Assembly: GCA_943789005.1 (NCBI GenBank)
Contig: CALSSL010000002.1
Coordinates: forward strand, 252,532 to 316,531
DNA: 64,000 nucleotides
Direction: 5' to 3'
From: an uncultured SAR86 cluster bacterium
Lineage (GTDB): Bacteria > Pseudomonadota > Gammaproteobacteria > Magnimaribacterales > D2472
Shown in pieces: positions 1 to 64,000 of this stretch. The notes below the pieces were generated by a model. It was given only the letters and a program-made list of their open reading frames with translations, was not told the origin of the DNA and did no database searches. The stretch's first letter is position 1. The number at the start of each line of letters is the position of its first letter. The position numbers and the translations under genes were made by a program.

Positions 1-774
1 TTTCCATTTCAATCTCTAAAAATTAAATTAAGTAAAGTTTCAAACATTATTGGTGAATATACAGTCTATGGTTTGAAAATTATTATGAAAATAATGCATA
101 AAGATTCTATGCAGGTATTTGATGATAACGAATTTAATAAAAACACATGGTACATGGCCATTTCTAACCATCAATCATGGGCAGACATCTTTATCCTTTT
201 AGTGGCTGCTCATAAAAGAATACCTTTGCTTAAATTTTTCATGAAAAAAGAGTTAGCTTGGATACCTTTTATATTTCTGGCAAATAAAACTTTAAACATG
301 CCTTTTGTAAATAGGCATTCAAAAAAACAATTAGAAAAAAATCCTAATTTAAGATTTAAAGATTATGAAAATACGTTAAAGGCATGTAAAAGATTTCAAA
401 GATCTCCTTCAACTATTTTTAGTTATGCAGAAGGGACGAGAAATAACCCTGAAAAACATAAAGCTCAAAACTCACCATATAAAAATCTTTTAATACCAAG
501 AATTGGTGGGATTGCAACCGCCCTCTCTGCTATGCCCAATATTGATGTTTTGGTTGATTACTCAGTTGTTTATAGATCAAACAAAAGATCAGCCTGGGCC
601 TTTTTAAAGGGCGATATGCGCGATGTAAAAGTTTTAGTCAGAAAATATAATATTCCCGAGAATCTTAAAAATAAAAACTATTCTACTGACGAAGAATATA
701 GAAAGAATTTTAAAATTTGGATTGAAAATATATGGGAAGACAAAGACAAAGAAATTGAAAAATTAAAGTTTTAA
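1..774 (+). CDS. PlsC-like 1-acyl-sn-glycerol-3-phosphate acyltransferase family protein (5' end probably outside window)
   Basis: Frame is open to base 1 upstream of the TTG at 73; SNHQSWADIF (NHxxxxD) and FVNR / YAEGTR acyltransferase motifs. Confidence 0.8.
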   Translation, partial: FPFQSLKIKLSKVSNIIGEYTVYGLKIIMKIMHKDSMQVFDDNEFNKNTWYMAISNHQSWADIFILLVAAHKRIPLLKFFMKKELAWIPFIFLANKTLNMPFVNRHSKKQLEKNPNLRFKDYENTLKACKRFQRSPSTIFSYAEGTRNNPEKHKAQNSPYKNLLIPRIGGIATALSAMPNIDVLVDYSVVYRSNKRSAWAFLKGDMRDVKVLVRKYNIPENLKNKNYSTDEEYRKNFKIWIENIWEDKDKEIEKLKF

Positions 775-1257
775 TTTGTTTTTGCTAACAACCCACCCAT
801 TGCTATCAACATAAATCCAGTTACCTGAACTTATTATTATAGAACCAATATTAATGTCTTCATCTTTTAAACCAACACCAATAGATTTGTCTGTCTTCAT
901 TGGATATGCATTTTTTGCATAAACACCAATTGAAATATTCTTGATTACTTCTACATCACGAATATAGCCATTTACAAAAATCCCTCTCCAGTTATTTTCA
1001 AATGCTTTTTGAGCAATTTGATCGCCAACCATTGAACATAATTTATCACCAGTATGATTTATAACCAAGACACTGCCTTCACCATTTTCTTCAACCATTT
1101 CTTTAACAACACTATTACTGTGTAAACAATTTACTGTTCTAATTTCTCCACAAAACTTATCAATACCTCCATAAGAATTGAGAAAAATATCACCTATTAA
1201 TATCTCACTAGGAAAAGTGTCGCATATGTCAGGAACTGTAAAGTTATATTTTTGCAT
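763..1257 (-). CDS. RraA-family protein
   Basis: 164 aa; GDKLCSMVGDQIAQKAFENNWRGIFVNGYIRDVE resembles the RraA/RraA-like core (GD..A..A..NGW.G.V.NG.IRD). Confidence 0.75.
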   Translation of the reverse strand: MQKYNFTVPDICDTFPSEILIGDIFLNSYGGIDKFCGEIRTVNCLHSNSVVKEMVEENGEGSVLVINHTGDKLCSMVGDQIAQKAFENNWRGIFVNGYIRDVEVIKNISIGVYAKNAYPMKTDKSIGVGLKDEDINIGSIIISSGNWIYVDSNGWVVSKNKLKL

Positions 1258-1329
1258 TAGAAGAAAATTTTAAATTTATCTCATAATTATAATAGAATTA
1301 AAAATATATATAAAAATGTAGAGTAAATT

Positions 1330-2487
1330 ATGAAATCACCTATATGTGAAATGTTTGATATTGAATTTCCACTTGTGGCATTTAGTCATTGCAGAGATGT
1401 AGTTGCAGCGGTCTCCAAAGCTGGAGGTATGGGCGTCTTGGGCGCGGTTGGTCATACTCCTGAAATGCTGGAACAAGATCTTAAATGGATAGACGAACAT
1501 ATTGATGGTAAGCCATATGGCGTGGATATCTTAGTGCCAACAACATTTGAAGGTAAGGGATCATCTGTTACATCAGAAGACTTAATAAATATGATTCCTC
1601 AAGAGTATAGAGACTTTAGAGCAGATGTTCTAAAACAATATGACGTTGACGGCGAGTCGTTAAGAAATCCATCAGAATCAAAAAAAATTGAATTGGATTC
1701 AGATTCTAGATTTGGAAAAAATCTTAAAGAGGAGGGAGCAAAAAAATTATTAGAAGTTGCTTTTTCACATCCCATTAAACTTATAGCAAATGCTTTGGGC
1801 GTTCCTCCTCATTGGATGCTAGAGATGGGGAAAGAGAATAATGTAAAAGTTGCAGCACTTTTAGGAGCAAAAGAACATGCAATTAAACAAGTTCAAGCCG
1901 GTGTTGATTTATTAGTAGTCTCGGGTACTGAGGGTGGCGGCCACTGTGGTAGTGTTTCAACTATGGTTTTAATTCCAGAAGTAAAAAGAGCGATTAAAGA
2001 TTTGGGTAATGTTCCTATTCTAGCAGCTGGGGGCATTGCAACTGGCGAACAAATGGCTGGGATAATGGCTATGGGCGCAGATGGTGTATGGTGTGCATCA
2101 GTTTTTCTACCAACCACTGAAGCTGAAACATCAGAAAATATAAAAGAGAAGATGATTCAGGCAACATCAAGCCAAACAGTAAGATCAAAAAGTAGAACAG
2201 GTAAACATTCAAGGCAACTTCAATCAGCCTGGACTGATGCATGGGAATCAAAAGATGCGCCTGAACCACTGCCAATGCCATTGCAAACAATTGTTGGAGA
2301 ACCTGCATTGGCAATAATCTCCAAACAGGCAACTCTTGGCCATGAGGGAGCAAAAAAACTAGATACATATTGGGTTGGCCAAGGTATAGGATTGGTAAAT
2401 GAGACAATATCTGCAGGGCAGACTGTTCAAAAATTTAAAGAAGAATTTATTGAAGCCTATGAGCGAATGACAAGCCTAGTAGAATAG
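1330..2487 (+). CDS. Nitronate monooxygenase / 2-nitropropane dioxygenase-like flavoprotein
   Basis: GTEGGGHCG, ILAAGGIATGEQMAGIMAMGADGVW motifs typical of the NPD family. Confidence 0.85.
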   Translation: MKSPICEMFDIEFPLVAFSHCRDVVAAVSKAGGMGVLGAVGHTPEMLEQDLKWIDEHIDGKPYGVDILVPTTFEGKGSSVTSEDLINMIPQEYRDFRADVLKQYDVDGESLRNPSESKKIELDSDSRFGKNLKEEGAKKLLEVAFSHPIKLIANALGVPPHWMLEMGKENNVKVAALLGAKEHAIKQVQAGVDLLVVSGTEGGGHCGSVSTMVLIPEVKRAIKDLGNVPILAAGGIATGEQMAGIMAMGADGVWCASVFLPTTEAETSENIKEKMIQATSSQTVRSKSRTGKHSRQLQSAWTDAWESKDAPEPLPMPLQTIVGEPALAIISKQATLGHEGAKKLDTYWVGQGIGLVNETISAGQTVQKFKEEFIEAYERMTSLVE

Positions 2488-2492
2488 AATTA

Positions 2493-3746
2493 TTAAGAAT
2501 TTTTAATATCTTCTCTGGCAATAAATTCAAGCACTGTTGCATTAATACAATATCTTGGCATGCCATTTGGCCCATCATCAAAAACATGTCCAAGATGAAT
2601 ATTACTTGATATTGATTTAACTTCGGTTCTTTTCATTCCATATGAATTATCTGGAAGTTCATAAGTTGCATTAGGAACTGGTGCTGTAAAAGATAGCCAC
2701 CCGCTTCGTGAGACAAATCTATCTCTAGTATCAAATAAAGGTGCCCCACTTAATTTATCAACAAAAATACCATCGGGAGTATTTTTAAAGATTTGATATT
2801 CTTTACAAAATCTTGAATCAGTTCCTTGGTTAAAGGCAACCTCATATGCCTCTGAATTACCTAACTTAAATTTTCCTAGGGCTTTATAAAATAATTCAGG
2901 CTCCATATATCCCTGATAAGAGAACTGCTCTTCGCCGTCTTCTATAAACACAATTGTTGGTGTAGCCCAAGTTGGTGTCTTTATACTAAGCCCACTTAAT
3001 TCTCTACTTGTTCTGTAAATTAAAGGGATGTTTCCTTGATAATTATTAGCAACATCTTTTTTAAACTTTTCACAATAAGGACAGTAATCTTCTGAATCGA
3101 TAACTAGTATATATTTTCCTTGTTTAAGGATTGTATTATCAATTGCTGGTATTTTGCTTTTATTGAAAACCACACCAGTAGAATGATCAGGACAATATCC
3201 ATTTGGATTCTTTTCTATGTAATCTTGGTGGTATTCTTCTGCTTTATAGAACCTATCTAGAGGTTTTATTTGAGTTTGAATCTTGCCATATCCAGCAGTT
3301 AGCAACAATTCTTGAAATTCATTTGTAACTTTAGTAATTGTTTCTCTCTGTGATTCATCATTATATAAAATGATAGATCTATATTGAGTCCCAATATCAT
3401 TACCCTGTCTATTTAATTGTGTAGGGTCATGTTGTTCATAAAAGTACTGCAATATTGATTCTAAGCTAACTACTTGTCTATTAAATGTAACCTCAACAAC
3501 TTCAGCATAATTATTATCATTAAATTTGTTTTTAAACTTTGTAATCTCTCTATATGAGGGTCTGATACCATAACCATCTGAATATCCAGATACTGCATCA
3601 TACACTCCAACTAAAGATTCATATCCTTTCTCTGCACCCCAAAAGCATCCAGAACCCAAGACGATTGTCTCTAAATGAGATGTTTTATTTTCAGCAAACA
3701 ACCCTACTGAAATAGTCATGAGAAAACATGCAATTAATTTGTTCAT
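2493..3746 (-). CDS. msrAB: Secreted MsrA - thioredoxin-like - MsrB fusion (peptide methionine sulfoxide reductase)
   Basis: Signal peptide MNKLIACFLMTISVGLFAEN; GSGCFWGAEKGYESLVGV (MsrA); DYCPYCEKF (Trx-like); SGWLSF...HLGHVFDDGPNGMPRYCIN (MsrB). Start set at the internal Met; the N-terminal ORF extension overlaps the upstream GST gene. Confidence 0.9.
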   Translation of the reverse strand: MNKLIACFLMTISVGLFAENKTSHLETIVLGSGCFWGAEKGYESLVGVYDAVSGYSDGYGIRPSYREITKFKNKFNDNNYAEVVEVTFNRQVVSLESILQYFYEQHDPTQLNRQGNDIGTQYRSIILYNDESQRETITKVTNEFQELLLTAGYGKIQTQIKPLDRFYKAEEYHQDYIEKNPNGYCPDHSTGVVFNKSKIPAIDNTILKQGKYILVIDSEDYCPYCEKFKKDVANNYQGNIPLIYRTSRELSGLSIKTPTWATPTIVFIEDGEEQFSYQGYMEPELFYKALGKFKLGNSEAYEVAFNQGTDSRFCKEYQIFKNTPDGIFVDKLSGAPLFDTRDRFVSRSGWLSFTAPVPNATYELPDNSYGMKRTEVKSISSNIHLGHVFDDGPNGMPRYCINATVLEFIAREDIKNS

Positions 3747-3750
3747 ATTT

Positions 3751-4365
3751 TTATTTTTCGTACTTATAACTTCTGCTTTTGATAAATGCTTTTCTATTAA
3801 ATAACATTTCAGTCCATCTTGAAATATTAGGTTTGAACGCCTCATTAATTCCAAGTAGCCCTGCTAAGTTAATTGCATAACTTACGCATATATCAGCAAT
3901 TGTAAATCTATTGGAACAAAGATATTTCTTATTTTCAAGCTCGGATTCAAGTAACTTCAAACGAGAAACAAACCACCTGCTATATCCTTCTATTGCAGCG
4001 TCAGCAACTCCTGGTTCTTGGTATTTATATCTCAAAACAACTGTTTGAGGGAAAGTTAATGTTGCATCTGCATGATGCAACCAATTTAAATAAGATGGAT
4101 AATCTTTTTCATCAGGCATTACTCTTAAATCGGTTGGCCCATACTTTTCAACTAAGTATTGAGACATTGCAACAGACTCTGTCATTTTTATATCTCCATC
4201 AATTAGATATGGGACTGTGCCTAACATATTAATATCCAAATAATCTTCCATAAAGATCCGAGGTGGAAATGGCATCATTATTAATTCATATTTAAGTCCC
4301 ATCTCTTCAGCTGTCCATATTGGCCTCATTGCTCGTGAGTTTTCTGTTCCATAAATCTTCAACAT
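3751..4365 (-). CDS. Glutathione S-transferase family protein
   Basis: LKIYGTENSRAMRPIWTAEEMGL N-terminal thioredoxin-fold start; ESVAMSQYLVEKYG; FTIADICVSYA. Confidence 0.85.
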   Translation of the reverse strand: MLKIYGTENSRAMRPIWTAEEMGLKYELIMMPFPPRIFMEDYLDINMLGTVPYLIDGDIKMTESVAMSQYLVEKYGPTDLRVMPDEKDYPSYLNWLHHADATLTFPQTVVLRYKYQEPGVADAAIEGYSRWFVSRLKLLESELENKKYLCSNRFTIADICVSYAINLAGLLGINEAFKPNISRWTEMLFNRKAFIKSRSYKYEK

Positions 4366-4461
4366 AATTTTTCCTAAATACTATTATTAATAATACTCCC
4401 TTTGATTGGTAATATTAATGTTAATATATTACCATAAGGTAACTGTAAAAAATTATGAAAT

Positions 4462-6120
4462 ATGAAAACAGAGAATATTGCACCAGTATTTAAAACTAAT
4501 TTAGATACTAAATCAGATCAGTATCAGAAAAACAAAAAAATGATGCTTGAAAAATTAGATTTTTTAAATGAGCTTCTTGATTTTGCTGAGCTAGGTGGAG
4601 GCATGCATCATCATGAAAGGCTTGCAAAAAGAGGCAAAATGCCAGTAAGAGAGAGAATTCTTAATGTTATTGATTGTGACAGTCCTTTTTTAGAAATTCA
4701 GCCATATGCTGCTTATGGAACAAATACATTTAATGTTGGTGGAGGTTGCGTATCAGGTATTGGAGTTATATCTGGGGTAGAGTGTGTAATTTTTGCAAAT
4801 GATCCTACGGTGAAAGCTGGCGCCATGAATGTTTATGTTGGGGAAAAATGGAACAGGGCAATGGAAATTGCTCGTGTAAACAGAATCCCTTTTATAAGTT
4901 TTGTTGAGTCAGCGGGTGCAGATTTAAGTGTTGGAGGTGGTAAAAGCGATATTCCCCCTGAAGCTCCCTCACTTCATAGCAGTCACTTTGCTTCAACTGG
5001 AAGATTTTTTTATGACATGACTGAACTTTCAAAATTACGAATTCCAGTTATTTCTGTTGTTTTTGGCTCATCTACTGCAGGCGGGGCATATCAGCCCGGA
5101 ATGTCTGATTACAATATTTTTATTAAAGGTCAATCAAAAGCTTTCTTGGCTGGTCCCCCATTAGTAAAAATGGCAACAGGTGAAGAATCTGATGATGAGA
5201 CATTAGGTGGAGCAAAAATGCATTCAGAAAAATCAGGACTTTCTGATTATTTAGCTGAAGATGAAATGGATGCTCTCAGAATTTGCAGGGAAGTAGTGTC
5301 GCATCTAAATTGGAAAAAAAGAGGTAATAGTCCGACAAAAATTGTTACCAATCCTATCTACGATAATGAAGAAATGCTTGGAATCATCAGCGAAGATTTA
5401 AAATCTGCTGTAGATATTAAAGAAGTAATAGCACGATTCTCAGACGGATCTAAATTTGAAGAATTTAAACCTTTATATGGACCGACTATGGTCTGTGGTT
5501 GGACATCGGTTCATGGGTATCAAGTAGGTATTCTTGGTAATAATGGCCCTATTTATCCAGAAAGTGCTGAGAAAGCTGCTACCTTTATTCAGCTTTGCAA
5601 TAAAAGAGATATACCATTAATATTTTTACATAATGTTACAGGTTTTTTAGTTGGAAAAGACTTCGAAAGCCAAGGCATTATAAAAAAAGGTTCGCAGTTA
5701 ATTAATGCTGTATCTAATTCTATGGTTCCACACATTACCTTTATTGTAGGTGCTTCATATGGAGCAGGAACATATGCTATGTCAGGTAAAGCTTTTAATA
5801 ATAGGTTCACTTTTCTGTGGCCTACAGCAAAAATTGCTGTTATGGGTCCAGAGCAAATGGCTGGAGTGATGTCTATCGTTAGAAAAGCAAAAACTCTCAG
5901 AGATGGCAAAGATTTTGATGAAAAAGCCGATGAACAAACTAAAAAATTTGTTATAGATTATTTAGAAAAATTATCTAGAGGTTTGGTTGCTAGCAGCATG
6001 ACAACTGACGATGGAATCGTAGACCCTCGTGATACCAGAGATATTATTGGTTTTTGCTTATCTATTGTGAACAACAATTTGGTTGAGGGCGCTAAAGAAT
6101 ATGGAGTATTTAGATTATGA
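4462..6120 (+). CDS. Acyl-CoA carboxylase beta (carboxyltransferase) subunit, MCC/geranyl-CoA carboxylase type
   Basis: FVESAGADL..., GSSTAGGAYQPGMSDY, FLHNVTGFLVGKDFESQGIIKKGSQLINAVSNS, MGPEQMAGVM. Confidence 0.9.
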   Translation: MKTENIAPVFKTNLDTKSDQYQKNKKMMLEKLDFLNELLDFAELGGGMHHHERLAKRGKMPVRERILNVIDCDSPFLEIQPYAAYGTNTFNVGGGCVSGIGVISGVECVIFANDPTVKAGAMNVYVGEKWNRAMEIARVNRIPFISFVESAGADLSVGGGKSDIPPEAPSLHSSHFASTGRFFYDMTELSKLRIPVISVVFGSSTAGGAYQPGMSDYNIFIKGQSKAFLAGPPLVKMATGEESDDETLGGAKMHSEKSGLSDYLAEDEMDALRICREVVSHLNWKKRGNSPTKIVTNPIYDNEEMLGIISEDLKSAVDIKEVIARFSDGSKFEEFKPLYGPTMVCGWTSVHGYQVGILGNNGPIYPESAEKAATFIQLCNKRDIPLIFLHNVTGFLVGKDFESQGIIKKGSQLINAVSNSMVPHITFIVGASYGAGTYAMSGKAFNNRFTFLWPTAKIAVMGPEQMAGVMSIVRKAKTLRDGKDFDEKADEQTKKFVIDYLEKLSRGLVASSMTTDDGIVDPRDTRDIIGFCLSIVNNNLVEGAKEYGVFRL

Positions 6121-8045
6121 TTTTTAGTTCCATATTAATAGCAAACAGAGGTGAAATTGCTTGTCGTATTATTCAAACAGCTCATCAGATAGGAATCCAT
6201 TGCATTGCTGTTTATGTTGATGATGATAGAGAATCTCCCTATGTAAAAATGGCTGATCAATCAATACGGCTTCCTGATGGCGGCTATCTAGATGGAAAGG
6301 AGATTATCAGGGCTGCAAAAGAATCCGGAGCACAAGCAATTCATCCAGGTTATGGTTTTTTATCAGAGAATGCAGCTTTTGCAAGAACGGTTGTAAAAGA
6401 AGGCCTAATCTGGATTGGGCCTTCTGCTCATGCCATTTCAATAATGGGAGATAAATTAAAGGCAAAAGAACTTGCAGAAAAAGCTAGTGTCCCCACACTT
6501 CCAATGACATCAAAAAGCAAAGATGCTAATAAAATTGGATACCCTCTTCTTATTAAAGCTGCTGCAGGTGGTGGCGGAAAAGGTATGAGAATAGTTCATA
6601 AATCTAAAGATCTTAATGAAGCAATTAAGAGCGCTCAAAGAGAAGCAAAATCAGGATTTGGAGATGAAAGAATATTTATTGAAAGATATGTAGAAAAATC
6701 TAGGCATATTGAAATACAAATTCTTTGTGACACTCATGGAAATACTGTGCACCTCGGTGAAAGAGAATGCTCTATTCAAAGAAGGCATCAAAAAATAATT
6801 GAAGAATCGCCTTCGCCAAGAATCTCTGAAGACATAAGAAATAAAATGGGAGATGCTGCAGTAAAACTTGCTAAAAAAATTAAATATCAATCTGCCGGTA
6901 CAGTAGAGTTTTTATTTGATGATAAAACTGAAGAATTTTGGTTTTTAGAAGTCAATACTAGACTACAAGTTGAGCACCCTGTAACTGAAGAAGTTACAGG
7001 AATAGATATAGTATCTGAACAATTAAGAATAGCTAGGGGAGAAGAATTAGGATACTTTCAAGATGACATAGATTTTATTGGACATTCTATTGAAGCCAGA
7101 CTGTATGCAGAGGATCCTAATAACAACTTCCTTCCAGAAATTGGAAAATTAATAGCTTTTGAGCCTGGGTATAATGACGATACTAGGTGGGATTCTGGCG
7201 TAACAGAAGGTTCAGAAATTGGAACTAAATTTGATCCGATGCTTGCAAAGATAATCTCGTATGCACCAACAAGACATGATGCTGCGTTAAAACTAGCAAG
7301 AGCTCTTGAGTCTGCTCACATTGGAGGTATTAAAACTAATAGAGACTTTCTTATAAGCTGCTTAAGGTCAAAAGAATTTCTTGATGGTGATACAACCTCA
7401 GATTTCATTGATAGAGTAAATCCAGATAGAAAACTGAAGCTATCTCCTCTAGAAATTGAACATGTAGTCTCAATTGCTGCTTTGTGGATTCAAGAAAGAA
7501 ATAGATCAAAAACAAACATAGCATCCTTTATGTCATCTGGATGGACAAATGGCAGACTGCCAAAACAAAATATTACCCTTGTATTTGATAAGGAAGAATA
7601 TAAGGTTCTTTATAAATATAAAAGAAACATTGGCTATGTATTTGAGTGGGGGAAAATTGGAGTCATCCATTCTGCTGATAAATATGGAATTGATGTTGAA
7701 TTCAATGGTAAAAGACATTATTCAAGAATAACCATCAAAGATAATAATATCCTTGTTCATATGCCCTATGGAGATGTAAATCTCGAAATTAAGCCAAGAT
7801 TTTTAATGCCAGGCTCTGAAAAACCCCAAGGAAGTTTATCAGCACCAATGCCAGGAAAAGTTATTGCATTAAATGTTAAAAAAGGAAGTAAAGTTAAAGC
7901 TGGAGATGTTCTCGTTATTTTAGAAGCTATGAAAATGGAACACTCAATTAAAGCTGCAGAAGATGGTGTGGTTTCTAAAATATTAATTTCAAAAAATGAT
8001 CAAGTAGAAAATGGAGCACCTTTAATGATTGTTGATCCTAAATAA
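6117..8045 (+). CDS. Acyl-CoA carboxylase alpha subunit (biotin carboxylase + BCCP)
   Basis: LIANRGEIACRI, AAAGGGGKGMR, FLEVNTRLQVEHPVTE, biotin attachment ILEAMKMEH; 4-nt overlap with the preceding gene. Confidence 0.93.
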   Translation: MIFSSILIANRGEIACRIIQTAHQIGIHCIAVYVDDDRESPYVKMADQSIRLPDGGYLDGKEIIRAAKESGAQAIHPGYGFLSENAAFARTVVKEGLIWIGPSAHAISIMGDKLKAKELAEKASVPTLPMTSKSKDANKIGYPLLIKAAAGGGGKGMRIVHKSKDLNEAIKSAQREAKSGFGDERIFIERYVEKSRHIEIQILCDTHGNTVHLGERECSIQRRHQKIIEESPSPRISEDIRNKMGDAAVKLAKKIKYQSAGTVEFLFDDKTEEFWFLEVNTRLQVEHPVTEEVTGIDIVSEQLRIARGEELGYFQDDIDFIGHSIEARLYAEDPNNNFLPEIGKLIAFEPGYNDDTRWDSGVTEGSEIGTKFDPMLAKIISYAPTRHDAALKLARALESAHIGGIKTNRDFLISCLRSKEFLDGDTTSDFIDRVNPDRKLKLSPLEIEHVVSIAALWIQERNRSKTNIASFMSSGWTNGRLPKQNITLVFDKEEYKVLYKYKRNIGYVFEWGKIGVIHSADKYGIDVEFNGKRHYSRITIKDNNILVHMPYGDVNLEIKPRFLMPGSEKPQGSLSAPMPGKVIALNVKKGSKVKAGDVLVILEAMKMEHSIKAAEDGVVSKILISKNDQVENGAPLMIVDPK

Positions 8046-8656
8046 TGCAATATTCTGTTGGCTCTTATAATATCGAGATTAACTACTCAAAATCTTTTAC
8101 TAAAAAACATAAAACTGTAATCGAAGACCTTGAGATTTTGCTTGAAAAAGGCATTCCTGATTTAACAATGTCAGAAATAGCTTCAAAATTAAAAATCTCT
8201 CTTAGAACTCTGTATGAAATTGCTCCAAGCAAGGATCTGCTCATTACAATGACGGTTGATAATATTCTTAAAAAGTTAGGGAAGAAAGCATTGGAAAGAG
8301 TCTCTTCAATCAGCTCACCTCTAGAAAAACTTGAAACTTATTTGAGGATTGTAAATCAAGCTGTAGGACCGAAATTTGAGACCTATATTCAGGGATTAAG
8401 AAGTGTAAAAGGCTCCTCAAAATTAGTTAACTATCATGAAAAGTTTATAACTAATTACACTCAAAAACTTTTAGAGGAAGCTCTAGAAGCAAATGAAATA
8501 GAAAATATAGATGTAAAAGCATTTGCAATTTTACTTGGAGGTATTGGCAGGGATTTTGCAAAAGAAAAAAATAGAATTCAGATAAATAAATCTCCTGAAG
8601 ATTCAGCTAATTCAATTACAAAAAGTATATTAAAAGGCATAAGGTTGGAGAACTAA
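8045..8656 (+). CDS. TetR/AcrR-family transcriptional regulator
   Basis: N-terminal HTH: LLEKGIPDLTMSEIASKLKISLRTLYEIAPSKDLLITM. Confidence 0.8.
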   Translation: MQYSVGSYNIEINYSKSFTKKHKTVIEDLEILLEKGIPDLTMSEIASKLKISLRTLYEIAPSKDLLITMTVDNILKKLGKKALERVSSISSPLEKLETYLRIVNQAVGPKFETYIQGLRSVKGSSKLVNYHEKFITNYTQKLLEEALEANEIENIDVKAFAILLGGIGRDFAKEKNRIQINKSPEDSANSITKSILKGIRLEN

Positions 8657-8657
8657 T

Positions 8658-10442
8658 TTGGATAAAAATGTAATTAAAATTGCTAACTGTAGCGGGTTTT
8701 ATGGAGATAAATTATCAGCTGCTAAAGATATGGTTGATGGGGGTCCTATTGATGTGCTAACTGGCGATTACTTAGCGGAACTCACCATGACAATTCTTTA
8801 TAGTCAAAAACTTCAAAGAGGAGAGGATAAGGGTTATGTAGGAACATTTTTAAAACAAGTAAAAGAGATTGCCCAAGATTGCAAAGATAAAAATATAAAA
8901 ATTGTTACTAATGCTGGTGGGTTAAATCCTAAATCAATGGCTCATGAGATTGAAAAAATTTTAGATGAACTTTCTATTGAGCTTAAGGTTGCATTTATTG
9001 ATGGAGATGACTTAATGCCATCAATAGATGAACTAGAAAAACTTGGGGAAAACTTTATTAATATTGATAAGAAAAAATCATTAAAGGAATCTGGCTACAG
9101 TCCAATAACAGCAAATGTTTATTTAGGAGCTTGGGGAATAAAAGAAGCCCTTGATAATGGAGCTGATATTGTTGTTTGTCCGAGAGTTACAGATGCGGCT
9201 TTAGTCATTGGTCCAGCTGCATGGAAATTTAATTGGAAGCGTCATGATTATGACGCCCTTGCTGGAGCTCTAGCCGCTGGACACATTATTGAATGCGGCT
9301 GCCAAGCAACTGGTGGTAATTATGCTTTTTTTAAAGAAGTTCCAAGTTTTGATAATGTTGGTTATCCTATAGCTGAAATAGAAGAAGATGGAAGTTTCAC
9401 GATTACAAAGCATCCAGGCACTGGTGGTCTAGTTTCTGTAGGAACAGTAACAGCTCAACTTTTATATGAAATAAGCTCTCCAGCATATATTAATCCTGAT
9501 GTCATAGCCCATTTTGATACCTTAGAAATAGAGCAAATTTCTGATGATAGAGTCTATGTCTCTGGTTGCAGAGGCAGCTCCCCTCCTAATACTCATAAAG
9601 TTTGTGTAAATCTTGCTGGAGGACATAGAAATGGTATGGAATTAATTCTAACTGGAATTGATATTGAAGAAAAAGCAAAGTCTTTTGTAGATACATTATT
9701 TAATTCTCTTGGCGGAAAAGATCAATTTGATGAGGTTGTAATTGATTTACATCAAACACAAAAAAATAATCCGAATTCTAATGAAGAAGCAATGGCATCA
9801 TTGAATATATCAGTTAAATCTATGGACCCAAACCTTGTTGGCAGACTTTTTACTGCAAAAATAGTTGAATTATCTTTATCAAATTATCCTGGATTCTTTG
9901 CTAGAAGTTCAGTTAAGCCTAATGGGCCTGTGATAGTTTATTGGCCAACATTGATTGATAGTAAATATGTAAAAGAAAAGGTTTACATCGATGGAAAGGT
10001 CATTGATATAACTCCAACAAACCAGCTTAATTTAGAAGAAATGTTTTATCAAAGACAGCCTGTAAAGATTTCTAAGGCGCCAAAAGCTGATTTAACCGAA
10101 AGATTGTTCGGTGAAATTTTTGGAACAAGATCTGGTGACAAAGGTGGCTGTGCTAATTTAGGTGTATGGGCAAAAAATAATGAGTCATTTGCTTTTCTTC
10201 ATGATTTTTTAACCATTGAAAAGTTAAAAGAGCTTATGCCTGACCTTGCTCAATTTGATATAGATAGATATGAACTACCCAATATTAAGTCATTAAATTT
10301 TTATATTCATGATATTCTCGAAGATGGTGTTTCATCAAACAACAGAATAGACAGTCAAGCAAAATCTCTAGGAGAATATTTAAGAGCAAAATTAATAAAA
10401 ATACCCTCGTCTTTAATTCAGGAGAAAAATAATGGCCAATAA
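8658..10442 (+). CDS. AtuA-like / DUF1446 acyclic terpene utilisation family protein
   Basis: IANCSGFYGDKLSAAKDMVDGGPIDVLTGDYLAELTM...; C-terminal FGTRSGDKGGCANLGVWA (AtuA-like). Confidence 0.85.
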   Translation: MDKNVIKIANCSGFYGDKLSAAKDMVDGGPIDVLTGDYLAELTMTILYSQKLQRGEDKGYVGTFLKQVKEIAQDCKDKNIKIVTNAGGLNPKSMAHEIEKILDELSIELKVAFIDGDDLMPSIDELEKLGENFINIDKKKSLKESGYSPITANVYLGAWGIKEALDNGADIVVCPRVTDAALVIGPAAWKFNWKRHDYDALAGALAAGHIIECGCQATGGNYAFFKEVPSFDNVGYPIAEIEEDGSFTITKHPGTGGLVSVGTVTAQLLYEISSPAYINPDVIAHFDTLEIEQISDDRVYVSGCRGSSPPNTHKVCVNLAGGHRNGMELILTGIDIEEKAKSFVDTLFNSLGGKDQFDEVVIDLHQTQKNNPNSNEEAMASLNISVKSMDPNLVGRLFTAKIVELSLSNYPGFFARSSVKPNGPVIVYWPTLIDSKYVKEKVYIDGKVIDITPTNQLNLEEMFYQRQPVKISKAPKADLTERLFGEIFGTRSGDKGGCANLGVWAKNNESFAFLHDFLTIEKLKELMPDLAQFDIDRYELPNIKSLNFYIHDILEDGVSSNNRIDSQAKSLGEYLRAKLIKIPSSLIQEKNNGQ

Positions 10443-11223
10443 TAAACTCACGCTTGATGGGTTAATTTTTGAAGCAACAAAAATTAATTTTCATAACAAT
10501 ATTTTGACAATTACACTAAATAGGCCTGAAAAAAAGAATGCTATAAATAATGTAATGATGAACGAAATTAATTATGCACTTGCATATGCGAAACAAGAAA
10601 GGTCTATAAGAGTTGTAGTAATTGATGCAAAAGGTGATATTTTTTGTGCTGGAGCAGACCTTAACAGAGCAGAATCAAATTCAAATGTTCCAAAATTAGA
10701 TGATGTAAATGATATTAGTCTTGCTATAAGGCATTTATACAAACCAGTTATTTGTAAAATTCAGGGGTCTGTTTTAGCAGGTGCCTTATTAATGGTAACT
10801 AATGCCACTCATGCTATAGCAGTAGAAACTGCACAATTTTCAGCCCCTGAAATTAAAAGAGGCTTATGGCCATTTATGGTAATGGCAGGTCTATTTAGAG
10901 TAATGCCAAAGCGAGCTGGTCTTGATTTTATTATGAGAGGAGAAAGTATTTCTGCTGATGAAGCGTTAGATTGGGGCTTGATTAATAAAATAGTTTCTAA
11001 GGAAGAATTAGATGAGAATGTTGATAATCTTGCAAGTCAGCTAGCATCTCTAGCTCCAAATACTATGCAAATGGGATTAGAAGCATACGAAAAACAAGAT
11101 GGGATGGTTTTTGATGAGGCATTGCCCTATTTACAGAAGCAAATTGCTGAATGCTTTAATAGTGAAGATGCCCAAGAAGGGATTAAAGCATTTTTAGAAA
11201 AAAGAGAGCCAAATTGGAAATAA
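10432..11223 (+). CDS. Enoyl-CoA hydratase/isomerase family protein
   Basis: ITLNRPEKKNAINNVM, GDIFCAGADL, APEIKRGLWP. Confidence 0.88.
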   Translation: MANNKLTLDGLIFEATKINFHNNILTITLNRPEKKNAINNVMMNEINYALAYAKQERSIRVVVIDAKGDIFCAGADLNRAESNSNVPKLDDVNDISLAIRHLYKPVICKIQGSVLAGALLMVTNATHAIAVETAQFSAPEIKRGLWPFMVMAGLFRVMPKRAGLDFIMRGESISADEALDWGLINKIVSKEELDENVDNLASQLASLAPNTMQMGLEAYEKQDGMVFDEALPYLQKQIAECFNSEDAQEGIKAFLEKREPNWK

Positions 11224-11241
11224 TGGAAAGATGATATAAAT

Positions 11242-12478
11242 ATGGACTTAAATTTTAGACCAGAATATAAAGATTTTAGAAAGGAAGTAGAAGCTTTCTG
11301 TAATAAGTGGAAAGGAGTTTATTTTAAAAATGCATCTAATAGTCCATTGCTAGATCTTACTTCCTCTGGTTCTAATGAGGGAAATAAAATAATAACAAGA
11401 CAAAAATGGCAAAAAATACTAATTGAAAATGGGTATTTTGCTAGGTCTATTCCTAAAGAGTACGGTGGTTTTGGTGGTGAAAATGATGAAATAAAAAATA
11501 GAATTATTGCATCAGAGTTTGCTTATCATGGCATTCCATCACCAATGAGTGGACAAGGAATCGATATGCTAGTGCCAACTCTTCTTGAGCTTGGGACAGA
11601 AGAACAAAAACAAAAATATATTAAAAAAACTCTGCATGGGGAAATGATATGGTGCCAAGGTTATTCTGAGCCAAATGCTGGCAGTGATCTTGCTAGCCTA
11701 CAAACAAAGGCTGAGCTAATAGATGGAAAATGGATAATTAACGGACAAAAAATATGGACTAGTACTGCCCAATATTCACAAATGATGTTTTGTCTTGTAA
11801 GAACAGAACCCGAAGCTAAGAAACATGCTGGAATTAGTTATTTACTAATACCAATGGGTACTCCAGGTATTGATGTAAGGCCATTGATTGATATGACTCT
11901 TAAAGCAGGCTTCAATGAGGTGTTTTTTACTGATGTAGCTATCCCAGAAGAAAATATTGTAGGGAAAAGAGGCGAAGGATGGGCTGTAGCAAATGCAACC
12001 CTCACACATGAAAGAGGATCTTTAACTAATCCAAATGCGACAATGAGTAGAGTCAATGCATTAATAGATAGGATGAAAGAGGATACTATTAATGGCATAA
12101 GATTGATTGATATTCCTGTTTACAGAGATAAATTGATAGCACTTCAAGCAAAAGTAACTGCCTTTCAATCTAATTCATTGCGAGTTTTATCAGCAAAGCT
12201 TAATCCAGGCCAAGATGTAAAAATGGCTGGAATGATACAAAAGTATTATGGGACTGAGCTTAGGCATGAATTAGAGGGTTTTGCTGTTGATGTTATGGGA
12301 GAGCTTGGCACTTTGTATGAAGATAGCCCTCTACCTGAAAGATAAAGGCTCATGGCAATTTTTATATATGTATTATCTAGGACTGATAATTGGCGGTGGC
12401 ACTAGTCAAATACAAAAAAATATAATCTCTGAAAGAGGACTTGGGATGCCAAGAGAACCAAAAATCTCCGGAGTCTAA
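11242..12478 (+). CDS. Acyl-CoA dehydrogenase (frameshifted near 12340)
   Basis: WCQGYSEPNAGSDLASLQT in the first ORF; the +1 frame continues with GSWQFLYMYYLGLIIGGGTSQIQKNIISERGLGMPRE, the conserved ACAD C-terminus. Confidence 0.85.
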
Positions 12479-12479
12479 T

Positions 12480-13568
12480 ATGTATTTTGGTCTATCTGAA
12501 GAACAACAATTTTTCAAAGATAATGTTAATAAGTTTTTGAATGATCATGCATCTCTAGATATTGTAAAAAAAATTATTGATAACAATGATTTGGACATCA
12601 AAAATGAAATTGCTAATGGCATATTAAATCTTGGAATAAATAGCTTACTGGTTCCAGAAAAGTATGGAGGCCTAGGTTTAGATCTTCTATTTGCTGCAGC
12701 AGTTTCACAAAGTTTGGGAGAAAATGTTGCGCCCTTCTCTTTTGCTGGATCCTACGTAATGGCACCAATAGCCCTATCTTTAGGAGGAAATGAAGACCAA
12801 AAAAATAAGTATCTTAATTCTATAGTGAATAATAAAATGAAATTTGCAGTAGGTTTTTCTGAATATATTGCAGCAAGAAATAATTTTGGATTCTTGTTTA
12901 AAAATAATACCGTTTCTGGAAAATCTATATTTGTACTAGATGTTGAAAATTCAACGCATCTATTGATAGCTGATGAGGCTGGTCAGATTGGGGTTATAAA
13001 TATCAATGATAAAAATATAAAGCTTACAGAACTTACAACTGTAGATAAAACAAGAACATACTTTGAGATACAATTTGAAAAAGCATTAGTTGATATACTA
13101 GAAGAAACAAAAAGCAATATTAATGCTGTTACAAGATCTATTGATGCAGGAAGAATTGTTTTGGCAGCAGACTCACTTGGAGCTTCTGAAGCATTACTAA
13201 CAAAAGCTGTTGAGTATTCTAAAGAGAGAAAACAATTTGGCAGAGCAATTGGATCCTTTCAAGCTGTAAAACATATGTGTGCAGAGATGGCGGCAGATCT
13301 TGAACCATGTTACTCATTGGTATGGCATGCAGCCCATTGTTTTGATAATATTCCTGATGAATCAAGGTTGATGTCATGTCATGCCAAGTCACATGTCTCA
13401 GATGTTTCGAAAGTTATAGCTAAAAAAGCTACTGAAGTGCATGGAGGAATGGGTTTTACTGATCTTATGGGCATACATTATTGGTTTAAAAGGATTGGAG
13501 TAAATAGACAAAATCTAGGCTCTCCTGAAACTATTAGAGAAGAAGCAGCAAAAATACAAAATTTATAA
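12480..13568 (+). CDS. Acyl-CoA dehydrogenase family protein
   Basis: MYFGLSEEQQFFKDNV..., AVEYSKERKQFGRAIGSFQAVKHMCAEMA, EVHGGMGFT. Confidence 0.87.
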   Translation: MYFGLSEEQQFFKDNVNKFLNDHASLDIVKKIIDNNDLDIKNEIANGILNLGINSLLVPEKYGGLGLDLLFAAAVSQSLGENVAPFSFAGSYVMAPIALSLGGNEDQKNKYLNSIVNNKMKFAVGFSEYIAARNNFGFLFKNNTVSGKSIFVLDVENSTHLLIADEAGQIGVININDKNIKLTELTTVDKTRTYFEIQFEKALVDILEETKSNINAVTRSIDAGRIVLAADSLGASEALLTKAVEYSKERKQFGRAIGSFQAVKHMCAEMAADLEPCYSLVWHAAHCFDNIPDESRLMSCHAKSHVSDVSKVIAKKATEVHGGMGFTDLMGIHYWFKRIGVNRQNLGSPETIREEAAKIQNL

Positions 13569-13572
13569 AATA

Positions 13573-15600
13573 GTGATTAAACATAAACTCATTTGGTCTT
13601 TCATATGCCTTGCCTTGATTTCATGTGGCAATTCAACCTACGAACCTCAAGAATACATTTCAACCAATCTAAATGATGAAAGAATTGAGTTAAGTCAAGA
13701 AATTTTTAATAAGCTTAAAAAAGAACACTACTTAAAAAACTTCGTTAATGAAGATTTTAATAAAGAATATATAGAAGCCTTAATTAAAAGACTTGATGAA
13801 AATAAATTATATTTTCTAAAGCCAGAAATTGAGGAGTTTTATAAGAAAGCTAATGCATATGATGGTCCTAGTTTTGATATAGATTTATCATATTCGATTA
13901 TAAATTTATATTTTAAGAGGTTGATTTTATTTTCAGAATTTCAAATTTCATTAATTGAAAAAGATTCGTTTAACTTGCAGCAAGACGACTACATAGATAT
14001 TTATTATGAAGATAACGAATGGCCTAAAACGGACGAAAATCTAAAAAAAATATGGAGAGATGAGACAAAGAATGATTTCTTGGTAGCAATGATGTCCGAT
14101 ACTTTGTCTGAAGACCCAAAGGAAGGTCTATTAAAAAGATATACGAATAGAATTAGAAGAATTCAACAACAAAATGAAGAAGATATTTTTTCCATTGCAG
14201 TCAATTCCTTAGCAAATCAGTTTGATCCGCATTCCTCGTACCTGTCACCTAGATCAGCAGAAGATTTTGATATGAACATGAGCCTAAAACTTGAGGGTAT
14301 TGGCGCCCTTTTAGGTGCAGAAGATGATTATACGAAAATAGTTAGCTTGGTAGCCGGAGGTCCTGCAGAAAAATCTGGAGCAATACTACCCGAAGATAGA
14401 ATAACAAGAATAAGGCAAATAGATTCTGAAATTAATGAATATGTTGATGTCGTGGGTTGGCGCATAGATGAGGTTGTAGATTTAATTAGAGGTGAATCAG
14501 GTACCCAAGTTGAAATTGAGTTCATTTCATCTGATTCAGCTGAAAATACTAGAAAACTTGTAACTCTGACAAGAGAAGAAATTAAATTAGAAGATAGAGC
14601 AGCTAAATCAAAAATTTATGAGGCTGATGATGGAAATAAAATTGGCATTATTGATCTACCATCCTTTTATATTGACTTTAACGCTTATCAAAACAGAGAT
14701 TCTGATTATAGAAGTAGCAGCAAAGATGTTAAAAAAATTCTTAATGACTTTAATAATGAGAATGTAGATGCTGTAATTTTAGATCTAAGAAATAACGGTG
14801 GTGGCGCTTTAATAGAAGCAAATAAAATAGTAGGTCTTTTTGTTGCCTCAGGACCAACGGTTCAAGTTAAGCATAAAGCCGGATATATGCAACCATACGG
14901 TGACAATAGAGCTAAGCAAGTATGGGAAAAACCAATTGCTATATTAGTAAATCGTTACTCAGCATCAGCATCAGAGATTGTGGCTGGCGCTATACAAGAT
15001 TACAAACGAGGAATAGTTATTGGTCAACGAACATTTGGAAAAGGAACTGTTCAAAGTTTAGAAAGCCTTTCTAAGGGTCAAATCAAAATTACTGAGTCTA
15101 AATATTATAGAGTAGACGGATCAAGCACACAAAATAAAGGCGTGATACCAGATATAGAATTACTATCCACATGGGATATAGAATCTGTAGGTGAAAGTTC
15201 GTACCCTACTGCAATGGAGTGGGATACTGTAAGACCTTATAGACATAAGAAATTCAAGTTTGATGATAATCAAATTGAAAAAATAAATAATTTATACTCA
15301 CAAAGGTTGAATGAAGATCCAAATCTAAAATATTTAGCTAAAGTTAGAGAAAGATACGATCAAAATAAAGATAAAAAATTATTAAGTCTAAATATAGATA
15401 CAAGAAAATTAGAGAAAGAAGCAAGAAGAGCATGGCTGCTTGAGATTGAAAATGATAGAAGAAAAGTTCTAGGACTTTCTACATTTGAATCATATGAAAA
15501 ACTTGAAGAAAATAATAAAAATGAAAATAAAGATAACGATGAAAAAATTGATCTTAACAAAGATTTTCTTCTTGATAGAATCAACCAATATCGTCAATGA
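13573..15600 (+). CDS. prc: Carboxy-terminal (tail-specific) protease, S41 family lipoprotein
   Basis: Lipobox LALISCGNS; PDZ region; VDAVILDLRNNGGGAL, YSASASEIVAGAIQDYKRGIVIGQRTFGKGTVQ. Confidence 0.92.
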   Translation: MIKHKLIWSFICLALISCGNSTYEPQEYISTNLNDERIELSQEIFNKLKKEHYLKNFVNEDFNKEYIEALIKRLDENKLYFLKPEIEEFYKKANAYDGPSFDIDLSYSIINLYFKRLILFSEFQISLIEKDSFNLQQDDYIDIYYEDNEWPKTDENLKKIWRDETKNDFLVAMMSDTLSEDPKEGLLKRYTNRIRRIQQQNEEDIFSIAVNSLANQFDPHSSYLSPRSAEDFDMNMSLKLEGIGALLGAEDDYTKIVSLVAGGPAEKSGAILPEDRITRIRQIDSEINEYVDVVGWRIDEVVDLIRGESGTQVEIEFISSDSAENTRKLVTLTREEIKLEDRAAKSKIYEADDGNKIGIIDLPSFYIDFNAYQNRDSDYRSSSKDVKKILNDFNNENVDAVILDLRNNGGGALIEANKIVGLFVASGPTVQVKHKAGYMQPYGDNRAKQVWEKPIAILVNRYSASASEIVAGAIQDYKRGIVIGQRTFGKGTVQSLESLSKGQIKITESKYYRVDGSSTQNKGVIPDIELLSTWDIESVGESSYPTAMEWDTVRPYRHKKFKFDDNQIEKINNLYSQRLNEDPNLKYLAKVRERYDQNKDKKLLSLNIDTRKLEKEARRAWLLEIENDRRKVLGLSTFESYEKLEENNKNENKDNDEKIDLNKDFLLDRINQYRQ

Positions 15601-15647
15601 TTACATTAATATGAATAAAAAAATTCTTTTAAGCGAAAGAGACTAAA

Positions 15648-16460
15648 ATGAGAATAGTATCTTTTAACATCAATAGTATTAGAGCACGCCCTCATCAATT
15701 AATTCACCTCAGAGATACGCTTGATCCTGATGTCATTGGACTCCAAGAAACAAAAGTAAATGATCCCGATTTTCCCTTAGAAATAATTGAAGAGATTGGA
15801 TACCATCCAGAGTATTGGGGTCAAAAAGGTCATTATGGTGTTGCTTTTTTAAGCAAAGAAAAACCAATTAAAACTGTTAAAGGGTTTAAAGATGATACTG
15901 AAGATGATCAAAAAAGATTTATTCAATGCACCTTTAGTTCAAAAAGCTCAGAAATAACAATTATGAATGGTTACTTTCCTCAAGGTGAAAATATACATCA
16001 TGAAACAAAATTTCCTAAAAAGATTAAATACTATGACGATTTATATAAGCACATAAAAACTCTTAAAAAAACAAAAAGAAATCTAGTAGTTATGGGTGAC
16101 TTTAATGTAGCGCCTGAAGATATAGATATAGGAATAGGTCCTGAAAGTGTTAAAAGATGGTTGCGTGATGGAAAAACTTCTTTCCAACCTCAAGAGAGAG
16201 AGATGTGGAATAGTATTAAAGATTTAGGTTTCGTTGATTCTTGGAGAACAAAGTTTCCTAAGGAATCATCAATATATTCTTGGTTTGATTACAGATCTAA
16301 GATGTTTGATGATGACCCCAAAAGAGGGCTTAGAATTGATCACATAATGGTTTCAAATGATTTAAGCGAATCAATCTCTGATGTTGGAATCGATTATGAT
16401 TCAAGAGCCATGGAAAAGCCATCCGACCATTGTCCTGTTTGGGTGGATTTAAATATATAG
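15648..16460 (+). CDS. xthA: Exodeoxyribonuclease III
   Basis: MRIVSFNINSIRARPHQL, GLQETKV, GDFNVAP, GLRIDHIM, PSDHCPVW. Confidence 0.93.
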   Translation: MRIVSFNINSIRARPHQLIHLRDTLDPDVIGLQETKVNDPDFPLEIIEEIGYHPEYWGQKGHYGVAFLSKEKPIKTVKGFKDDTEDDQKRFIQCTFSSKSSEITIMNGYFPQGENIHHETKFPKKIKYYDDLYKHIKTLKKTKRNLVVMGDFNVAPEDIDIGIGPESVKRWLRDGKTSFQPQEREMWNSIKDLGFVDSWRTKFPKESSIYSWFDYRSKMFDDDPKRGLRIDHIMVSNDLSESISDVGIDYDSRAMEKPSDHCPVWVDLNI

Positions 16461-16470
16461 ATATATCTTT

Positions 16471-16914
16471 ATGTCTGATAACTTCGAAATAAGGTCGCCC
16501 GCCACAAAAGAAGAGTGGAAAAGATATGATGATTTTAGATGGGAAGTTCTAAGAAAACCATTAAAAATGTCGCACATACCTCTAAAGGATGATCTAGAAG
16601 ATAAAAGTGTTCATCTGATGGGTGTTACTTCCAAAGGGGAAGTTGTTGCTTGCGGAAGGCTTCATTTAAATACCTCTTACGAAGCACAAATTAGATATAT
16701 GGGAGTAAGTGAGGATTTGAGAAGATCAGGCATTGGCTCCAAAATGATTAAAAAACTAGAAGAAGAAGCTAGTAAACAAGGTGCGAGTCAAATCATGTTA
16801 AATGCAAGAGAAAATGCTGTTTCTTTTTATAAATCTCTTGGTTATTTTGAAGCTGGTCCATATGAGTCTGATATTCAAATTCCTCATACCAGAATGGAAA
16901 AAATAATATCTTAG
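16471..16914 (+). CDS. GNAT-family N-acetyltransferase
   Basis: IRYMGVSEDLRRSGIGSKMIKKLEEEA...NARENAVSFYKSLGYFEAG. Confidence 0.85.
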   Translation: MSDNFEIRSPATKEEWKRYDDFRWEVLRKPLKMSHIPLKDDLEDKSVHLMGVTSKGEVVACGRLHLNTSYEAQIRYMGVSEDLRRSGIGSKMIKKLEEEASKQGASQIMLNARENAVSFYKSLGYFEAGPYESDIQIPHTRMEKIIS

Positions 16915-17370
16915 CTATCTTTTATTTTTAAAAAAATCTTTTAAAAGTTTTGAACTCTCCTCTTTCATTAAGCCATATCTATATGAAACTTTATGATTAA
17001 AGCTAATTCTGTCGAGTAAATTGTCAATTGAAATAATGCTCCCAGTTTTTGGTTCTGGAGCAGCAAAAACAATTTCATCAATTCTTGCATCAACTATTGC
17101 TTTTATACACATGTGACAGGGTTCAAGAGAAATATAAATCGTTGATTTGTTTAATCTATAATTTTTAACTTTTTTTGACGCGTCTATTATTGCTTCTATC
17201 TCAGCATGAGATGAAACATTCTGATTCTCAATTACTCTATTTCTTCCTTTGCCAATTATTTTATTTTGCTGGACTATTACGGCACCTACTGGCACCTCAT
17301 TATTGGTAAAGGCTTTTTCTGCTTCTTGAATAGCCAAGCTCATAAATGAGCTATCATCATTAGTAAACAT
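16915..17370 (-). CDS. tadA: tRNA-specific adenosine deaminase
   Basis: SSHAEIEAI ... TIYISLEPCHMCIKAIVDARIDEIVFAAPEPKTG. Confidence 0.9.
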   Translation of the reverse strand: MFTNDDSSFMSLAIQEAEKAFTNNEVPVGAVIVQQNKIIGKGRNRVIENQNVSSHAEIEAIIDASKKVKNYRLNKSTIYISLEPCHMCIKAIVDARIDEIVFAAPEPKTGSIISIDNLLDRISFNHKVSYRYGLMKEESSKLLKDFFKNKR

Positions 17371-17375
17371 TTTAA

Positions 17376-17906
17376 TTAATATAACTCTATTTTTGCTATA
17401 TCTAGTTGTGCTTGAAAATCCTTGCCATAAGCAGCAAATGCAATCGTTCTAATTTTGGAAATATTCATTCTTTTGCGCATATAAAAATTTGATTTCTCAA
17501 AAGACGAAAACGGAATTTCTATTATTGACCAATCTTCTTTGGGTTGGAATATAGCAATGTATCTATCCCATGGAAACCTGCTTGAAGGAGTTCTTATCCA
17601 CATATAATAATCATCACTTGTTCCTCTGACAGTAAATCTGATGCCTTGATAATCTTCTGCATTTACAGGAAAGTTAATAATAGATTGAATAAATCCACCA
17701 TTATTTTTTGTACTCACATTTCCTTCTAATCGATAAAATTTATCAGTGCCGTCATCCATTTCATAAAAATTAACTTCAGATATCCCACCCATGACATTAT
17801 CTGATATAGCGCTCCAATTCGCTCTTGTTTTGTCTAAGTCATCGATAATCGTAGAAGAAATATTCATGGTAAAAATTATTAGTAAATAAAGAAATAAATT
17901 TTGCAT
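17376..17906 (-). CDS. CIA30-family (NADH:ubiquinone oxidoreductase intermediate-associated protein 30) domain protein
   Basis: WSAISDNVMGGISEVNF...GFIQSIINFPVNAEDYQGIRFTVRG..WSIIEIPFSSF. Confidence 0.75.
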   Translation of the reverse strand: MQNLFLYLLIIFTMNISSTIIDDLDKTRANWSAISDNVMGGISEVNFYEMDDGTDKFYRLEGNVSTKNNGGFIQSIINFPVNAEDYQGIRFTVRGTSDDYYMWIRTPSSRFPWDRYIAIFQPKEDWSIIEIPFSSFEKSNFYMRKRMNISKIRTIAFAAYGKDFQAQLDIAKIELY

Positions 17907-19060
17907 TAATCTAGATTAGTACTTTTTTCAGCAGGAAACCAGGGTAATTCATGAACTTGTGCGTTTAAATGGGCTTTAGGTGATTCTATGATTAGAGGAG
18001 TTCCAGGAACGGCGCTATTTACTTTGATAATTGCTAATCCTATATTTCTTTTTAATCTTGGAGAAAAGAAACACCTTGATAGTCTTCCTAATTTATTATT
18101 GTTTATATCAAAAACTGGCCAAAAATTCTCAGGGACTTTTTGAATAGGATTTCCGTCGATTTCAACTCCTACTAATTTTTCTGTTACTCCATCTTTTTTA
18201 ATTTTTTTTAAGGCTTCTTTACCTATAAAATCTATGTCCTGATCAAGATCAACCAACCTATCTAAGCCTATTGTGAATGGGTTATGCTCTCTCCCAAAAT
18301 CACTTTGATATGAGAGAAGCCCGCCTTCAATTGTTCTTATTGTATTTGGCGCTATAACTGCACCATTAAATTCTTTTGCAGCTTCATAGACTGTCTCAAA
18401 TAATTCATCTCCAAATTTTCTATTCTGAAGATACAGTTCATAGCTTAATTCTCCACTCCAACCTGTTCTAGCTATAACCATTGGAATATTATTTAAAGAT
18501 GTCTCTCTTGCTTTATAATAGCCAAGGTCATCATGAATACCATTAAATAATTTTTGAATAAGTTTTCCAGCTTTAGGTCCGCTAATTTGTAGTGGCGATA
18601 CATCAGGCTCATGGATCTCTATATCCATTCCAGAATTAATTGATATTCCCTGTAACCATGACAAGACATCGCCATCACCGGGTGATATCCAAAATTTATT
18701 TTCTTCTAATCTTAAGAGACATGCATCATTAACAATACCGCCATTCATATCTGTCAAGATAATATATTTACAATCGCCTATTGCACAATTTTCTAGATTT
18801 CTTGGGTTGACATACCGAACAAATTTATATGCGTCTGGACCAGAAATCTCAACTTGTCTTTCTGCTGCAAAGTCTCCAAAAGTAACATCATTTACAAGAC
18901 TGTGGTATTCCTTTTCTGGACCAGAAAAACTAGTAGGTAAATACATCCTGTTATATATAGTAAATCCTGTAACGCCATATTTAATTGTTGAATCAAAGTA
19001 TGGCGATTTTCTTATTCTAGAACCTATTCCAATAAGCAGAGGAAGTTTTGTTTCTTTCAT
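17906..19060 (-). CDS. GcvT-family aminomethyltransferase, DMSP demethylase (DmdA)-like
   Basis: GVTGFTIYNRMYLPTSF ... FGDFAAERQVEISGPDAYKFVRYVNPRNL ... IVNDACLLRLEENKFWIS; IARTGWSGELSYELYL. Confidence 0.8.
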   Translation of the reverse strand: MKETKLPLLIGIGSRIRKSPYFDSTIKYGVTGFTIYNRMYLPTSFSGPEKEYHSLVNDVTFGDFAAERQVEISGPDAYKFVRYVNPRNLENCAIGDCKYIILTDMNGGIVNDACLLRLEENKFWISPGDGDVLSWLQGISINSGMDIEIHEPDVSPLQISGPKAGKLIQKLFNGIHDDLGYYKARETSLNNIPMVIARTGWSGELSYELYLQNRKFGDELFETVYEAAKEFNGAVIAPNTIRTIEGGLLSYQSDFGREHNPFTIGLDRLVDLDQDIDFIGKEALKKIKKDGVTEKLVGVEIDGNPIQKVPENFWPVFDINNNKLGRLSRCFFSPRLKRNIGLAIIKVNSAVPGTPLIIESPKAHLNAQVHELPWFPAEKSTNLD

Positions 19061-19166
19061 GAGTTTTTCCCTTAACAATATCATTTTAGTCTTAAAATAT
19101 TCTATTAGTAAATCGATTATTTGAGCTATTTTTGATTTGATATATGATGATAGTTAAGGGGTTGCT

Positions 19167-20264
19167 ATGGAAAAAAAGAGATTCTTTGATGATAGGTTGA
19201 AATACCTATCTTTTATTCAAAATACAAGTGAAAAGAGAGCTATTTCTGAGCAACTTGCGCCGCATATTGCCTCAATGCCAAAAAATAGAACTTTCCTAAG
19301 AATACTTGATGCTGGAACTGGAGATGGCACTGTAAAGTCTAATGTGATTAAAACCTTTCATAAATATCATCCATATACTTCATTACTAATTACTGGGAAA
19401 GAAATTAGCTATGAAGATCTCAAAAATACTCTAGAAAAAATGCCGGATAGGTTTGTTGAACATCCCAACCTACTGGTCACTATGACAAATGTAAAATTTG
19501 CTGAACTTGGTCATATAGAAAGTAGTAATAAGATTAAAGGTAAAAACGTTAAATCTTATACATTAGTATTAAAAGAAGATAATTCTTTTGACTTCAATGC
19601 TCAGATGAATAAGTTAAATAGCTTTATAAAAAAATATTGGGGTATTGAGATAGATAATAAATCAAGAACATCTTATGCAAACCCCTGCATCATTAGGATT
19701 TATAGAGAGGATCATAAAAGGTACATAGAACCTTTTATTGATAACGATTACAAGAATAATAATTACGACTTAATTATTGCATCGCAAGCTTATAGAGCCG
19801 CTTCAGAAGTAAGAACAAAAGTTAATAATGTAATTGCCCCTTTAATGAGGCTTCTTAATAAATCTGGAAAATTACTTATTACTCATTCATGCGGAGGTGA
19901 TACTGTAGAAAAGATTTTGAAAATAGCATGGAAAGATAAGCAGCCCTTCCCAAATAAGGCTAAAGATATTATTGAGTTCTTAAAAAGTAATCCAGTTGGC
20001 GAAAACAATAAATATTCTTACTCAAAACCCAAGTCTTACACTTTTAATTTCAAAAGAAGCCCAGATCAAACTGTTTCTGAACTTTTTGGTCATGGAGTTG
20101 ATGCAAAATGGGCGAATATTTTATATATAGGTCAAATACCCGATAAAGATATACAAGGGATTGAGAAATCAAATGTTGCTTATAAAAAAGTTCGGACTGC
20201 TATTAATAAAGAAGATAAAATGTTCTTTAAGAATGAAATATTTAGTATCAGAAAAATAAGATAA
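19167..20264 (+). CDS. Predicted SAM-dependent methyltransferase
   Basis: ILDAGTGDGTV motif I; LNKSGKLLITHSCGGD. Confidence 0.6.
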   Translation: MEKKRFFDDRLKYLSFIQNTSEKRAISEQLAPHIASMPKNRTFLRILDAGTGDGTVKSNVIKTFHKYHPYTSLLITGKEISYEDLKNTLEKMPDRFVEHPNLLVTMTNVKFAELGHIESSNKIKGKNVKSYTLVLKEDNSFDFNAQMNKLNSFIKKYWGIEIDNKSRTSYANPCIIRIYREDHKRYIEPFIDNDYKNNNYDLIIASQAYRAASEVRTKVNNVIAPLMRLLNKSGKLLITHSCGGDTVEKILKIAWKDKQPFPNKAKDIIEFLKSNPVGENNKYSYSKPKSYTFNFKRSPDQTVSELFGHGVDAKWANILYIGQIPDKDIQGIEKSNVAYKKVRTAINKEDKMFFKNEIFSIRKIR

Positions 20265-20266
20265 TA

Positions 20267-20677
20267 ATGAAAATTTTAATTATGGGTCTTCCTGGAAGTG
20301 GAAAAACTTATCTAGCAGAAAGATTGCAACCGCTTATTAACGCAGCTTGGTACAACGCTGATGTAGTAAGAAAAATGGCCAATGATTGGGATTTTTCTTC
20401 TGAAGGAAGAATTAGACAAAGTATGCGAATGAAAACTTTTGCTGATTTTGAAAAAAGTAATAACAGATATGTAATATGTGATTTTGTATGTCCAACTAGA
20501 ACAACTCAAGAAAATTTTGATCCTGATATCACTATATGGATGAATACAATAAAAGAAGGTCGGTTTGAAGACACAAATAAAATGTTTGAAGAGCCATTAA
20601 ATGTCGATTTTCTAATTACAGAAATGAATGACAATAATCATCATGATATTGCTAAGGAAATTTTAAAAAATGTTTGA
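20267..20677 (+). CDS. Adenylylsulfate-kinase-like P-loop kinase
   Basis: MGLPGSGKTYLAERL Walker A; YVICDFVCPT; IWMNTIKEGRFEDTNKMFEEP. Confidence 0.72.
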   Translation: MKILIMGLPGSGKTYLAERLQPLINAAWYNADVVRKMANDWDFSSEGRIRQSMRMKTFADFEKSNNRYVICDFVCPTRTTQENFDPDITIWMNTIKEGRFEDTNKMFEEPLNVDFLITEMNDNNHHDIAKEILKNV

Positions 20678-21062
20678 TTGGAAAAAACCAACCGTTCAAA
20701 TGCTAGGAAGATGGCAGCCATGGCATGATGGCCATCAAGAACTCTTTAAGAGATGTATTGCTAAAACTGGACAAGTAATTATTCAAGTAAGAGATGTACA
20801 AGGAGCCTCTGGCGGAGACGGTCAAGAAGATAATCCTTTTAACTGGGAATCAGTTTGTGAAAATATTGAAAATGGATTAAAAAAAGATGGCTACAAGAGA
20901 GGTTTAGAATATGAAATCATGCTTGTTCCAAATATAACCAACATCACCTATGGTCGAGGTGTTGGCTATGTCTTTGAAGAAGAGGTATTTGATAAATCTA
21001 TAACTGATATAAGCGCCACTAAAATAAGACAAAAATTAAGAGAAGATGGAGTTTTAGATTAA
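20670..21062 (+). CDS. Cytidylyltransferase-like nucleotidyltransferase
   Basis: LGRWQPWHDGHQELFKR (HxGH-like) and C-terminal SATKIRQKLREDG; overlaps the preceding ORF by 8 nt. Confidence 0.72.
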   Translation: MFDWKKPTVQMLGRWQPWHDGHQELFKRCIAKTGQVIIQVRDVQGASGGDGQEDNPFNWESVCENIENGLKKDGYKRGLEYEIMLVPNITNITYGRGVGYVFEEEVFDKSITDISATKIRQKLREDGVLD

Positions 21063-21404
21063 TTCTAAAACGTTTTCAGGCGGTCTTCCCAAAATAGCTT
21101 TATCCCCTTTTACAACAATTGGTCTTTCTATTAATTTGGGGTGCTGAATCATAAATTTTATAATTTCTTGATCAGAATAATTTGAATTCTTCAAATTATT
21201 ATCTTTAAACTCTTGCTCGCCTTTTCTTAAAAGATCTCTTGGAGATAAAGACATTTTCCCTAAAATATCTACTAAAACAGATTCATCTATTGCAGTTTCA
21301 AGGTATAGGATAACCTCTACTTCACAATCATGCTCTTTAAGAATTTGTAAAGTTTGTCTGGATTTACTACACCTCGGATTATGAAATATTTTATATTTGC
21401 TCAT
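21054..21404 (-). CDS. ArsC-family (glutaredoxin-type) arsenate reductase
   Basis: YKIFHNPRCSKSRQTLQILKE ... HPKLIERPIVVKGDKAILGRPPENVLELI. Confidence 0.88.
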   Translation of the reverse strand: MSKYKIFHNPRCSKSRQTLQILKEHDCEVEVILYLETAIDESVLVDILGKMSLSPRDLLRKGEQEFKDNNLKNSNYSDQEIIKFMIQHPKLIERPIVVKGDKAILGRPPENVLELI

Positions 21405-21828
21405 TATTTTTAAATTGGGTTAGCATTTTCTGCATTTGTTCGTGAATAATCTGAACTGCCTGTAATGGTCTAATCATTACCTTGAATTCAGAGATTTTTC
21501 CTGACTCATTAAAGGTAATGATATCAACGCCATTTATATACTTTCCATCTATTTGAGTTTCAAATTCGAGCATTGCCTGATTACCTTCAAGAATTTCTTT
21601 AGTGTATTTAAAGCTTGATCCCTCAAGTGTTCCATCCTTGGCTTTATCACCACCAAATGTATTGCCTGCTGCCATTAGGTATAAAGTCGTAAGCTCTTTG
21701 CCATTTTGAGGTGAAAAAACTATCGGAGAATAAAAAATAACATCATCAGCTAGGAGCTCATCAAGGCCTCCGAGGAACTCTCCTTTTATATGATCATGCC
21801 ATTTTTTGATATTCTCTTTTATCATCAA
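21391..21828 (-). CDS. SnoaL/NTF2-like fold protein
   Basis: FLGGLDELLADDVIFYSPIVFSPQNGKE ... small alpha+beta barrel pattern. Confidence 0.6.
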   Translation of the reverse strand: MMIKENIKKWHDHIKGEFLGGLDELLADDVIFYSPIVFSPQNGKELTTLYLMAAGNTFGGDKAKDGTLEGSSFKYTKEILEGNQAMLEFETQIDGKYINGVDIITFNESGKISEFKVMIRPLQAVQIIHEQMQKMLTQFKNNEQI

Positions 21829-22994
21829 TTCTCAACTTTAAATGTTAATCCAGCATTGTCTTGTAATCTTTTTATAAGTTTAGTTCCCATTGATGGTGCT
21901 GGCGTGTATATACCTCCAGCAAGGTCTTCGCACTCTTTTACTAGACATATTGCACTCTCAGTAATCATCTTTGAGGTTGAGCCATAACCAGGATCCATAT
22001 CTCCTGCTACAGAAACATGGACACTTTCATCATTAATATCTCCGCAAAATAAAACATCATAATTTCCATTTTCTCTAGATTCTCTTGATGGACCATCACC
22101 AGGTTTTGGTGCATCACTAAACGGATTTGCAGTTGCAATATATTTTGCAGCAGCCTCACCCTCTTCACCTGGTCCCATAACCCACATCTCGTTATAACAA
22201 AAATCCTCACCATAAAAATGGTTCATTAACGCATTAGATCTGTGTACATTTTTTGTATTTATAGGTGCCATGAAAAATGGTGCCAACCATGTATCTAATT
22301 TTTCATCATATTGTGGTTTGCTATCTGATGGTTGTTCAGGTCCAGTAAAGCCATTACTTAGTGCAAAAGGATTACCCAAAACTGCAATAAGTTCAGGCTT
22401 TGTCTTAAGAGCTGCCATTGTTGCTCCAAGTGATGCGGCAGTTCCTCCAGAAAATTCACCATTCATGCCTCTAACTCTTCCTCTGACATTTTGAGCAGGT
22501 TTACCAAACCTTTCAATAACCTCGTTTTGAAGAAATAGAACACCCAAATCAAAAGGAATACTATCAAAACCACATGAGAAAACTATTCTTGATCCGGATT
22601 CTTTTGCAACATCACCAAGATCATTAATTTTTTCATGCATCCATCCGGGCTCTCCACATAAATCAACATAGTCTGTTCCAGACTTTGCGCATTCAGCAAC
22701 AATATCATTGCCATAAAGCTGATATGGACCAACAGTAGTTAATACACATTTTGTTTTAGAAACCATGTTTTTAATGCTTGAAATATCGTTGCTATCAACA
22801 ACTAACAACCCAGTATTCTCAGGTACATTTTTTGACTCTGCAACAGACTCAAGCTTCTCAAGACTTCTTCCAGCAAGAGCCCATATAATTTCAGAATTAT
22901 TGCTATATTTTTCTACTAAGTACTCAACAACCAACTTACCAGTAAAACCAGTAGCTCCGTAAACTACAAAATCATATTCTTTAGAGTCGTTCAT
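21825..22994 (-). CDS. Saccharopine dehydrogenase-like NAD(P)-binding oxidoreductase (trans-acting enoyl reductase type)
   Basis: FVVYGATGFTGKLVVEYLVEKY; YVDLCGEPGW; SCGFDSIPFDLG. Confidence 0.85.
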   Translation of the reverse strand: MNDSKEYDFVVYGATGFTGKLVVEYLVEKYSNNSEIIWALAGRSLEKLESVAESKNVPENTGLLVVDSNDISSIKNMVSKTKCVLTTVGPYQLYGNDIVAECAKSGTDYVDLCGEPGWMHEKINDLGDVAKESGSRIVFSCGFDSIPFDLGVLFLQNEVIERFGKPAQNVRGRVRGMNGEFSGGTAASLGATMAALKTKPELIAVLGNPFALSNGFTGPEQPSDSKPQYDEKLDTWLAPFFMAPINTKNVHRSNALMNHFYGEDFCYNEMWVMGPGEEGEAAAKYIATANPFSDAPKPGDGPSRESRENGNYDVLFCGDINDESVHVSVAGDMDPGYGSTSKMITESAICLVKECEDLAGGIYTPAPSMGTKLIKRLQDNAGLTFKVEN

Positions 22995-23136
22995 GATTAT
23001 CCCCTTTCATATTGTTAATAAAAATTAATCATCTATATTAATTCATTGCTATTTTTTGCACAATGAAGTTACGAGCATTTGAATATACACAATAAATACT
23101 GGGGTGTAATATGGTTAAAAATAATTGGTAACTCCT

Positions 23137-23976
23137 ATGAATCTTACATTAAAAATTTTATTAATAGTTATTGCTATAATAGTGGTGATAGCCATAGCTC
23201 TACCATCGATTTTAAATTTAGCAGGACTTCATCCTAAATTTGATGGAAATAGCTTTGACCTTAAAGGCAAAAAAGCATTAATTATTGCTACAAACCATGG
23301 AATTCTAAACAAGCCAGGTGAGACTGATGGGAAACCAACTGGTCTTTTTCTATCAGAACTATCAATACCCTATTACGATTTCAAAAAATCTAACATCGAA
23401 GTAGATATTGCAAGCATTAAAGGTGGAAAGATTCCTATGGAGCCTGTTCCATTTTTTATTGATACGCCTGAAGATAAAAGATTTAAAAAAGATACTGGGG
23501 CTATGAGTAAATTACAAAACTCAACACCGATTAAGGATATAGATTTTACAGAATACGATATTATTTTTATTTCTGGAGGCTGGGGCGGAGCTTATGATTT
23601 AGGTTTTTCAGAATTGCTGGGTGAAAAAATATCGGAAGCATATTATTCATCAAAAGCTATTATTGGCGGTGTTTGTCATGGGGTTCTTGGTCTAATTAAA
23701 GCAAAAGATAAAGATGGAAATCTTCTTATTGCTGGCAGAAAAATGACTGGTGTTACTGATAAACAGTTAAAAGAGCTTGGAATTATGTTTACACCACAAC
23801 ATCCTGAAGAAGAATTAAGAAAAGCTGGAGCAATTTTTCAAAGTGAAACTGCTTTTAAAGACATCTTTGCTACACTGACTGTGGTTGATGATGAAAAAAG
23901 ATTTGTGACTGGCCAAAATCAAAATTCTGGTCATGAAACTGCATATGCAATGATGGAAATACTAAATTCTCAATAA
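23137..23976 (+). CDS. DJ-1/PfpI-family type 1 glutamine amidotransferase-like protein
   Basis: YDIIFISGGWGGAYDL ... AIIGGVCHGVLGLI nucleophile elbow. Confidence 0.85.
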   Translation: MNLTLKILLIVIAIIVVIAIALPSILNLAGLHPKFDGNSFDLKGKKALIIATNHGILNKPGETDGKPTGLFLSELSIPYYDFKKSNIEVDIASIKGGKIPMEPVPFFIDTPEDKRFKKDTGAMSKLQNSTPIKDIDFTEYDIIFISGGWGGAYDLGFSELLGEKISEAYYSSKAIIGGVCHGVLGLIKAKDKDGNLLIAGRKMTGVTDKQLKELGIMFTPQHPEEELRKAGAIFQSETAFKDIFATLTVVDDEKRFVTGQNQNSGHETAYAMMEILNSQ

Positions 23977-23989
23977 GGAGGTTTGCCAA

Positions 23990-25055
23990 ATGAAAAAATT
24001 TTTAAAGTACTTAGTTATTTTTTTAGTTTTTACTATAGTTATAGTATTTATCCTTTTAAGACAACCTGCCTTTCAGGATAGGCTTTTAGAATCAGCAATA
24101 GAGAATATAGCTGCTCCCTCTTCATATTTACCAGAAGAAGATGCTTTGACTGCAGTAGTTTGTGGTTCAAGATCACCAATTAATGATCCTGCATAGAGCT
24201 GAAACATGCATACTTATTCAGGCTGGAAAGGATATCTATATATTTGATACTGGTGGTGGAAGTATTGCAAACCTACACAATTGGAATACGCCTTGGGATA
24301 GAGTTAAGGCTATATTTTATAGTCACCTTCATTCTGATCATATTTTTGACATTGCTGATTTTCATCAAGCAACATGGATTAATGGTGGAAGGAAATCTAA
24401 GCAAAAAGTTTATGGACCTGAGGGAGTTCAGATGCTTACAGATGGAATAGAGCTTGCTTACACAAAAGATTATTTTTTTAGAAATGAGCATCATGGAGAT
24501 ACTATTGCTCCATTGGATGTGGCTGGTTTTGATACTCACACTGTTGATTTAAATAATCCTGTATTGGTTGAGGATGGAGATCTAAAAATTACAGCATATG
24601 GTGTTTCGCATGATCCTGTTGATCCAGCGCTAGGATATAGAATTGATTACAAAGGTCGGTCTGTTAGTATAAGTGGGGACACGATTTATGATGAAAACCT
24701 GATAAATAATTCTCAAAATGTTGATGTTTTATTTCATGAATCTATGTCACTTGATCTTGTTAATTTAATTAATAGAAATGCTGAAAGGACTGGCAATAGA
24801 ATGGCTGCAAAAGTAACAATAGATATTCAAGATTATCACACCCCTATTCCTGATATTGTTCGGGCTGCACAAAAAGCAAACGTGGGTCACTTAGTTTTTT
24901 ATCATCATCTTCCAGCTCCAAGAAACCAATTAATGGAAAACATTATGTATAGAGGTGTTGATGAAATCATGGAAAATTGGACTGCTTCTCATGATGGCAC
25001 TATGGTAGTATTACCTATAGATTCAGATGAGATAATAATTACATCTGTAGAATAG
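23990..25055 (+). CDS. MBL-fold metallo-hydrolase with N-terminal TM segment (frameshifted near 24190)
   Basis: N-terminal ORF ends ...VVCGSRSPINDP and the +1 frame resumes RAETCILIQAGKDIYIFDTGGGS...YSHLHSDHIFD. Confidence 0.85.
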
Positions 25056-25077
25056 GTTTCATCTATATCAGGGGGAT

Positions 25078-26892
25078 ATGGTTATGTTAGCTTCTATAAA
25101 AGAATTTTTTAGAGTTATATCTGAACTTAGATATATCATTCCAATGGTTAGATATAAATGGCCTGAATTAGATTCTAATGCATCACTTGCTCATTCTTTT
25201 CAAGAAACTGTTGAAAAATATTGTGAAAAAGATTTCCTTTATTTCGAAGACGAAGTATGGACCTATTCAAAAACAAATGAGGCTGCAAACGTTCTGGCAA
25301 ATAAGTTAGCAAATGAAGGTATAGAGCATGGAGATAGAGTTGTTCTTTTCATGGAAAATAGGCCTAGTTTTGTTATCTCACTTTTAGCAATTAATAAATT
25401 AGGGGCTATTGGTGTGCTTATTAATACCAGTCTTACAGGAAAGCCTCTTGTTCATTGTATAAATACATCTGATTCCAAGAAATGTATTTTTGGAGATGAA
25501 TTATCTGAATCTTTGGAAGGTGTCTTATCTGAAATTAATATTACTAGATCATCTGATTTACTTTGGGTTGAAGATGCTATTCCAAATAACTGTCCTGAAT
25601 GGGCTTCAAATATTACTGACAATCTTGATCAGTCTCAATCTGCTAATCTTGAGCAAACAAATCAAGTAGTTGCTGGAGATACTGCTTTTTACATATTTAC
25701 ATCAGGTACAACCGGAGTTCCTAAGGCCGCATTATTTACTAACGTTAAAGTAGTTGCTGGATCTACAAACATAACTATGGCCGGATACAGACTGACAAGT
25801 GAGGATTGTATGTATAACTGTCTTCCTTTATATCATTCCACTGGTCTAATACTTGGCCTTTGTGCCACTATTAAGGTTGGGGCTTCAACTTTTATCAAAC
25901 GTAAATTTTCTGCATCATCTTTTTGGCCAGAGGTTCAAAAATTTAATACTACTGCATTCGTCTATGTTGGTGAGTTGTGTAGGTATCTAAGCTTTCAAGA
26001 GCCCTGTACAGAAGAAATTAATAATCCTTTATCAAAAATGGTTGGAAATGGTTTAAGACCAGATCTTTGGGATACCTTTAGAAATAGATTTAATGTTGAA
26101 AGAATTTGTGAAATATATGGTGCGAGTGAAGCTAATGGTATGTTTATGAATCTTCTAAATAAAGACCAAACAATAGGTATGACAAATGTTGATATTAAGT
26201 TATTTGAATACGACGTTGCTGAAGATAAATTAAAAGTAGATGAAAATGGAAGATATATAGAGGTTAAAGATGATTCTCCTGGTTTAGCATTAATAAAAAT
26301 TGGTCCAAATGCTATATATAACGGTTACACAGATGCACAAGCTAGTGAAAAGAAAGTTAAAAGAGATGTCGAAGAAGAAGGAGATCGTTGGTTTGATACT
26401 GGCGACCTATTAAAGAAAATGGATGTTGGTTTTGCCCTAGGAAGGCAACATTATCAATTTGTTGACAGAGTTGGAGATACTTTCAGATGGAAATCTGAAA
26501 ATGTATCTACCAATGAAGTTGGTGAAATAATTAATTCATTTGAGCAGGTCAATATGGCAAATGTTTATGGGGTTAAGGTGCCCCATAGCGAAGGTAGAGC
26601 TGGCATGGTGGCTTTTAATTGTGATCCCAATACATTTGATTGGAAAGCTTTCTCATCCTTTGTTGACGAGAAACTACCCCCCTACGCTAGACCTGTTTTT
26701 GTAAGAATTATTGAAGAGTTAGAAACAACAGGAACATTTAAATTAAAGAAAGGTGATCTTAGAGAAGAAGCTTATCATTTAGACAAAGTTAATAACGATT
26801 TGGTATTTGTTAGAGAGCCAAAAAGCGAATGTTATACAAGGCTAACTAGTGAAAACTATGAACAAATAAACAATGGAACAATAAGCTTCTAA
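25078..26892 (+). CDS. AMP-binding long/very-long-chain acyl-CoA synthetase (FATP-like)
   Basis: YIFTSGTTGVPKAA, IYGASEANG, WFDTGDLL, FVDRVGDTFRWKSENVSTNEV. Confidence 0.9.
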   Translation: MVMLASIKEFFRVISELRYIIPMVRYKWPELDSNASLAHSFQETVEKYCEKDFLYFEDEVWTYSKTNEAANVLANKLANEGIEHGDRVVLFMENRPSFVISLLAINKLGAIGVLINTSLTGKPLVHCINTSDSKKCIFGDELSESLEGVLSEINITRSSDLLWVEDAIPNNCPEWASNITDNLDQSQSANLEQTNQVVAGDTAFYIFTSGTTGVPKAALFTNVKVVAGSTNITMAGYRLTSEDCMYNCLPLYHSTGLILGLCATIKVGASTFIKRKFSASSFWPEVQKFNTTAFVYVGELCRYLSFQEPCTEEINNPLSKMVGNGLRPDLWDTFRNRFNVERICEIYGASEANGMFMNLLNKDQTIGMTNVDIKLFEYDVAEDKLKVDENGRYIEVKDDSPGLALIKIGPNAIYNGYTDAQASEKKVKRDVEEEGDRWFDTGDLLKKMDVGFALGRQHYQFVDRVGDTFRWKSENVSTNEVGEIINSFEQVNMANVYGVKVPHSEGRAGMVAFNCDPNTFDWKAFSSFVDEKLPPYARPVFVRIIEELETTGTFKLKKGDLREEAYHLDKVNNDLVFVREPKSECYTRLTSENYEQINNGTISF

Positions 26893-26897
26893 TTCAT

Positions 26898-27419
26898 TTA
26901 TTTTAAATCACTATCAATTAATACAGCTATCAGTAATGCAGGCTCATCGCCATTATTAACCCAAGCATGATTAGTACCCCTTTGAACTACGACATCATGG
27001 GGCTCTAGTCTTACTTCCTCTTCATCTAGAATTAAAGTGACATCACCTTTCAATAAAATAATGTAATCGATGGTATCTGTCTTGTGCATTGCTGGATGCT
27101 TTGATGTGTCAACCCTATGATGAGCTGCTCCTATTTTTTCAAATGCATCAGCTGCAATTTCTTGCATTATCTCCATTGGCACACCCTCTGGAGTTGGGTT
27201 TATTTGAAAATACCTAAATTTAGAGCCATTTTTAGGTGGAGATAAAACAATATCAGTATCTGCTCTATCAATTGAATCGGTTGTATCGATTAAATTTCCA
27301 TCTGTATTCCATATCTCAAACAAACCTCCCACATCCTCGCCTATTGATCGCGCTGGAGGACCGTCGATAGTAATAATAGATTTTCCTTCGCTGTTATGGC
27401 CTGTAACTATTCTTCTCAT
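26898..27419 (-). CDS. Cupin-domain protein
   Basis: LKGDVTLILDEEEVRLEPHDVVVQRGTNHAWVN. Confidence 0.85.
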   Translation of the reverse strand: MRRIVTGHNSEGKSIITIDGPPARSIGEDVGGLFEIWNTDGNLIDTTDSIDRADTDIVLSPPKNGSKFRYFQINPTPEGVPMEIMQEIAADAFEKIGAAHHRVDTSKHPAMHKTDTIDYIILLKGDVTLILDEEEVRLEPHDVVVQRGTNHAWVNNGDEPALLIAVLIDSDLK

Positions 27420-28447
27420 TATGTTCTCCCCATTTCTTTGATTACATTTTTAATATCTTTGACTCTATCTTTATTCTCTAGTTCATTCCAATCAAGGTTA
27501 GCAGAATTCTGCAAGACTTTAATTTTGATTGAGGTCCGGACATCATTTTTTTCAAAAGCATTAACAACATCCATTGTTCCATCATAATCATTGCATACTA
27601 AAACCATATCACAGCCAGCTTCAATTGATTTAATGGCCTTTTCACCCATGGAGTAATCGCCAGCACCTTTCATGGATAAATCATCACTAAAGACTATTCC
27701 TTTAAATGCTAATTTCTCTCTTAATATTTCTCTAATCCACACATCGGAGTAACTCACACAAATACTATCTATATTTGGAAAAGTTATATGCGCTGTCATT
27801 AATGCGCCTAAATTATCTTTTAGTTCTATAAAAGGTTTTAAATCTAACTCTAATAATTGGTTATATGATCTTGTATCAATAGGTTCAGATATATGACTAT
27901 CCTCAAATACGCCCCCGTGCCCAGGAAAATGTTTACCAGTTGCCTGCATGCCTGCCTCATTCATTCCATTAATAAACTTTCTTGCTAATTGAATAATTAG
28001 ATTAGGATCATTTGAGAATGCCCTATTTCCAATAATGCTGCTAGTTTCCCTATCTACATCTAATACTGGAGCAAAGCTGATATCTATGCCTGAGGCGGCT
28101 AACTCGCTTGCCATCAGCCAGCCTACCTCATGACAAAATTCTAACTTATTTTTTTCAAGAGTATAATCTCCAAGGTCTTGCATTGAAGGCAATGCAGTAA
28201 ATTCATTTTTAAATCTTTGAACTCTACCGCCTTCTTGATCGACTGCAATAATAATATTCTGTTTTATAGATTTAATATCTGAACATAATGATTGTATTTG
28301 TTTTTGGGATTCAAAATTTTTAGAAAAAAGAATAATTCCACCAACATGCTTATTTAATATTAATTTTTTATTCTCATGGGTTAATGAAGTTCCTTCAAGA
28401 CTAGTCATTAACCTACCAAAACTATTTAAAGAATTACTTTCTTGCAT
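27419..28447 (-). CDS. nagZ: Beta-N-acetylhexosaminidase (GH3)
   Basis: IIAVDQEGGRVQRF, ATGKHFPGHGG, IVFSDDLSMKGA. Confidence 0.92.
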   Translation of the reverse strand: MQESNSLNSFGRLMTSLEGTSLTHENKKLILNKHVGGIILFSKNFESQKQIQSLCSDIKSIKQNIIIAVDQEGGRVQRFKNEFTALPSMQDLGDYTLEKNKLEFCHEVGWLMASELAASGIDISFAPVLDVDRETSSIIGNRAFSNDPNLIIQLARKFINGMNEAGMQATGKHFPGHGGVFEDSHISEPIDTRSYNQLLELDLKPFIELKDNLGALMTAHITFPNIDSICVSYSDVWIREILREKLAFKGIVFSDDLSMKGAGDYSMGEKAIKSIEAGCDMVLVCNDYDGTMDVVNAFEKNDVRTSIKIKVLQNSANLDWNELENKDRVKDIKNVIKEMGRT

Positions 28448-29183
28448 TTAATGTTTTCCAAATAATTTTTGTAATTTTTAGATTAAAGAAAATACTAGTA
28501 ATTCTATATAAGAATCCAGGAATAATACGAGACTTTCCCTTTATAGAGGCCTTTTCAGTTTCAGTTACTACCTTGTCAGCGGAAACCCACATCCAATTTG
28601 GTATTTTTCTAGTTAAATGCTCCAAACCAGATCTTTGATGAATGTTTGTTCTAACATAGCCTGGTAAGCTTACTGTTACTGAAACATTTGTATTTTCCAA
28701 TTCTTCATTTAAAGACCTTCCATAAGCATATATTCCTGATTTTATTGCTGCATAAATTGATGATTTTGGCATAGGAATTAAAGCTCCAATACTAGAGATT
28801 ATTACAACTCTTCCTGAATTTTTTTCTTTCATTTTTGGTAAAAAATATTCAATAAGGCCAATAACACCTCCAAACATCAAGTAAGTTGCATCTTGAATAT
28901 CTCTAGATGAATTTTTACCTACGCTTCCATTAATGCCTATTCCTGCATTAGCAATTAACAAGTCTGGTGTTGAGATTTCTTTCATTAAATTATGAAGTTC
29001 ATCTGATGAACTAAGATTGCAAGAATGAACAGAACAATGATCATAATTTAGATCTTCTAATGCAGATAATGATCTTTCTTTATTTTGTGAAACTAAGTCT
29101 AGGTGCCAACCGTTATTTGCCAAATGTTTTGCATAAGCAAAACCAATTCCAGAAGAAAATCCAGTTAGTAATGCTTTTTTCAT
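28434..29183 (-). CDS. Short-chain dehydrogenase/reductase
   Basis: ALLTGFSSGIGFAYAK, IANAGIGING, YAAIKSGIYAYGRSL. Confidence 0.88.
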   Translation of the reverse strand: MKKALLTGFSSGIGFAYAKHLANNGWHLDLVSQNKERSLSALEDLNYDHCSVHSCNLSSSDELHNLMKEISTPDLLIANAGIGINGSVGKNSSRDIQDATYLMFGGVIGLIEYFLPKMKEKNSGRVVIISSIGALIPMPKSSIYAAIKSGIYAYGRSLNEELENTNVSVTVSLPGYVRTNIHQRSGLEHLTRKIPNWMWVSADKVVTETEKASIKGKSRIIPGFLYRITSIFFNLKITKIIWKTLNARK

Positions 29184-29185
29184 AA

Positions 29186-29989
29186 TTATTTGTCTTGCCA
29201 GTCTGGAGACCTTTTATCAATGAAAGCACTTATGCCCTCTTTTGCATCATCTCTTAATAAGTTATTTTTCATAACCTCTGAGGTGTATTCATAGGCTTTT
29301 GACAAACTCATTTCAGCTTGTTCATAAAAAGCTTTTTTGCCAGTAGATATTGTTAAGGTCGGCTTGCTTGCTATCTTATGTGCTAATGCCATTACAGTTG
29401 AGGTTAATTCTTCAACCTCAACATAATCATTAATTAAACCAATTTCTTTAGCTTTATGCGAGTCAATCATATCTCCAGTTAAAAGCATTTCCATTGCATT
29501 CTTTTTATGCACATTTCTGGAAAGAGCAACCATTGGTGTAGAGCAAAAAAGTCCAATATTGACTCCAGGAGTTGCAAATTTAGAATCATTTGATGCTATT
29601 GCTAAATCGCAACTAGCAACTAATTGACAACCTGCAGCTGTAGCAACTCCGCTAACCTCAGCAATTACTGGTTTTGAGGAATTAACTATTGTTTGCATTA
29701 AAGCAGAGCAAGAATCAAAAAGTTCTTTAAAAAAACTATTTCCGTTATCTTTATCCTTTCTAGCTTCTTCTATTTCTTTTAGATCATGGCCAGCACTAAA
29801 AACATTCCCGTTTGCAGCAATAACTATTACTCTTATTGACTTGTTATCACAAGCAGATGAAATAGCATTCGTTAAGGCAGAAATCATTTTGCTTGAGAGT
29901 GCATTTTTACTTTTATGATCATTCATGACCAATCGCAAAATACTATTATTAGGTTCTTCTTTTGATATTAATGGAACTTCATTATTCAT
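29186..29989 (-). CDS. Enoyl-CoA hydratase family protein
   Basis: GNVFSAGHDLKEIEEARKD, PVIAEVSGVATAAGCQLVASCDLAIAS. Confidence 0.88.
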   Translation of the reverse strand: MNNEVPLISKEEPNNSILRLVMNDHKSKNALSSKMISALTNAISSACDNKSIRVIVIAANGNVFSAGHDLKEIEEARKDKDNGNSFFKELFDSCSALMQTIVNSSKPVIAEVSGVATAAGCQLVASCDLAIASNDSKFATPGVNIGLFCSTPMVALSRNVHKKNAMEMLLTGDMIDSHKAKEIGLINDYVEVEELTSTVMALAHKIASKPTLTISTGKKAFYEQAEMSLSKAYEYTSEVMKNNLLRDDAKEGISAFIDKRSPDWQDK

Positions 29990-30029
29990 AACTAATATAT
30001 TAAAAGCTATTTTGTTTTACTAGTCCAAT

Positions 30030-30440
30030 CTACTTAGCCAGTTCCTTTTTAGGGCACCTATCCATAATTACGTTCAACCCAGCATCCTCAGCAAGATTAG
30101 CTGCTTTTCGATGAATAATACCCTCTTGCATCCATAAAACTTTTGCGCCTATCAGAATAGCATCTTGCGTAATACCCATGACAGCATCATGAGCTCGAAA
30201 AATATCTACCATATCAACATTTTCTTCAATTGCTTCTAAGTTTGGTAGACACTCTAGTCCCAAAATAATTTTTCCAGACTCATTGGGATTGATTGGAAAT
30301 ACCTTATAACCATTTTCAATGAGACATTGCATCACCTTATAACTATCTCTTTCTTTCTTTGAGCTTGCTCCTACAACTGCAATTGATTTAACTTCATTTA
30401 GAATATTTTTTATGTAAGATTCAGAATAATCTATGCTCAT
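30030..30440 (-). CDS. CoA-binding domain (YccU-like) protein
   Basis: SIAVVGASSKKERDSYKVMQCLIENGYKVFPINPN; VLWMQEGIIH; DRCPKKEL. Confidence 0.87.
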   Translation of the reverse strand: MSIDYSESYIKNILNEVKSIAVVGASSKKERDSYKVMQCLIENGYKVFPINPNESGKIILGLECLPNLEAIEENVDMVDIFRAHDAVMGITQDAILIGAKVLWMQEGIIHRKAANLAEDAGLNVIMDRCPKKELAK

Positions 30441-30462
30441 TAAATTAATATAATTTTTCTTT

Positions 30463-31598
30463 CTACTTGTGCGGATTAACTAGATACTTTTCACCAGTTG
30501 CTTGTTTCGCATAAGATTTAATAATTTCTGGTTGTAGCATTTGCTCAAATGAAATTTCTTGAGCATATGAGCTAGCAAAAGTAGTTTTAATTTCTTTAGC
30601 TACCCTCATTCTCATTTGTTGAAATTTTTCCATTCCAATTCTTCCAATCATTGGTGTTAATAACCAACCACCAAGACCCCATGACATGCCATAAGCCCTT
30701 TTTAGAATTGTTGGCGATTGATCCAATCCACCATAAATATAAACTTGTTTGTAGGTATCTGATCCATATCTGCTGTATTCTTTTGCAGTCTTATTAGCTG
30801 CTATTTCCATTGCAGAAAGTATCTGTCCTGGAAGCTCTCCACCATTTCCACCACCTGTTGCATCAAAGCCTAATGTCGCACCAGTTTCTACAAGAGCGGA
30901 AACAAGAGTATCCATAAAATTATCATCACTTGTGTTACAAACATGTTCAGCGCCAAGATTTTTTAATAGCTCTACATGTTCTGATTTTCTAACTATATTA
31001 ACCAATGGTATTCCATCGTCTTTGCAAATTTTTACAAGCATTTGACCGAGGTTTGATGCAGCTGCTGTATGAACAAGTGCGGTATGATTTTCCATCTTCA
31101 TGGTTTCTACAAAAGAAAGAGCTGTTAAAGGATTTACAAAACAAGATGCTGCCTCAGCAGGTGAAGTGCCTTCATCCATTACCAAACAACTTGCAGCTGG
31201 TACGCATCTATATTGAGAATACATAGCACCACCTGCCAATCCAACTGTTTTACCAATTAATTCTTTTACATTCTCTCCAGCGTCTTCAATAATACCAGCA
31301 CCCTCATTACCCGCCTGCATTGATTGATCCAGCCTTGGCTTCATAGATCCCATCAGGGCTGGATGTATTTTCATACTTGTCACCATTTCTTCTTCTGTGC
31401 CAGAAGTACTAATAGATGATAAATCAGCAGCAAAACTTAATAAAAGACCAAGGTCAGATGGATTAATAGGAGCTGCTTCAACCCTTATTAATACTTCGTC
31501 AGCCGATGGTATTGGTTTTTCAGCTTTTGTAATTGAAAGTTCTATATTGCCTTCGCTAGTAACTTTAGAACGTATTTCTTTTGAATACTTTCTGACAT
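30463..31598 (-). CDS. Zn-type alcohol dehydrogenase / quinone reductase-like MDR protein (N-terminus frameshifted near 31575)
   Basis: GGGAGAG RBS before ATG at 31598; in-frame upstream residues ...EGNIELSITKAEKPIPSADEVLIRVEAAPINPSDLGLLLS precede the annotated internal start; ALVHTAAASNLGQMLVKICK. Confidence 0.82.
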
Positions 31599-31660
31599 GT
31601 TCTCTCCCTATCTTTGAATTAAATTAATAAATCAGCTTGCCGCAGATAAAACTGAAATAA

Positions 31661-32230
31661 TTATTTTTCAATTATAGTCGATATCTTGTCAATTAAGTCT
31701 TTAAGCTCTGGTTTGTTTTCTTTGATTTCTTCAACTGTTAATCCGTCAAGTTCATGAGGAAATACTAACCATTCATCAGTTTCATGAAGATAGAAGTCTG
31801 GCTTTCTATCAGTCTTATTTTTTGTCGGTTTGAAGTAAGGTGTTGCGATCTTTATTTCAGGGGTATTTTTTTTGCATGCTTTTTTTAGGTCATTGATAAT
31901 TTGCTGAATAGACAGCCCCGTATCATGAACATCATCAACAATTAATAAAGAATCTTCAGATTCAAGTTGTCTTATCACGTAGTTCAAACCATAGACTGTA
32001 ACATTCTGATTATGTTGATTTATTCCTGAATAATGTGAGGTTCTAATGGCTATATGATCTGAAGAAACACCCAAAACTTCTAAAAATTCTTGAACAGCTA
32101 TACCTATTGGAGCTCCACCTCTCCATACACCAACAATATAGTTGGGGCGAAAACCGCTTTCATATACTGTCCACGCAAGCTTAAATGAATCTTCTAGTAA
32201 TTGGTCAGCTTGGATAAAAGTTTTTTTCAT
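31661..32230 (-). CDS. Purine phosphoribosyltransferase-like protein
   Basis: YIVGVWRGGAPIGIAVQEFL; SLLIVDDVHDTGLSIQQIIND (PRPP-binding motif). Confidence 0.83.
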   Translation of the reverse strand: MKKTFIQADQLLEDSFKLAWTVYESGFRPNYIVGVWRGGAPIGIAVQEFLEVLGVSSDHIAIRTSHYSGINQHNQNVTVYGLNYVIRQLESEDSLLIVDDVHDTGLSIQQIINDLKKACKKNTPEIKIATPYFKPTKNKTDRKPDFYLHETDEWLVFPHELDGLTVEEIKENKPELKDLIDKISTIIEK

Positions 32231-32294
32231 TTTTAAATGCTATACGAGTAAATGCTTGATAACAACAATTACTCGTATATAAACTTAATTTAGA

Positions 32295-34622
32295 TTAGTA
32301 ACTTTTTCTAAATCTAACAATAAATTGCCTAGGTGGTATCAATTCAACTCCAGTACCCGCAACTCCAAAAACATCTGTCATTGCTGAATTCATTCCATCT
32401 TTGTCTGTTGCATTTAAGATCATAAAATCAACCCCTGAACTATCACTTAGTTCTAAGCTAGTTGTAAAATTAAGAACTGTATATGAATCAACTTTGTCAA
32501 CAAAAGGACTATTAAATACTCTTTGCTGAAAGTCATCTCTATGAATCAATTCAGCTGTAGCTCTTATAGGAGTTCCAGACTTTAATTCTCCATCATACTT
32601 TAATCCAAAGTTAGCAGTAAACTCAGGGCTTTTTGCTAATTGATTTCCTTTGATATTTTCTCTTAAAGCATATCTCTGAGGCTCTTCACCAAAGAAGTAA
32701 AGTTCTGACTTGATATTATCTAAAGCTTCATAGTCTGAAGTAATTTCAGTATCTAGAGTAGAGATTCTGAGATCCATTGATAATGATTCAGATAGAATCC
32801 CAATTAATTCTAGCTCAACACCACTCATTTCAGATTCTGGTATATTTGCTACGCCACCTCTATATACATCCGGGTCTGTTGACTGGAATTGTAAGTTTTT
32901 GTAGTCATACATAAATGCTGAAACATTAGCTCTCATTCTCCCGTCCATTAAATCAGTTTTAAGTCCGAGTTCAAAAGCATCAATAATTTCACTCTTAAAT
33001 AATGGATAAATTAATTGTGGAGCTGGTTGTGCACCAAAGTTCTGCTCATCATCTTCAGGAAAGCCAAAGGTTAAGTTGCTTCCACCAGGCTTAAAACCCT
33101 TAGTGTATGATGCATAAACCATGGTGTCGTCATCAACATCATATTCGACAGCGAATTTTCCTGTTTTTTCATCTATCTCATCTTCAATTAAGTATTTTTG
33201 AAGACCAAAGAAATTTGTAACATCACTAGAGAAGGAATCTTCGGTATACCTCATACCAAAAATATATCTCATGTTATCTTGAGCGTTATAAGTAGCTTGT
33301 CCATAAATAGATAATGATTCTCTAGTTGGGTATGCTTCAGAAACAAAACCTAATTCAGCATTAAATGCTGCAAAACAAACTCCAGCAAAAGGATTCGTTG
33401 CACAAATTGGATCATGTACATATGGGGTAAATGCGCCATCCATTAAATCAACTTGCTTAATGTTATTTACATCTTTTACTTCATATATTGAGTTTGCGAT
33501 TTCATGATCAAAATATAGTGCTCCCACTATCCAATCAATTTTATCGTTAAAGGGTTCATTTGAAATTAAGTTGATTTCAAGGGTTGTCGTATCAACCACT
33601 GAAGTTTCAGGCCTATACTCTGCTGCAATATAAGGTATTCCAGCCAAAGGACCAGATGCATGAACATCACCGAAGTTATGTCTATCGTTGTCTCTACTTA
33701 CATAAATATCATCTTCTTGGGTGCTAGCAAGTATTTTTAAATCAGCAAAACCAAGTTCAACATTAAGAATTGCTGCAATGACTTCTGATGACAAATCATA
33801 ATCAGAAGAAGAATCTTGGGCTAACCTTCTTGGATTTGGCGTTTTGTCATCTAAGCCTTTCATGGCTGCCCCATTATTATCAGCATCAAAAAACTGTCCA
33901 AATACTCTTAACGAAGTTGAATCAGAAATATCAAAATACCAGTCAGATCTAAAACTAACATGTTCTGCATCATCTAAATCTTGGCCATTTAATATATTTT
34001 TACTAAAGCCATTTCTATTTGTAGAAACAATAGACATTCTAGTTGCAACTTTTTCTGAAAGGGGTAAATTAACAGCGCCTCTAAACTTAGTTAAACCATA
34101 ATTACCCAATGAAAGATCAGTTTTAATTTTTCTCTCATCAAAGGAAGGTTTCTGACTAATTACATTAATAGTTCCACCAGTTGAATTTTGTCCAAATAAA
34201 GTACCTTGAGGACCACGAAGAACTTCTATTCTTTCTAAATCAATAAAATCAGTTCTTAGTGAAAACTTTGAAGCTATAAAAATTCCATCCATATGCAGAG
34301 CAACTGATGGTGCTGCAATAGCGTTTTGGTTGGTTTCATCACCAACCCCTCTTATGGAGATAATTGTTTTATAACCTTCATTTTTAGCAACAGTAACACC
34401 CGGGGCTATGGCACTTAACCCTACAAAGTCTGTAATATTTTTTATTTCTAACTCTTCTTCAGTTAGCGCTGTGACCGACTGAGAGATATCCTGAAGACTT
34501 TCATCTCTTTTCTCAGCAGATACTATAACTTCTTCTATGGACATATTTTGTGCATTTGCATCAAAATTGAGCATAAAAAGCATTGAAAGATAAATTACAG
34601 TATTAAGTTTTAAAAATTTCAT
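32295..34622 (-). CDS. TonB-dependent outer-membrane receptor
   Basis: EEVIVSAEKRDESLQDISQSVTALTEEEL, RGPQGTLFGQNSTGGTINVIS, plug/barrel pattern, C-terminal RQFIVRFRKSY. Confidence 0.93.
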   Translation of the reverse strand: MKFLKLNTVIYLSMLFMLNFDANAQNMSIEEVIVSAEKRDESLQDISQSVTALTEEELEIKNITDFVGLSAIAPGVTVAKNEGYKTIISIRGVGDETNQNAIAAPSVALHMDGIFIASKFSLRTDFIDLERIEVLRGPQGTLFGQNSTGGTINVISQKPSFDERKIKTDLSLGNYGLTKFRGAVNLPLSEKVATRMSIVSTNRNGFSKNILNGQDLDDAEHVSFRSDWYFDISDSTSLRVFGQFFDADNNGAAMKGLDDKTPNPRRLAQDSSSDYDLSSEVIAAILNVELGFADLKILASTQEDDIYVSRDNDRHNFGDVHASGPLAGIPYIAAEYRPETSVVDTTTLEINLISNEPFNDKIDWIVGALYFDHEIANSIYEVKDVNNIKQVDLMDGAFTPYVHDPICATNPFAGVCFAAFNAELGFVSEAYPTRESLSIYGQATYNAQDNMRYIFGMRYTEDSFSSDVTNFFGLQKYLIEDEIDEKTGKFAVEYDVDDDTMVYASYTKGFKPGGSNLTFGFPEDDEQNFGAQPAPQLIYPLFKSEIIDAFELGLKTDLMDGRMRANVSAFMYDYKNLQFQSTDPDVYRGGVANIPESEMSGVELELIGILSESLSMDLRISTLDTEITSDYEALDNIKSELYFFGEEPQRYALRENIKGNQLAKSPEFTANFGLKYDGELKSGTPIRATAELIHRDDFQQRVFNSPFVDKVDSYTVLNFTTSLELSDSSGVDFMILNATDKDGMNSAMTDVFGVAGTGVELIPPRQFIVRFRKSY

Positions 34623-34802
34623 TATTTAGTTATCCTCTTGTGCTTAAGTATAGGGTTAGTTAGTCAGCACATAGTTAGTGTTGTTAATATATTATTAAAA
34701 GCAATTTACATGCCAAAATATTGATACAAAATTAAAAGTAATATAAGTAATCCAGCATTATAAATTGTAGAATTAATAAGTAAATTGCAATCCAACAAAA
34801 TC

Positions 34803-36105
34803 ATGAAAAATTTTATAGAAAAAACCTTTGCTCTTCAGTCAAATAATACCTCCATTAAACAAGAGTTTATAGCTGGCTTTACTACTTTTATTACAATGGC
34901 TTACATTATTTTTGTAAACCCGCAAATGATGGCAGCAAGTGGAATGGATTATGGTGCAAGTTTTGTTGGCACATGCATTGCTGCTGCTATTGCATGTTTT
35001 GCAATGGGTCTTTATGCAAACTGGCCTGTTGGTTTAGCTCCAGGGATGGGGTTGAATGCTTTCTTTACTTATACAGTTGTTGGAGAAATGGGTTATTCCT
35101 GGGAAGTAGCTCTTGGAGCAGTCTTTTTAGCTGGAATATTATTTGTAATCATCAGTGTTACTCCCTTAAGACAGTGGATGCTTAATAGCATTCCAATGAA
35201 TCTAAGAATTGCTATGGGGGCAGGTGTTGGCTTATTTGTGGGTTTTATTGGTTTAAAAACCGGTGGGATTATTGTTCAAAATGAAGCAACTTTTTTAAGT
35301 ATGGGTGATTTTAAGAATGTTGAAACCTTGCTTGCAGCTATTGGTTTTCTATTAATTTTAGTATTGGCTATAAGAAAGGTAACTGGTGCAATAATTATTG
35401 GTGTTTTGGCAGTTACTATCTCGGGGTTATTGCTTGGTTTAATTAACTTTAATGGCTTTGTCTCTTCTCCACCTGATTTGATGCCGACATTAATGAAGTT
35501 AGATATTATTGGAGCTCTAGACGTTGCAATGATAAGTATTATTATTTCCTTTCTTTTTGTTAATCTGTTTGATACTGCAGGCACCCTGCTTGGTGTTGCA
35601 TCTCGAGCAAACTTAATAGATGGCTCTGGAGAAATTAAAAATTTAGATAAGGCTCTAAAGGCTGATAGCACAGCAAGTGTTGCTGGATCATTTTTTGGCT
35701 GTTCACCAGTAACAAGTTATGTAGAAAGCTCAGCTGGTGTTGAAGCTGGTGGAAGAACAGGCCTTAACTGCAATAACAGTTGGTGTATTTTTCTTAATAG
35801 CAATTTTTTTCTCACCTCTTGCATCTATGGTTCCAAGTTATGCAACAGCTGGTGCTCTTGTTTATGTTGCAATTTTAATGCTTGGTGGAATGGAGAAGCT
35901 CGATTGGTCAGATAATACTGAGCTTTTGCCAGCTCTAATTATGATTATTATGATTCCATTAACTTTTTCTATAGCTAACGGAATAGCTATAGGATTTATT
36001 TCATATGTTGTTCTTAAATTTGCAGCAGGAAAGAAATCAGATATAAGTCTTGGAGCTTGGTTTCTTTTTTTAATTTTCTTATTAAAATTTATTGTGCTGG
36101 ATTAA
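34803..36105 (+). CDS. AzgA/PbuG-type (NCS2) guanine-hypoxanthine permease (frameshifted near 35773)
   Basis: FIAGFTTFITMAYIIFVNPQMM, ANWPVGLAPGMGLNAFFTY; SYVESSAGVEAGGRTGL then +1 frame [34 protein letters not shown]. Confidence 0.88.
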
Positions 36106-36117
36106 TTTAGAAAGAAT

Positions 36118-36507
36118 CTACTCCCACTCAATAGTAGCTGGAGGTTTGCTTGAGATGTCATAGACCACCCTGCTAACTTCTTCTATCTCATTTACTATTC
36201 GGTTAGATACATGCTCTAAAAACTCATAAGGAAGATGCGCCCATCTTGCAGTCATAAAATCCACTGTCTCTACTGCTCTTAGAGCTATAACTTCAGCATA
36301 TCTCCTCTCGTCACCAACAACACCAACTGATTTTATTGGTAAATAAACTGCGAAAGCCTGGCTAACTGTTTTATATAGATCTGCTTTTACAAGCTCTTCT
36401 ATAAAAATATGATCAGCCTCTTTTAAAATACTTGTCTTCTCTTTAGTAATATCTCCTAGAATTCTAACCCCAAGACCTGGACCGGGAAACGGATGCCTGT
36501 TTAACAT
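36118..36507 (-). pseudogene. guaA: Duplicated C-terminal fragment of GMP synthase (129 aa, ends with native ...PPATIEWE)
   Basis: Identical in amino acids to the C-terminal domain of the adjacent guaA. Confidence 0.9.
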
Positions 36508-36522
36508 TTCTGATGACAGGCC
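36128..36522 (-). repeat. 395-bp direct repeat, copy 1 of the guaA 3' end (partner 36526-36920)
   Basis: Aligned by eye without gaps to 36526-36920; about 16 mismatches, all synonymous. Confidence 0.92.
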
Positions 36523-38084
36523 TAATCAATAGTGGCTGGGGGTTTACTTGAGATATCGTAAACCACTCTGCTAACTTCTTCTATCTCATTTACTATTCGG
36601 TTAGATACATGCTCTAAAAACTCATAAGGAAGATGCGCCCATCTTGCAGTCATAAAATCCACTGTCTCTACTGCTCTTAGAGCAATAACTTCTGCATACC
36701 TCCTCTCGTCACCAACAACACCAACTGATTTTATTGGCAAATAAACCGCGAAAGCCTGGCTAACTGTTTTATATAGATCTGCTTTTACAAGCTCTTCTAT
36801 AAAAATATGATCAGCCTCTTTTAAAATACTTGTCTTCTCTTTAGTGATATCTCCTAAAATTCTAACTCCAAGACCTGGACCTGGAAACGGATGCCTGTTT
36901 AACATTTCTGATGACAGGCCAAGTTCAACACCCATTCTTCTGACTTCATCTTTAAATAAGTCTCTTAATGGTTCAACTAATTCCATCTTCATTTCTTCAG
37001 GAAGCCCCCCAACATTATGATGAGATTTTATCACCCTTGCTTCTTTAGATTCTGAACCGGAAGATTCAATTACGTCAGGGTAAATGGTTCCTTGTGCTAA
37101 GAAATGAACGTCTTTTAATTTTGTTGCCTCAGCATCAAAAACATCAATAAAAGTTCTCCCAATAATTTTTCTTTTTTGTTCAGGGTCTTTTACATCTTTT
37201 AAATGTCTTAAGAACACCTCTTCGCTGTCTGACTTTATAACATTTAAATTCATATTCTCTTTAAAAGTATTCATAACTTCTTCAGCTTCACCTTTTCTTA
37301 ATAAGCCATTGTCTACAAAGACGCATACAAGCTTTTTGCCTATAGCTTGATGCAAAAGTGCAGCAGTGACTGAAGAATCAACTCCGCCCGAGAGACCAAG
37401 CAGGACTTTATTATCTTGAACTTGATTTTTAATTTCTTGAATTCTTTGTCCTATTAAATCGTCCATTTTCCAGTCTGTCTTTGCATCGCAGACCTTAAAA
37501 ATAAAATTATCTAAGACAGTTTTACCATCTTCTGTATGAGTTACTTCAGGGTGAAATTGCAAGGCATAGATAGGCTTGCTTGTATGCTGCATTGCAGCAA
37601 TCGGAGCAGTTGATGTTGCTGCTACCAAATCAAAATTATCTGGTAGATCTTGCACCTGATCTCCATGGCTCATCCATACATTTAACGTTTTACCCAATTC
37701 AGAAAATAATATGCAATCTGCAGTAATCTTAAGTTCTGAATATCCAAATTCCTTTTGCTCAGATGAAATAACCTGTCCTCCAAGTTGTTCTGCAAGTGTT
37801 TGCATTCCATAACAAATACCTAAAATGGGAATATTTAAATCAAAAATTACTTGGGGAACTCTTGGTGTATAGCTATTCGTAACTGAGTCTGGACCTCCAG
37901 ATAAAATAATACCTTTAGGGTTAATTGATTTGATTTTTTCTTCATTAATATCCCAAGGCAATATTTCTGAGTAGACGTTACTCTCTCTAACCCTTCTTGC
38001 AATTAATTGTGTATATTGAGATCCAAAATCTAGAACTAGAATGGTATCTATCTGCTTAGATGTAGTTGATAAATTGGCAGGCAT
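36522..38084 (-). CDS. guaA: GMP synthase (glutamine-hydrolysing); last residues altered to ...PPATID by the duplication junction
   Basis: [58 protein letters not shown]. Confidence 0.95.
36526..36920 (-). repeat. 395-bp direct repeat, copy 2 of the guaA 3' end
   Basis: See partner repeat at 36128-36522. Confidence 0.92.
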
Positions 38085-38093
38085 GTTTAAATA

Positions 38094-39557
38094 TTAACTT
38101 CTTTGGTAGTTAGGTGCTTCCTTTGTAATCATGACATCATGGACATGGCTTTCAGTCATACCAGCATTTGTAATTTCAACAAATGCACTATCCTCATGAA
38201 CTTCTTTGATGGTTTTACAACCAATGTAGCCCATTGACTGCCTTAATCCACCAACTAACTGGTTTATTACATTAACTACAAGGCCTTTGTATGGAACTCT
38301 TCCCTCGATACCTTCAGGTACTAATTTTTCAGAATCTAAATCTTCTTGCATGTATCTATTTGCATCATGCCTTTCGGTCATAGCTCCAATTGAACCCATG
38401 CCACGATATGTTTTAAAACTTCTTCCTTGAAATAATTCAACTTTACCTGGCGCTTCTTCTGTTCCTGCAAATAAACCTCCAAGCATAACCGAGTCAGCGC
38501 CTGCTGCTATAGCTTTTGCTATGTCGCCTGAAAATCTTATTCCTCCATCAGCAATAATGCCTACATCATGTTTTTTGATAGCTTCTTTAATATCAAGTAT
38601 TGCAGTTATTTGAGGCACACCAATCCCAGCAATAATTCGTGTTGTACAAATAGAACCAGGTCCCATTCCCACCTTCACCCCATCAACTCCAGCTTTTACT
38701 AAATCTAATGCTCCTTCAGGTGTTGCTACATTACCACCAATTATATCGATGCCTGGTAACTCTTTTTTAATCATTTTGATTGTATCAACAACGTTTTTTG
38801 AATGACCGTGTGCGCTATCAATAACAAATACATCCACTCCAGCTTGACTTAATGCTTTTGCTCGCTCAAGAGTATCCGATCCAGTTCCAAGTGCAGCACC
38901 AACCATTAGGCTGCCTGAATCATCTTTAGTTGCATCTGGATGTTCTGCTGACTTTTCAATATCTTTCATAGTAACTAGTCCGCTAAGCATTCCTGATTTA
39001 TCTATCACTAACACTTTTTCAATTCGATTTTCATGCATTAGTTTTTTTACTGAGTCTTGTGGGGTTCCCTCCACTACTGTTATTAGCTCATCAAATGGGG
39101 TCATGATTGAAGAGACTAAAGCACCCAAATTATCTGCGTATCTAAAATCTCTACTTGTTACTATTCCTTTTAATTTATTATCATCAACAACAGGCATCCC
39201 AGAGATGTTGAGTTCAGTGGTTAGTTGAATTAATTCACCTATTGATTTGTCTGATTCAATTGTAATAGGGTTTCTAACAACACCGCTTTCATATTTTTTG
39301 ACAGTTTTTACTTGAGAGACTTGTTCTTCAATAGAGTTATTCTTATGAATAATACCAATCCCCCCTACTTCAGCTAGAGCTATTGCCATGCTTGATTCAG
39401 TGACGGTATCCATAGCAGCAGATACCAAAGGAACCTTGATAGTTATATTTTTTGTGAGTTTTGTTTGAGTTGATGCTTCGCTAGGTATAAAGTCACTATA
39501 CCTTGGCAAAAGCAGGACATCATCAAATGTTAGTGCTTTTTGTTTTACTTTTTCCAT
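38094..39557 (-). CDS. guaB: Inosine-5'-monophosphate dehydrogenase
   Basis: [18 protein letters not shown] domains, [26 protein letters not shown]. Confidence 0.96.
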
Positions 39558-39597
39558 GTCGGATTATAGCAAGACTAAATTTAAAAAAAAATAATTC

Positions 39598-39825
39598 TTA
39601 GAATATTAGTCCTAAAATATAAATCAATGTTAATCCAGCATTAAGGACTATCAATGATTGCTCTTTCCACAACCACCCAACATATACCCATAATGTATTG
39701 GCTGATATAAAAGCCCAGTGATGATATTCCAGCTCTGGTACAAAGCTAGCCAATGAAGCTGCAATGATGAGAATACCAGTAGCAAGCCATGCCAATGATT
39801 GATAAGGTTTTTCGTTTTGTTCCAT
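39598..39825 (-). CDS. Small membrane protein of unknown function
   Basis: 75 aa, hydrophobic segments, fits between phhB and guaB on the same strand. Confidence 0.55.
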   Translation of the reverse strand: MEQNEKPYQSLAWLATGILIIAASLASFVPELEYHHWAFISANTLWVYVGWLWKEQSLIVLNAGLTLIYILGLIF

Positions 39826-39831
39826 ATTTAG

Positions 39832-40170
39832 TTAGTAATTATTTAATTGATCAGTTTTTGCCGCACATATAAAGTCATTTTTGTGAAGACCTTGAATTTT
39901 ATGAGACCACCAAACAACAGTCACTTTACCCCATTCGAGAGTAATTTCTGGATGGTGATCTTCTTTATCAGCCATATCAGCGACTTTATTAGTAAAATCT
40001 ACTGAATCTTTATAACTTGAAAAGCTAAAAGTTTTTTTTAACTTTTTAATACCTTCGTTCAATAAATCCCAATTATCAATTTCTTTTAGCAATATATTTG
40101 CCTCATCGTCTGAAACTTTCGGAGCATCAATTCTGCATGCCTCACAAGTATTTGAAGCCAAATCATTCAC
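39832..40170 (-). CDS. phhB: Pterin-4a-carbinolamine dehydratase
   Basis: FTNKVADMADKEDHHPEITLEWGKVTVVWWSHKIQGLHKNDF. Confidence 0.9.
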   Translation of the reverse strand: MNDLASNTCEACRIDAPKVSDDEANILLKEIDNWDLLNEGIKKLKKTFSFSSYKDSVDFTNKVADMADKEDHHPEITLEWGKVTVVWWSHKIQGLHKNDFICAAKTDQLNNY

Positions 40171-41554
40171 TAATGCCGCCTTTGGTTAATTTTGCTGGAT
40201 CTAATAATTTTTTTAACTCAGCTTTGCTCATTCCAGTTTCTTCATGAGCTACATCAATTATTGATTTGCTATCTTTATAAGCTTTTTTAGCAATAGCTGC
40301 TGCTTTGCTATAACCAATTATTCTATTGAGTGCCGTTACAAGAATGGGATTTTTTGATAAAGATTCATTTATATTTTTTGAATTTACTTTAAATGTTTTT
40401 ATTGCCTTGTTTGCAAGAAGCGGCATTGCATTGCCTAAAAGATTAATACTTTTTAAAAGGTTATAAGCTACAACAGGTAACATCACATTTAATTGAAAAT
40501 TACCGCTTTGACCTGCAAGAGTTACAGTAACATCGTTTCCAATCACATCAGCACAAGCCATTGCTACGGCCTCTGGTATTACGGGATTTACCTTGCCAGG
40601 CATTATGCTGCTTCCAGGTTGAAGCGCTTCAAGTTCTATTTCCCCCAAACCGGTTAATGGTCCACTATTCATCCATCTAAGATCATTAGAAATTTTCATC
40701 AAAATAATACTTAAATTTTTAATAGCTGAAGAAAGCTCTACTGCATTATCAACGGAACTTAAACCTTGATAAAAATTCTTAGAAGGTTTGGTTTTAAACT
40801 TAGAGAGTTTATTTAATTCATAACAGAAGTTTTTTGAAAAATCTTTATGAGTATTTATGCCGGTCCCAATAGCTGTTCCGCCCTGAGGAAGTTCATTCAT
40901 TCTGTTAGTAGCTAATACTATAATTTTCTTATTTGCTTCCAGCTGAGCTTTCCAACCAGATAACTCTTGTGAAAAATCAATTGGCATGGCATCCATTAAA
41001 TGCGTCCTGCCTGTTTTTACGTTGCCTTTTACTTGCTTCATTTTTGTATCAATTACTTTAATTAAATGATCAAGGTTTGGGAGAAGCAATCTATGCATAT
41101 CTATTAGAGCACTTACGCAAATTGCTGTTGGGATGACATCATTTGAGCTTTGGCTCATATTAACATCATCATTAGCATTAATTTTTAGTTTTGATCTTTT
41201 TGAAGCTAAATTAGCAATGACTTCATTGGCGTTCATATTGGTGCTTGTTCCGGATCCGGTTTGAAAAACATCAAGAGGGAATGAGTCGTCATGCAAACCA
41301 TTTAATACATCTTTTGCAGCTGATTTAATAGCTGTAGCCTTATTTGAAGGTAATAACTTTAATTTATTGTTAGCTGCTGCTGCTGAATACTTGATTATGC
41401 CCAGAGCTTCAATAAAAGACCTTCCAAAAGGGAAGGCAAATTTAATGCCGCTTATAGTAAAGTTATCTAGAGCTCTTTGAGTTTGAGCTCCCCACAAAGC
41501 CTTTTGAGGAACCTTAACCTCTCCAAGACTATCTTTTTCAATTCTAAATTTCAT
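40163..41554 (-). CDS. fumC: Class II fumarate hydratase
   Basis: QTGSGTSTNMNANEVIANLA, GRTHLMDAMPIDFSQE, PGSSIMPGKVNPVIPEA. Confidence 0.94.
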   Translation of the reverse strand: MKFRIEKDSLGEVKVPQKALWGAQTQRALDNFTISGIKFAFPFGRSFIEALGIIKYSAAAANNKLKLLPSNKATAIKSAAKDVLNGLHDDSFPLDVFQTGSGTSTNMNANEVIANLASKRSKLKINANDDVNMSQSSNDVIPTAICVSALIDMHRLLLPNLDHLIKVIDTKMKQVKGNVKTGRTHLMDAMPIDFSQELSGWKAQLEANKKIIVLATNRMNELPQGGTAIGTGINTHKDFSKNFCYELNKLSKFKTKPSKNFYQGLSSVDNAVELSSAIKNLSIILMKISNDLRWMNSGPLTGLGEIELEALQPGSSIMPGKVNPVIPEAVAMACADVIGNDVTVTLAGQSGNFQLNVMLPVVAYNLLKSINLLGNAMPLLANKAIKTFKVNSKNINESLSKNPILVTALNRIIGYSKAAAIAKKAYKDSKSIIDVAHEETGMSKAELKKLLDPAKLTKGGISE

Positions 41555-41612
41555 AATATCTCTTTTTTTGGTAAGCTATTTTAACATTCAATAAGGAATA
41601 GAGGGATATAGA

Positions 41613-42422
41613 ATGACAAATGTTTCACCAATAAAGATAGATACTACTGATGGAAGACTTCCTATGAAAGGAAAAGGTCTTGAAATGACTGAGTTTGCTA
41701 ACACAGCAGAACTAAGAAGAAACCAGCTCGAAAAACTTGCTGCGGGTTTTAGAATGTTTGCCTACTTTGGCTTTAATGAAGGTGTTGCTGGACATATAAC
41801 TCTAAGAGATCCAGAATTTCCTGATCATTTTTGGGTTAATCCTCTTGGAGTTCATTTTTCACAAATTTCTGTTTCAGATTTAATTTTAGTCAATCATGAG
41901 GGAAAGGTTGTCCAAGGAGACAAAGATGTTAATGTTGCTGCCTTTGCAATCCACTCTAGGCTTCATGCAGCAAGACCAGATGTAAATGCTGCTGCTCACT
42001 CTCATTCTATTTACGGAAGAACTTTTTCTACTCTTGGTAAACCTCTCGATCCTATTTCACAAGATGCATGTGCTTTTTATGAAACACAGGCAATGTATAA
42101 GGATTTTTCAGGAGTTGTGGAAGAAGTTGATGAGGGTGATGAAATTGCAAAAGCTTTGGGTGATAAAAAAGTTATTATTCTTCAAAATCATGGGATTCTA
42201 ACTACAGGCCCGTCTGTTGATATTGCTTTATGGTTTTATATGTCAATGGAAAGATGTTGTCAGGCTCAATTAATGGCCGAAGCAGCAGGCACACCAGTAA
42301 TTATTCCTCACGAAACTGCTATAAAGACTAGAGATTTTATAGCAAATGATATCGCCGCATGGGCAAGCTATCAGCCTGCATATGACATGATTATTAAAAG
42401 AGAACCGGATTTGTTAGATTAA
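41613..42422 (+). CDS. Class II aldolase/adducin family protein
   Basis: GVAGHITLRDPEFPDHFWVNPLG, AAAHSHSIYGRTFSTLG, ILQNHGILTTG. Confidence 0.88.
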   Translation: MTNVSPIKIDTTDGRLPMKGKGLEMTEFANTAELRRNQLEKLAAGFRMFAYFGFNEGVAGHITLRDPEFPDHFWVNPLGVHFSQISVSDLILVNHEGKVVQGDKDVNVAAFAIHSRLHAARPDVNAAAHSHSIYGRTFSTLGKPLDPISQDACAFYETQAMYKDFSGVVEEVDEGDEIAKALGDKKVIILQNHGILTTGPSVDIALWFYMSMERCCQAQLMAEAAGTPVIIPHETAIKTRDFIANDIAAWASYQPAYDMIIKREPDLLD

Positions 42423-42423
42423 A

Positions 42424-43842
42424 CTAAGGAGCTATAACTGCTTTAGTTTCCAAGCACTCTTCTAAGCCATGCATGCCATGCTCTCTTCCGTTTCCTGATG
42501 ATTTGTAGCCACCAAATGGTGCCCCAGTTCCTCTTGCTCCACCATTTATAATAACTTGTCCTGCTCTAATCTTTCTTGCAACTTCATTTGCGTGTGCTGG
42601 TTCACCTTGAACATACCCTGCTAAACCATACTCAGTGTCATTTGCTATATCTATTGCCTCATCTTCAGATCTGTACTTTAGAATTGATAGGACAGGTCCA
42701 AAAATCTCTTCTTTTGCAATTGTCATGTCGTTAGTAACATTTGCGAATACAGTAGGTTTTATATAATACCCCTTGTCATAACCTTCTGGCTTTTCTGTTC
42801 CACCTGCAACTAAAGTAGCGCCCTCTTCAATACCAATTTCTATCATTTTTATAATCTTTTCATACTGAGCTTTATTAGCTATAGGACCAATTCTAAACTC
42901 GCCATGAGGATCACCTACGGTTGTGTTATTTGCAGTTTGAGCTGCAATTTCAACAGCTTTATCATAATTTTTTTCAGAAACTAGCATTTTTGTTGGTGCA
43001 TTACATGATTGTCCTGAGTTCAAAAAACAGTGCCCAGCACCACCTTTTACAGATTTTTCTAAGTCTGCAACATCATCAAGGATGATATTTGAAGATTTGC
43101 CGCCAAGCTCTTGATGAACTCTTTTTACAGAGACTGCAGATGCTTGAGCAACTGCAATACCAGCTCTTGTAGACCCGGTAAAAGACATCATAGCTACATC
43201 TGGATGTTCAGACAAAGCTGCTCCTACTGTAGGTCCATATCCATTTACAAGATTAAAAACACCATTTGGAACTCCAGCTTTATCAAATACTTCTGCTAAA
43301 AGCATTGCACAATATGGAGAAATTTCACTAGGCTTTAGAACCATAGTGCAGCCAGCCGCAAGAGCAGCTGATACTTTAGTAGTTATTTGATTCATAGGCC
43401 AGTTCCATGGCGTAATCATTCCTATAACTCCAATAGGTTCTTTGATAAGAGTGTAATCACCCTCTTTTTTTTCAAATTGATATTCTTTTAACGCATCAAG
43501 AGTTTCATGGAAATTTTTAATTCCAGTAGATGCTTGAGCTTTTTCTGAAAGCCATATAGGAGCTCCCATTTCTTCTGTAATAGCTTGAACAAAATCATCA
43601 TACCTATTTTCATATTCTGTAATAATATTATTTAAAATCTCAATGCGATCATCCTTTGAAGTATATTGATATGTCTTGAAGGCTTCATTTGCAGCCTGAA
43701 CTGCACTGTCAATATCGGCTTTTGTTCCAGCTGTTACGTGGCCTATTAACTCTTCATTAGCAGGATTTATAACCTCAATCATTTCACTTGAATCAGACTC
43801 AACCCATGCGCCATTTATGTAAAACTGTAATTTATCTTTCAT
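42424..43842 (-). CDS. Aldehyde dehydrogenase (NAD(P)+)
   Basis: TPWNWPMNQ, SFTGSTRAG, ELGGKSSNII, NSGQSCNAPTKM, EEIFGPV. Confidence 0.93.
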   Translation of the reverse strand: MKDKLQFYINGAWVESDSSEMIEVINPANEELIGHVTAGTKADIDSAVQAANEAFKTYQYTSKDDRIEILNNIITEYENRYDDFVQAITEEMGAPIWLSEKAQASTGIKNFHETLDALKEYQFEKKEGDYTLIKEPIGVIGMITPWNWPMNQITTKVSAALAAGCTMVLKPSEISPYCAMLLAEVFDKAGVPNGVFNLVNGYGPTVGAALSEHPDVAMMSFTGSTRAGIAVAQASAVSVKRVHQELGGKSSNIILDDVADLEKSVKGGAGHCFLNSGQSCNAPTKMLVSEKNYDKAVEIAAQTANNTTVGDPHGEFRIGPIANKAQYEKIIKMIEIGIEEGATLVAGGTEKPEGYDKGYYIKPTVFANVTNDMTIAKEEIFGPVLSILKYRSEDEAIDIANDTEYGLAGYVQGEPAHANEVARKIRAGQVIINGGARGTGAPFGGYKSSGNGREHGMHGLEECLETKAVIAP

Positions 43843-43878
43843 AATATACCTTTGAAATTTTCGTCAATTATACTGAAA

Positions 43879-45551
43879 TTAGAATAAGCCTTCGATATTT
43901 TTATTCTCATCGATTCCAATGTTCTCAGATGCTGGTTTTCTTGGTAATCCTGGCATCGTCATAATTTCCCCACATATAACAACAATAAACTCTGCACCTG
44001 AGCAGAGCCTTACCTCTCTATAGGCACTTCATGGCCAGATGGCGCTCCCATAAGTAATGGATCTGTTGAAAAACTATATTGAGTCTTTGCCATACAAATT
44101 GGGTATTTCCCATAACCGTCATCTTCTAATTTATTAAATTTATTTCTTACTTTTTTATCAGCAATAATATCACTAGCGCCATAAATACTTGTAGCAATAT
44201 GTTTGGTCTTTTCCCATAAAGGCATTTCATCATCATATAAAGTTTTAAATGAGGACTCATTACTATCTACTAATTCTGCAACATGAGATGCCAAATCTGC
44301 TGCGCCCTTTCCACCATTTTCCCAATGAGAAGATATTTTGCATGCAACACCATGACTTTGACAAAAATCTATTATTGCTTGGTGCTCATCTTTGGTATCA
44401 GTGTAATATTCATTTATACCTACAGTTACAGGAACTCCAAACTTAGCAATATTCTCAATATGCCTTTCAAGGTTTTTACATCCGTCTTTTACTGCCTGAA
44501 TATTTTCTTCTTTTAAATCTTCTTTTTTAACACCACCATGCATTTTAAGAGCTTTGGTTGTTGCAACTAGGACTACAGCATCTGGTGATAGACCCGCTTT
44601 TCTACATTTAATATCAAAGAATTTTTCTGCTCCCAAGTCAGCACCAAAACCAGCTTCAGTAACAACATAGTCAGCCATTTTTAAAGCGCTTTTTGTTGCC
44701 ATAACAGAATTACATCCATGGGCAATATTTGCAAAAGGTCCCCCATGCATAAATGCTGGATTGTTCTCAAGAGTTTGGACTAAGTTAGGTTGAAAAGCAT
44801 CTCTTAACAAAGCAGTTATTGCGCCTTGAGCATTTAATTGGCTTACTTTTACAGGCTCTTGAGTTTTTGTGTATCCAACTACGATATTGCCAATTCTATT
44901 TTGCAAATCATTCAAATCACTTGCTAAACAAAAAACAGCCATAATTTCAGATGCTACAGTAATATCAAAACCACTCTGCCTTGGAACACCATTACCTGTT
45001 CCTCCAAGTCCACATGTAATATCTCTTAATGACCTATCATTCATATCAACCACTCTTCTCCAAGTAATTCTTCTTGGATCAAGATTTAAAGTATTTTCCC
45101 AATGAATATGGTTATCAACTAATGCTGAAAGCAAGTTATGAGCGGCCCCAATTGCATGGAAATCTCCTGTAAAGTGAAGATTAATATCAGTCATAGGAAT
45201 GACTTGAGCATAGCCGCCTCCAGCAGCACCTCCCTTCATTCCAAAACACGGACCTAAACTTGGCTCTCTAAGACATATCATTGCTTTTTTGCCTATATGA
45301 CATAAACCATCAACCAAACCAACACTTGTAGTCGTTTTTCCTTCGCCTGCTGGTGTAGGAGAAATTGCAGTAACAAGAATTAACTTTCCATCTTTTTTAT
45401 CTTTGCAAGAGTCTAAGTAATCATAATTAATCTTAGCTTTATCATTTCCATAAACAATTAAAGCCTCTTCAGGGATATTCAAAGATGCAGCTATATCTTT
45501 AATGTGTTTCTTTGATGCGCTATTTGCTATTTCTAAATCTGATTTATGCAT
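43879..45551 (-). CDS. fhs: Formate-tetrahydrofolate ligase (C-terminus frameshifted near 44015)
   Basis: [42 protein letters not shown]; past the ORF stop the other frame reads [46 protein letters not shown], the FTHFS C-terminus. Confidence 0.94.
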
Positions 45552-45626
45552 TTATATTTGCCTAGTAGAAAAAATTATTTAACAAAGTATACATAAGATC
45601 AATTAACTAAACTATGAGTTTTAATA

Positions 45627-47042
45627 CTAAGATTTAGCTGTTTTAAAAGCATCTATTGCTCTTAATCTTGATTCTTTTAAATCTAATATTGGTTCTGGAT
45701 ATTTACAATATTTTCTGTGCTCTATGGATGGATTATGAATAACAGATTTATCTAAGTCTTTTAGCTCAGGAACATATTTTTTGATAAATGTGCCCTCTTT
45801 ATCAAAGTTTGTAGATTGGGTGATTGGATTAAAGATCCTAAAATATGGAGCTGCATCAGTTCCGGTTGAGCTACTCCACTGCCATCCACCATTATTCGAA
45901 GCAAAATCGCCATCTATAAGATTTTGCATAAAGTATGCCTCACCCAATCTCCAATCATGAAGCATATTTTTTGTAAAAAACATAGCAACAACCATTCTAA
46001 GCCTATTGTGCATCCAGCCTTCATTTAGAAGCTGTCGCATAGCTGCATCAACAATCGGAAATCCAGTTTTACCTTCTTTCCAAGCATTAAATTCATCTTC
46101 ATTATATCTCCATAGGATTGTTTTAGAATAATCTTGAAAAGGTTGTCCTTTACTCACCTTTGGAAAGGAAAACATTATATTCTTATAAAACTCTCTCCAA
46201 ACAATTTCATCAATCCATTTAGTTACGCCGATATGTCCTGAGTTAAACTCAAAATTATTAATTTTTAACGCTTCTAAAATACATTTTTTGGATGAAATAA
46301 TTCCCAAAGCTAAATATGGTGAAATTCTGCTAGTTCCATCTAAGATTGGGTCATTTCTATTTTTTGAATAGTCTATTGCTTTTTCGTTAAGGAATCTAAG
46401 CAATCTTGTTTCCGCCTCATCTTCTCCTGCAGGCCATAACTCCATATTAACTTGATGAGTTTTTTTATAATTAAAATCAAAATCTCGAACATTTGAAGAA
46501 TAATCAAGGTTATTTCTGGCCTCATAACGATATTCAATATCCAAGAAATCCATCTCAAAGTTTTCTATCCATTTTCTTTTAAATGGAGTAAAAACTGAAT
46601 ATGGGAGACCTTGACCTGTTTTTAAAAAACCTGGCTCATATATAATCTGGTCGTTATATGTCTCATAGTCTATATTTTTTTTATCTAAAAGAATTTTTAC
46701 AAGCTTATCTCTTATAGCTTCATCCTCACCAAATTGATTATTCCAAAAAACTTTTTTAATGTTCTTCTTTTCTATAAATTGTTCTATAAGAGAAGCATCG
46801 TTATCAAACCCATCGCTATCAATAATAGTTAATGGGACATTTAGTTTATCGAGTTTTTCTTCAAGTAAGAATAAATTAGATTTCAAGAAATCTATTTTTA
46901 CGTTAGCTTCATTGTGTTTTTTTAGCTGATTATTTGAAAAAATAAATACAGCATGGACATTCTTAGCTTGTTCAAATGCATTTCTTAACGCGGGATTATC
47001 TTGAAGTCTTAAATCACTTCTGAACCAAACTAAAGCTTCCAT
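45627..47042 (-). CDS. phr: Deoxyribodipyrimidine photolyase
   Basis: LVWFRSDLRLQDNPAL, TSRISPYLALGIIS, WREFYKN, GFPIVDAAMRQL, WMHNRLRM, GDFASNNGGWQWSSSTGTDAAPYFRIFNP. Confidence 0.95.
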   Translation of the reverse strand: MEALVWFRSDLRLQDNPALRNAFEQAKNVHAVFIFSNNQLKKHNEANVKIDFLKSNLFLLEEKLDKLNVPLTIIDSDGFDNDASLIEQFIEKKNIKKVFWNNQFGEDEAIRDKLVKILLDKKNIDYETYNDQIIYEPGFLKTGQGLPYSVFTPFKRKWIENFEMDFLDIEYRYEARNNLDYSSNVRDFDFNYKKTHQVNMELWPAGEDEAETRLLRFLNEKAIDYSKNRNDPILDGTSRISPYLALGIISSKKCILEALKINNFEFNSGHIGVTKWIDEIVWREFYKNIMFSFPKVSKGQPFQDYSKTILWRYNEDEFNAWKEGKTGFPIVDAAMRQLLNEGWMHNRLRMVVAMFFTKNMLHDWRLGEAYFMQNLIDGDFASNNGGWQWSSSTGTDAAPYFRIFNPITQSTNFDKEGTFIKKYVPELKDLDKSVIHNPSIEHRKYCKYPEPILDLKESRLRAIDAFKTAKS

Positions 47043-47050
47043 AAAATTTT

Positions 47051-47800
47051 TTATATCTTTATTAATGAATTTGAAAAACGAACATCAACTTGAAATTTTT
47101 CATTTTGATTAACAATTAAAGCTTCTCCACCAGCAGCATTAACTATAGCTGCTCCAGCGGCAACATCCCATAAATAGGTTTTATTTTCCATGTATAGATC
47201 TGCTTTACCAGATGCAATATATGCAGAAGCTAAAGCAGCTGAACCAAGCATTCTAACCTTTCGCCAATTTTGAAAATTTTTAATCATATTAAGTAGTGCT
47301 TCATCAGAATAATCCGTATCATTGGGCAAACCAGTGATTAAAATACCTTGATTGCTTTTTGTTATTTTTGAAACTGAAATTTCTTTTCCATTTAAACAAG
47401 CATTTGTATTTATAGACCCCTCATAGAGATGGTCATTATTAAAGTCGTATATAACACCAATAATTGGTTTGAAATCCGATATTAAAGCTATAGAGACACA
47501 GCATATGGGTATATCTCTGGAGTAATTAGCAGTTCCATCAAGAGGATCAACAACCCATAAACTTTTAAAAGATGCATCCGAAGACATTCCACTTTCTTCT
47601 GCCAATATGCCAATATTAGAATCTCTTTTAATAATATCTTTAATGATTTTTTCTGCTTCAATATCTGCCTTAAGCTTAAGATCTCTATTGGTCGACGATA
47701 ATGCTTGATTGAGATTAATCTTATTATCTCTAAGGTATTTTCCAGCCTCTAATGCTGCTTTTTTAGCAATATCTATTTCTTTTTTACAATCTATATTCAT
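47051..47800 (-). CDS. Inositol-monophosphatase / CysQ-like phosphatase
   Basis: GILAEESG, LWVVDPLDGTANYSRDIP, YLWDVAAGAAIVNAAGGEAL. Confidence 0.88.
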   Translation of the reverse strand: MNIDCKKEIDIAKKAALEAGKYLRDNKINLNQALSSTNRDLKLKADIEAEKIIKDIIKRDSNIGILAEESGMSSDASFKSLWVVDPLDGTANYSRDIPICCVSIALISDFKPIIGVIYDFNNDHLYEGSINTNACLNGKEISVSKITKSNQGILITGLPNDTDYSDEALLNMIKNFQNWRKVRMLGSAALASAYIASGKADLYMENKTYLWDVAAGAAIVNAAGGEALIVNQNEKFQVDVRFSNSLIKI

Positions 47801-47891
47801 AATACTTATTTACTATAAAAATGTTCTTTTAAAAACATTTTTTTTATCAAACTGCATACTATTTCTAGCCAAAGATGTAAAATTGATAAAT

Positions 47892-48956
47892 ATGGAATTA
47901 AATATAATCATAAGTTATTTAATTATAAGCATAATGGCGTCTTTAGCTATTAATTCTGTTTTACGAAACTTTGCTAAACAAAAAAGTATACTTGTAGACA
48001 TTCCTGATAGAAGTAGAAAATTTCATAAAAGAGCAACACCTCTTACTGGGGGGATTGGCATACTTTTAGCAGTCGCTGTTTCTACAGAAATATATTTAAA
48101 TCTTAATAATCTCCAAGGATATTTGCCTGAATTTAGTCAAAAATTATATTTTGCCTCTATACCTCTTTTACTTTTGTTTTTATTTGATGATTTTAAATCT
48201 TTGAAGCCTATAGTTAGGCTTTTCATTCAAATTATATTGAGCTTATATGTAATTTTTTCAACAGATATATATTTAGCTAATTTTGGTAATTTGTTTGGTT
48301 TTGGTGTGGTAGATTTAGGCATTTTTGGCATTCCAATTACAGTCTTTTGTGTTGTAGGAATAATGAATGCATTTAATATGATAGATGGAATCAATGGTTT
48401 GTGTGCTGGTTCAGCTGTAATGGCATTACTTTTCACTGGTTTTTATTCAGGACTAATGTATGACTCAATACTGATGATCCTAATTGGATCGGTAATAGGT
48501 TTTTTAATATTTAATCTAAGATTCTTCGGTAAAAAAAGAGGTGTGTTCTTGGGTGATAGTGGCTCAAATCTAATAGGTTTTTGGGTGGCTTGGATTGCAA
48601 TTTTCTCATCACAAAATACGTTGTACCAAGTAGAACCAATTACAATGCTTTGGTTCGTATCTATTCCACTTCTTGATTGTATTGGGCTAATTGTTTCAAG
48701 AATAAGCCAAGGTATTGGCATCACATCTCCTGGCAGAGACCATATTCATCACAAGCTCATGCTTCGTTATTCACCAGAAGGTGCTTTGGGAATTATTTTA
48801 TTGATATCATTCTTTGCAGGTTTATTTGGTGTATTCTTAGATAATAATTTTGCACCGTGGATTTCAACATATCTTTTCATGGTATATTCAGCAACCTATT
48901 ATCTGTTTGCATATAAATATAAAAGTATTCGAGAGGGGTTGGTAAAAAATGTTTAA
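47892..48956 (+). CDS. Undecaprenyl-phosphate GlcNAc-1-phosphate transferase (WecA/MraY-like)
   Basis: DIPDRSRKFHKRATPLTGGIGILLAV, NAFNMIDGINGLCAG, FLGDSGSNLIGF, GRDHIHHKL; start at internal ATG. Confidence 0.9.
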   Translation: MELNIIISYLIISIMASLAINSVLRNFAKQKSILVDIPDRSRKFHKRATPLTGGIGILLAVAVSTEIYLNLNNLQGYLPEFSQKLYFASIPLLLLFLFDDFKSLKPIVRLFIQIILSLYVIFSTDIYLANFGNLFGFGVVDLGIFGIPITVFCVVGIMNAFNMIDGINGLCAGSAVMALLFTGFYSGLMYDSILMILIGSVIGFLIFNLRFFGKKRGVFLGDSGSNLIGFWVAWIAIFSSQNTLYQVEPITMLWFVSIPLLDCIGLIVSRISQGIGITSPGRDHIHHKLMLRYSPEGALGIILLISFFAGLFGVFLDNNFAPWISTYLFMVYSATYYLFAYKYKSIREGLVKNV

Positions 48957-49395
48957 TTTTTTTAAGAAAAAGAAGCCTGAAATCAAAGAAAATAAAAATG
49001 ATTTTGATATAGAATTAACTGCTTCTATCTTGGCTTATGAGATTGCTCGATCTGATGGCGAGATCTTAGAATCTGAACTTACGATACTTTTAGATGAAAT
49101 AAAAAAAATTAGTATTAAAGTTGGCAAAGAAGCTAATAAGGTTTTAGAAATCATAGAGGAATATAGTAGGAACAGTGTTTCTTTTTATGAATTTATAGAT
49201 GATATAAATAAAGATTATTCCAAAGACAACAAACTTTCCTTGATTCGTTTCCTATACGATGTTGCATACGCTGATAAAATTCTAGAAGTAAACGAAGAAA
49301 GGCTCATTAGAAGAATTGCGGATATGATAAAAATAAAAGATATAGAGGTGCTGAAGATTAAAGATGCCTCTAAGAATGAAAAAAAAATTAATTAG
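48949..49395 (+). CDS. TerB-like (tellurite resistance) domain protein
   Basis: ASILAYEIARSDGEILESELTILLDEI ... VAYADKILEVNEERLIRRIADMI. Confidence 0.75.
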   Translation: MFNFFKKKKPEIKENKNDFDIELTASILAYEIARSDGEILESELTILLDEIKKISIKVGKEANKVLEIIEEYSRNSVSFYEFIDDINKDYSKDNKLSLIRFLYDVAYADKILEVNEERLIRRIADMIKIKDIEVLKIKDASKNEKKIN

Positions 49396-49404
49396 GTTGC
49401 TTAA

Positions 49405-51207
49405 CTAATAGTCTATAAAACTAGCATTATCTTTTAAGAATTGCTCTGATTTCTCTCTGCTACAGTTACCTGGGTACTCATCAACATATTCATCATATAA
49501 GTCGTCGCCAACGTATGTTAGCATCTGGAGAAGAACAACACATTTTTCTAAGTCGGTTAAAGCATCCTCTTTATATAAGTCATGTATTAAAGAGGAAAAG
49601 GAAAAGTTATCAGATTTCATTTTTAATTCTTTTCTTTTATCTAAAATCATATAATTTGATGAGGCATTTTTTAAACCATTATATTTTTTCCATTCTAATC
49701 CGTTCGTAGAAAATCCAGGTTCGCCATTTTTTGCAAAATTTGTCCAAAACTGCATCATATTTTTAGATGTGAATCTTTTGGATGGACCTTTTGGGTAAAT
49801 TAAAAAGCCATAGTCTCCAACTAATTTATTATTGCCTGTTAACAAAGGGATCTCTGTGGCATGTGCTGCACCAATAAGTTGCTTAAAATCACCAATAATA
49901 AATCTTCTATGGTCATCCCAGTCATATCTGTAAGCATATAAATTATTGTTGCCAGCCTCATAAAGACTTCTTAGCGGTCCATCAACCCCTCTAATTTTCC
50001 ATGCCTTACTTCTATAAGAGTTAAAAAGATTGAAAGCATCTTTATCATTTAAAACTACTTTAGGGACTCCAAAAATTGAGCCGAAAAAAGAGTAATCAAG
50101 ATCAACAAAATATTTAGCCGAAGCAAGCCATAATTTAACTTCATCTCTATTTGAGCCTGCAATGATTGGAACACTATGAAGGTATTCTTTTTTTGATAAT
50201 GCATCTGTTAAGCCTATTTTAGGTATTACTAGTCCATCAGCAGTTAATAGAGGTAGGTTTTCATACGATGGTCTTTGTGAATAATATCTGAAAAACTCCT
50301 TTGATGATAAATTCTTTAGAAAATTTCTAATTTCTTTATCATTTTCTGTTTGAAGGACATTTAATGATTTGTCTTCAATAATTTGATTAACGACATTCCA
50401 GCTAGAATGCTTAGAAGTTGATGAGTATTTTGAAGGTCTATATGAATCTTTTAAGGAGTATGTTGTCGTATAACCTGATTGAGAAATTGCTTTATGAAAA
50501 AGCCCTTTTGCTTGAGTGGTAACTAATAATGATAAAACATTATGTCCTCCTGCAGACTCTCCAAAAATTGTTACATTATTAGGATCTCCGCCAAAATTAG
50601 ATATATTTCTATTCACCCATTTAAGGGCTTGAATTATATCTAAAGTCCCAAAATTTGAAGTTTTATCTAATCCAGCTTGCTGTCCTTGGATTGAAGGGTG
50701 TGTAAACCAACCAAATGGTCCCAACCTATAATTTATAGTAACTATTAACACTTCATGATTTTTTGTCATGGTAGAGAAATCATATAAGTCTTTTAAGCCC
50801 GATGTGTTTCCACCACCATGAATCCAAAACATTACTGGTAGCAATTTTTGTGAATCATTTACCAATGGGTTACCATGGGGCCTTGATATCTAAATACAAA
50901 CAATCCTCTGAACCAGAGAAATAATCATCACCTTCAGAACCACCTAAGCCAGAGGGTTCTTGTACACAAAAATTATCTTCTTTAGGTCTTATAATATTAT
51001 TAATGGAGGATACATCTAAATCTTGAGGTGCTCTCCATCTAAGGTCGCCAATGGTGGTTTTGCATAAGGTATGTCATCCCAACTAATAACTGCATTTTCT
51101 TCCTGGCCATATATAATGCCGCTAGTGGTCTTGATAACATAATCATCACTTAAAATATGAGATGAACATAGAATAAAGTAAAATACTAATGCATTGTTTA
51201 ATTTCAT
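49405..51207 (-). CDS. Type-B carboxylesterase (two frameshifts, near 51045 and 50885)
   Basis: N-terminal ORF ...WDDIPYAKPP; middle frame LRWRAPQDLDVSSINNIIRPKEDNFCVQEPSGLGGSEGDDYFSGSEDCLYLDIK; third frame LPVMFWIHGGG...IFGESAGGHNV. Confidence 0.88.
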
Positions 51208-51246
51208 AATAACTCTAACATATTGAATATATAATAACCCATTTAA

Positions 51247-51323
51247 CGGGATGTAGCGCAGCCTGGTAGCGCACTACACTGGGGGTGTAGTGGTCGTCGG
51301 TTCAAATCCGGCCATCCCGACCA
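51247..51323 (+). tRNA. tRNA-Pro(GGG), CCA encoded
   Basis: Acceptor CGGGATG/CATCCCG, D stem GCGC/GCGC, anticodon stem CTACA/TGTAG with loop CTGGGGG, T arm GTCGGTTCAAATCCGGC. Confidence 0.97.
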
Positions 51324-51328
51324 CAAAC

Positions 51329-51604
51329 TTAGTTTATTAAAGTTTTTAATTTATTTGATGCCTTAAAATTCAATTTCGATCTTTCAGTTATAACAAATTC
51401 TTCTTTTGTTATTGGATTTCTTCCTATTCTACTTGGAGTAGTTTTATGTGTAAAACTTCCAAAATTTGGAATCTTTACTACAGATTTTGCTGAATTGTGA
51501 ATTATTAGATTTATAAATTTATCAAATAACTGGTTACTATCAGATTTTGATACATGTGCACTCAAAGAGATATTATTAAGAATATCCTTTTTTGTAAGGT
51601 TCAT
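51329..51604 (-). CDS. ihfA: Integration host factor alpha / HU-family DNA-binding protein
   Basis: [13 protein letters not shown]... [31 protein letters not shown]; position downstream of pheT. Confidence 0.85.
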
Positions 51605-51614
51605 TAATTAATGT

Positions 51615-52778
51615 CTAGGTGCCAGTTCCGGTTCCAGTTCCAGTTCCAGTTCCAGTTCCTGTACCTGTTCCTGTACCTGTACCTGTGCCAGTATCATCAT
51701 CATCTGGGTCATTAGTAACATTGACTGTGATTTCTTGCGTTGCAGAATTAGAACTTGCATCAGAAGCTGTTACAGTTGCAGTATATACAGTTTTGGTTTC
51801 ATAATCCGGAGCAGTCACAAAGCTAAGAACGCCTGATGAAGTTATAGCAAGCTCATTACCAGAAACGGTAAATGTTACCTCTGCTAAATCAAAAGCAGTT
51901 ACAGTACCTATTGCAGTTTGATTTTCTTCAGCACTAAAAGTAGCAGGAGATGTGAAAACTGGCGCAGTAGTATCAACTACATTAACTGTTCTAGATGCTG
52001 TTCCGACATTACCAGAGGCATCTGTTGCTGTATATGTAAGGGTGTATGAACCAACAGTATTTGTATCGACAGTACCTGTCGTTACTACAGTCACATCACC
52101 AGAAAGATCGGTAGCTGTTGCACCGGCATCAACGTATGTAGCACCAAGTTCAACAGTTGGAGTATCACCATTAGGTGTTACTACTGGCGCAGTAGTATCA
52201 ACTACATTAACCGTTCTAAAAGCCTGTGATATATTCCCGGATGAATCCGTGGCGGTGTAGGTAATTTGATATGAGCCAACTGAGTTAGTATTAACAGTTC
52301 CAGAGGTTACTAGAGTAGCAGAACCGCTATCATCACTTGCTGAAGCTCCAGCATCTGTATAAGAACCACCAAGTTCGACAGTTGCAGGATTGTCACCATT
52401 AACAGTTATGACTGGTGGCGTAAAATCTCTCACAACAGGATCGTCATCAATATTTCCAGAATCAGACAATATAACTCCAGCACCTACTAATGCTGCAACA
52501 ATATATACAAGTTCAGCAGTAACTAGTGAAAGTTGTATTGTTGCTTCCTTAACATCAGATGGATTCTGTGAACTTTCTTTTGTTTCTTCAAGTCTTTGTG
52601 CTTCGTTTTCTAAATAAGCTTTTCTTGATCTAAGCTCATCAACACCCATTTGATTAACTCTCACTGTAATTTCATTGGCTTGAGCGTTTGTAATACTATA
52701 TGCACTAAGATCAGTAGTCTCAGCAATAGTTGTTGAAGTAAAAATAACAAAAATTGTGTATACAAGTAAATTTTTCAT
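51615..52778 (-). CDS. Secreted Ig-like (HYR/DUF5011) repeat protein with cadherin-like segment and Gly-Thr tail
   Basis: Signal peptide; two TxPVITxNGDxPxTVELGxxYTDAGAxAxDxSG... repeats; EENQTAIGTVTA...; C-terminal DDDD(TG)n. Confidence 0.85.
   Translation of the reverse strand: MKNLLVYTIFVIFTSTTIAETTDLSAYSITNAQANEITVRVNQMGVDELRSRKAYLENEAQRLEETKESSQNPSDVKEATIQLSLVTAELVYIVAALVGAGVILSDSGNIDDDPVVRDFTPPVITVNGDNPATVELGGSYTDAGASASDDSGSATLVTSGTVNTNSVGSYQITYTATDSSGNISQAFRTVNVVDTTAPVVTPNGDTPTVELGATYVDAGATATDLSGDVTVVTTGTVDTNTVGSYTLTYTATDASGNVGTASRTVNVVDTTAPVFTSPATFSAEENQTAIGTVTAFDLAEVTFTVSGNELAITSSGVLSFVTAPDYETKTVYTATVTASDASSNSATQEITVNVTNDPDDDDTGTGTGTGTGTGTGTGTGTGTGTGT
51618..51692. repeat. 6-bp minisatellite encoding the Gly-Thr tail
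   Basis: Repeated ggttcc/agttcc/gtacct hexamers at the 3' end of the 51615-52778 gene. Confidence 0.9.
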
Positions 52779-52917
52779 AAAAGCCTGTGTTGAGTTAACT
52801 ATCCCCTAAATGCAAACTATACTATTATTTTGTTGAATTTAAAACATTTTTACCTATAAATATGTTTTTTTTCTAAACTCACTTTTTATATAAAAAATCA
52901 TATCTCAGTAAATAGTT

Positions 52918-54873
52918 TTAGTTATAGTTTCTAAATTTTATTAATAAGTCGTTAAGCGTATGCTTTCTTATTAATTTAGCTCCAGGATCTTTTGTTAAAG
53001 GCCTCCAAGTGTAACTTATAAAATTACCATATATTGGTATATTAAAAAATATACCTTTATCAAAGGTTCCCTCACCGAACTGTTCTGACGAAACGTCAGT
53101 AAATGATGCAAATACCCCAAATTTGGTACCATTTATAAATGACCTTGATAATTCAAAGGTTGTACCTTCGTCTCCGGCCAAATATTCACCATATGAAATT
53201 TTCATATCAAATGGAATATAGTCATAATTTCTATAATAGAAATTTAAAGAATGTGTAATATTCTCATAATCTTGTGTCCCGAATCTCATTTTGTAATCTC
53301 TTTTCTTAACATTAAAAATCTCAAATCCAAAAGCATAATTAGAATTATTTTTAAAATAAAGGTACTCACCGCCATAACCAGAGAACATTTCTTCTAAAAT
53401 ACCTCCAGTAAACATAAGATGGTGGTTTTTTTTAGGAGTAATATGATAATCAAGCTGCGCTCTTCCAATAATAATGCCTTCATCAAGATTTCTAAGATAA
53501 TCTTTAATATCAGACCTTACTTGAGCTGGATAAGTGTTTACAGGAGGGATAGTAAGATCATCAAAGTTATCTGCTAATGAATATTTAATATTTGATGAAA
53601 AAAAGAAATTATCTTGTATTAAATATTCGCTATTATTTTCTAACAATAAAGCACCTTTAAAAAAGTCTTCTCTTGATGCTAAAAATGGTCTTAAAACCAA
53701 ACCATTAGATGAAGAAAACTTTCTAGATGCCTTCCTTTCATATAATATCTTGGAATTGTTTATAAAATCTTCATCAAAATCTGTTTTTGCTTGAAGGTTT
53801 GCAATTCTTAAGTCAGTTTTAATTTCTTTATTGATACCAGAATCAATAGAAGCAGATGTAATAATCTCTTCAATAATATCAAGATTACTGTGGGTGAATT
53901 GGGTCAACTCTAAACCAAGAGCATCAGCTGATTCAATAATTTTATTGACTCCAATGCCATTATTTTCAATATTCTTTATAAGTTTTTTATATCTATCATC
54001 TTGAGGTTTTATGGTTTCAGATGTTTTATATTGATATTTTTTTACAGCTTGTTTTGGGTTATCTTTGTATACGAACTTTGCTGAAAAATAATTATTTCTT
54101 TCATTTGCTATTCCAATACTAAAGTTTTTATTTACAGCATAATCTATGCCAAATGAATAATTACTTTCTGCTTTTTTATAACCAACTTGTCCCGGGGTGA
54201 GAGTGTTATCAGTTTCAAATTTTATTAAAATCTTACTATTGAGCGCATAGGATATCCCAAAAAATGGTGAGGCTTTTTCTCCAGAGAAATATCTTGACGG
54301 CTGAAACTGACCACCATTATCTTCAGTTGAATTGGGTCTATCATAAAATTGATCATCTATAAATCCAAAAGGATTTTTAAAACTATTTTTTGAGCCATTT
54401 AATGTGCCCCAACTAAGGCCTAAATGAAAATCTATATTATTAATGCCATAACTTCCAACAATGTACTCTGAACTATAGAAACCAGTACCAGCAATATCGT
54501 TTATTCCTAATGCAACTGCTGGAAATATCCCCTCTTCTTTTAATCTAAACTTAAAATTAAAACCTTTATCCTTGTAGTCCTGCTGGCAAACGCTATCAAA
54601 AGCTTGTGCGCAATATGGCCTGTCTTGAATATTGGTATAAAAAAAGGAGGCTTCCATCCAATCATAAGGATAAGACGTCATAGTAATTTTTTGATCAGGC
54701 TCACCGTTATATAAAGTTAAACCGTATGATGACTCATCATAAAATCTGGCAGTAGGCATGTTCACAAGGCCAATTACACCGTGATTATTAAAAGAATTAT
54801 AATTAAAGCTATCAGTATAAATGTTTTGAATAAAGAAAATTAAAAATAAGTAGACAGAAGTATATTTCTTCAT
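52918..54873 (-). CDS. YjbH-domain exopolysaccharide-associated outer membrane protein
   Basis: GVIGLVNMPTARFYDESSYGLTLYNGEPDQKITMTSYPYDWMEASFFYT...; ALGINDIAGTGFYSSEYIVGSY. Confidence 0.8.
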   Translation of the reverse strand: MKKYTSVYLFLIFFIQNIYTDSFNYNSFNNHGVIGLVNMPTARFYDESSYGLTLYNGEPDQKITMTSYPYDWMEASFFYTNIQDRPYCAQAFDSVCQQDYKDKGFNFKFRLKEEGIFPAVALGINDIAGTGFYSSEYIVGSYGINNIDFHLGLSWGTLNGSKNSFKNPFGFIDDQFYDRPNSTEDNGGQFQPSRYFSGEKASPFFGISYALNSKILIKFETDNTLTPGQVGYKKAESNYSFGIDYAVNKNFSIGIANERNNYFSAKFVYKDNPKQAVKKYQYKTSETIKPQDDRYKKLIKNIENNGIGVNKIIESADALGLELTQFTHSNLDIIEEIITSASIDSGINKEIKTDLRIANLQAKTDFDEDFINNSKILYERKASRKFSSSNGLVLRPFLASREDFFKGALLLENNSEYLIQDNFFFSSNIKYSLADNFDDLTIPPVNTYPAQVRSDIKDYLRNLDEGIIIGRAQLDYHITPKKNHHLMFTGGILEEMFSGYGGEYLYFKNNSNYAFGFEIFNVKKRDYKMRFGTQDYENITHSLNFYYRNYDYIPFDMKISYGEYLAGDEGTTFELSRSFINGTKFGVFASFTDVSSEQFGEGTFDKGIFFNIPIYGNFISYTWRPLTKDPGAKLIRKHTLNDLLIKFRNYN

Positions 54874-54885
54874 CTAATTTAGAAC

Positions 54886-57159
54886 TTAATTAGTATTCGA
54901 CAAACTTTCAATTGCAGCTGCAGAAAAAGCCAAATCAGACAAAATTTGTGTAACAGGCAATAAAGCTTCTAAGCCAGGATTATTAGTAATAATTTTTCTT
55001 GGAACCACAATAGTATCACCAGGTTCAAGGCCAACATTTCTAACAAAAATATTTCTATTAGCTTTTTTAACGATTCCATTTGCCTTGATCACATATACCC
55101 TTCTTTTATCCGCATATTGTTGGTACCCACCAGCTTGATTTATTGCAGAGGTAATAGTTAATTTTTTTGAGTATTCGAATGCTATTGGATTTAAAACCTC
55201 TCCGAGTACATTTACAGCATTTGGATTTTTAGGAACAATAATCGTATCTCCATCAAATAAAATTGTATTAATTGAGCCTTGTGATTTTGGAGTAAAGTCT
55301 CCTGCCAGTCTCCCTAAATTTTCTGGTTCTATACTTTCTGAAAGTGCTCTTATTAAATTAATATCACCAATATTTTCTCCTTTTTGGACAGAAGTTAAAA
55401 TTACCTTATTGAGATCTTCTTTAGATTTTTCTATAGACTTAATCTGCCTTGCTCTTATATTGTCTCTAGTCAAGATAATTCCTTTAAGATAAGCTTGATT
55501 TTTAAAATTACCAACTAATTGATATAAGTCCTCTATGGTAGCGTCATCATTTAAAACATAAGTTCCTGGAAAGTCCACAGCACCACTAATAGATACCTCA
55601 ATAAGATCATTATCAAAAGATCTAAAATTAACAGTATTATATTTTTCTGCTATATATTGCATATTTTTATAATTATCATTAACTACAATATTCTTCAGCG
55701 GACTAACATAAGTAGCAATATTATCTACGTCACTCATGTCTAAACCCAATAAATTTATAAATGAGCTAACAGAATATTTTCCGTATACTGGCAATCTGAA
55801 ATTGCCCTGTCTATGAGATAGCCTTAATTCATATTCTGTTATTAGCTTTCTTGACGTTTCAGAGACATCAAATGATCTTGTATCAATATTTGCAAAATAA
55901 ATTCTAGAATTGGGTAAAAGCTCTACAGAGGTATAGGTGTTTGGATCATTTAAATTAAATAAAACTGTAGATTTGATTAGCTTATTTTCGTCAAATTGCT
56001 CTAATACAGCCAACCAAGGATATACATCAATAAATTTTAAATCATTTATTAAATCAGTTAACTTTCTATACTTTAGAGCATTATAAAAACCCGGCTCCTC
56101 TATTGCTCCTTGAACGAGAATGTTAGCGCTTGGTTCGTTTACATAATTAAAAACATTTACTGATAATGCGTTTTGTAGGTTTTGATCTAGAGTATCAACA
56201 TTTTTCTTAACTATTGATGCTTCATTTAAATCCAAAAATGATACAGATATATTAGATTTATTTGCGGTTTGGTTAAAGCCAAGAGCAAAATCTACCAAAC
56301 TATTAATAGTTTCACCTTCTAAGACTTCATATATTCCAGGTCGCTTTACAGCACCGGTTATTTCAACAAACTGAGATGCTGCGTTTATTAATAAAGTATC
56401 GCCTGCCTCAATAGTAAGATCATTAGATCTATTACCTTTGATAAGTAAATCGTATAAATCAAAAGAAAAGACCTCTTTATTATTTCTTATTAACTTAATA
56501 TCTCTCAAGGATCCTATTTCAGAAATACCCCCAGAGTATGCAAGTGCTCCAGTAATGGTGCTAAAGGGGTTAACTAAATATGTTCCTGGAGTATTTACCG
56601 CACCAACAATAGTTATCTTTTTGGCGCTTAAATTTTGTAATGAAACATCAATATTTACCCCAATGTAAGCTTGTTTAATTAATTGCGATAGTTTCTCTTT
56701 AACCTCTTTAAAACTAAGGCCGACAACAGAAACAGAACCAAGTTCAGGAAACAAAATTGTGCCATCCAGCTTAACATTTAAATTAAATAAGGCATCTTTC
56801 GAACCTGTTAAAATAACTGTAAATTGATCTCTTAAAGATATTATATAGTCATTAGGAAGTGGTAAGTCTCCAACCGCTGTGAGAGAGGTAGGCATTGATG
56901 AAAAAAAATCATAACCATATTTCTTACCTGCAATTTTATTTGAATCACCGCTAGATTTTTTAATTACTAATGACTCATCAATCACTGGTAGTTCTTCAAC
57001 TGACTTATCGGTAGAATTCTTGCTTGCATAAGCATCTTTTGCCATTTCAATTTGCTCAGGACTAAGCTGAGACAGGATTGATGGGTCTATAGCTTGTCCA
57101 AAAGAATAAAATGGAAATAAAGATAAAGCCAAAAGAAGATATTTTTTGTAATGTTCCAT
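54886..57159 (-). CDS. SLBB-domain polysaccharide export protein (Wza-like)
   Basis: LPNDYIISLRDQFTVILTGS; multiple SLBB units (VEITGAVKRPGIYEVLEGETINSLVDFA; VSISGAVDFPGTYVLNDDATIEDLYQL; VNVLGEVLNPIAFEYSKKLTI). Confidence 0.87.
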   Translation of the reverse strand: MEHYKKYLLLALSLFPFYSFGQAIDPSILSQLSPEQIEMAKDAYASKNSTDKSVEELPVIDESLVIKKSSGDSNKIAGKKYGYDFFSSMPTSLTAVGDLPLPNDYIISLRDQFTVILTGSKDALFNLNVKLDGTILFPELGSVSVVGLSFKEVKEKLSQLIKQAYIGVNIDVSLQNLSAKKITIVGAVNTPGTYLVNPFSTITGALAYSGGISEIGSLRDIKLIRNNKEVFSFDLYDLLIKGNRSNDLTIEAGDTLLINAASQFVEITGAVKRPGIYEVLEGETINSLVDFALGFNQTANKSNISVSFLDLNEASIVKKNVDTLDQNLQNALSVNVFNYVNEPSANILVQGAIEEPGFYNALKYRKLTDLINDLKFIDVYPWLAVLEQFDENKLIKSTVLFNLNDPNTYTSVELLPNSRIYFANIDTRSFDVSETSRKLITEYELRLSHRQGNFRLPVYGKYSVSSFINLLGLDMSDVDNIATYVSPLKNIVVNDNYKNMQYIAEKYNTVNFRSFDNDLIEVSISGAVDFPGTYVLNDDATIEDLYQLVGNFKNQAYLKGIILTRDNIRARQIKSIEKSKEDLNKVILTSVQKGENIGDINLIRALSESIEPENLGRLAGDFTPKSQGSINTILFDGDTIIVPKNPNAVNVLGEVLNPIAFEYSKKLTITSAINQAGGYQQYADKRRVYVIKANGIVKKANRNIFVRNVGLEPGDTIVVPRKIITNNPGLEALLPVTQILSDLAFSAAAIESLSNTN

Positions 57160-57229
57160 AATAATGCGTAATTTATTAACGTATTTTACATTTATTTATA
57201 AAATATAGTAGTGATAGATACTATATTAA

Positions 57230-59853
<2,624 letters not shown>

Positions 59854-59860
59854 TTAGAAG

Positions 59861-60206
59861 CTACTTTACTGCAGTTTGTACGATTTTCTCAAAGGTTGAT
59901 GTATCGTTATAGCAAGTTCAGAAAGAATTTTTCTATCTATAGCAATATTATTTTTTATTAAACCATTCATTAATATTGAATATGAAACTCCAAGCTCCTT
60001 GATCCAGCATTAATTCTAGCAATCCAAAGAGATCTGAAAGCTCTTTTTCTATTTTTTCTATCTCTAAATGCATATTGAAGAGATTTGATATTAGATTGCT
60101 TGGCAGTTCTGAATAATCTACTTCTAGCTCCGTAATGACCTTTGGTAGCACTTAATACTTTCTTATGTTTAGCTTTAGCTGTTACTGATTTTGTTACTCT
60201 TGGCAT
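59861..60206 (-). CDS. rplT: Ribosomal protein L20 (two frameshifts)
   Basis: [37 protein letters not shown]...[12 protein letters not shown] then [28 protein letters not shown] then [11 protein letters not shown]. Confidence 0.9.
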
Positions 60207-60212
60207 GATTTA

Positions 60213-60406
60213 TTACCTTCTAATTAATGCAGAAGCCATCTTAAGAACAGTTCCTGTTAACTTATTAAGACCTCTATTATGTCTTTTTCTTTTGTAGATT
60301 GCTTTGTAAGGATATGATTTCTATTTGCACTTTTGCTTTTCACAGATGATCCTGTCTTTTTAAAGCGCTTTGCAGCTCCTGAATGTGTTTTAAGTTTATA
60401 TCCCAT
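60213..60406 (-). CDS. rpmI: Ribosomal protein L35 (frameshift near 60287)
   Basis: [39 protein letters not shown] then other frame [24 protein letters not shown]. Confidence 0.9.
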
Positions 60407-60970
60407 ATTGTCTTCTTGTAATTTATATTTAACTTTTCTTTTTATAGGCGATAAAACCATTAGTAATTGTCTCCCTTCTAATGAAGGCTCTTGGTCAACT
60501 TGAGCTATTTCTTCAAGCTCATCTCTTAATTTATTTAAAAGATTAAGCCCATATCACTATTTAATATTTCTCTACCTCTAAAACGGACGCTTATTTTAGT
60601 CTTATCTCCGTCAAGAATAAAGCTTTTAATCTTTTTTAATTTAATATTGTAATCACCACATCTGTTGAAGGTCTAAATTTTATTTCTTTTGTGGTATTTC
60701 TTTTAACTTTAACCTTTGATGATGAAATACTTTTCTTCTTATCAAAAAGATGTTTTCCATAATCTAAAAGCTTACAAACAACTGGATTTGCATCAGAGGG
60801 AGAACTTGAACCAAATCTAATGATGCTGACTCTTGCTGACTTCAAGAGCTTCGATAAATGGTACAATCCCATTTTTTCTCCATTAGCTCCAATAAGCATA
60901 ACTTCTTCAGCTCTTATTTTTTCATTAATAGGAGTAATATTTTTTTTTGAGAAGCTATGAGAGTACCTAG
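60404..60970 (-). CDS. infC: Translation initiation factor IF-3 (several frameshifts; 5' end uncertain)
   Basis: [53 protein letters not shown]; then other frames [37 protein letters not shown] ... MVLSPIKRK. Confidence 0.85.
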
Positions 60971-61085
60971 AATTAGAAGAAGATAAAATGTATAACATTA
61001 AGTATTAATATAATGTTTGTTTTTTAGATTTTATTGATTTATCATTTAGTGTGAATTTTATACTAAAAATTATATTTGGCAATAT

Positions 61086-61690
61086 TTATGGCTGAAGAAA
61101 TGAATGCTTCCAGACACCATCAATTTTTTCAAAAACTTCTCTTTTATTTATTCTTGATTCATGCCCTTCCCAGAATTCAAAATAGTAAGGAGTAAATGAA
61201 TAACCTCCCCAATATTCAGGACATTTTTTTAAATCATCATTTTTTAAAGATTTATTATAATTTTCTTTAACTTGGTTATAAGAATCTATTGGCTTTGATT
61301 GGTTGGATGAAATAGCTAATGCATTTTTTTCTTCTGATCTATCAAAAAAATATTTTTGATTAAATTCATCTGAAGTTTTTTTTATTTTAGCCTTCATTCT
61401 AATCTGAACATTAATACTAGGCCAATATACTAATGCAGCTATTTGGTTGTGAGAATTAAAAGCAGATGCTTTTGGAGAGTTATAATTACTAAAAAAAATA
61501 AACTCATCATTTGAAATAAATTTAAGATTTACGTATCTAGAATCAACCTCACTTATCTCCTTGTTGTAAGAAGAAATTGAAATAGCCTCAATGCCTTTTT
61601 GACCTGCATCTAAAGCCTCATCATATTTCTCTTTTAAAAGTTGATAAGGTATTTCTTGATTTAAGTTATTAAATTGATCATTGTATTAAA
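61086..61690 (-). CDS. pdxH: Pyridoxamine 5'-phosphate oxidase family protein (5' end unclear)
   Basis: The frame is open upstream of the listed Met: DEALDAGQKGIEAISISSYNKEISEVDSRYVNLKFISNDEFIFFSNYNSPKASAFNSHNQIAALVYWPSINVQIRMKAKIKKTSDEF; PEYWGGYSFTPYYFEFWEGHESRINKRE. Confidence 0.82.
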
Positions 61691-61756
61691 ATTTAAAATT
61701 AATTATATACGTCTTATTACCAATCAAGAACTTTAAAAACAAAACCTATAAACAAA

Positions 61757-61779
61757 AAAAGCTGCATAATGCAGCTTTT
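61757..61779 (-). terminator. Candidate intrinsic terminator (10-bp stem, 3-nt loop)
   Basis: AAAAGCTGCA-TAA-TGCAGCTTTT followed on the minus strand by a run of seven T's (an A-run on +). Confidence 0.65.
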
Positions 61780-61864
61780 CATATCTATTTATTTTTTTAA
61801 AAGTTGATAAGCTTATTTATCGCACGCCATGATTTGGATTGGTTGGCTTCGTTTTGTTACTTTT

Positions 61865-63012
61865 TTAATCTAGCCCTGCCGAACCGCTCTGGATAACCGA
61901 GCGATGCCATTGCGCTGGTAACGTATCAGTTTGTGGGTGTCCGCAGAGCGACGGGATACCGGCCCACCCTTGCGCCGCTCCTGCCTTTGCATGCTCGGCA
62001 AAAAAAGCTGCCATCTCTCGCACATCTTGGGGCTCACTGCCCGACGGACTGAGAAGCTCTCTAAAGATGGGGTTCGAAGCCTTCACATTCGCATCACGCA
62101 AAAACTCATCAACCGGCTCGGGGCTGGTGTAGGTATCGTAATAGGCATCCATCACCCGTCGATAATTAAGAAGTCCCGAGGCAATATCGGCACAGGCAAA
62201 GGCAGAGAACCCCTCCTCCGCGATTAGATCGACAAGCGCCCTGTACTCAGACGATGACTCAAAGTCGGGGGCACTATTTAGGCCATGCTTGCGGGAATTT
62301 TGGCTGCTGGCCCGCTTCCCAGCCACCGATCTCGGGCCCGTTGATTTAAGTGCATTGCACTGATTTGCAAGGTTCCTACGATGGTTTGCGTCAAGCGAGC
62401 GAACCCCCTTCACAGACTGCTTTGACTCAAGTGCTGCCAGCTCAAGATCCATACGCTTAATCAGGCGTGACTTATAGTCTATGGAGTCGATACTCCGCTG
62501 AAGATGCCTCATCGTTTGGTGCTGACGGTGAATCAGATCATCCACCATCTTGATATGCCTGGCCGCATCCTTAAAGGCCCTAACACGGAGATCGGATAGG
62601 GTCAGCTTCGACTCGGCGAGGATTTCATCAATCCATGCCGCTTCATCCTTGTCCGCGCTGCCATCCAAATAACGCTCAAGGGCCTCTGACACCTTACGGT
62701 TGTCATAAGTCTCCAGTTGCTACCCGCCTTAGACAAAAGCCTCGCCATCGCCTCATGGAGCAGTAGCTCCTTATCCACGGTGTGCCTCCTAATCCACCAG
62801 AGGCACTCATTCAGCTGACTGACCAGCGCAACCGCCAAGGGTGAGGGATTGTCTAGTTCGGATAAGAGACTTTGCAAACCAGATTGAAACTCAGCCTCAG
62901 ATTCATTGGGCAAAAGCTTGGGGCTTGATAGGAAGGGTAAAAGAGACTTGGATTTATCTTCAACAGGCATAGCAACATCCACATAAATACCGAAGTGGAT
63001 ATTATAAAGCAT
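61865..63012 (-). CDS. Uncharacterised protein with STGPRxxxGKxxSxxNxxKHGL motif (frameshift near 62715)
   Basis: N-terminal ORF ...EAMARLLSKAGSN joins the second frame QLETYDNRKVSEALERYLDG...; motif RRNLANQCNALKSTGPRSVAGKRASSQNSRKHGLNS. Confidence 0.7.
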
Positions 63013-63038
63013 AAGCTAAAAGATAAAGCAGATAGAAC

Positions 63039-63281
63039 TTAGTCGTCGCGCTTGATACGTAGGGTCACGCCTGGGTTAACCAATGGATCGCCGGTGAATT
63101 CAATACCGGCCTGCTTCTAAAGTATTTCTTATCACCATTAAATTCTTGTATTAGCATCAGGGATACCCGCTGCACCTCATAGCGCTTAATCGTAGCCTAC
63201 CAACACCACTGCGGTTTGCAAGCTCAATCGCGCTCCAACCTAACATGCACGCGCAGCCTTTATTTGAGCAGAAGATACCAT
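63039..63281 (-). CDS. XRE-family HTH transcriptional regulator, reconstructed across several indels
   Basis: Pieces in three frames: MVSSAQIKAARA / MLGWSAIELANRSGVG / ATIKRYEVQ / GIPDANTRI / MVIRNTLEA / AGIEFTGDPLVNPGVTLRIKRDD*. Confidence 0.7.
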
Positions 63282-63293
63282 TGACTCTACTTT

Positions 63294-63312
63294 ATGATTC
63301 TATTAGAATCAT
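63294..63312. promoter_or_regulatory. Perfect 9-bp inverted repeat (1-nt centre) between divergent regulator and recombinase; candidate operator
   Basis: ATGATTCTA-T-TAGAATCAT, 12 bp upstream of the regulator ATG and 27 bp upstream of the recombinase ATG. Confidence 0.65.
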
Positions 63313-63339
63313 TTAATGTTATTTTATAGAGAGAATAAC

Positions 63340-64000
63340 ATGATTGATGATATCTTAGCCAAGTTTGATGGCGCCTTTGCCAAAAATACCATAAGAGCCT
63401 ATAGGTCGGACTTTATTCAATACCAGACCTGGTGCTCACACAATAATATTGATTCAATACCGGCAACTGCCGACGCCATGGCGCAGTATGTTGACTACCT
63501 TGCCACCATCAGAAAAAGCGCGACCATCCGCAGAAGAATCAATAGCTTGGGCACGGTACTAAAACTCTCCAAACACTACAACCCCACCAACCAGCCAGAG
63601 GTCATATTGGCCATAAAACGAATGCACCGCAAAATTGGACGGGCACAGCAGCAGGCTACTCCACTCACCAAACCACTACTCAACCAGCTACTTAGCAACT
63701 GCGATAACAGTCTCAGGGGTTTAAGAAATCAAGTCCTCCTAAGACTCGGCTACGAAACCATGCGCCGCCGGTCAGAGCTCTGCGCCTTTAAGTTTGAGGA
63801 CATCTGCAAGGGAGCCAACGGAAAACCGGCTATCCGGCTTAACTTCTCAAAGACAGACCAATTCGGGACTGGAAAGATACTACCAATCAGCCAAGAACTG
63901 TTCGACTTATTAGAAAAATGGAGGAGTATGATCAGCGATGAAGGCTATATTCTGAGATCAATTAATAGGCATGGGCATTTTGGGAACAACCTACACCCAG
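63340..64000 (+). CDS. Tyrosine recombinase / phage-type integrase (3' end beyond window)
   Basis: Core-binding domain NTIRAYRSDFIQYQTWCSHN; box I LLRLGYETMRRRSELCAFKFEDI; frame open to window end. Confidence 0.88.
   Translation, partial: MIDDILAKFDGAFAKNTIRAYRSDFIQYQTWCSHNNIDSIPATADAMAQYVDYLATIRKSATIRRRINSLGTVLKLSKHYNPTNQPEVILAIKRMHRKIGRAQQQATPLTKPLLNQLLSNCDNSLRGLRNQVLLRLGYETMRRRSELCAFKFEDICKGANGKPAIRLNFSKTDQFGTGKILPISQELFDLLEKWRSMISDEGYILRSINRHGHFGNNLHP

Follow-up and report, generated by a model that had tools for sequence, protein, structure and literature searches.

A tyrosine recombinase module at the edge of an apparent O-antigen island in an uncultured SAR86 cluster bacterium points to a possible system dedicated to exchanging surface-sugar genes

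What kind of DNA ends this contig of an uncultured SAR86 cluster bacterium, and what might its recombinase do there? The window analysed here is a stretch of 64,000 nucleotides (G000:C2:252532-316531) whose right end is the end of the 316,531-bp contig C2. A GC scan of the window showed that the last 2.18 kb of this contig are foreign in composition: GC is 0.28-0.33, the host level, up to 61.0 kb, then 0.517 at 62-63 kb and 0.451 at 63-64 kb, with the switch from about 31% to about 48% GC falling at window position 61,821. Homology to two relatives, G003 and G027, stops at this same nucleotide; in other relatives it stops earlier. An earlier, sequence-only reading had reported an abrupt change of composition at about 61.83 kb, just right of a hairpin, and the scan, the end of homology and the position of the hairpin (Table 1) all agree with it. 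We propose that the tail is probably the right-hand end of a horizontally acquired O-antigen island, and that the site-specific recombination module it carries is specialised for loci of surface polysaccharides.

The junction and the genes beyond it

On the host side of the junction the PdxH-like gene adjoins infC-rpmI-rplT-pheS-pheT, and the stretch at this gene is 72-90% identical in DNA to relatives. On the foreign side we found a predicted tyrosine recombinase running rightward, and an XRE-type regulator and a protein with an STGPR motif running leftward; the perfect palindrome between regulator and recombinase has a counterpart in the int/XRE gap of G259 (8-bp arms, 1-nt gap), a gammaproteobacterial MAG unrelated to the window host (isolate HF-Dia14, record JABXHR010000238.1). 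This is the arrangement that the sequence-only reading described, now backed by Pfam, PHROG and the G259 homologues.

Table 1. Features at the host/foreign junction and in the module (window positions; a dot marks features without strand)
Feature	Position	Strand	Basis or remark
PdxH-like gene, C-terminal part	61086..61397	-	Pfam PNP_phzG_C 8.4e-11; frame broken further upstream
Host intrinsic-terminator hairpin AGCTGCATAATGCAGCT	~61760..61776	.	Read from sequence; kept in relatives
Candidate core site GATAA-GCTTAT-TTATC at host/foreign junction	61806..61821	.	Host homology ends at 61821
Conserved element-end block TTCGTTTTGTTACTTTTTT	61848..61866	.	Common to G259, partly G027; compared by eye
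HypB (STGPR) part of accessory protein, motif ANQCNALKSTGPRSVAGKRASSQNSRKHGL	61865..62395	-	ORF and G259 match
HypA part of accessory protein, frame break ~62690-62720	62395..63012	-	G259 match
XRE-type regulator gene, several frame breaks	~63039..63281	-	Reading frames; intact homologue L064:2063-2305
Palindrome ATGATTCTA-T-TAGAATCAT in the XRE/integrase gap	63294..63312	.	Perfect 9-bp arms, 1-nt gap
Tyrosine recombinase, N-terminal 220 aa, cut by contig end	63340..64000	+	ORF opens 63316

The recombinase is hit by Pfam Phage_integrase (2.5e-5), a SAM-like N-domain (1.5e-4) and a PHROG integrase (3.6e-18), and it belongs to an Xer-like family (XerD model, 2.5e-11). The R and K regions of its catalytic core lie in the window, the HxxR motif (GHSFR) is seen only in a G027 fragment and in G259, and the position of the C-terminal Tyr falls beyond the contig end. 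The regulator was recognised through its intact G259 homologue, which carries HTH_3 (Pfam, 4.1e-7). The STGPR protein is split over two frames (61865-62692, with an N-terminal piece at 62602-63012), and the two have their matches in one and the same pair of genes in G259. Its HypB part is fused to HypA in the window; G259 and Rhodobacterales encode HypB on its own, in a gene that overlaps HypA. The HypA part aligns with one G259 protein at 49% identity over 73 aa and 35% over 60 aa, and HypA is weakly conserved; HypB proteins have in common the N-terminal motif (STGPR..)GK..SSQNARRHGL. Predicted structures of HypA (all helical, pLDDT 73, pTM 0.41) and HypB (pLDDT 46) were too poor for a fold search. 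The STGPR protein had been put forward as cargo, a reading that is not supported; with HypA it appears to belong to the accessory module of the recombinase.

ORF integrity falls over the last 4 kb of the window and, because this drop also covers the host genes there, at least some of the frame breaks probably reflect inaccurate sequence near the end of the contig instead of decay.

Two relatives bear on the join itself. The host part of the 4-kb contig G027:C86 is 87% identical to the window and has the same host junction; about 150 bp past the junction it has a fragment that is 88% identical to window 63937-64000, and there the recombinase continues with GHSFR. G027 is assigned to a different genus of the family and, being only 4 kb long, its contig may have been mis-binned; even so, the same join occurs in a second, separate sequence. 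In G003 a 40%-GC block with polysaccharide genes begins at the same nucleotide as the window junction, and no recombinase was found there.

In the mechanism that we envisage, the XRE repressor would sit on the palindrome, its likely operator, and keep the recombinase off. HypA and HypB would serve as DNA-binding or directionality partners of the recombinase, which would exchange strands at the GATAA-N6-TTATC core site; polysaccharide blocks beyond its 3' end would thereby be mobile, that is, inserted, replaced or exchanged.

The far boundary and the candidate site

At least 12 relatives have a single contig on which a variable stretch of about 15-39 kb lies between a Wzz gene and the pdxH-infC-pheST block. 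In G000 the Wzz gene lies at the right end of contig C1; the order there is host wzz, a GATAA-N6-TTATC site (GATAAAGGCTCTTATC), then a UDP-glucose/GDP-mannose dehydrogenase gene of 46% GC, and homology to the relative G006 ends 20 bp before the site. Since the wzz side and the pdxH side both border foreign DNA, C1 and C2 appear to face each other across an unassembled foreign island. To judge from these sequences, the window tail is the right-hand edge of a foreign insert in the O-antigen locus of the species (wzz ... pdxH), and its cargo is probably O-antigen or other polysaccharide genes in the unassembled interior, which lies 3' of the recombinase and past the end of the contig.

This island has an integrase at one end and a break in composition at both, as integrative islands do. 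Identical direct att repeats were not found at its ends, which have the same GATAA/TTATC arms around different 6-bp centres. The 2.2 kb seen contain no relaxase or conjugation genes and no phage genes, and tblastn with the integrase hit only three phage records, all below 60% identity. The idea of an integrative element thus holds for the foreign DNA and for the recombinase facing its regulator; a free-standing, self-transmissible element has no support here, as conjugation genes, phage genes and a matched attL/attR pair were not found in these sequences. A tRNA-targeted island was rejected, as the boundary loci scanned (the window side and relatives) are without a tRNA gene.

At the other end of C2, the contig starts of C2 (L004:1-872) and C3 (L122:1-874) overlap head to head over 872 bp at 98.4%, so these two contigs can be joined. 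Adjoining pheT, a 757-aa protein is encoded at window 54886-57159 (minus strand), with repeated motifs that resemble a polysaccharide-export (SLBB/Wza-type) protein; a further export gene of the O-antigen locus may therefore lie on this flank.

The 16-bp inverted-repeat site GATAA-N6-TTATC is present at both island boundaries and at the module edge in G259, where it lies between a Wzy-type gene and the STGPR gene. Its choice as a candidate came from the window junction and G259, and the checks at C1 and in distant homologues are independent of that choice. First, at the C1 boundary its chance of occurrence is about 3e-4 for a 60-bp stretch. Second, it lies 119-293 bp upstream of seven of 26 integrase homologues (25-34% identity), where 0.03 were expected; the Poisson value overstates the evidence because some of the seven are closely related (the -178 position or a clade is common to four of them). 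In this same set GATAA/TTATC ranks first among all 5-mer arms with a 6-bp centre, with seven occurrences, the next having two.

A genome-wide array of this site was rejected on account of its chance-level frequency across the genomes of 81 relatives, and it is not supported as a general feature of the Rhodobacterales loci described below, where its occurrence is inconsistent. A host dif at the junction was likewise rejected; a dif-like site lies at G000:C3:32261. The centres at the two island boundaries differ (AGGCTC versus ATAAGC in the same reading direction), so they do not form a simple attL/attR pair; such differing centres would be expected if the island had arisen in more than one event, and equally if the site had another role.

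Recurrence beside polysaccharide genes

The sequence-only reading had called for these three genes to be sought as a conserved neighbourhood in other genomes, and the int/XRE/STGPR layout does recur, in G259 and on Rhodobacterales plasmids. In G259, int runs rightward and XRE, HypA and HypB run leftward (HypA and HypB overlapping) beside a Wzy-type O-antigen ligase gene; a second, broken integrase of the same kind lies beside a NeuB/NeuC/DegT cluster. Between this nonulosonate cluster and the broken integrase we also noted an MNT/HEPN-like pair and a Doc-like gene (L099:8453-9588).

On the Rhodobacterales plasmids, XRE is divergent from int in all 13 loci read, HypA-HypB are present in eight of them, and surface-polysaccharide genes are adjoining or near in 13 of 13. 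Among six more distant integrases on other plasmids, taken as controls, none has polysaccharide genes nearby. The Fisher value for this comparison, 3.7e-5, is a guide only, as it ignores kinship: the 13 loci include close pairs, and the six controls are few and not matched for host.

Most of the recombinase homologues found sit on plasmids, and a search for more distant relatives in genome contigs returned G259 alone. An integrase remnant seen by eye in G017 was dropped when tblastn gave it no support, and STGPR matches in G287 and G448 were taken as chance, their frames having several stops and no integrase ORF being seen.

The recombinase tree groups the window protein with that of G259 as sisters (100/99), distinct from host XerC and XerD, inside a larger supported clade (100/96) together with the Rhodobacterales proteins and plasmid integrases that have no polysaccharide neighbours. 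The latter integrases branch between this pair and the Rhodobacterales clade, which is thus not its nearest relative, and the association with polysaccharide genes is therefore either old and lost in those integrases or arose more than once.

Related plasmids were also compared for the point at which their similarity stops. In four comparisons between plasmids with different cargo (three Pseudosulfitobacter pseudonitzschiae plasmids, and Sulfitobacter indolifex against S. faviae OXR-9), DNA similarity ends 0-12 bp past the int stop codon, and the genes beyond are different: pseudaminate, dTDP-rhamnose or other glycosyltransferase sets. In one of the plasmid pairs the left flank is 97-98% identical whereas int is 75% identical, which argues that the module was exchanged there together with its cargo. 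This end of similarity at the int stop is not universal, since Roseivivax and some Sulfitobacter pairs (OXR-159, faviae 1866, DSM 110093) continue to share sequence past int.

A literature search that had most subscription journals outside it found no description of an int/XRE/HypA/HypB module. We tentatively put forward these four genes as an undescribed platform of Alpha- and Gammaproteobacteria, specialised for the site-specific exchange of whole polysaccharide clusters with cargo 3' of the integrase.

Alternative readings and known systems

A possible objection, which we consider rather unlikely to hold, is that a decayed ordinary island integrase is a mere passenger in a hypervariable O-antigen locus whose exchange proceeds by homologous recombination in the flanks. 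The frame breaks of the window copy fit a passenger, as do the fragment of the recombinase that is all G027 keeps, the G003 polysaccharide DNA at the same junction where no recombinase was found, and the mismatched spacers at the island boundaries. So does the published view of O-chain replacement islands of aquatic bacteria, which favours their exchange by homologous recombination in the flanks and notes that mobile elements have little prominence there (Lopez-Perez et al. 2014, PMC4033161). A passenger would not, however, be expected to recur as the same gene set, with intact frames, beside polysaccharide loci in another class, nor to have its boundary site common to the island and the recombinase loci. 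The locus resembles those replacement flexible genomic islands in that one genomic place holds different surface-polysaccharide clusters across lineages, and differs from them (PMC4033161) in having a recombinase module and a candidate core site at its boundary.

It is quite improbable that the module is a plasmid or replicon-resolution system, consisting of an Xer-like resolvase and its site, that was picked up along with a polysaccharide cluster carried on a plasmid. The abundance of plasmid homologues points that way, as does the site upstream of distant integrases, often at -178, the place of a resolution site, with arms that resemble the inner arms of dif; yet in the window genome and G259 the sites lie at the edges of an island or module, the content of the contigs there is of a chromosomal type, and the host dif is elsewhere.

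Very improbable, and rejected here, is an assembly or binning artefact that attached unrelated DNA to the contig end: the foreign tail does coincide exactly with the end of the contig, where ORF integrity is low, and it differs in GC, and the module is absent from 60 sampled relatives, but the chimera that the sequence-only reading had named as its own undoing is made unlikely by the same junction and a recombinase piece in the independent G027 contig, and by C1, the other side of the same locus, with matching foreign DNA and the same type of site, so that the join looks real and not an obvious chimera.

The reading that we prefer, a recombination module dedicated to polysaccharide loci, has likenesses among known systems. 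Xer sites such as dif have inverted arms ATAA ... TTAT around a 6-bp centre, and the GATAA-N6-TTATC site, with its similar arms and 6-bp centre, accompanies an Xer-like recombinase; unlike dif-exploiting elements (IMEX), this element encodes its own recombinase, and the host dif is separate, on C3. Integrons pair an integrase and its neighbouring site with an array of variable genes. The module similarly has an integrase with a nearby site and variable genes alongside, but its cargo lies 3' of the integrase and is made up of entire polysaccharide clusters.

Few genes of aquatic bacteria vary as much as those of the O-antigen and capsule clusters, which determine the phages that can infect. With a recurring recombinase module and a candidate site, site-specific cluster replacement becomes testable in cultivable Sulfitobacter, Pseudosulfitobacter and Roseivivax.

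Tycheposons, as described in PMC10872708, have tRNA borders. The window island is like them a cargo island of a streamlined marine bacterium with a tyrosine recombinase at its edge, and unlike them it is without a boundary tRNA and has polysaccharide cargo; the XRE/HypA/HypB partners do not figure in that description.

The plasmid loci have further features. In L163, L169, L170, L171 and L180, HypA-HypB are missing and a hypothetical protein and an 'HGGxSTG domain' protein (NALKHGL) are encoded near XRE-int, perhaps as an alternative accessory pair. A Sulfitobacter OXR-159 plasmid (L172:669-2618) has a second XRE/HypA/HypB-like set, with no adjacent integrase, beside VanZ and CcdAB. A phage terminase small subunit is annotated after int in four loci (L167:4199-4783, L172:9927-10511, L173:7922-8512 and L174:7926-8468), and nothing else in its vicinity is annotated as a phage gene. 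L169-L175 and L179 repeatedly have toxin-antitoxin pairs (CcdAB, VapBC) at the module's far side.
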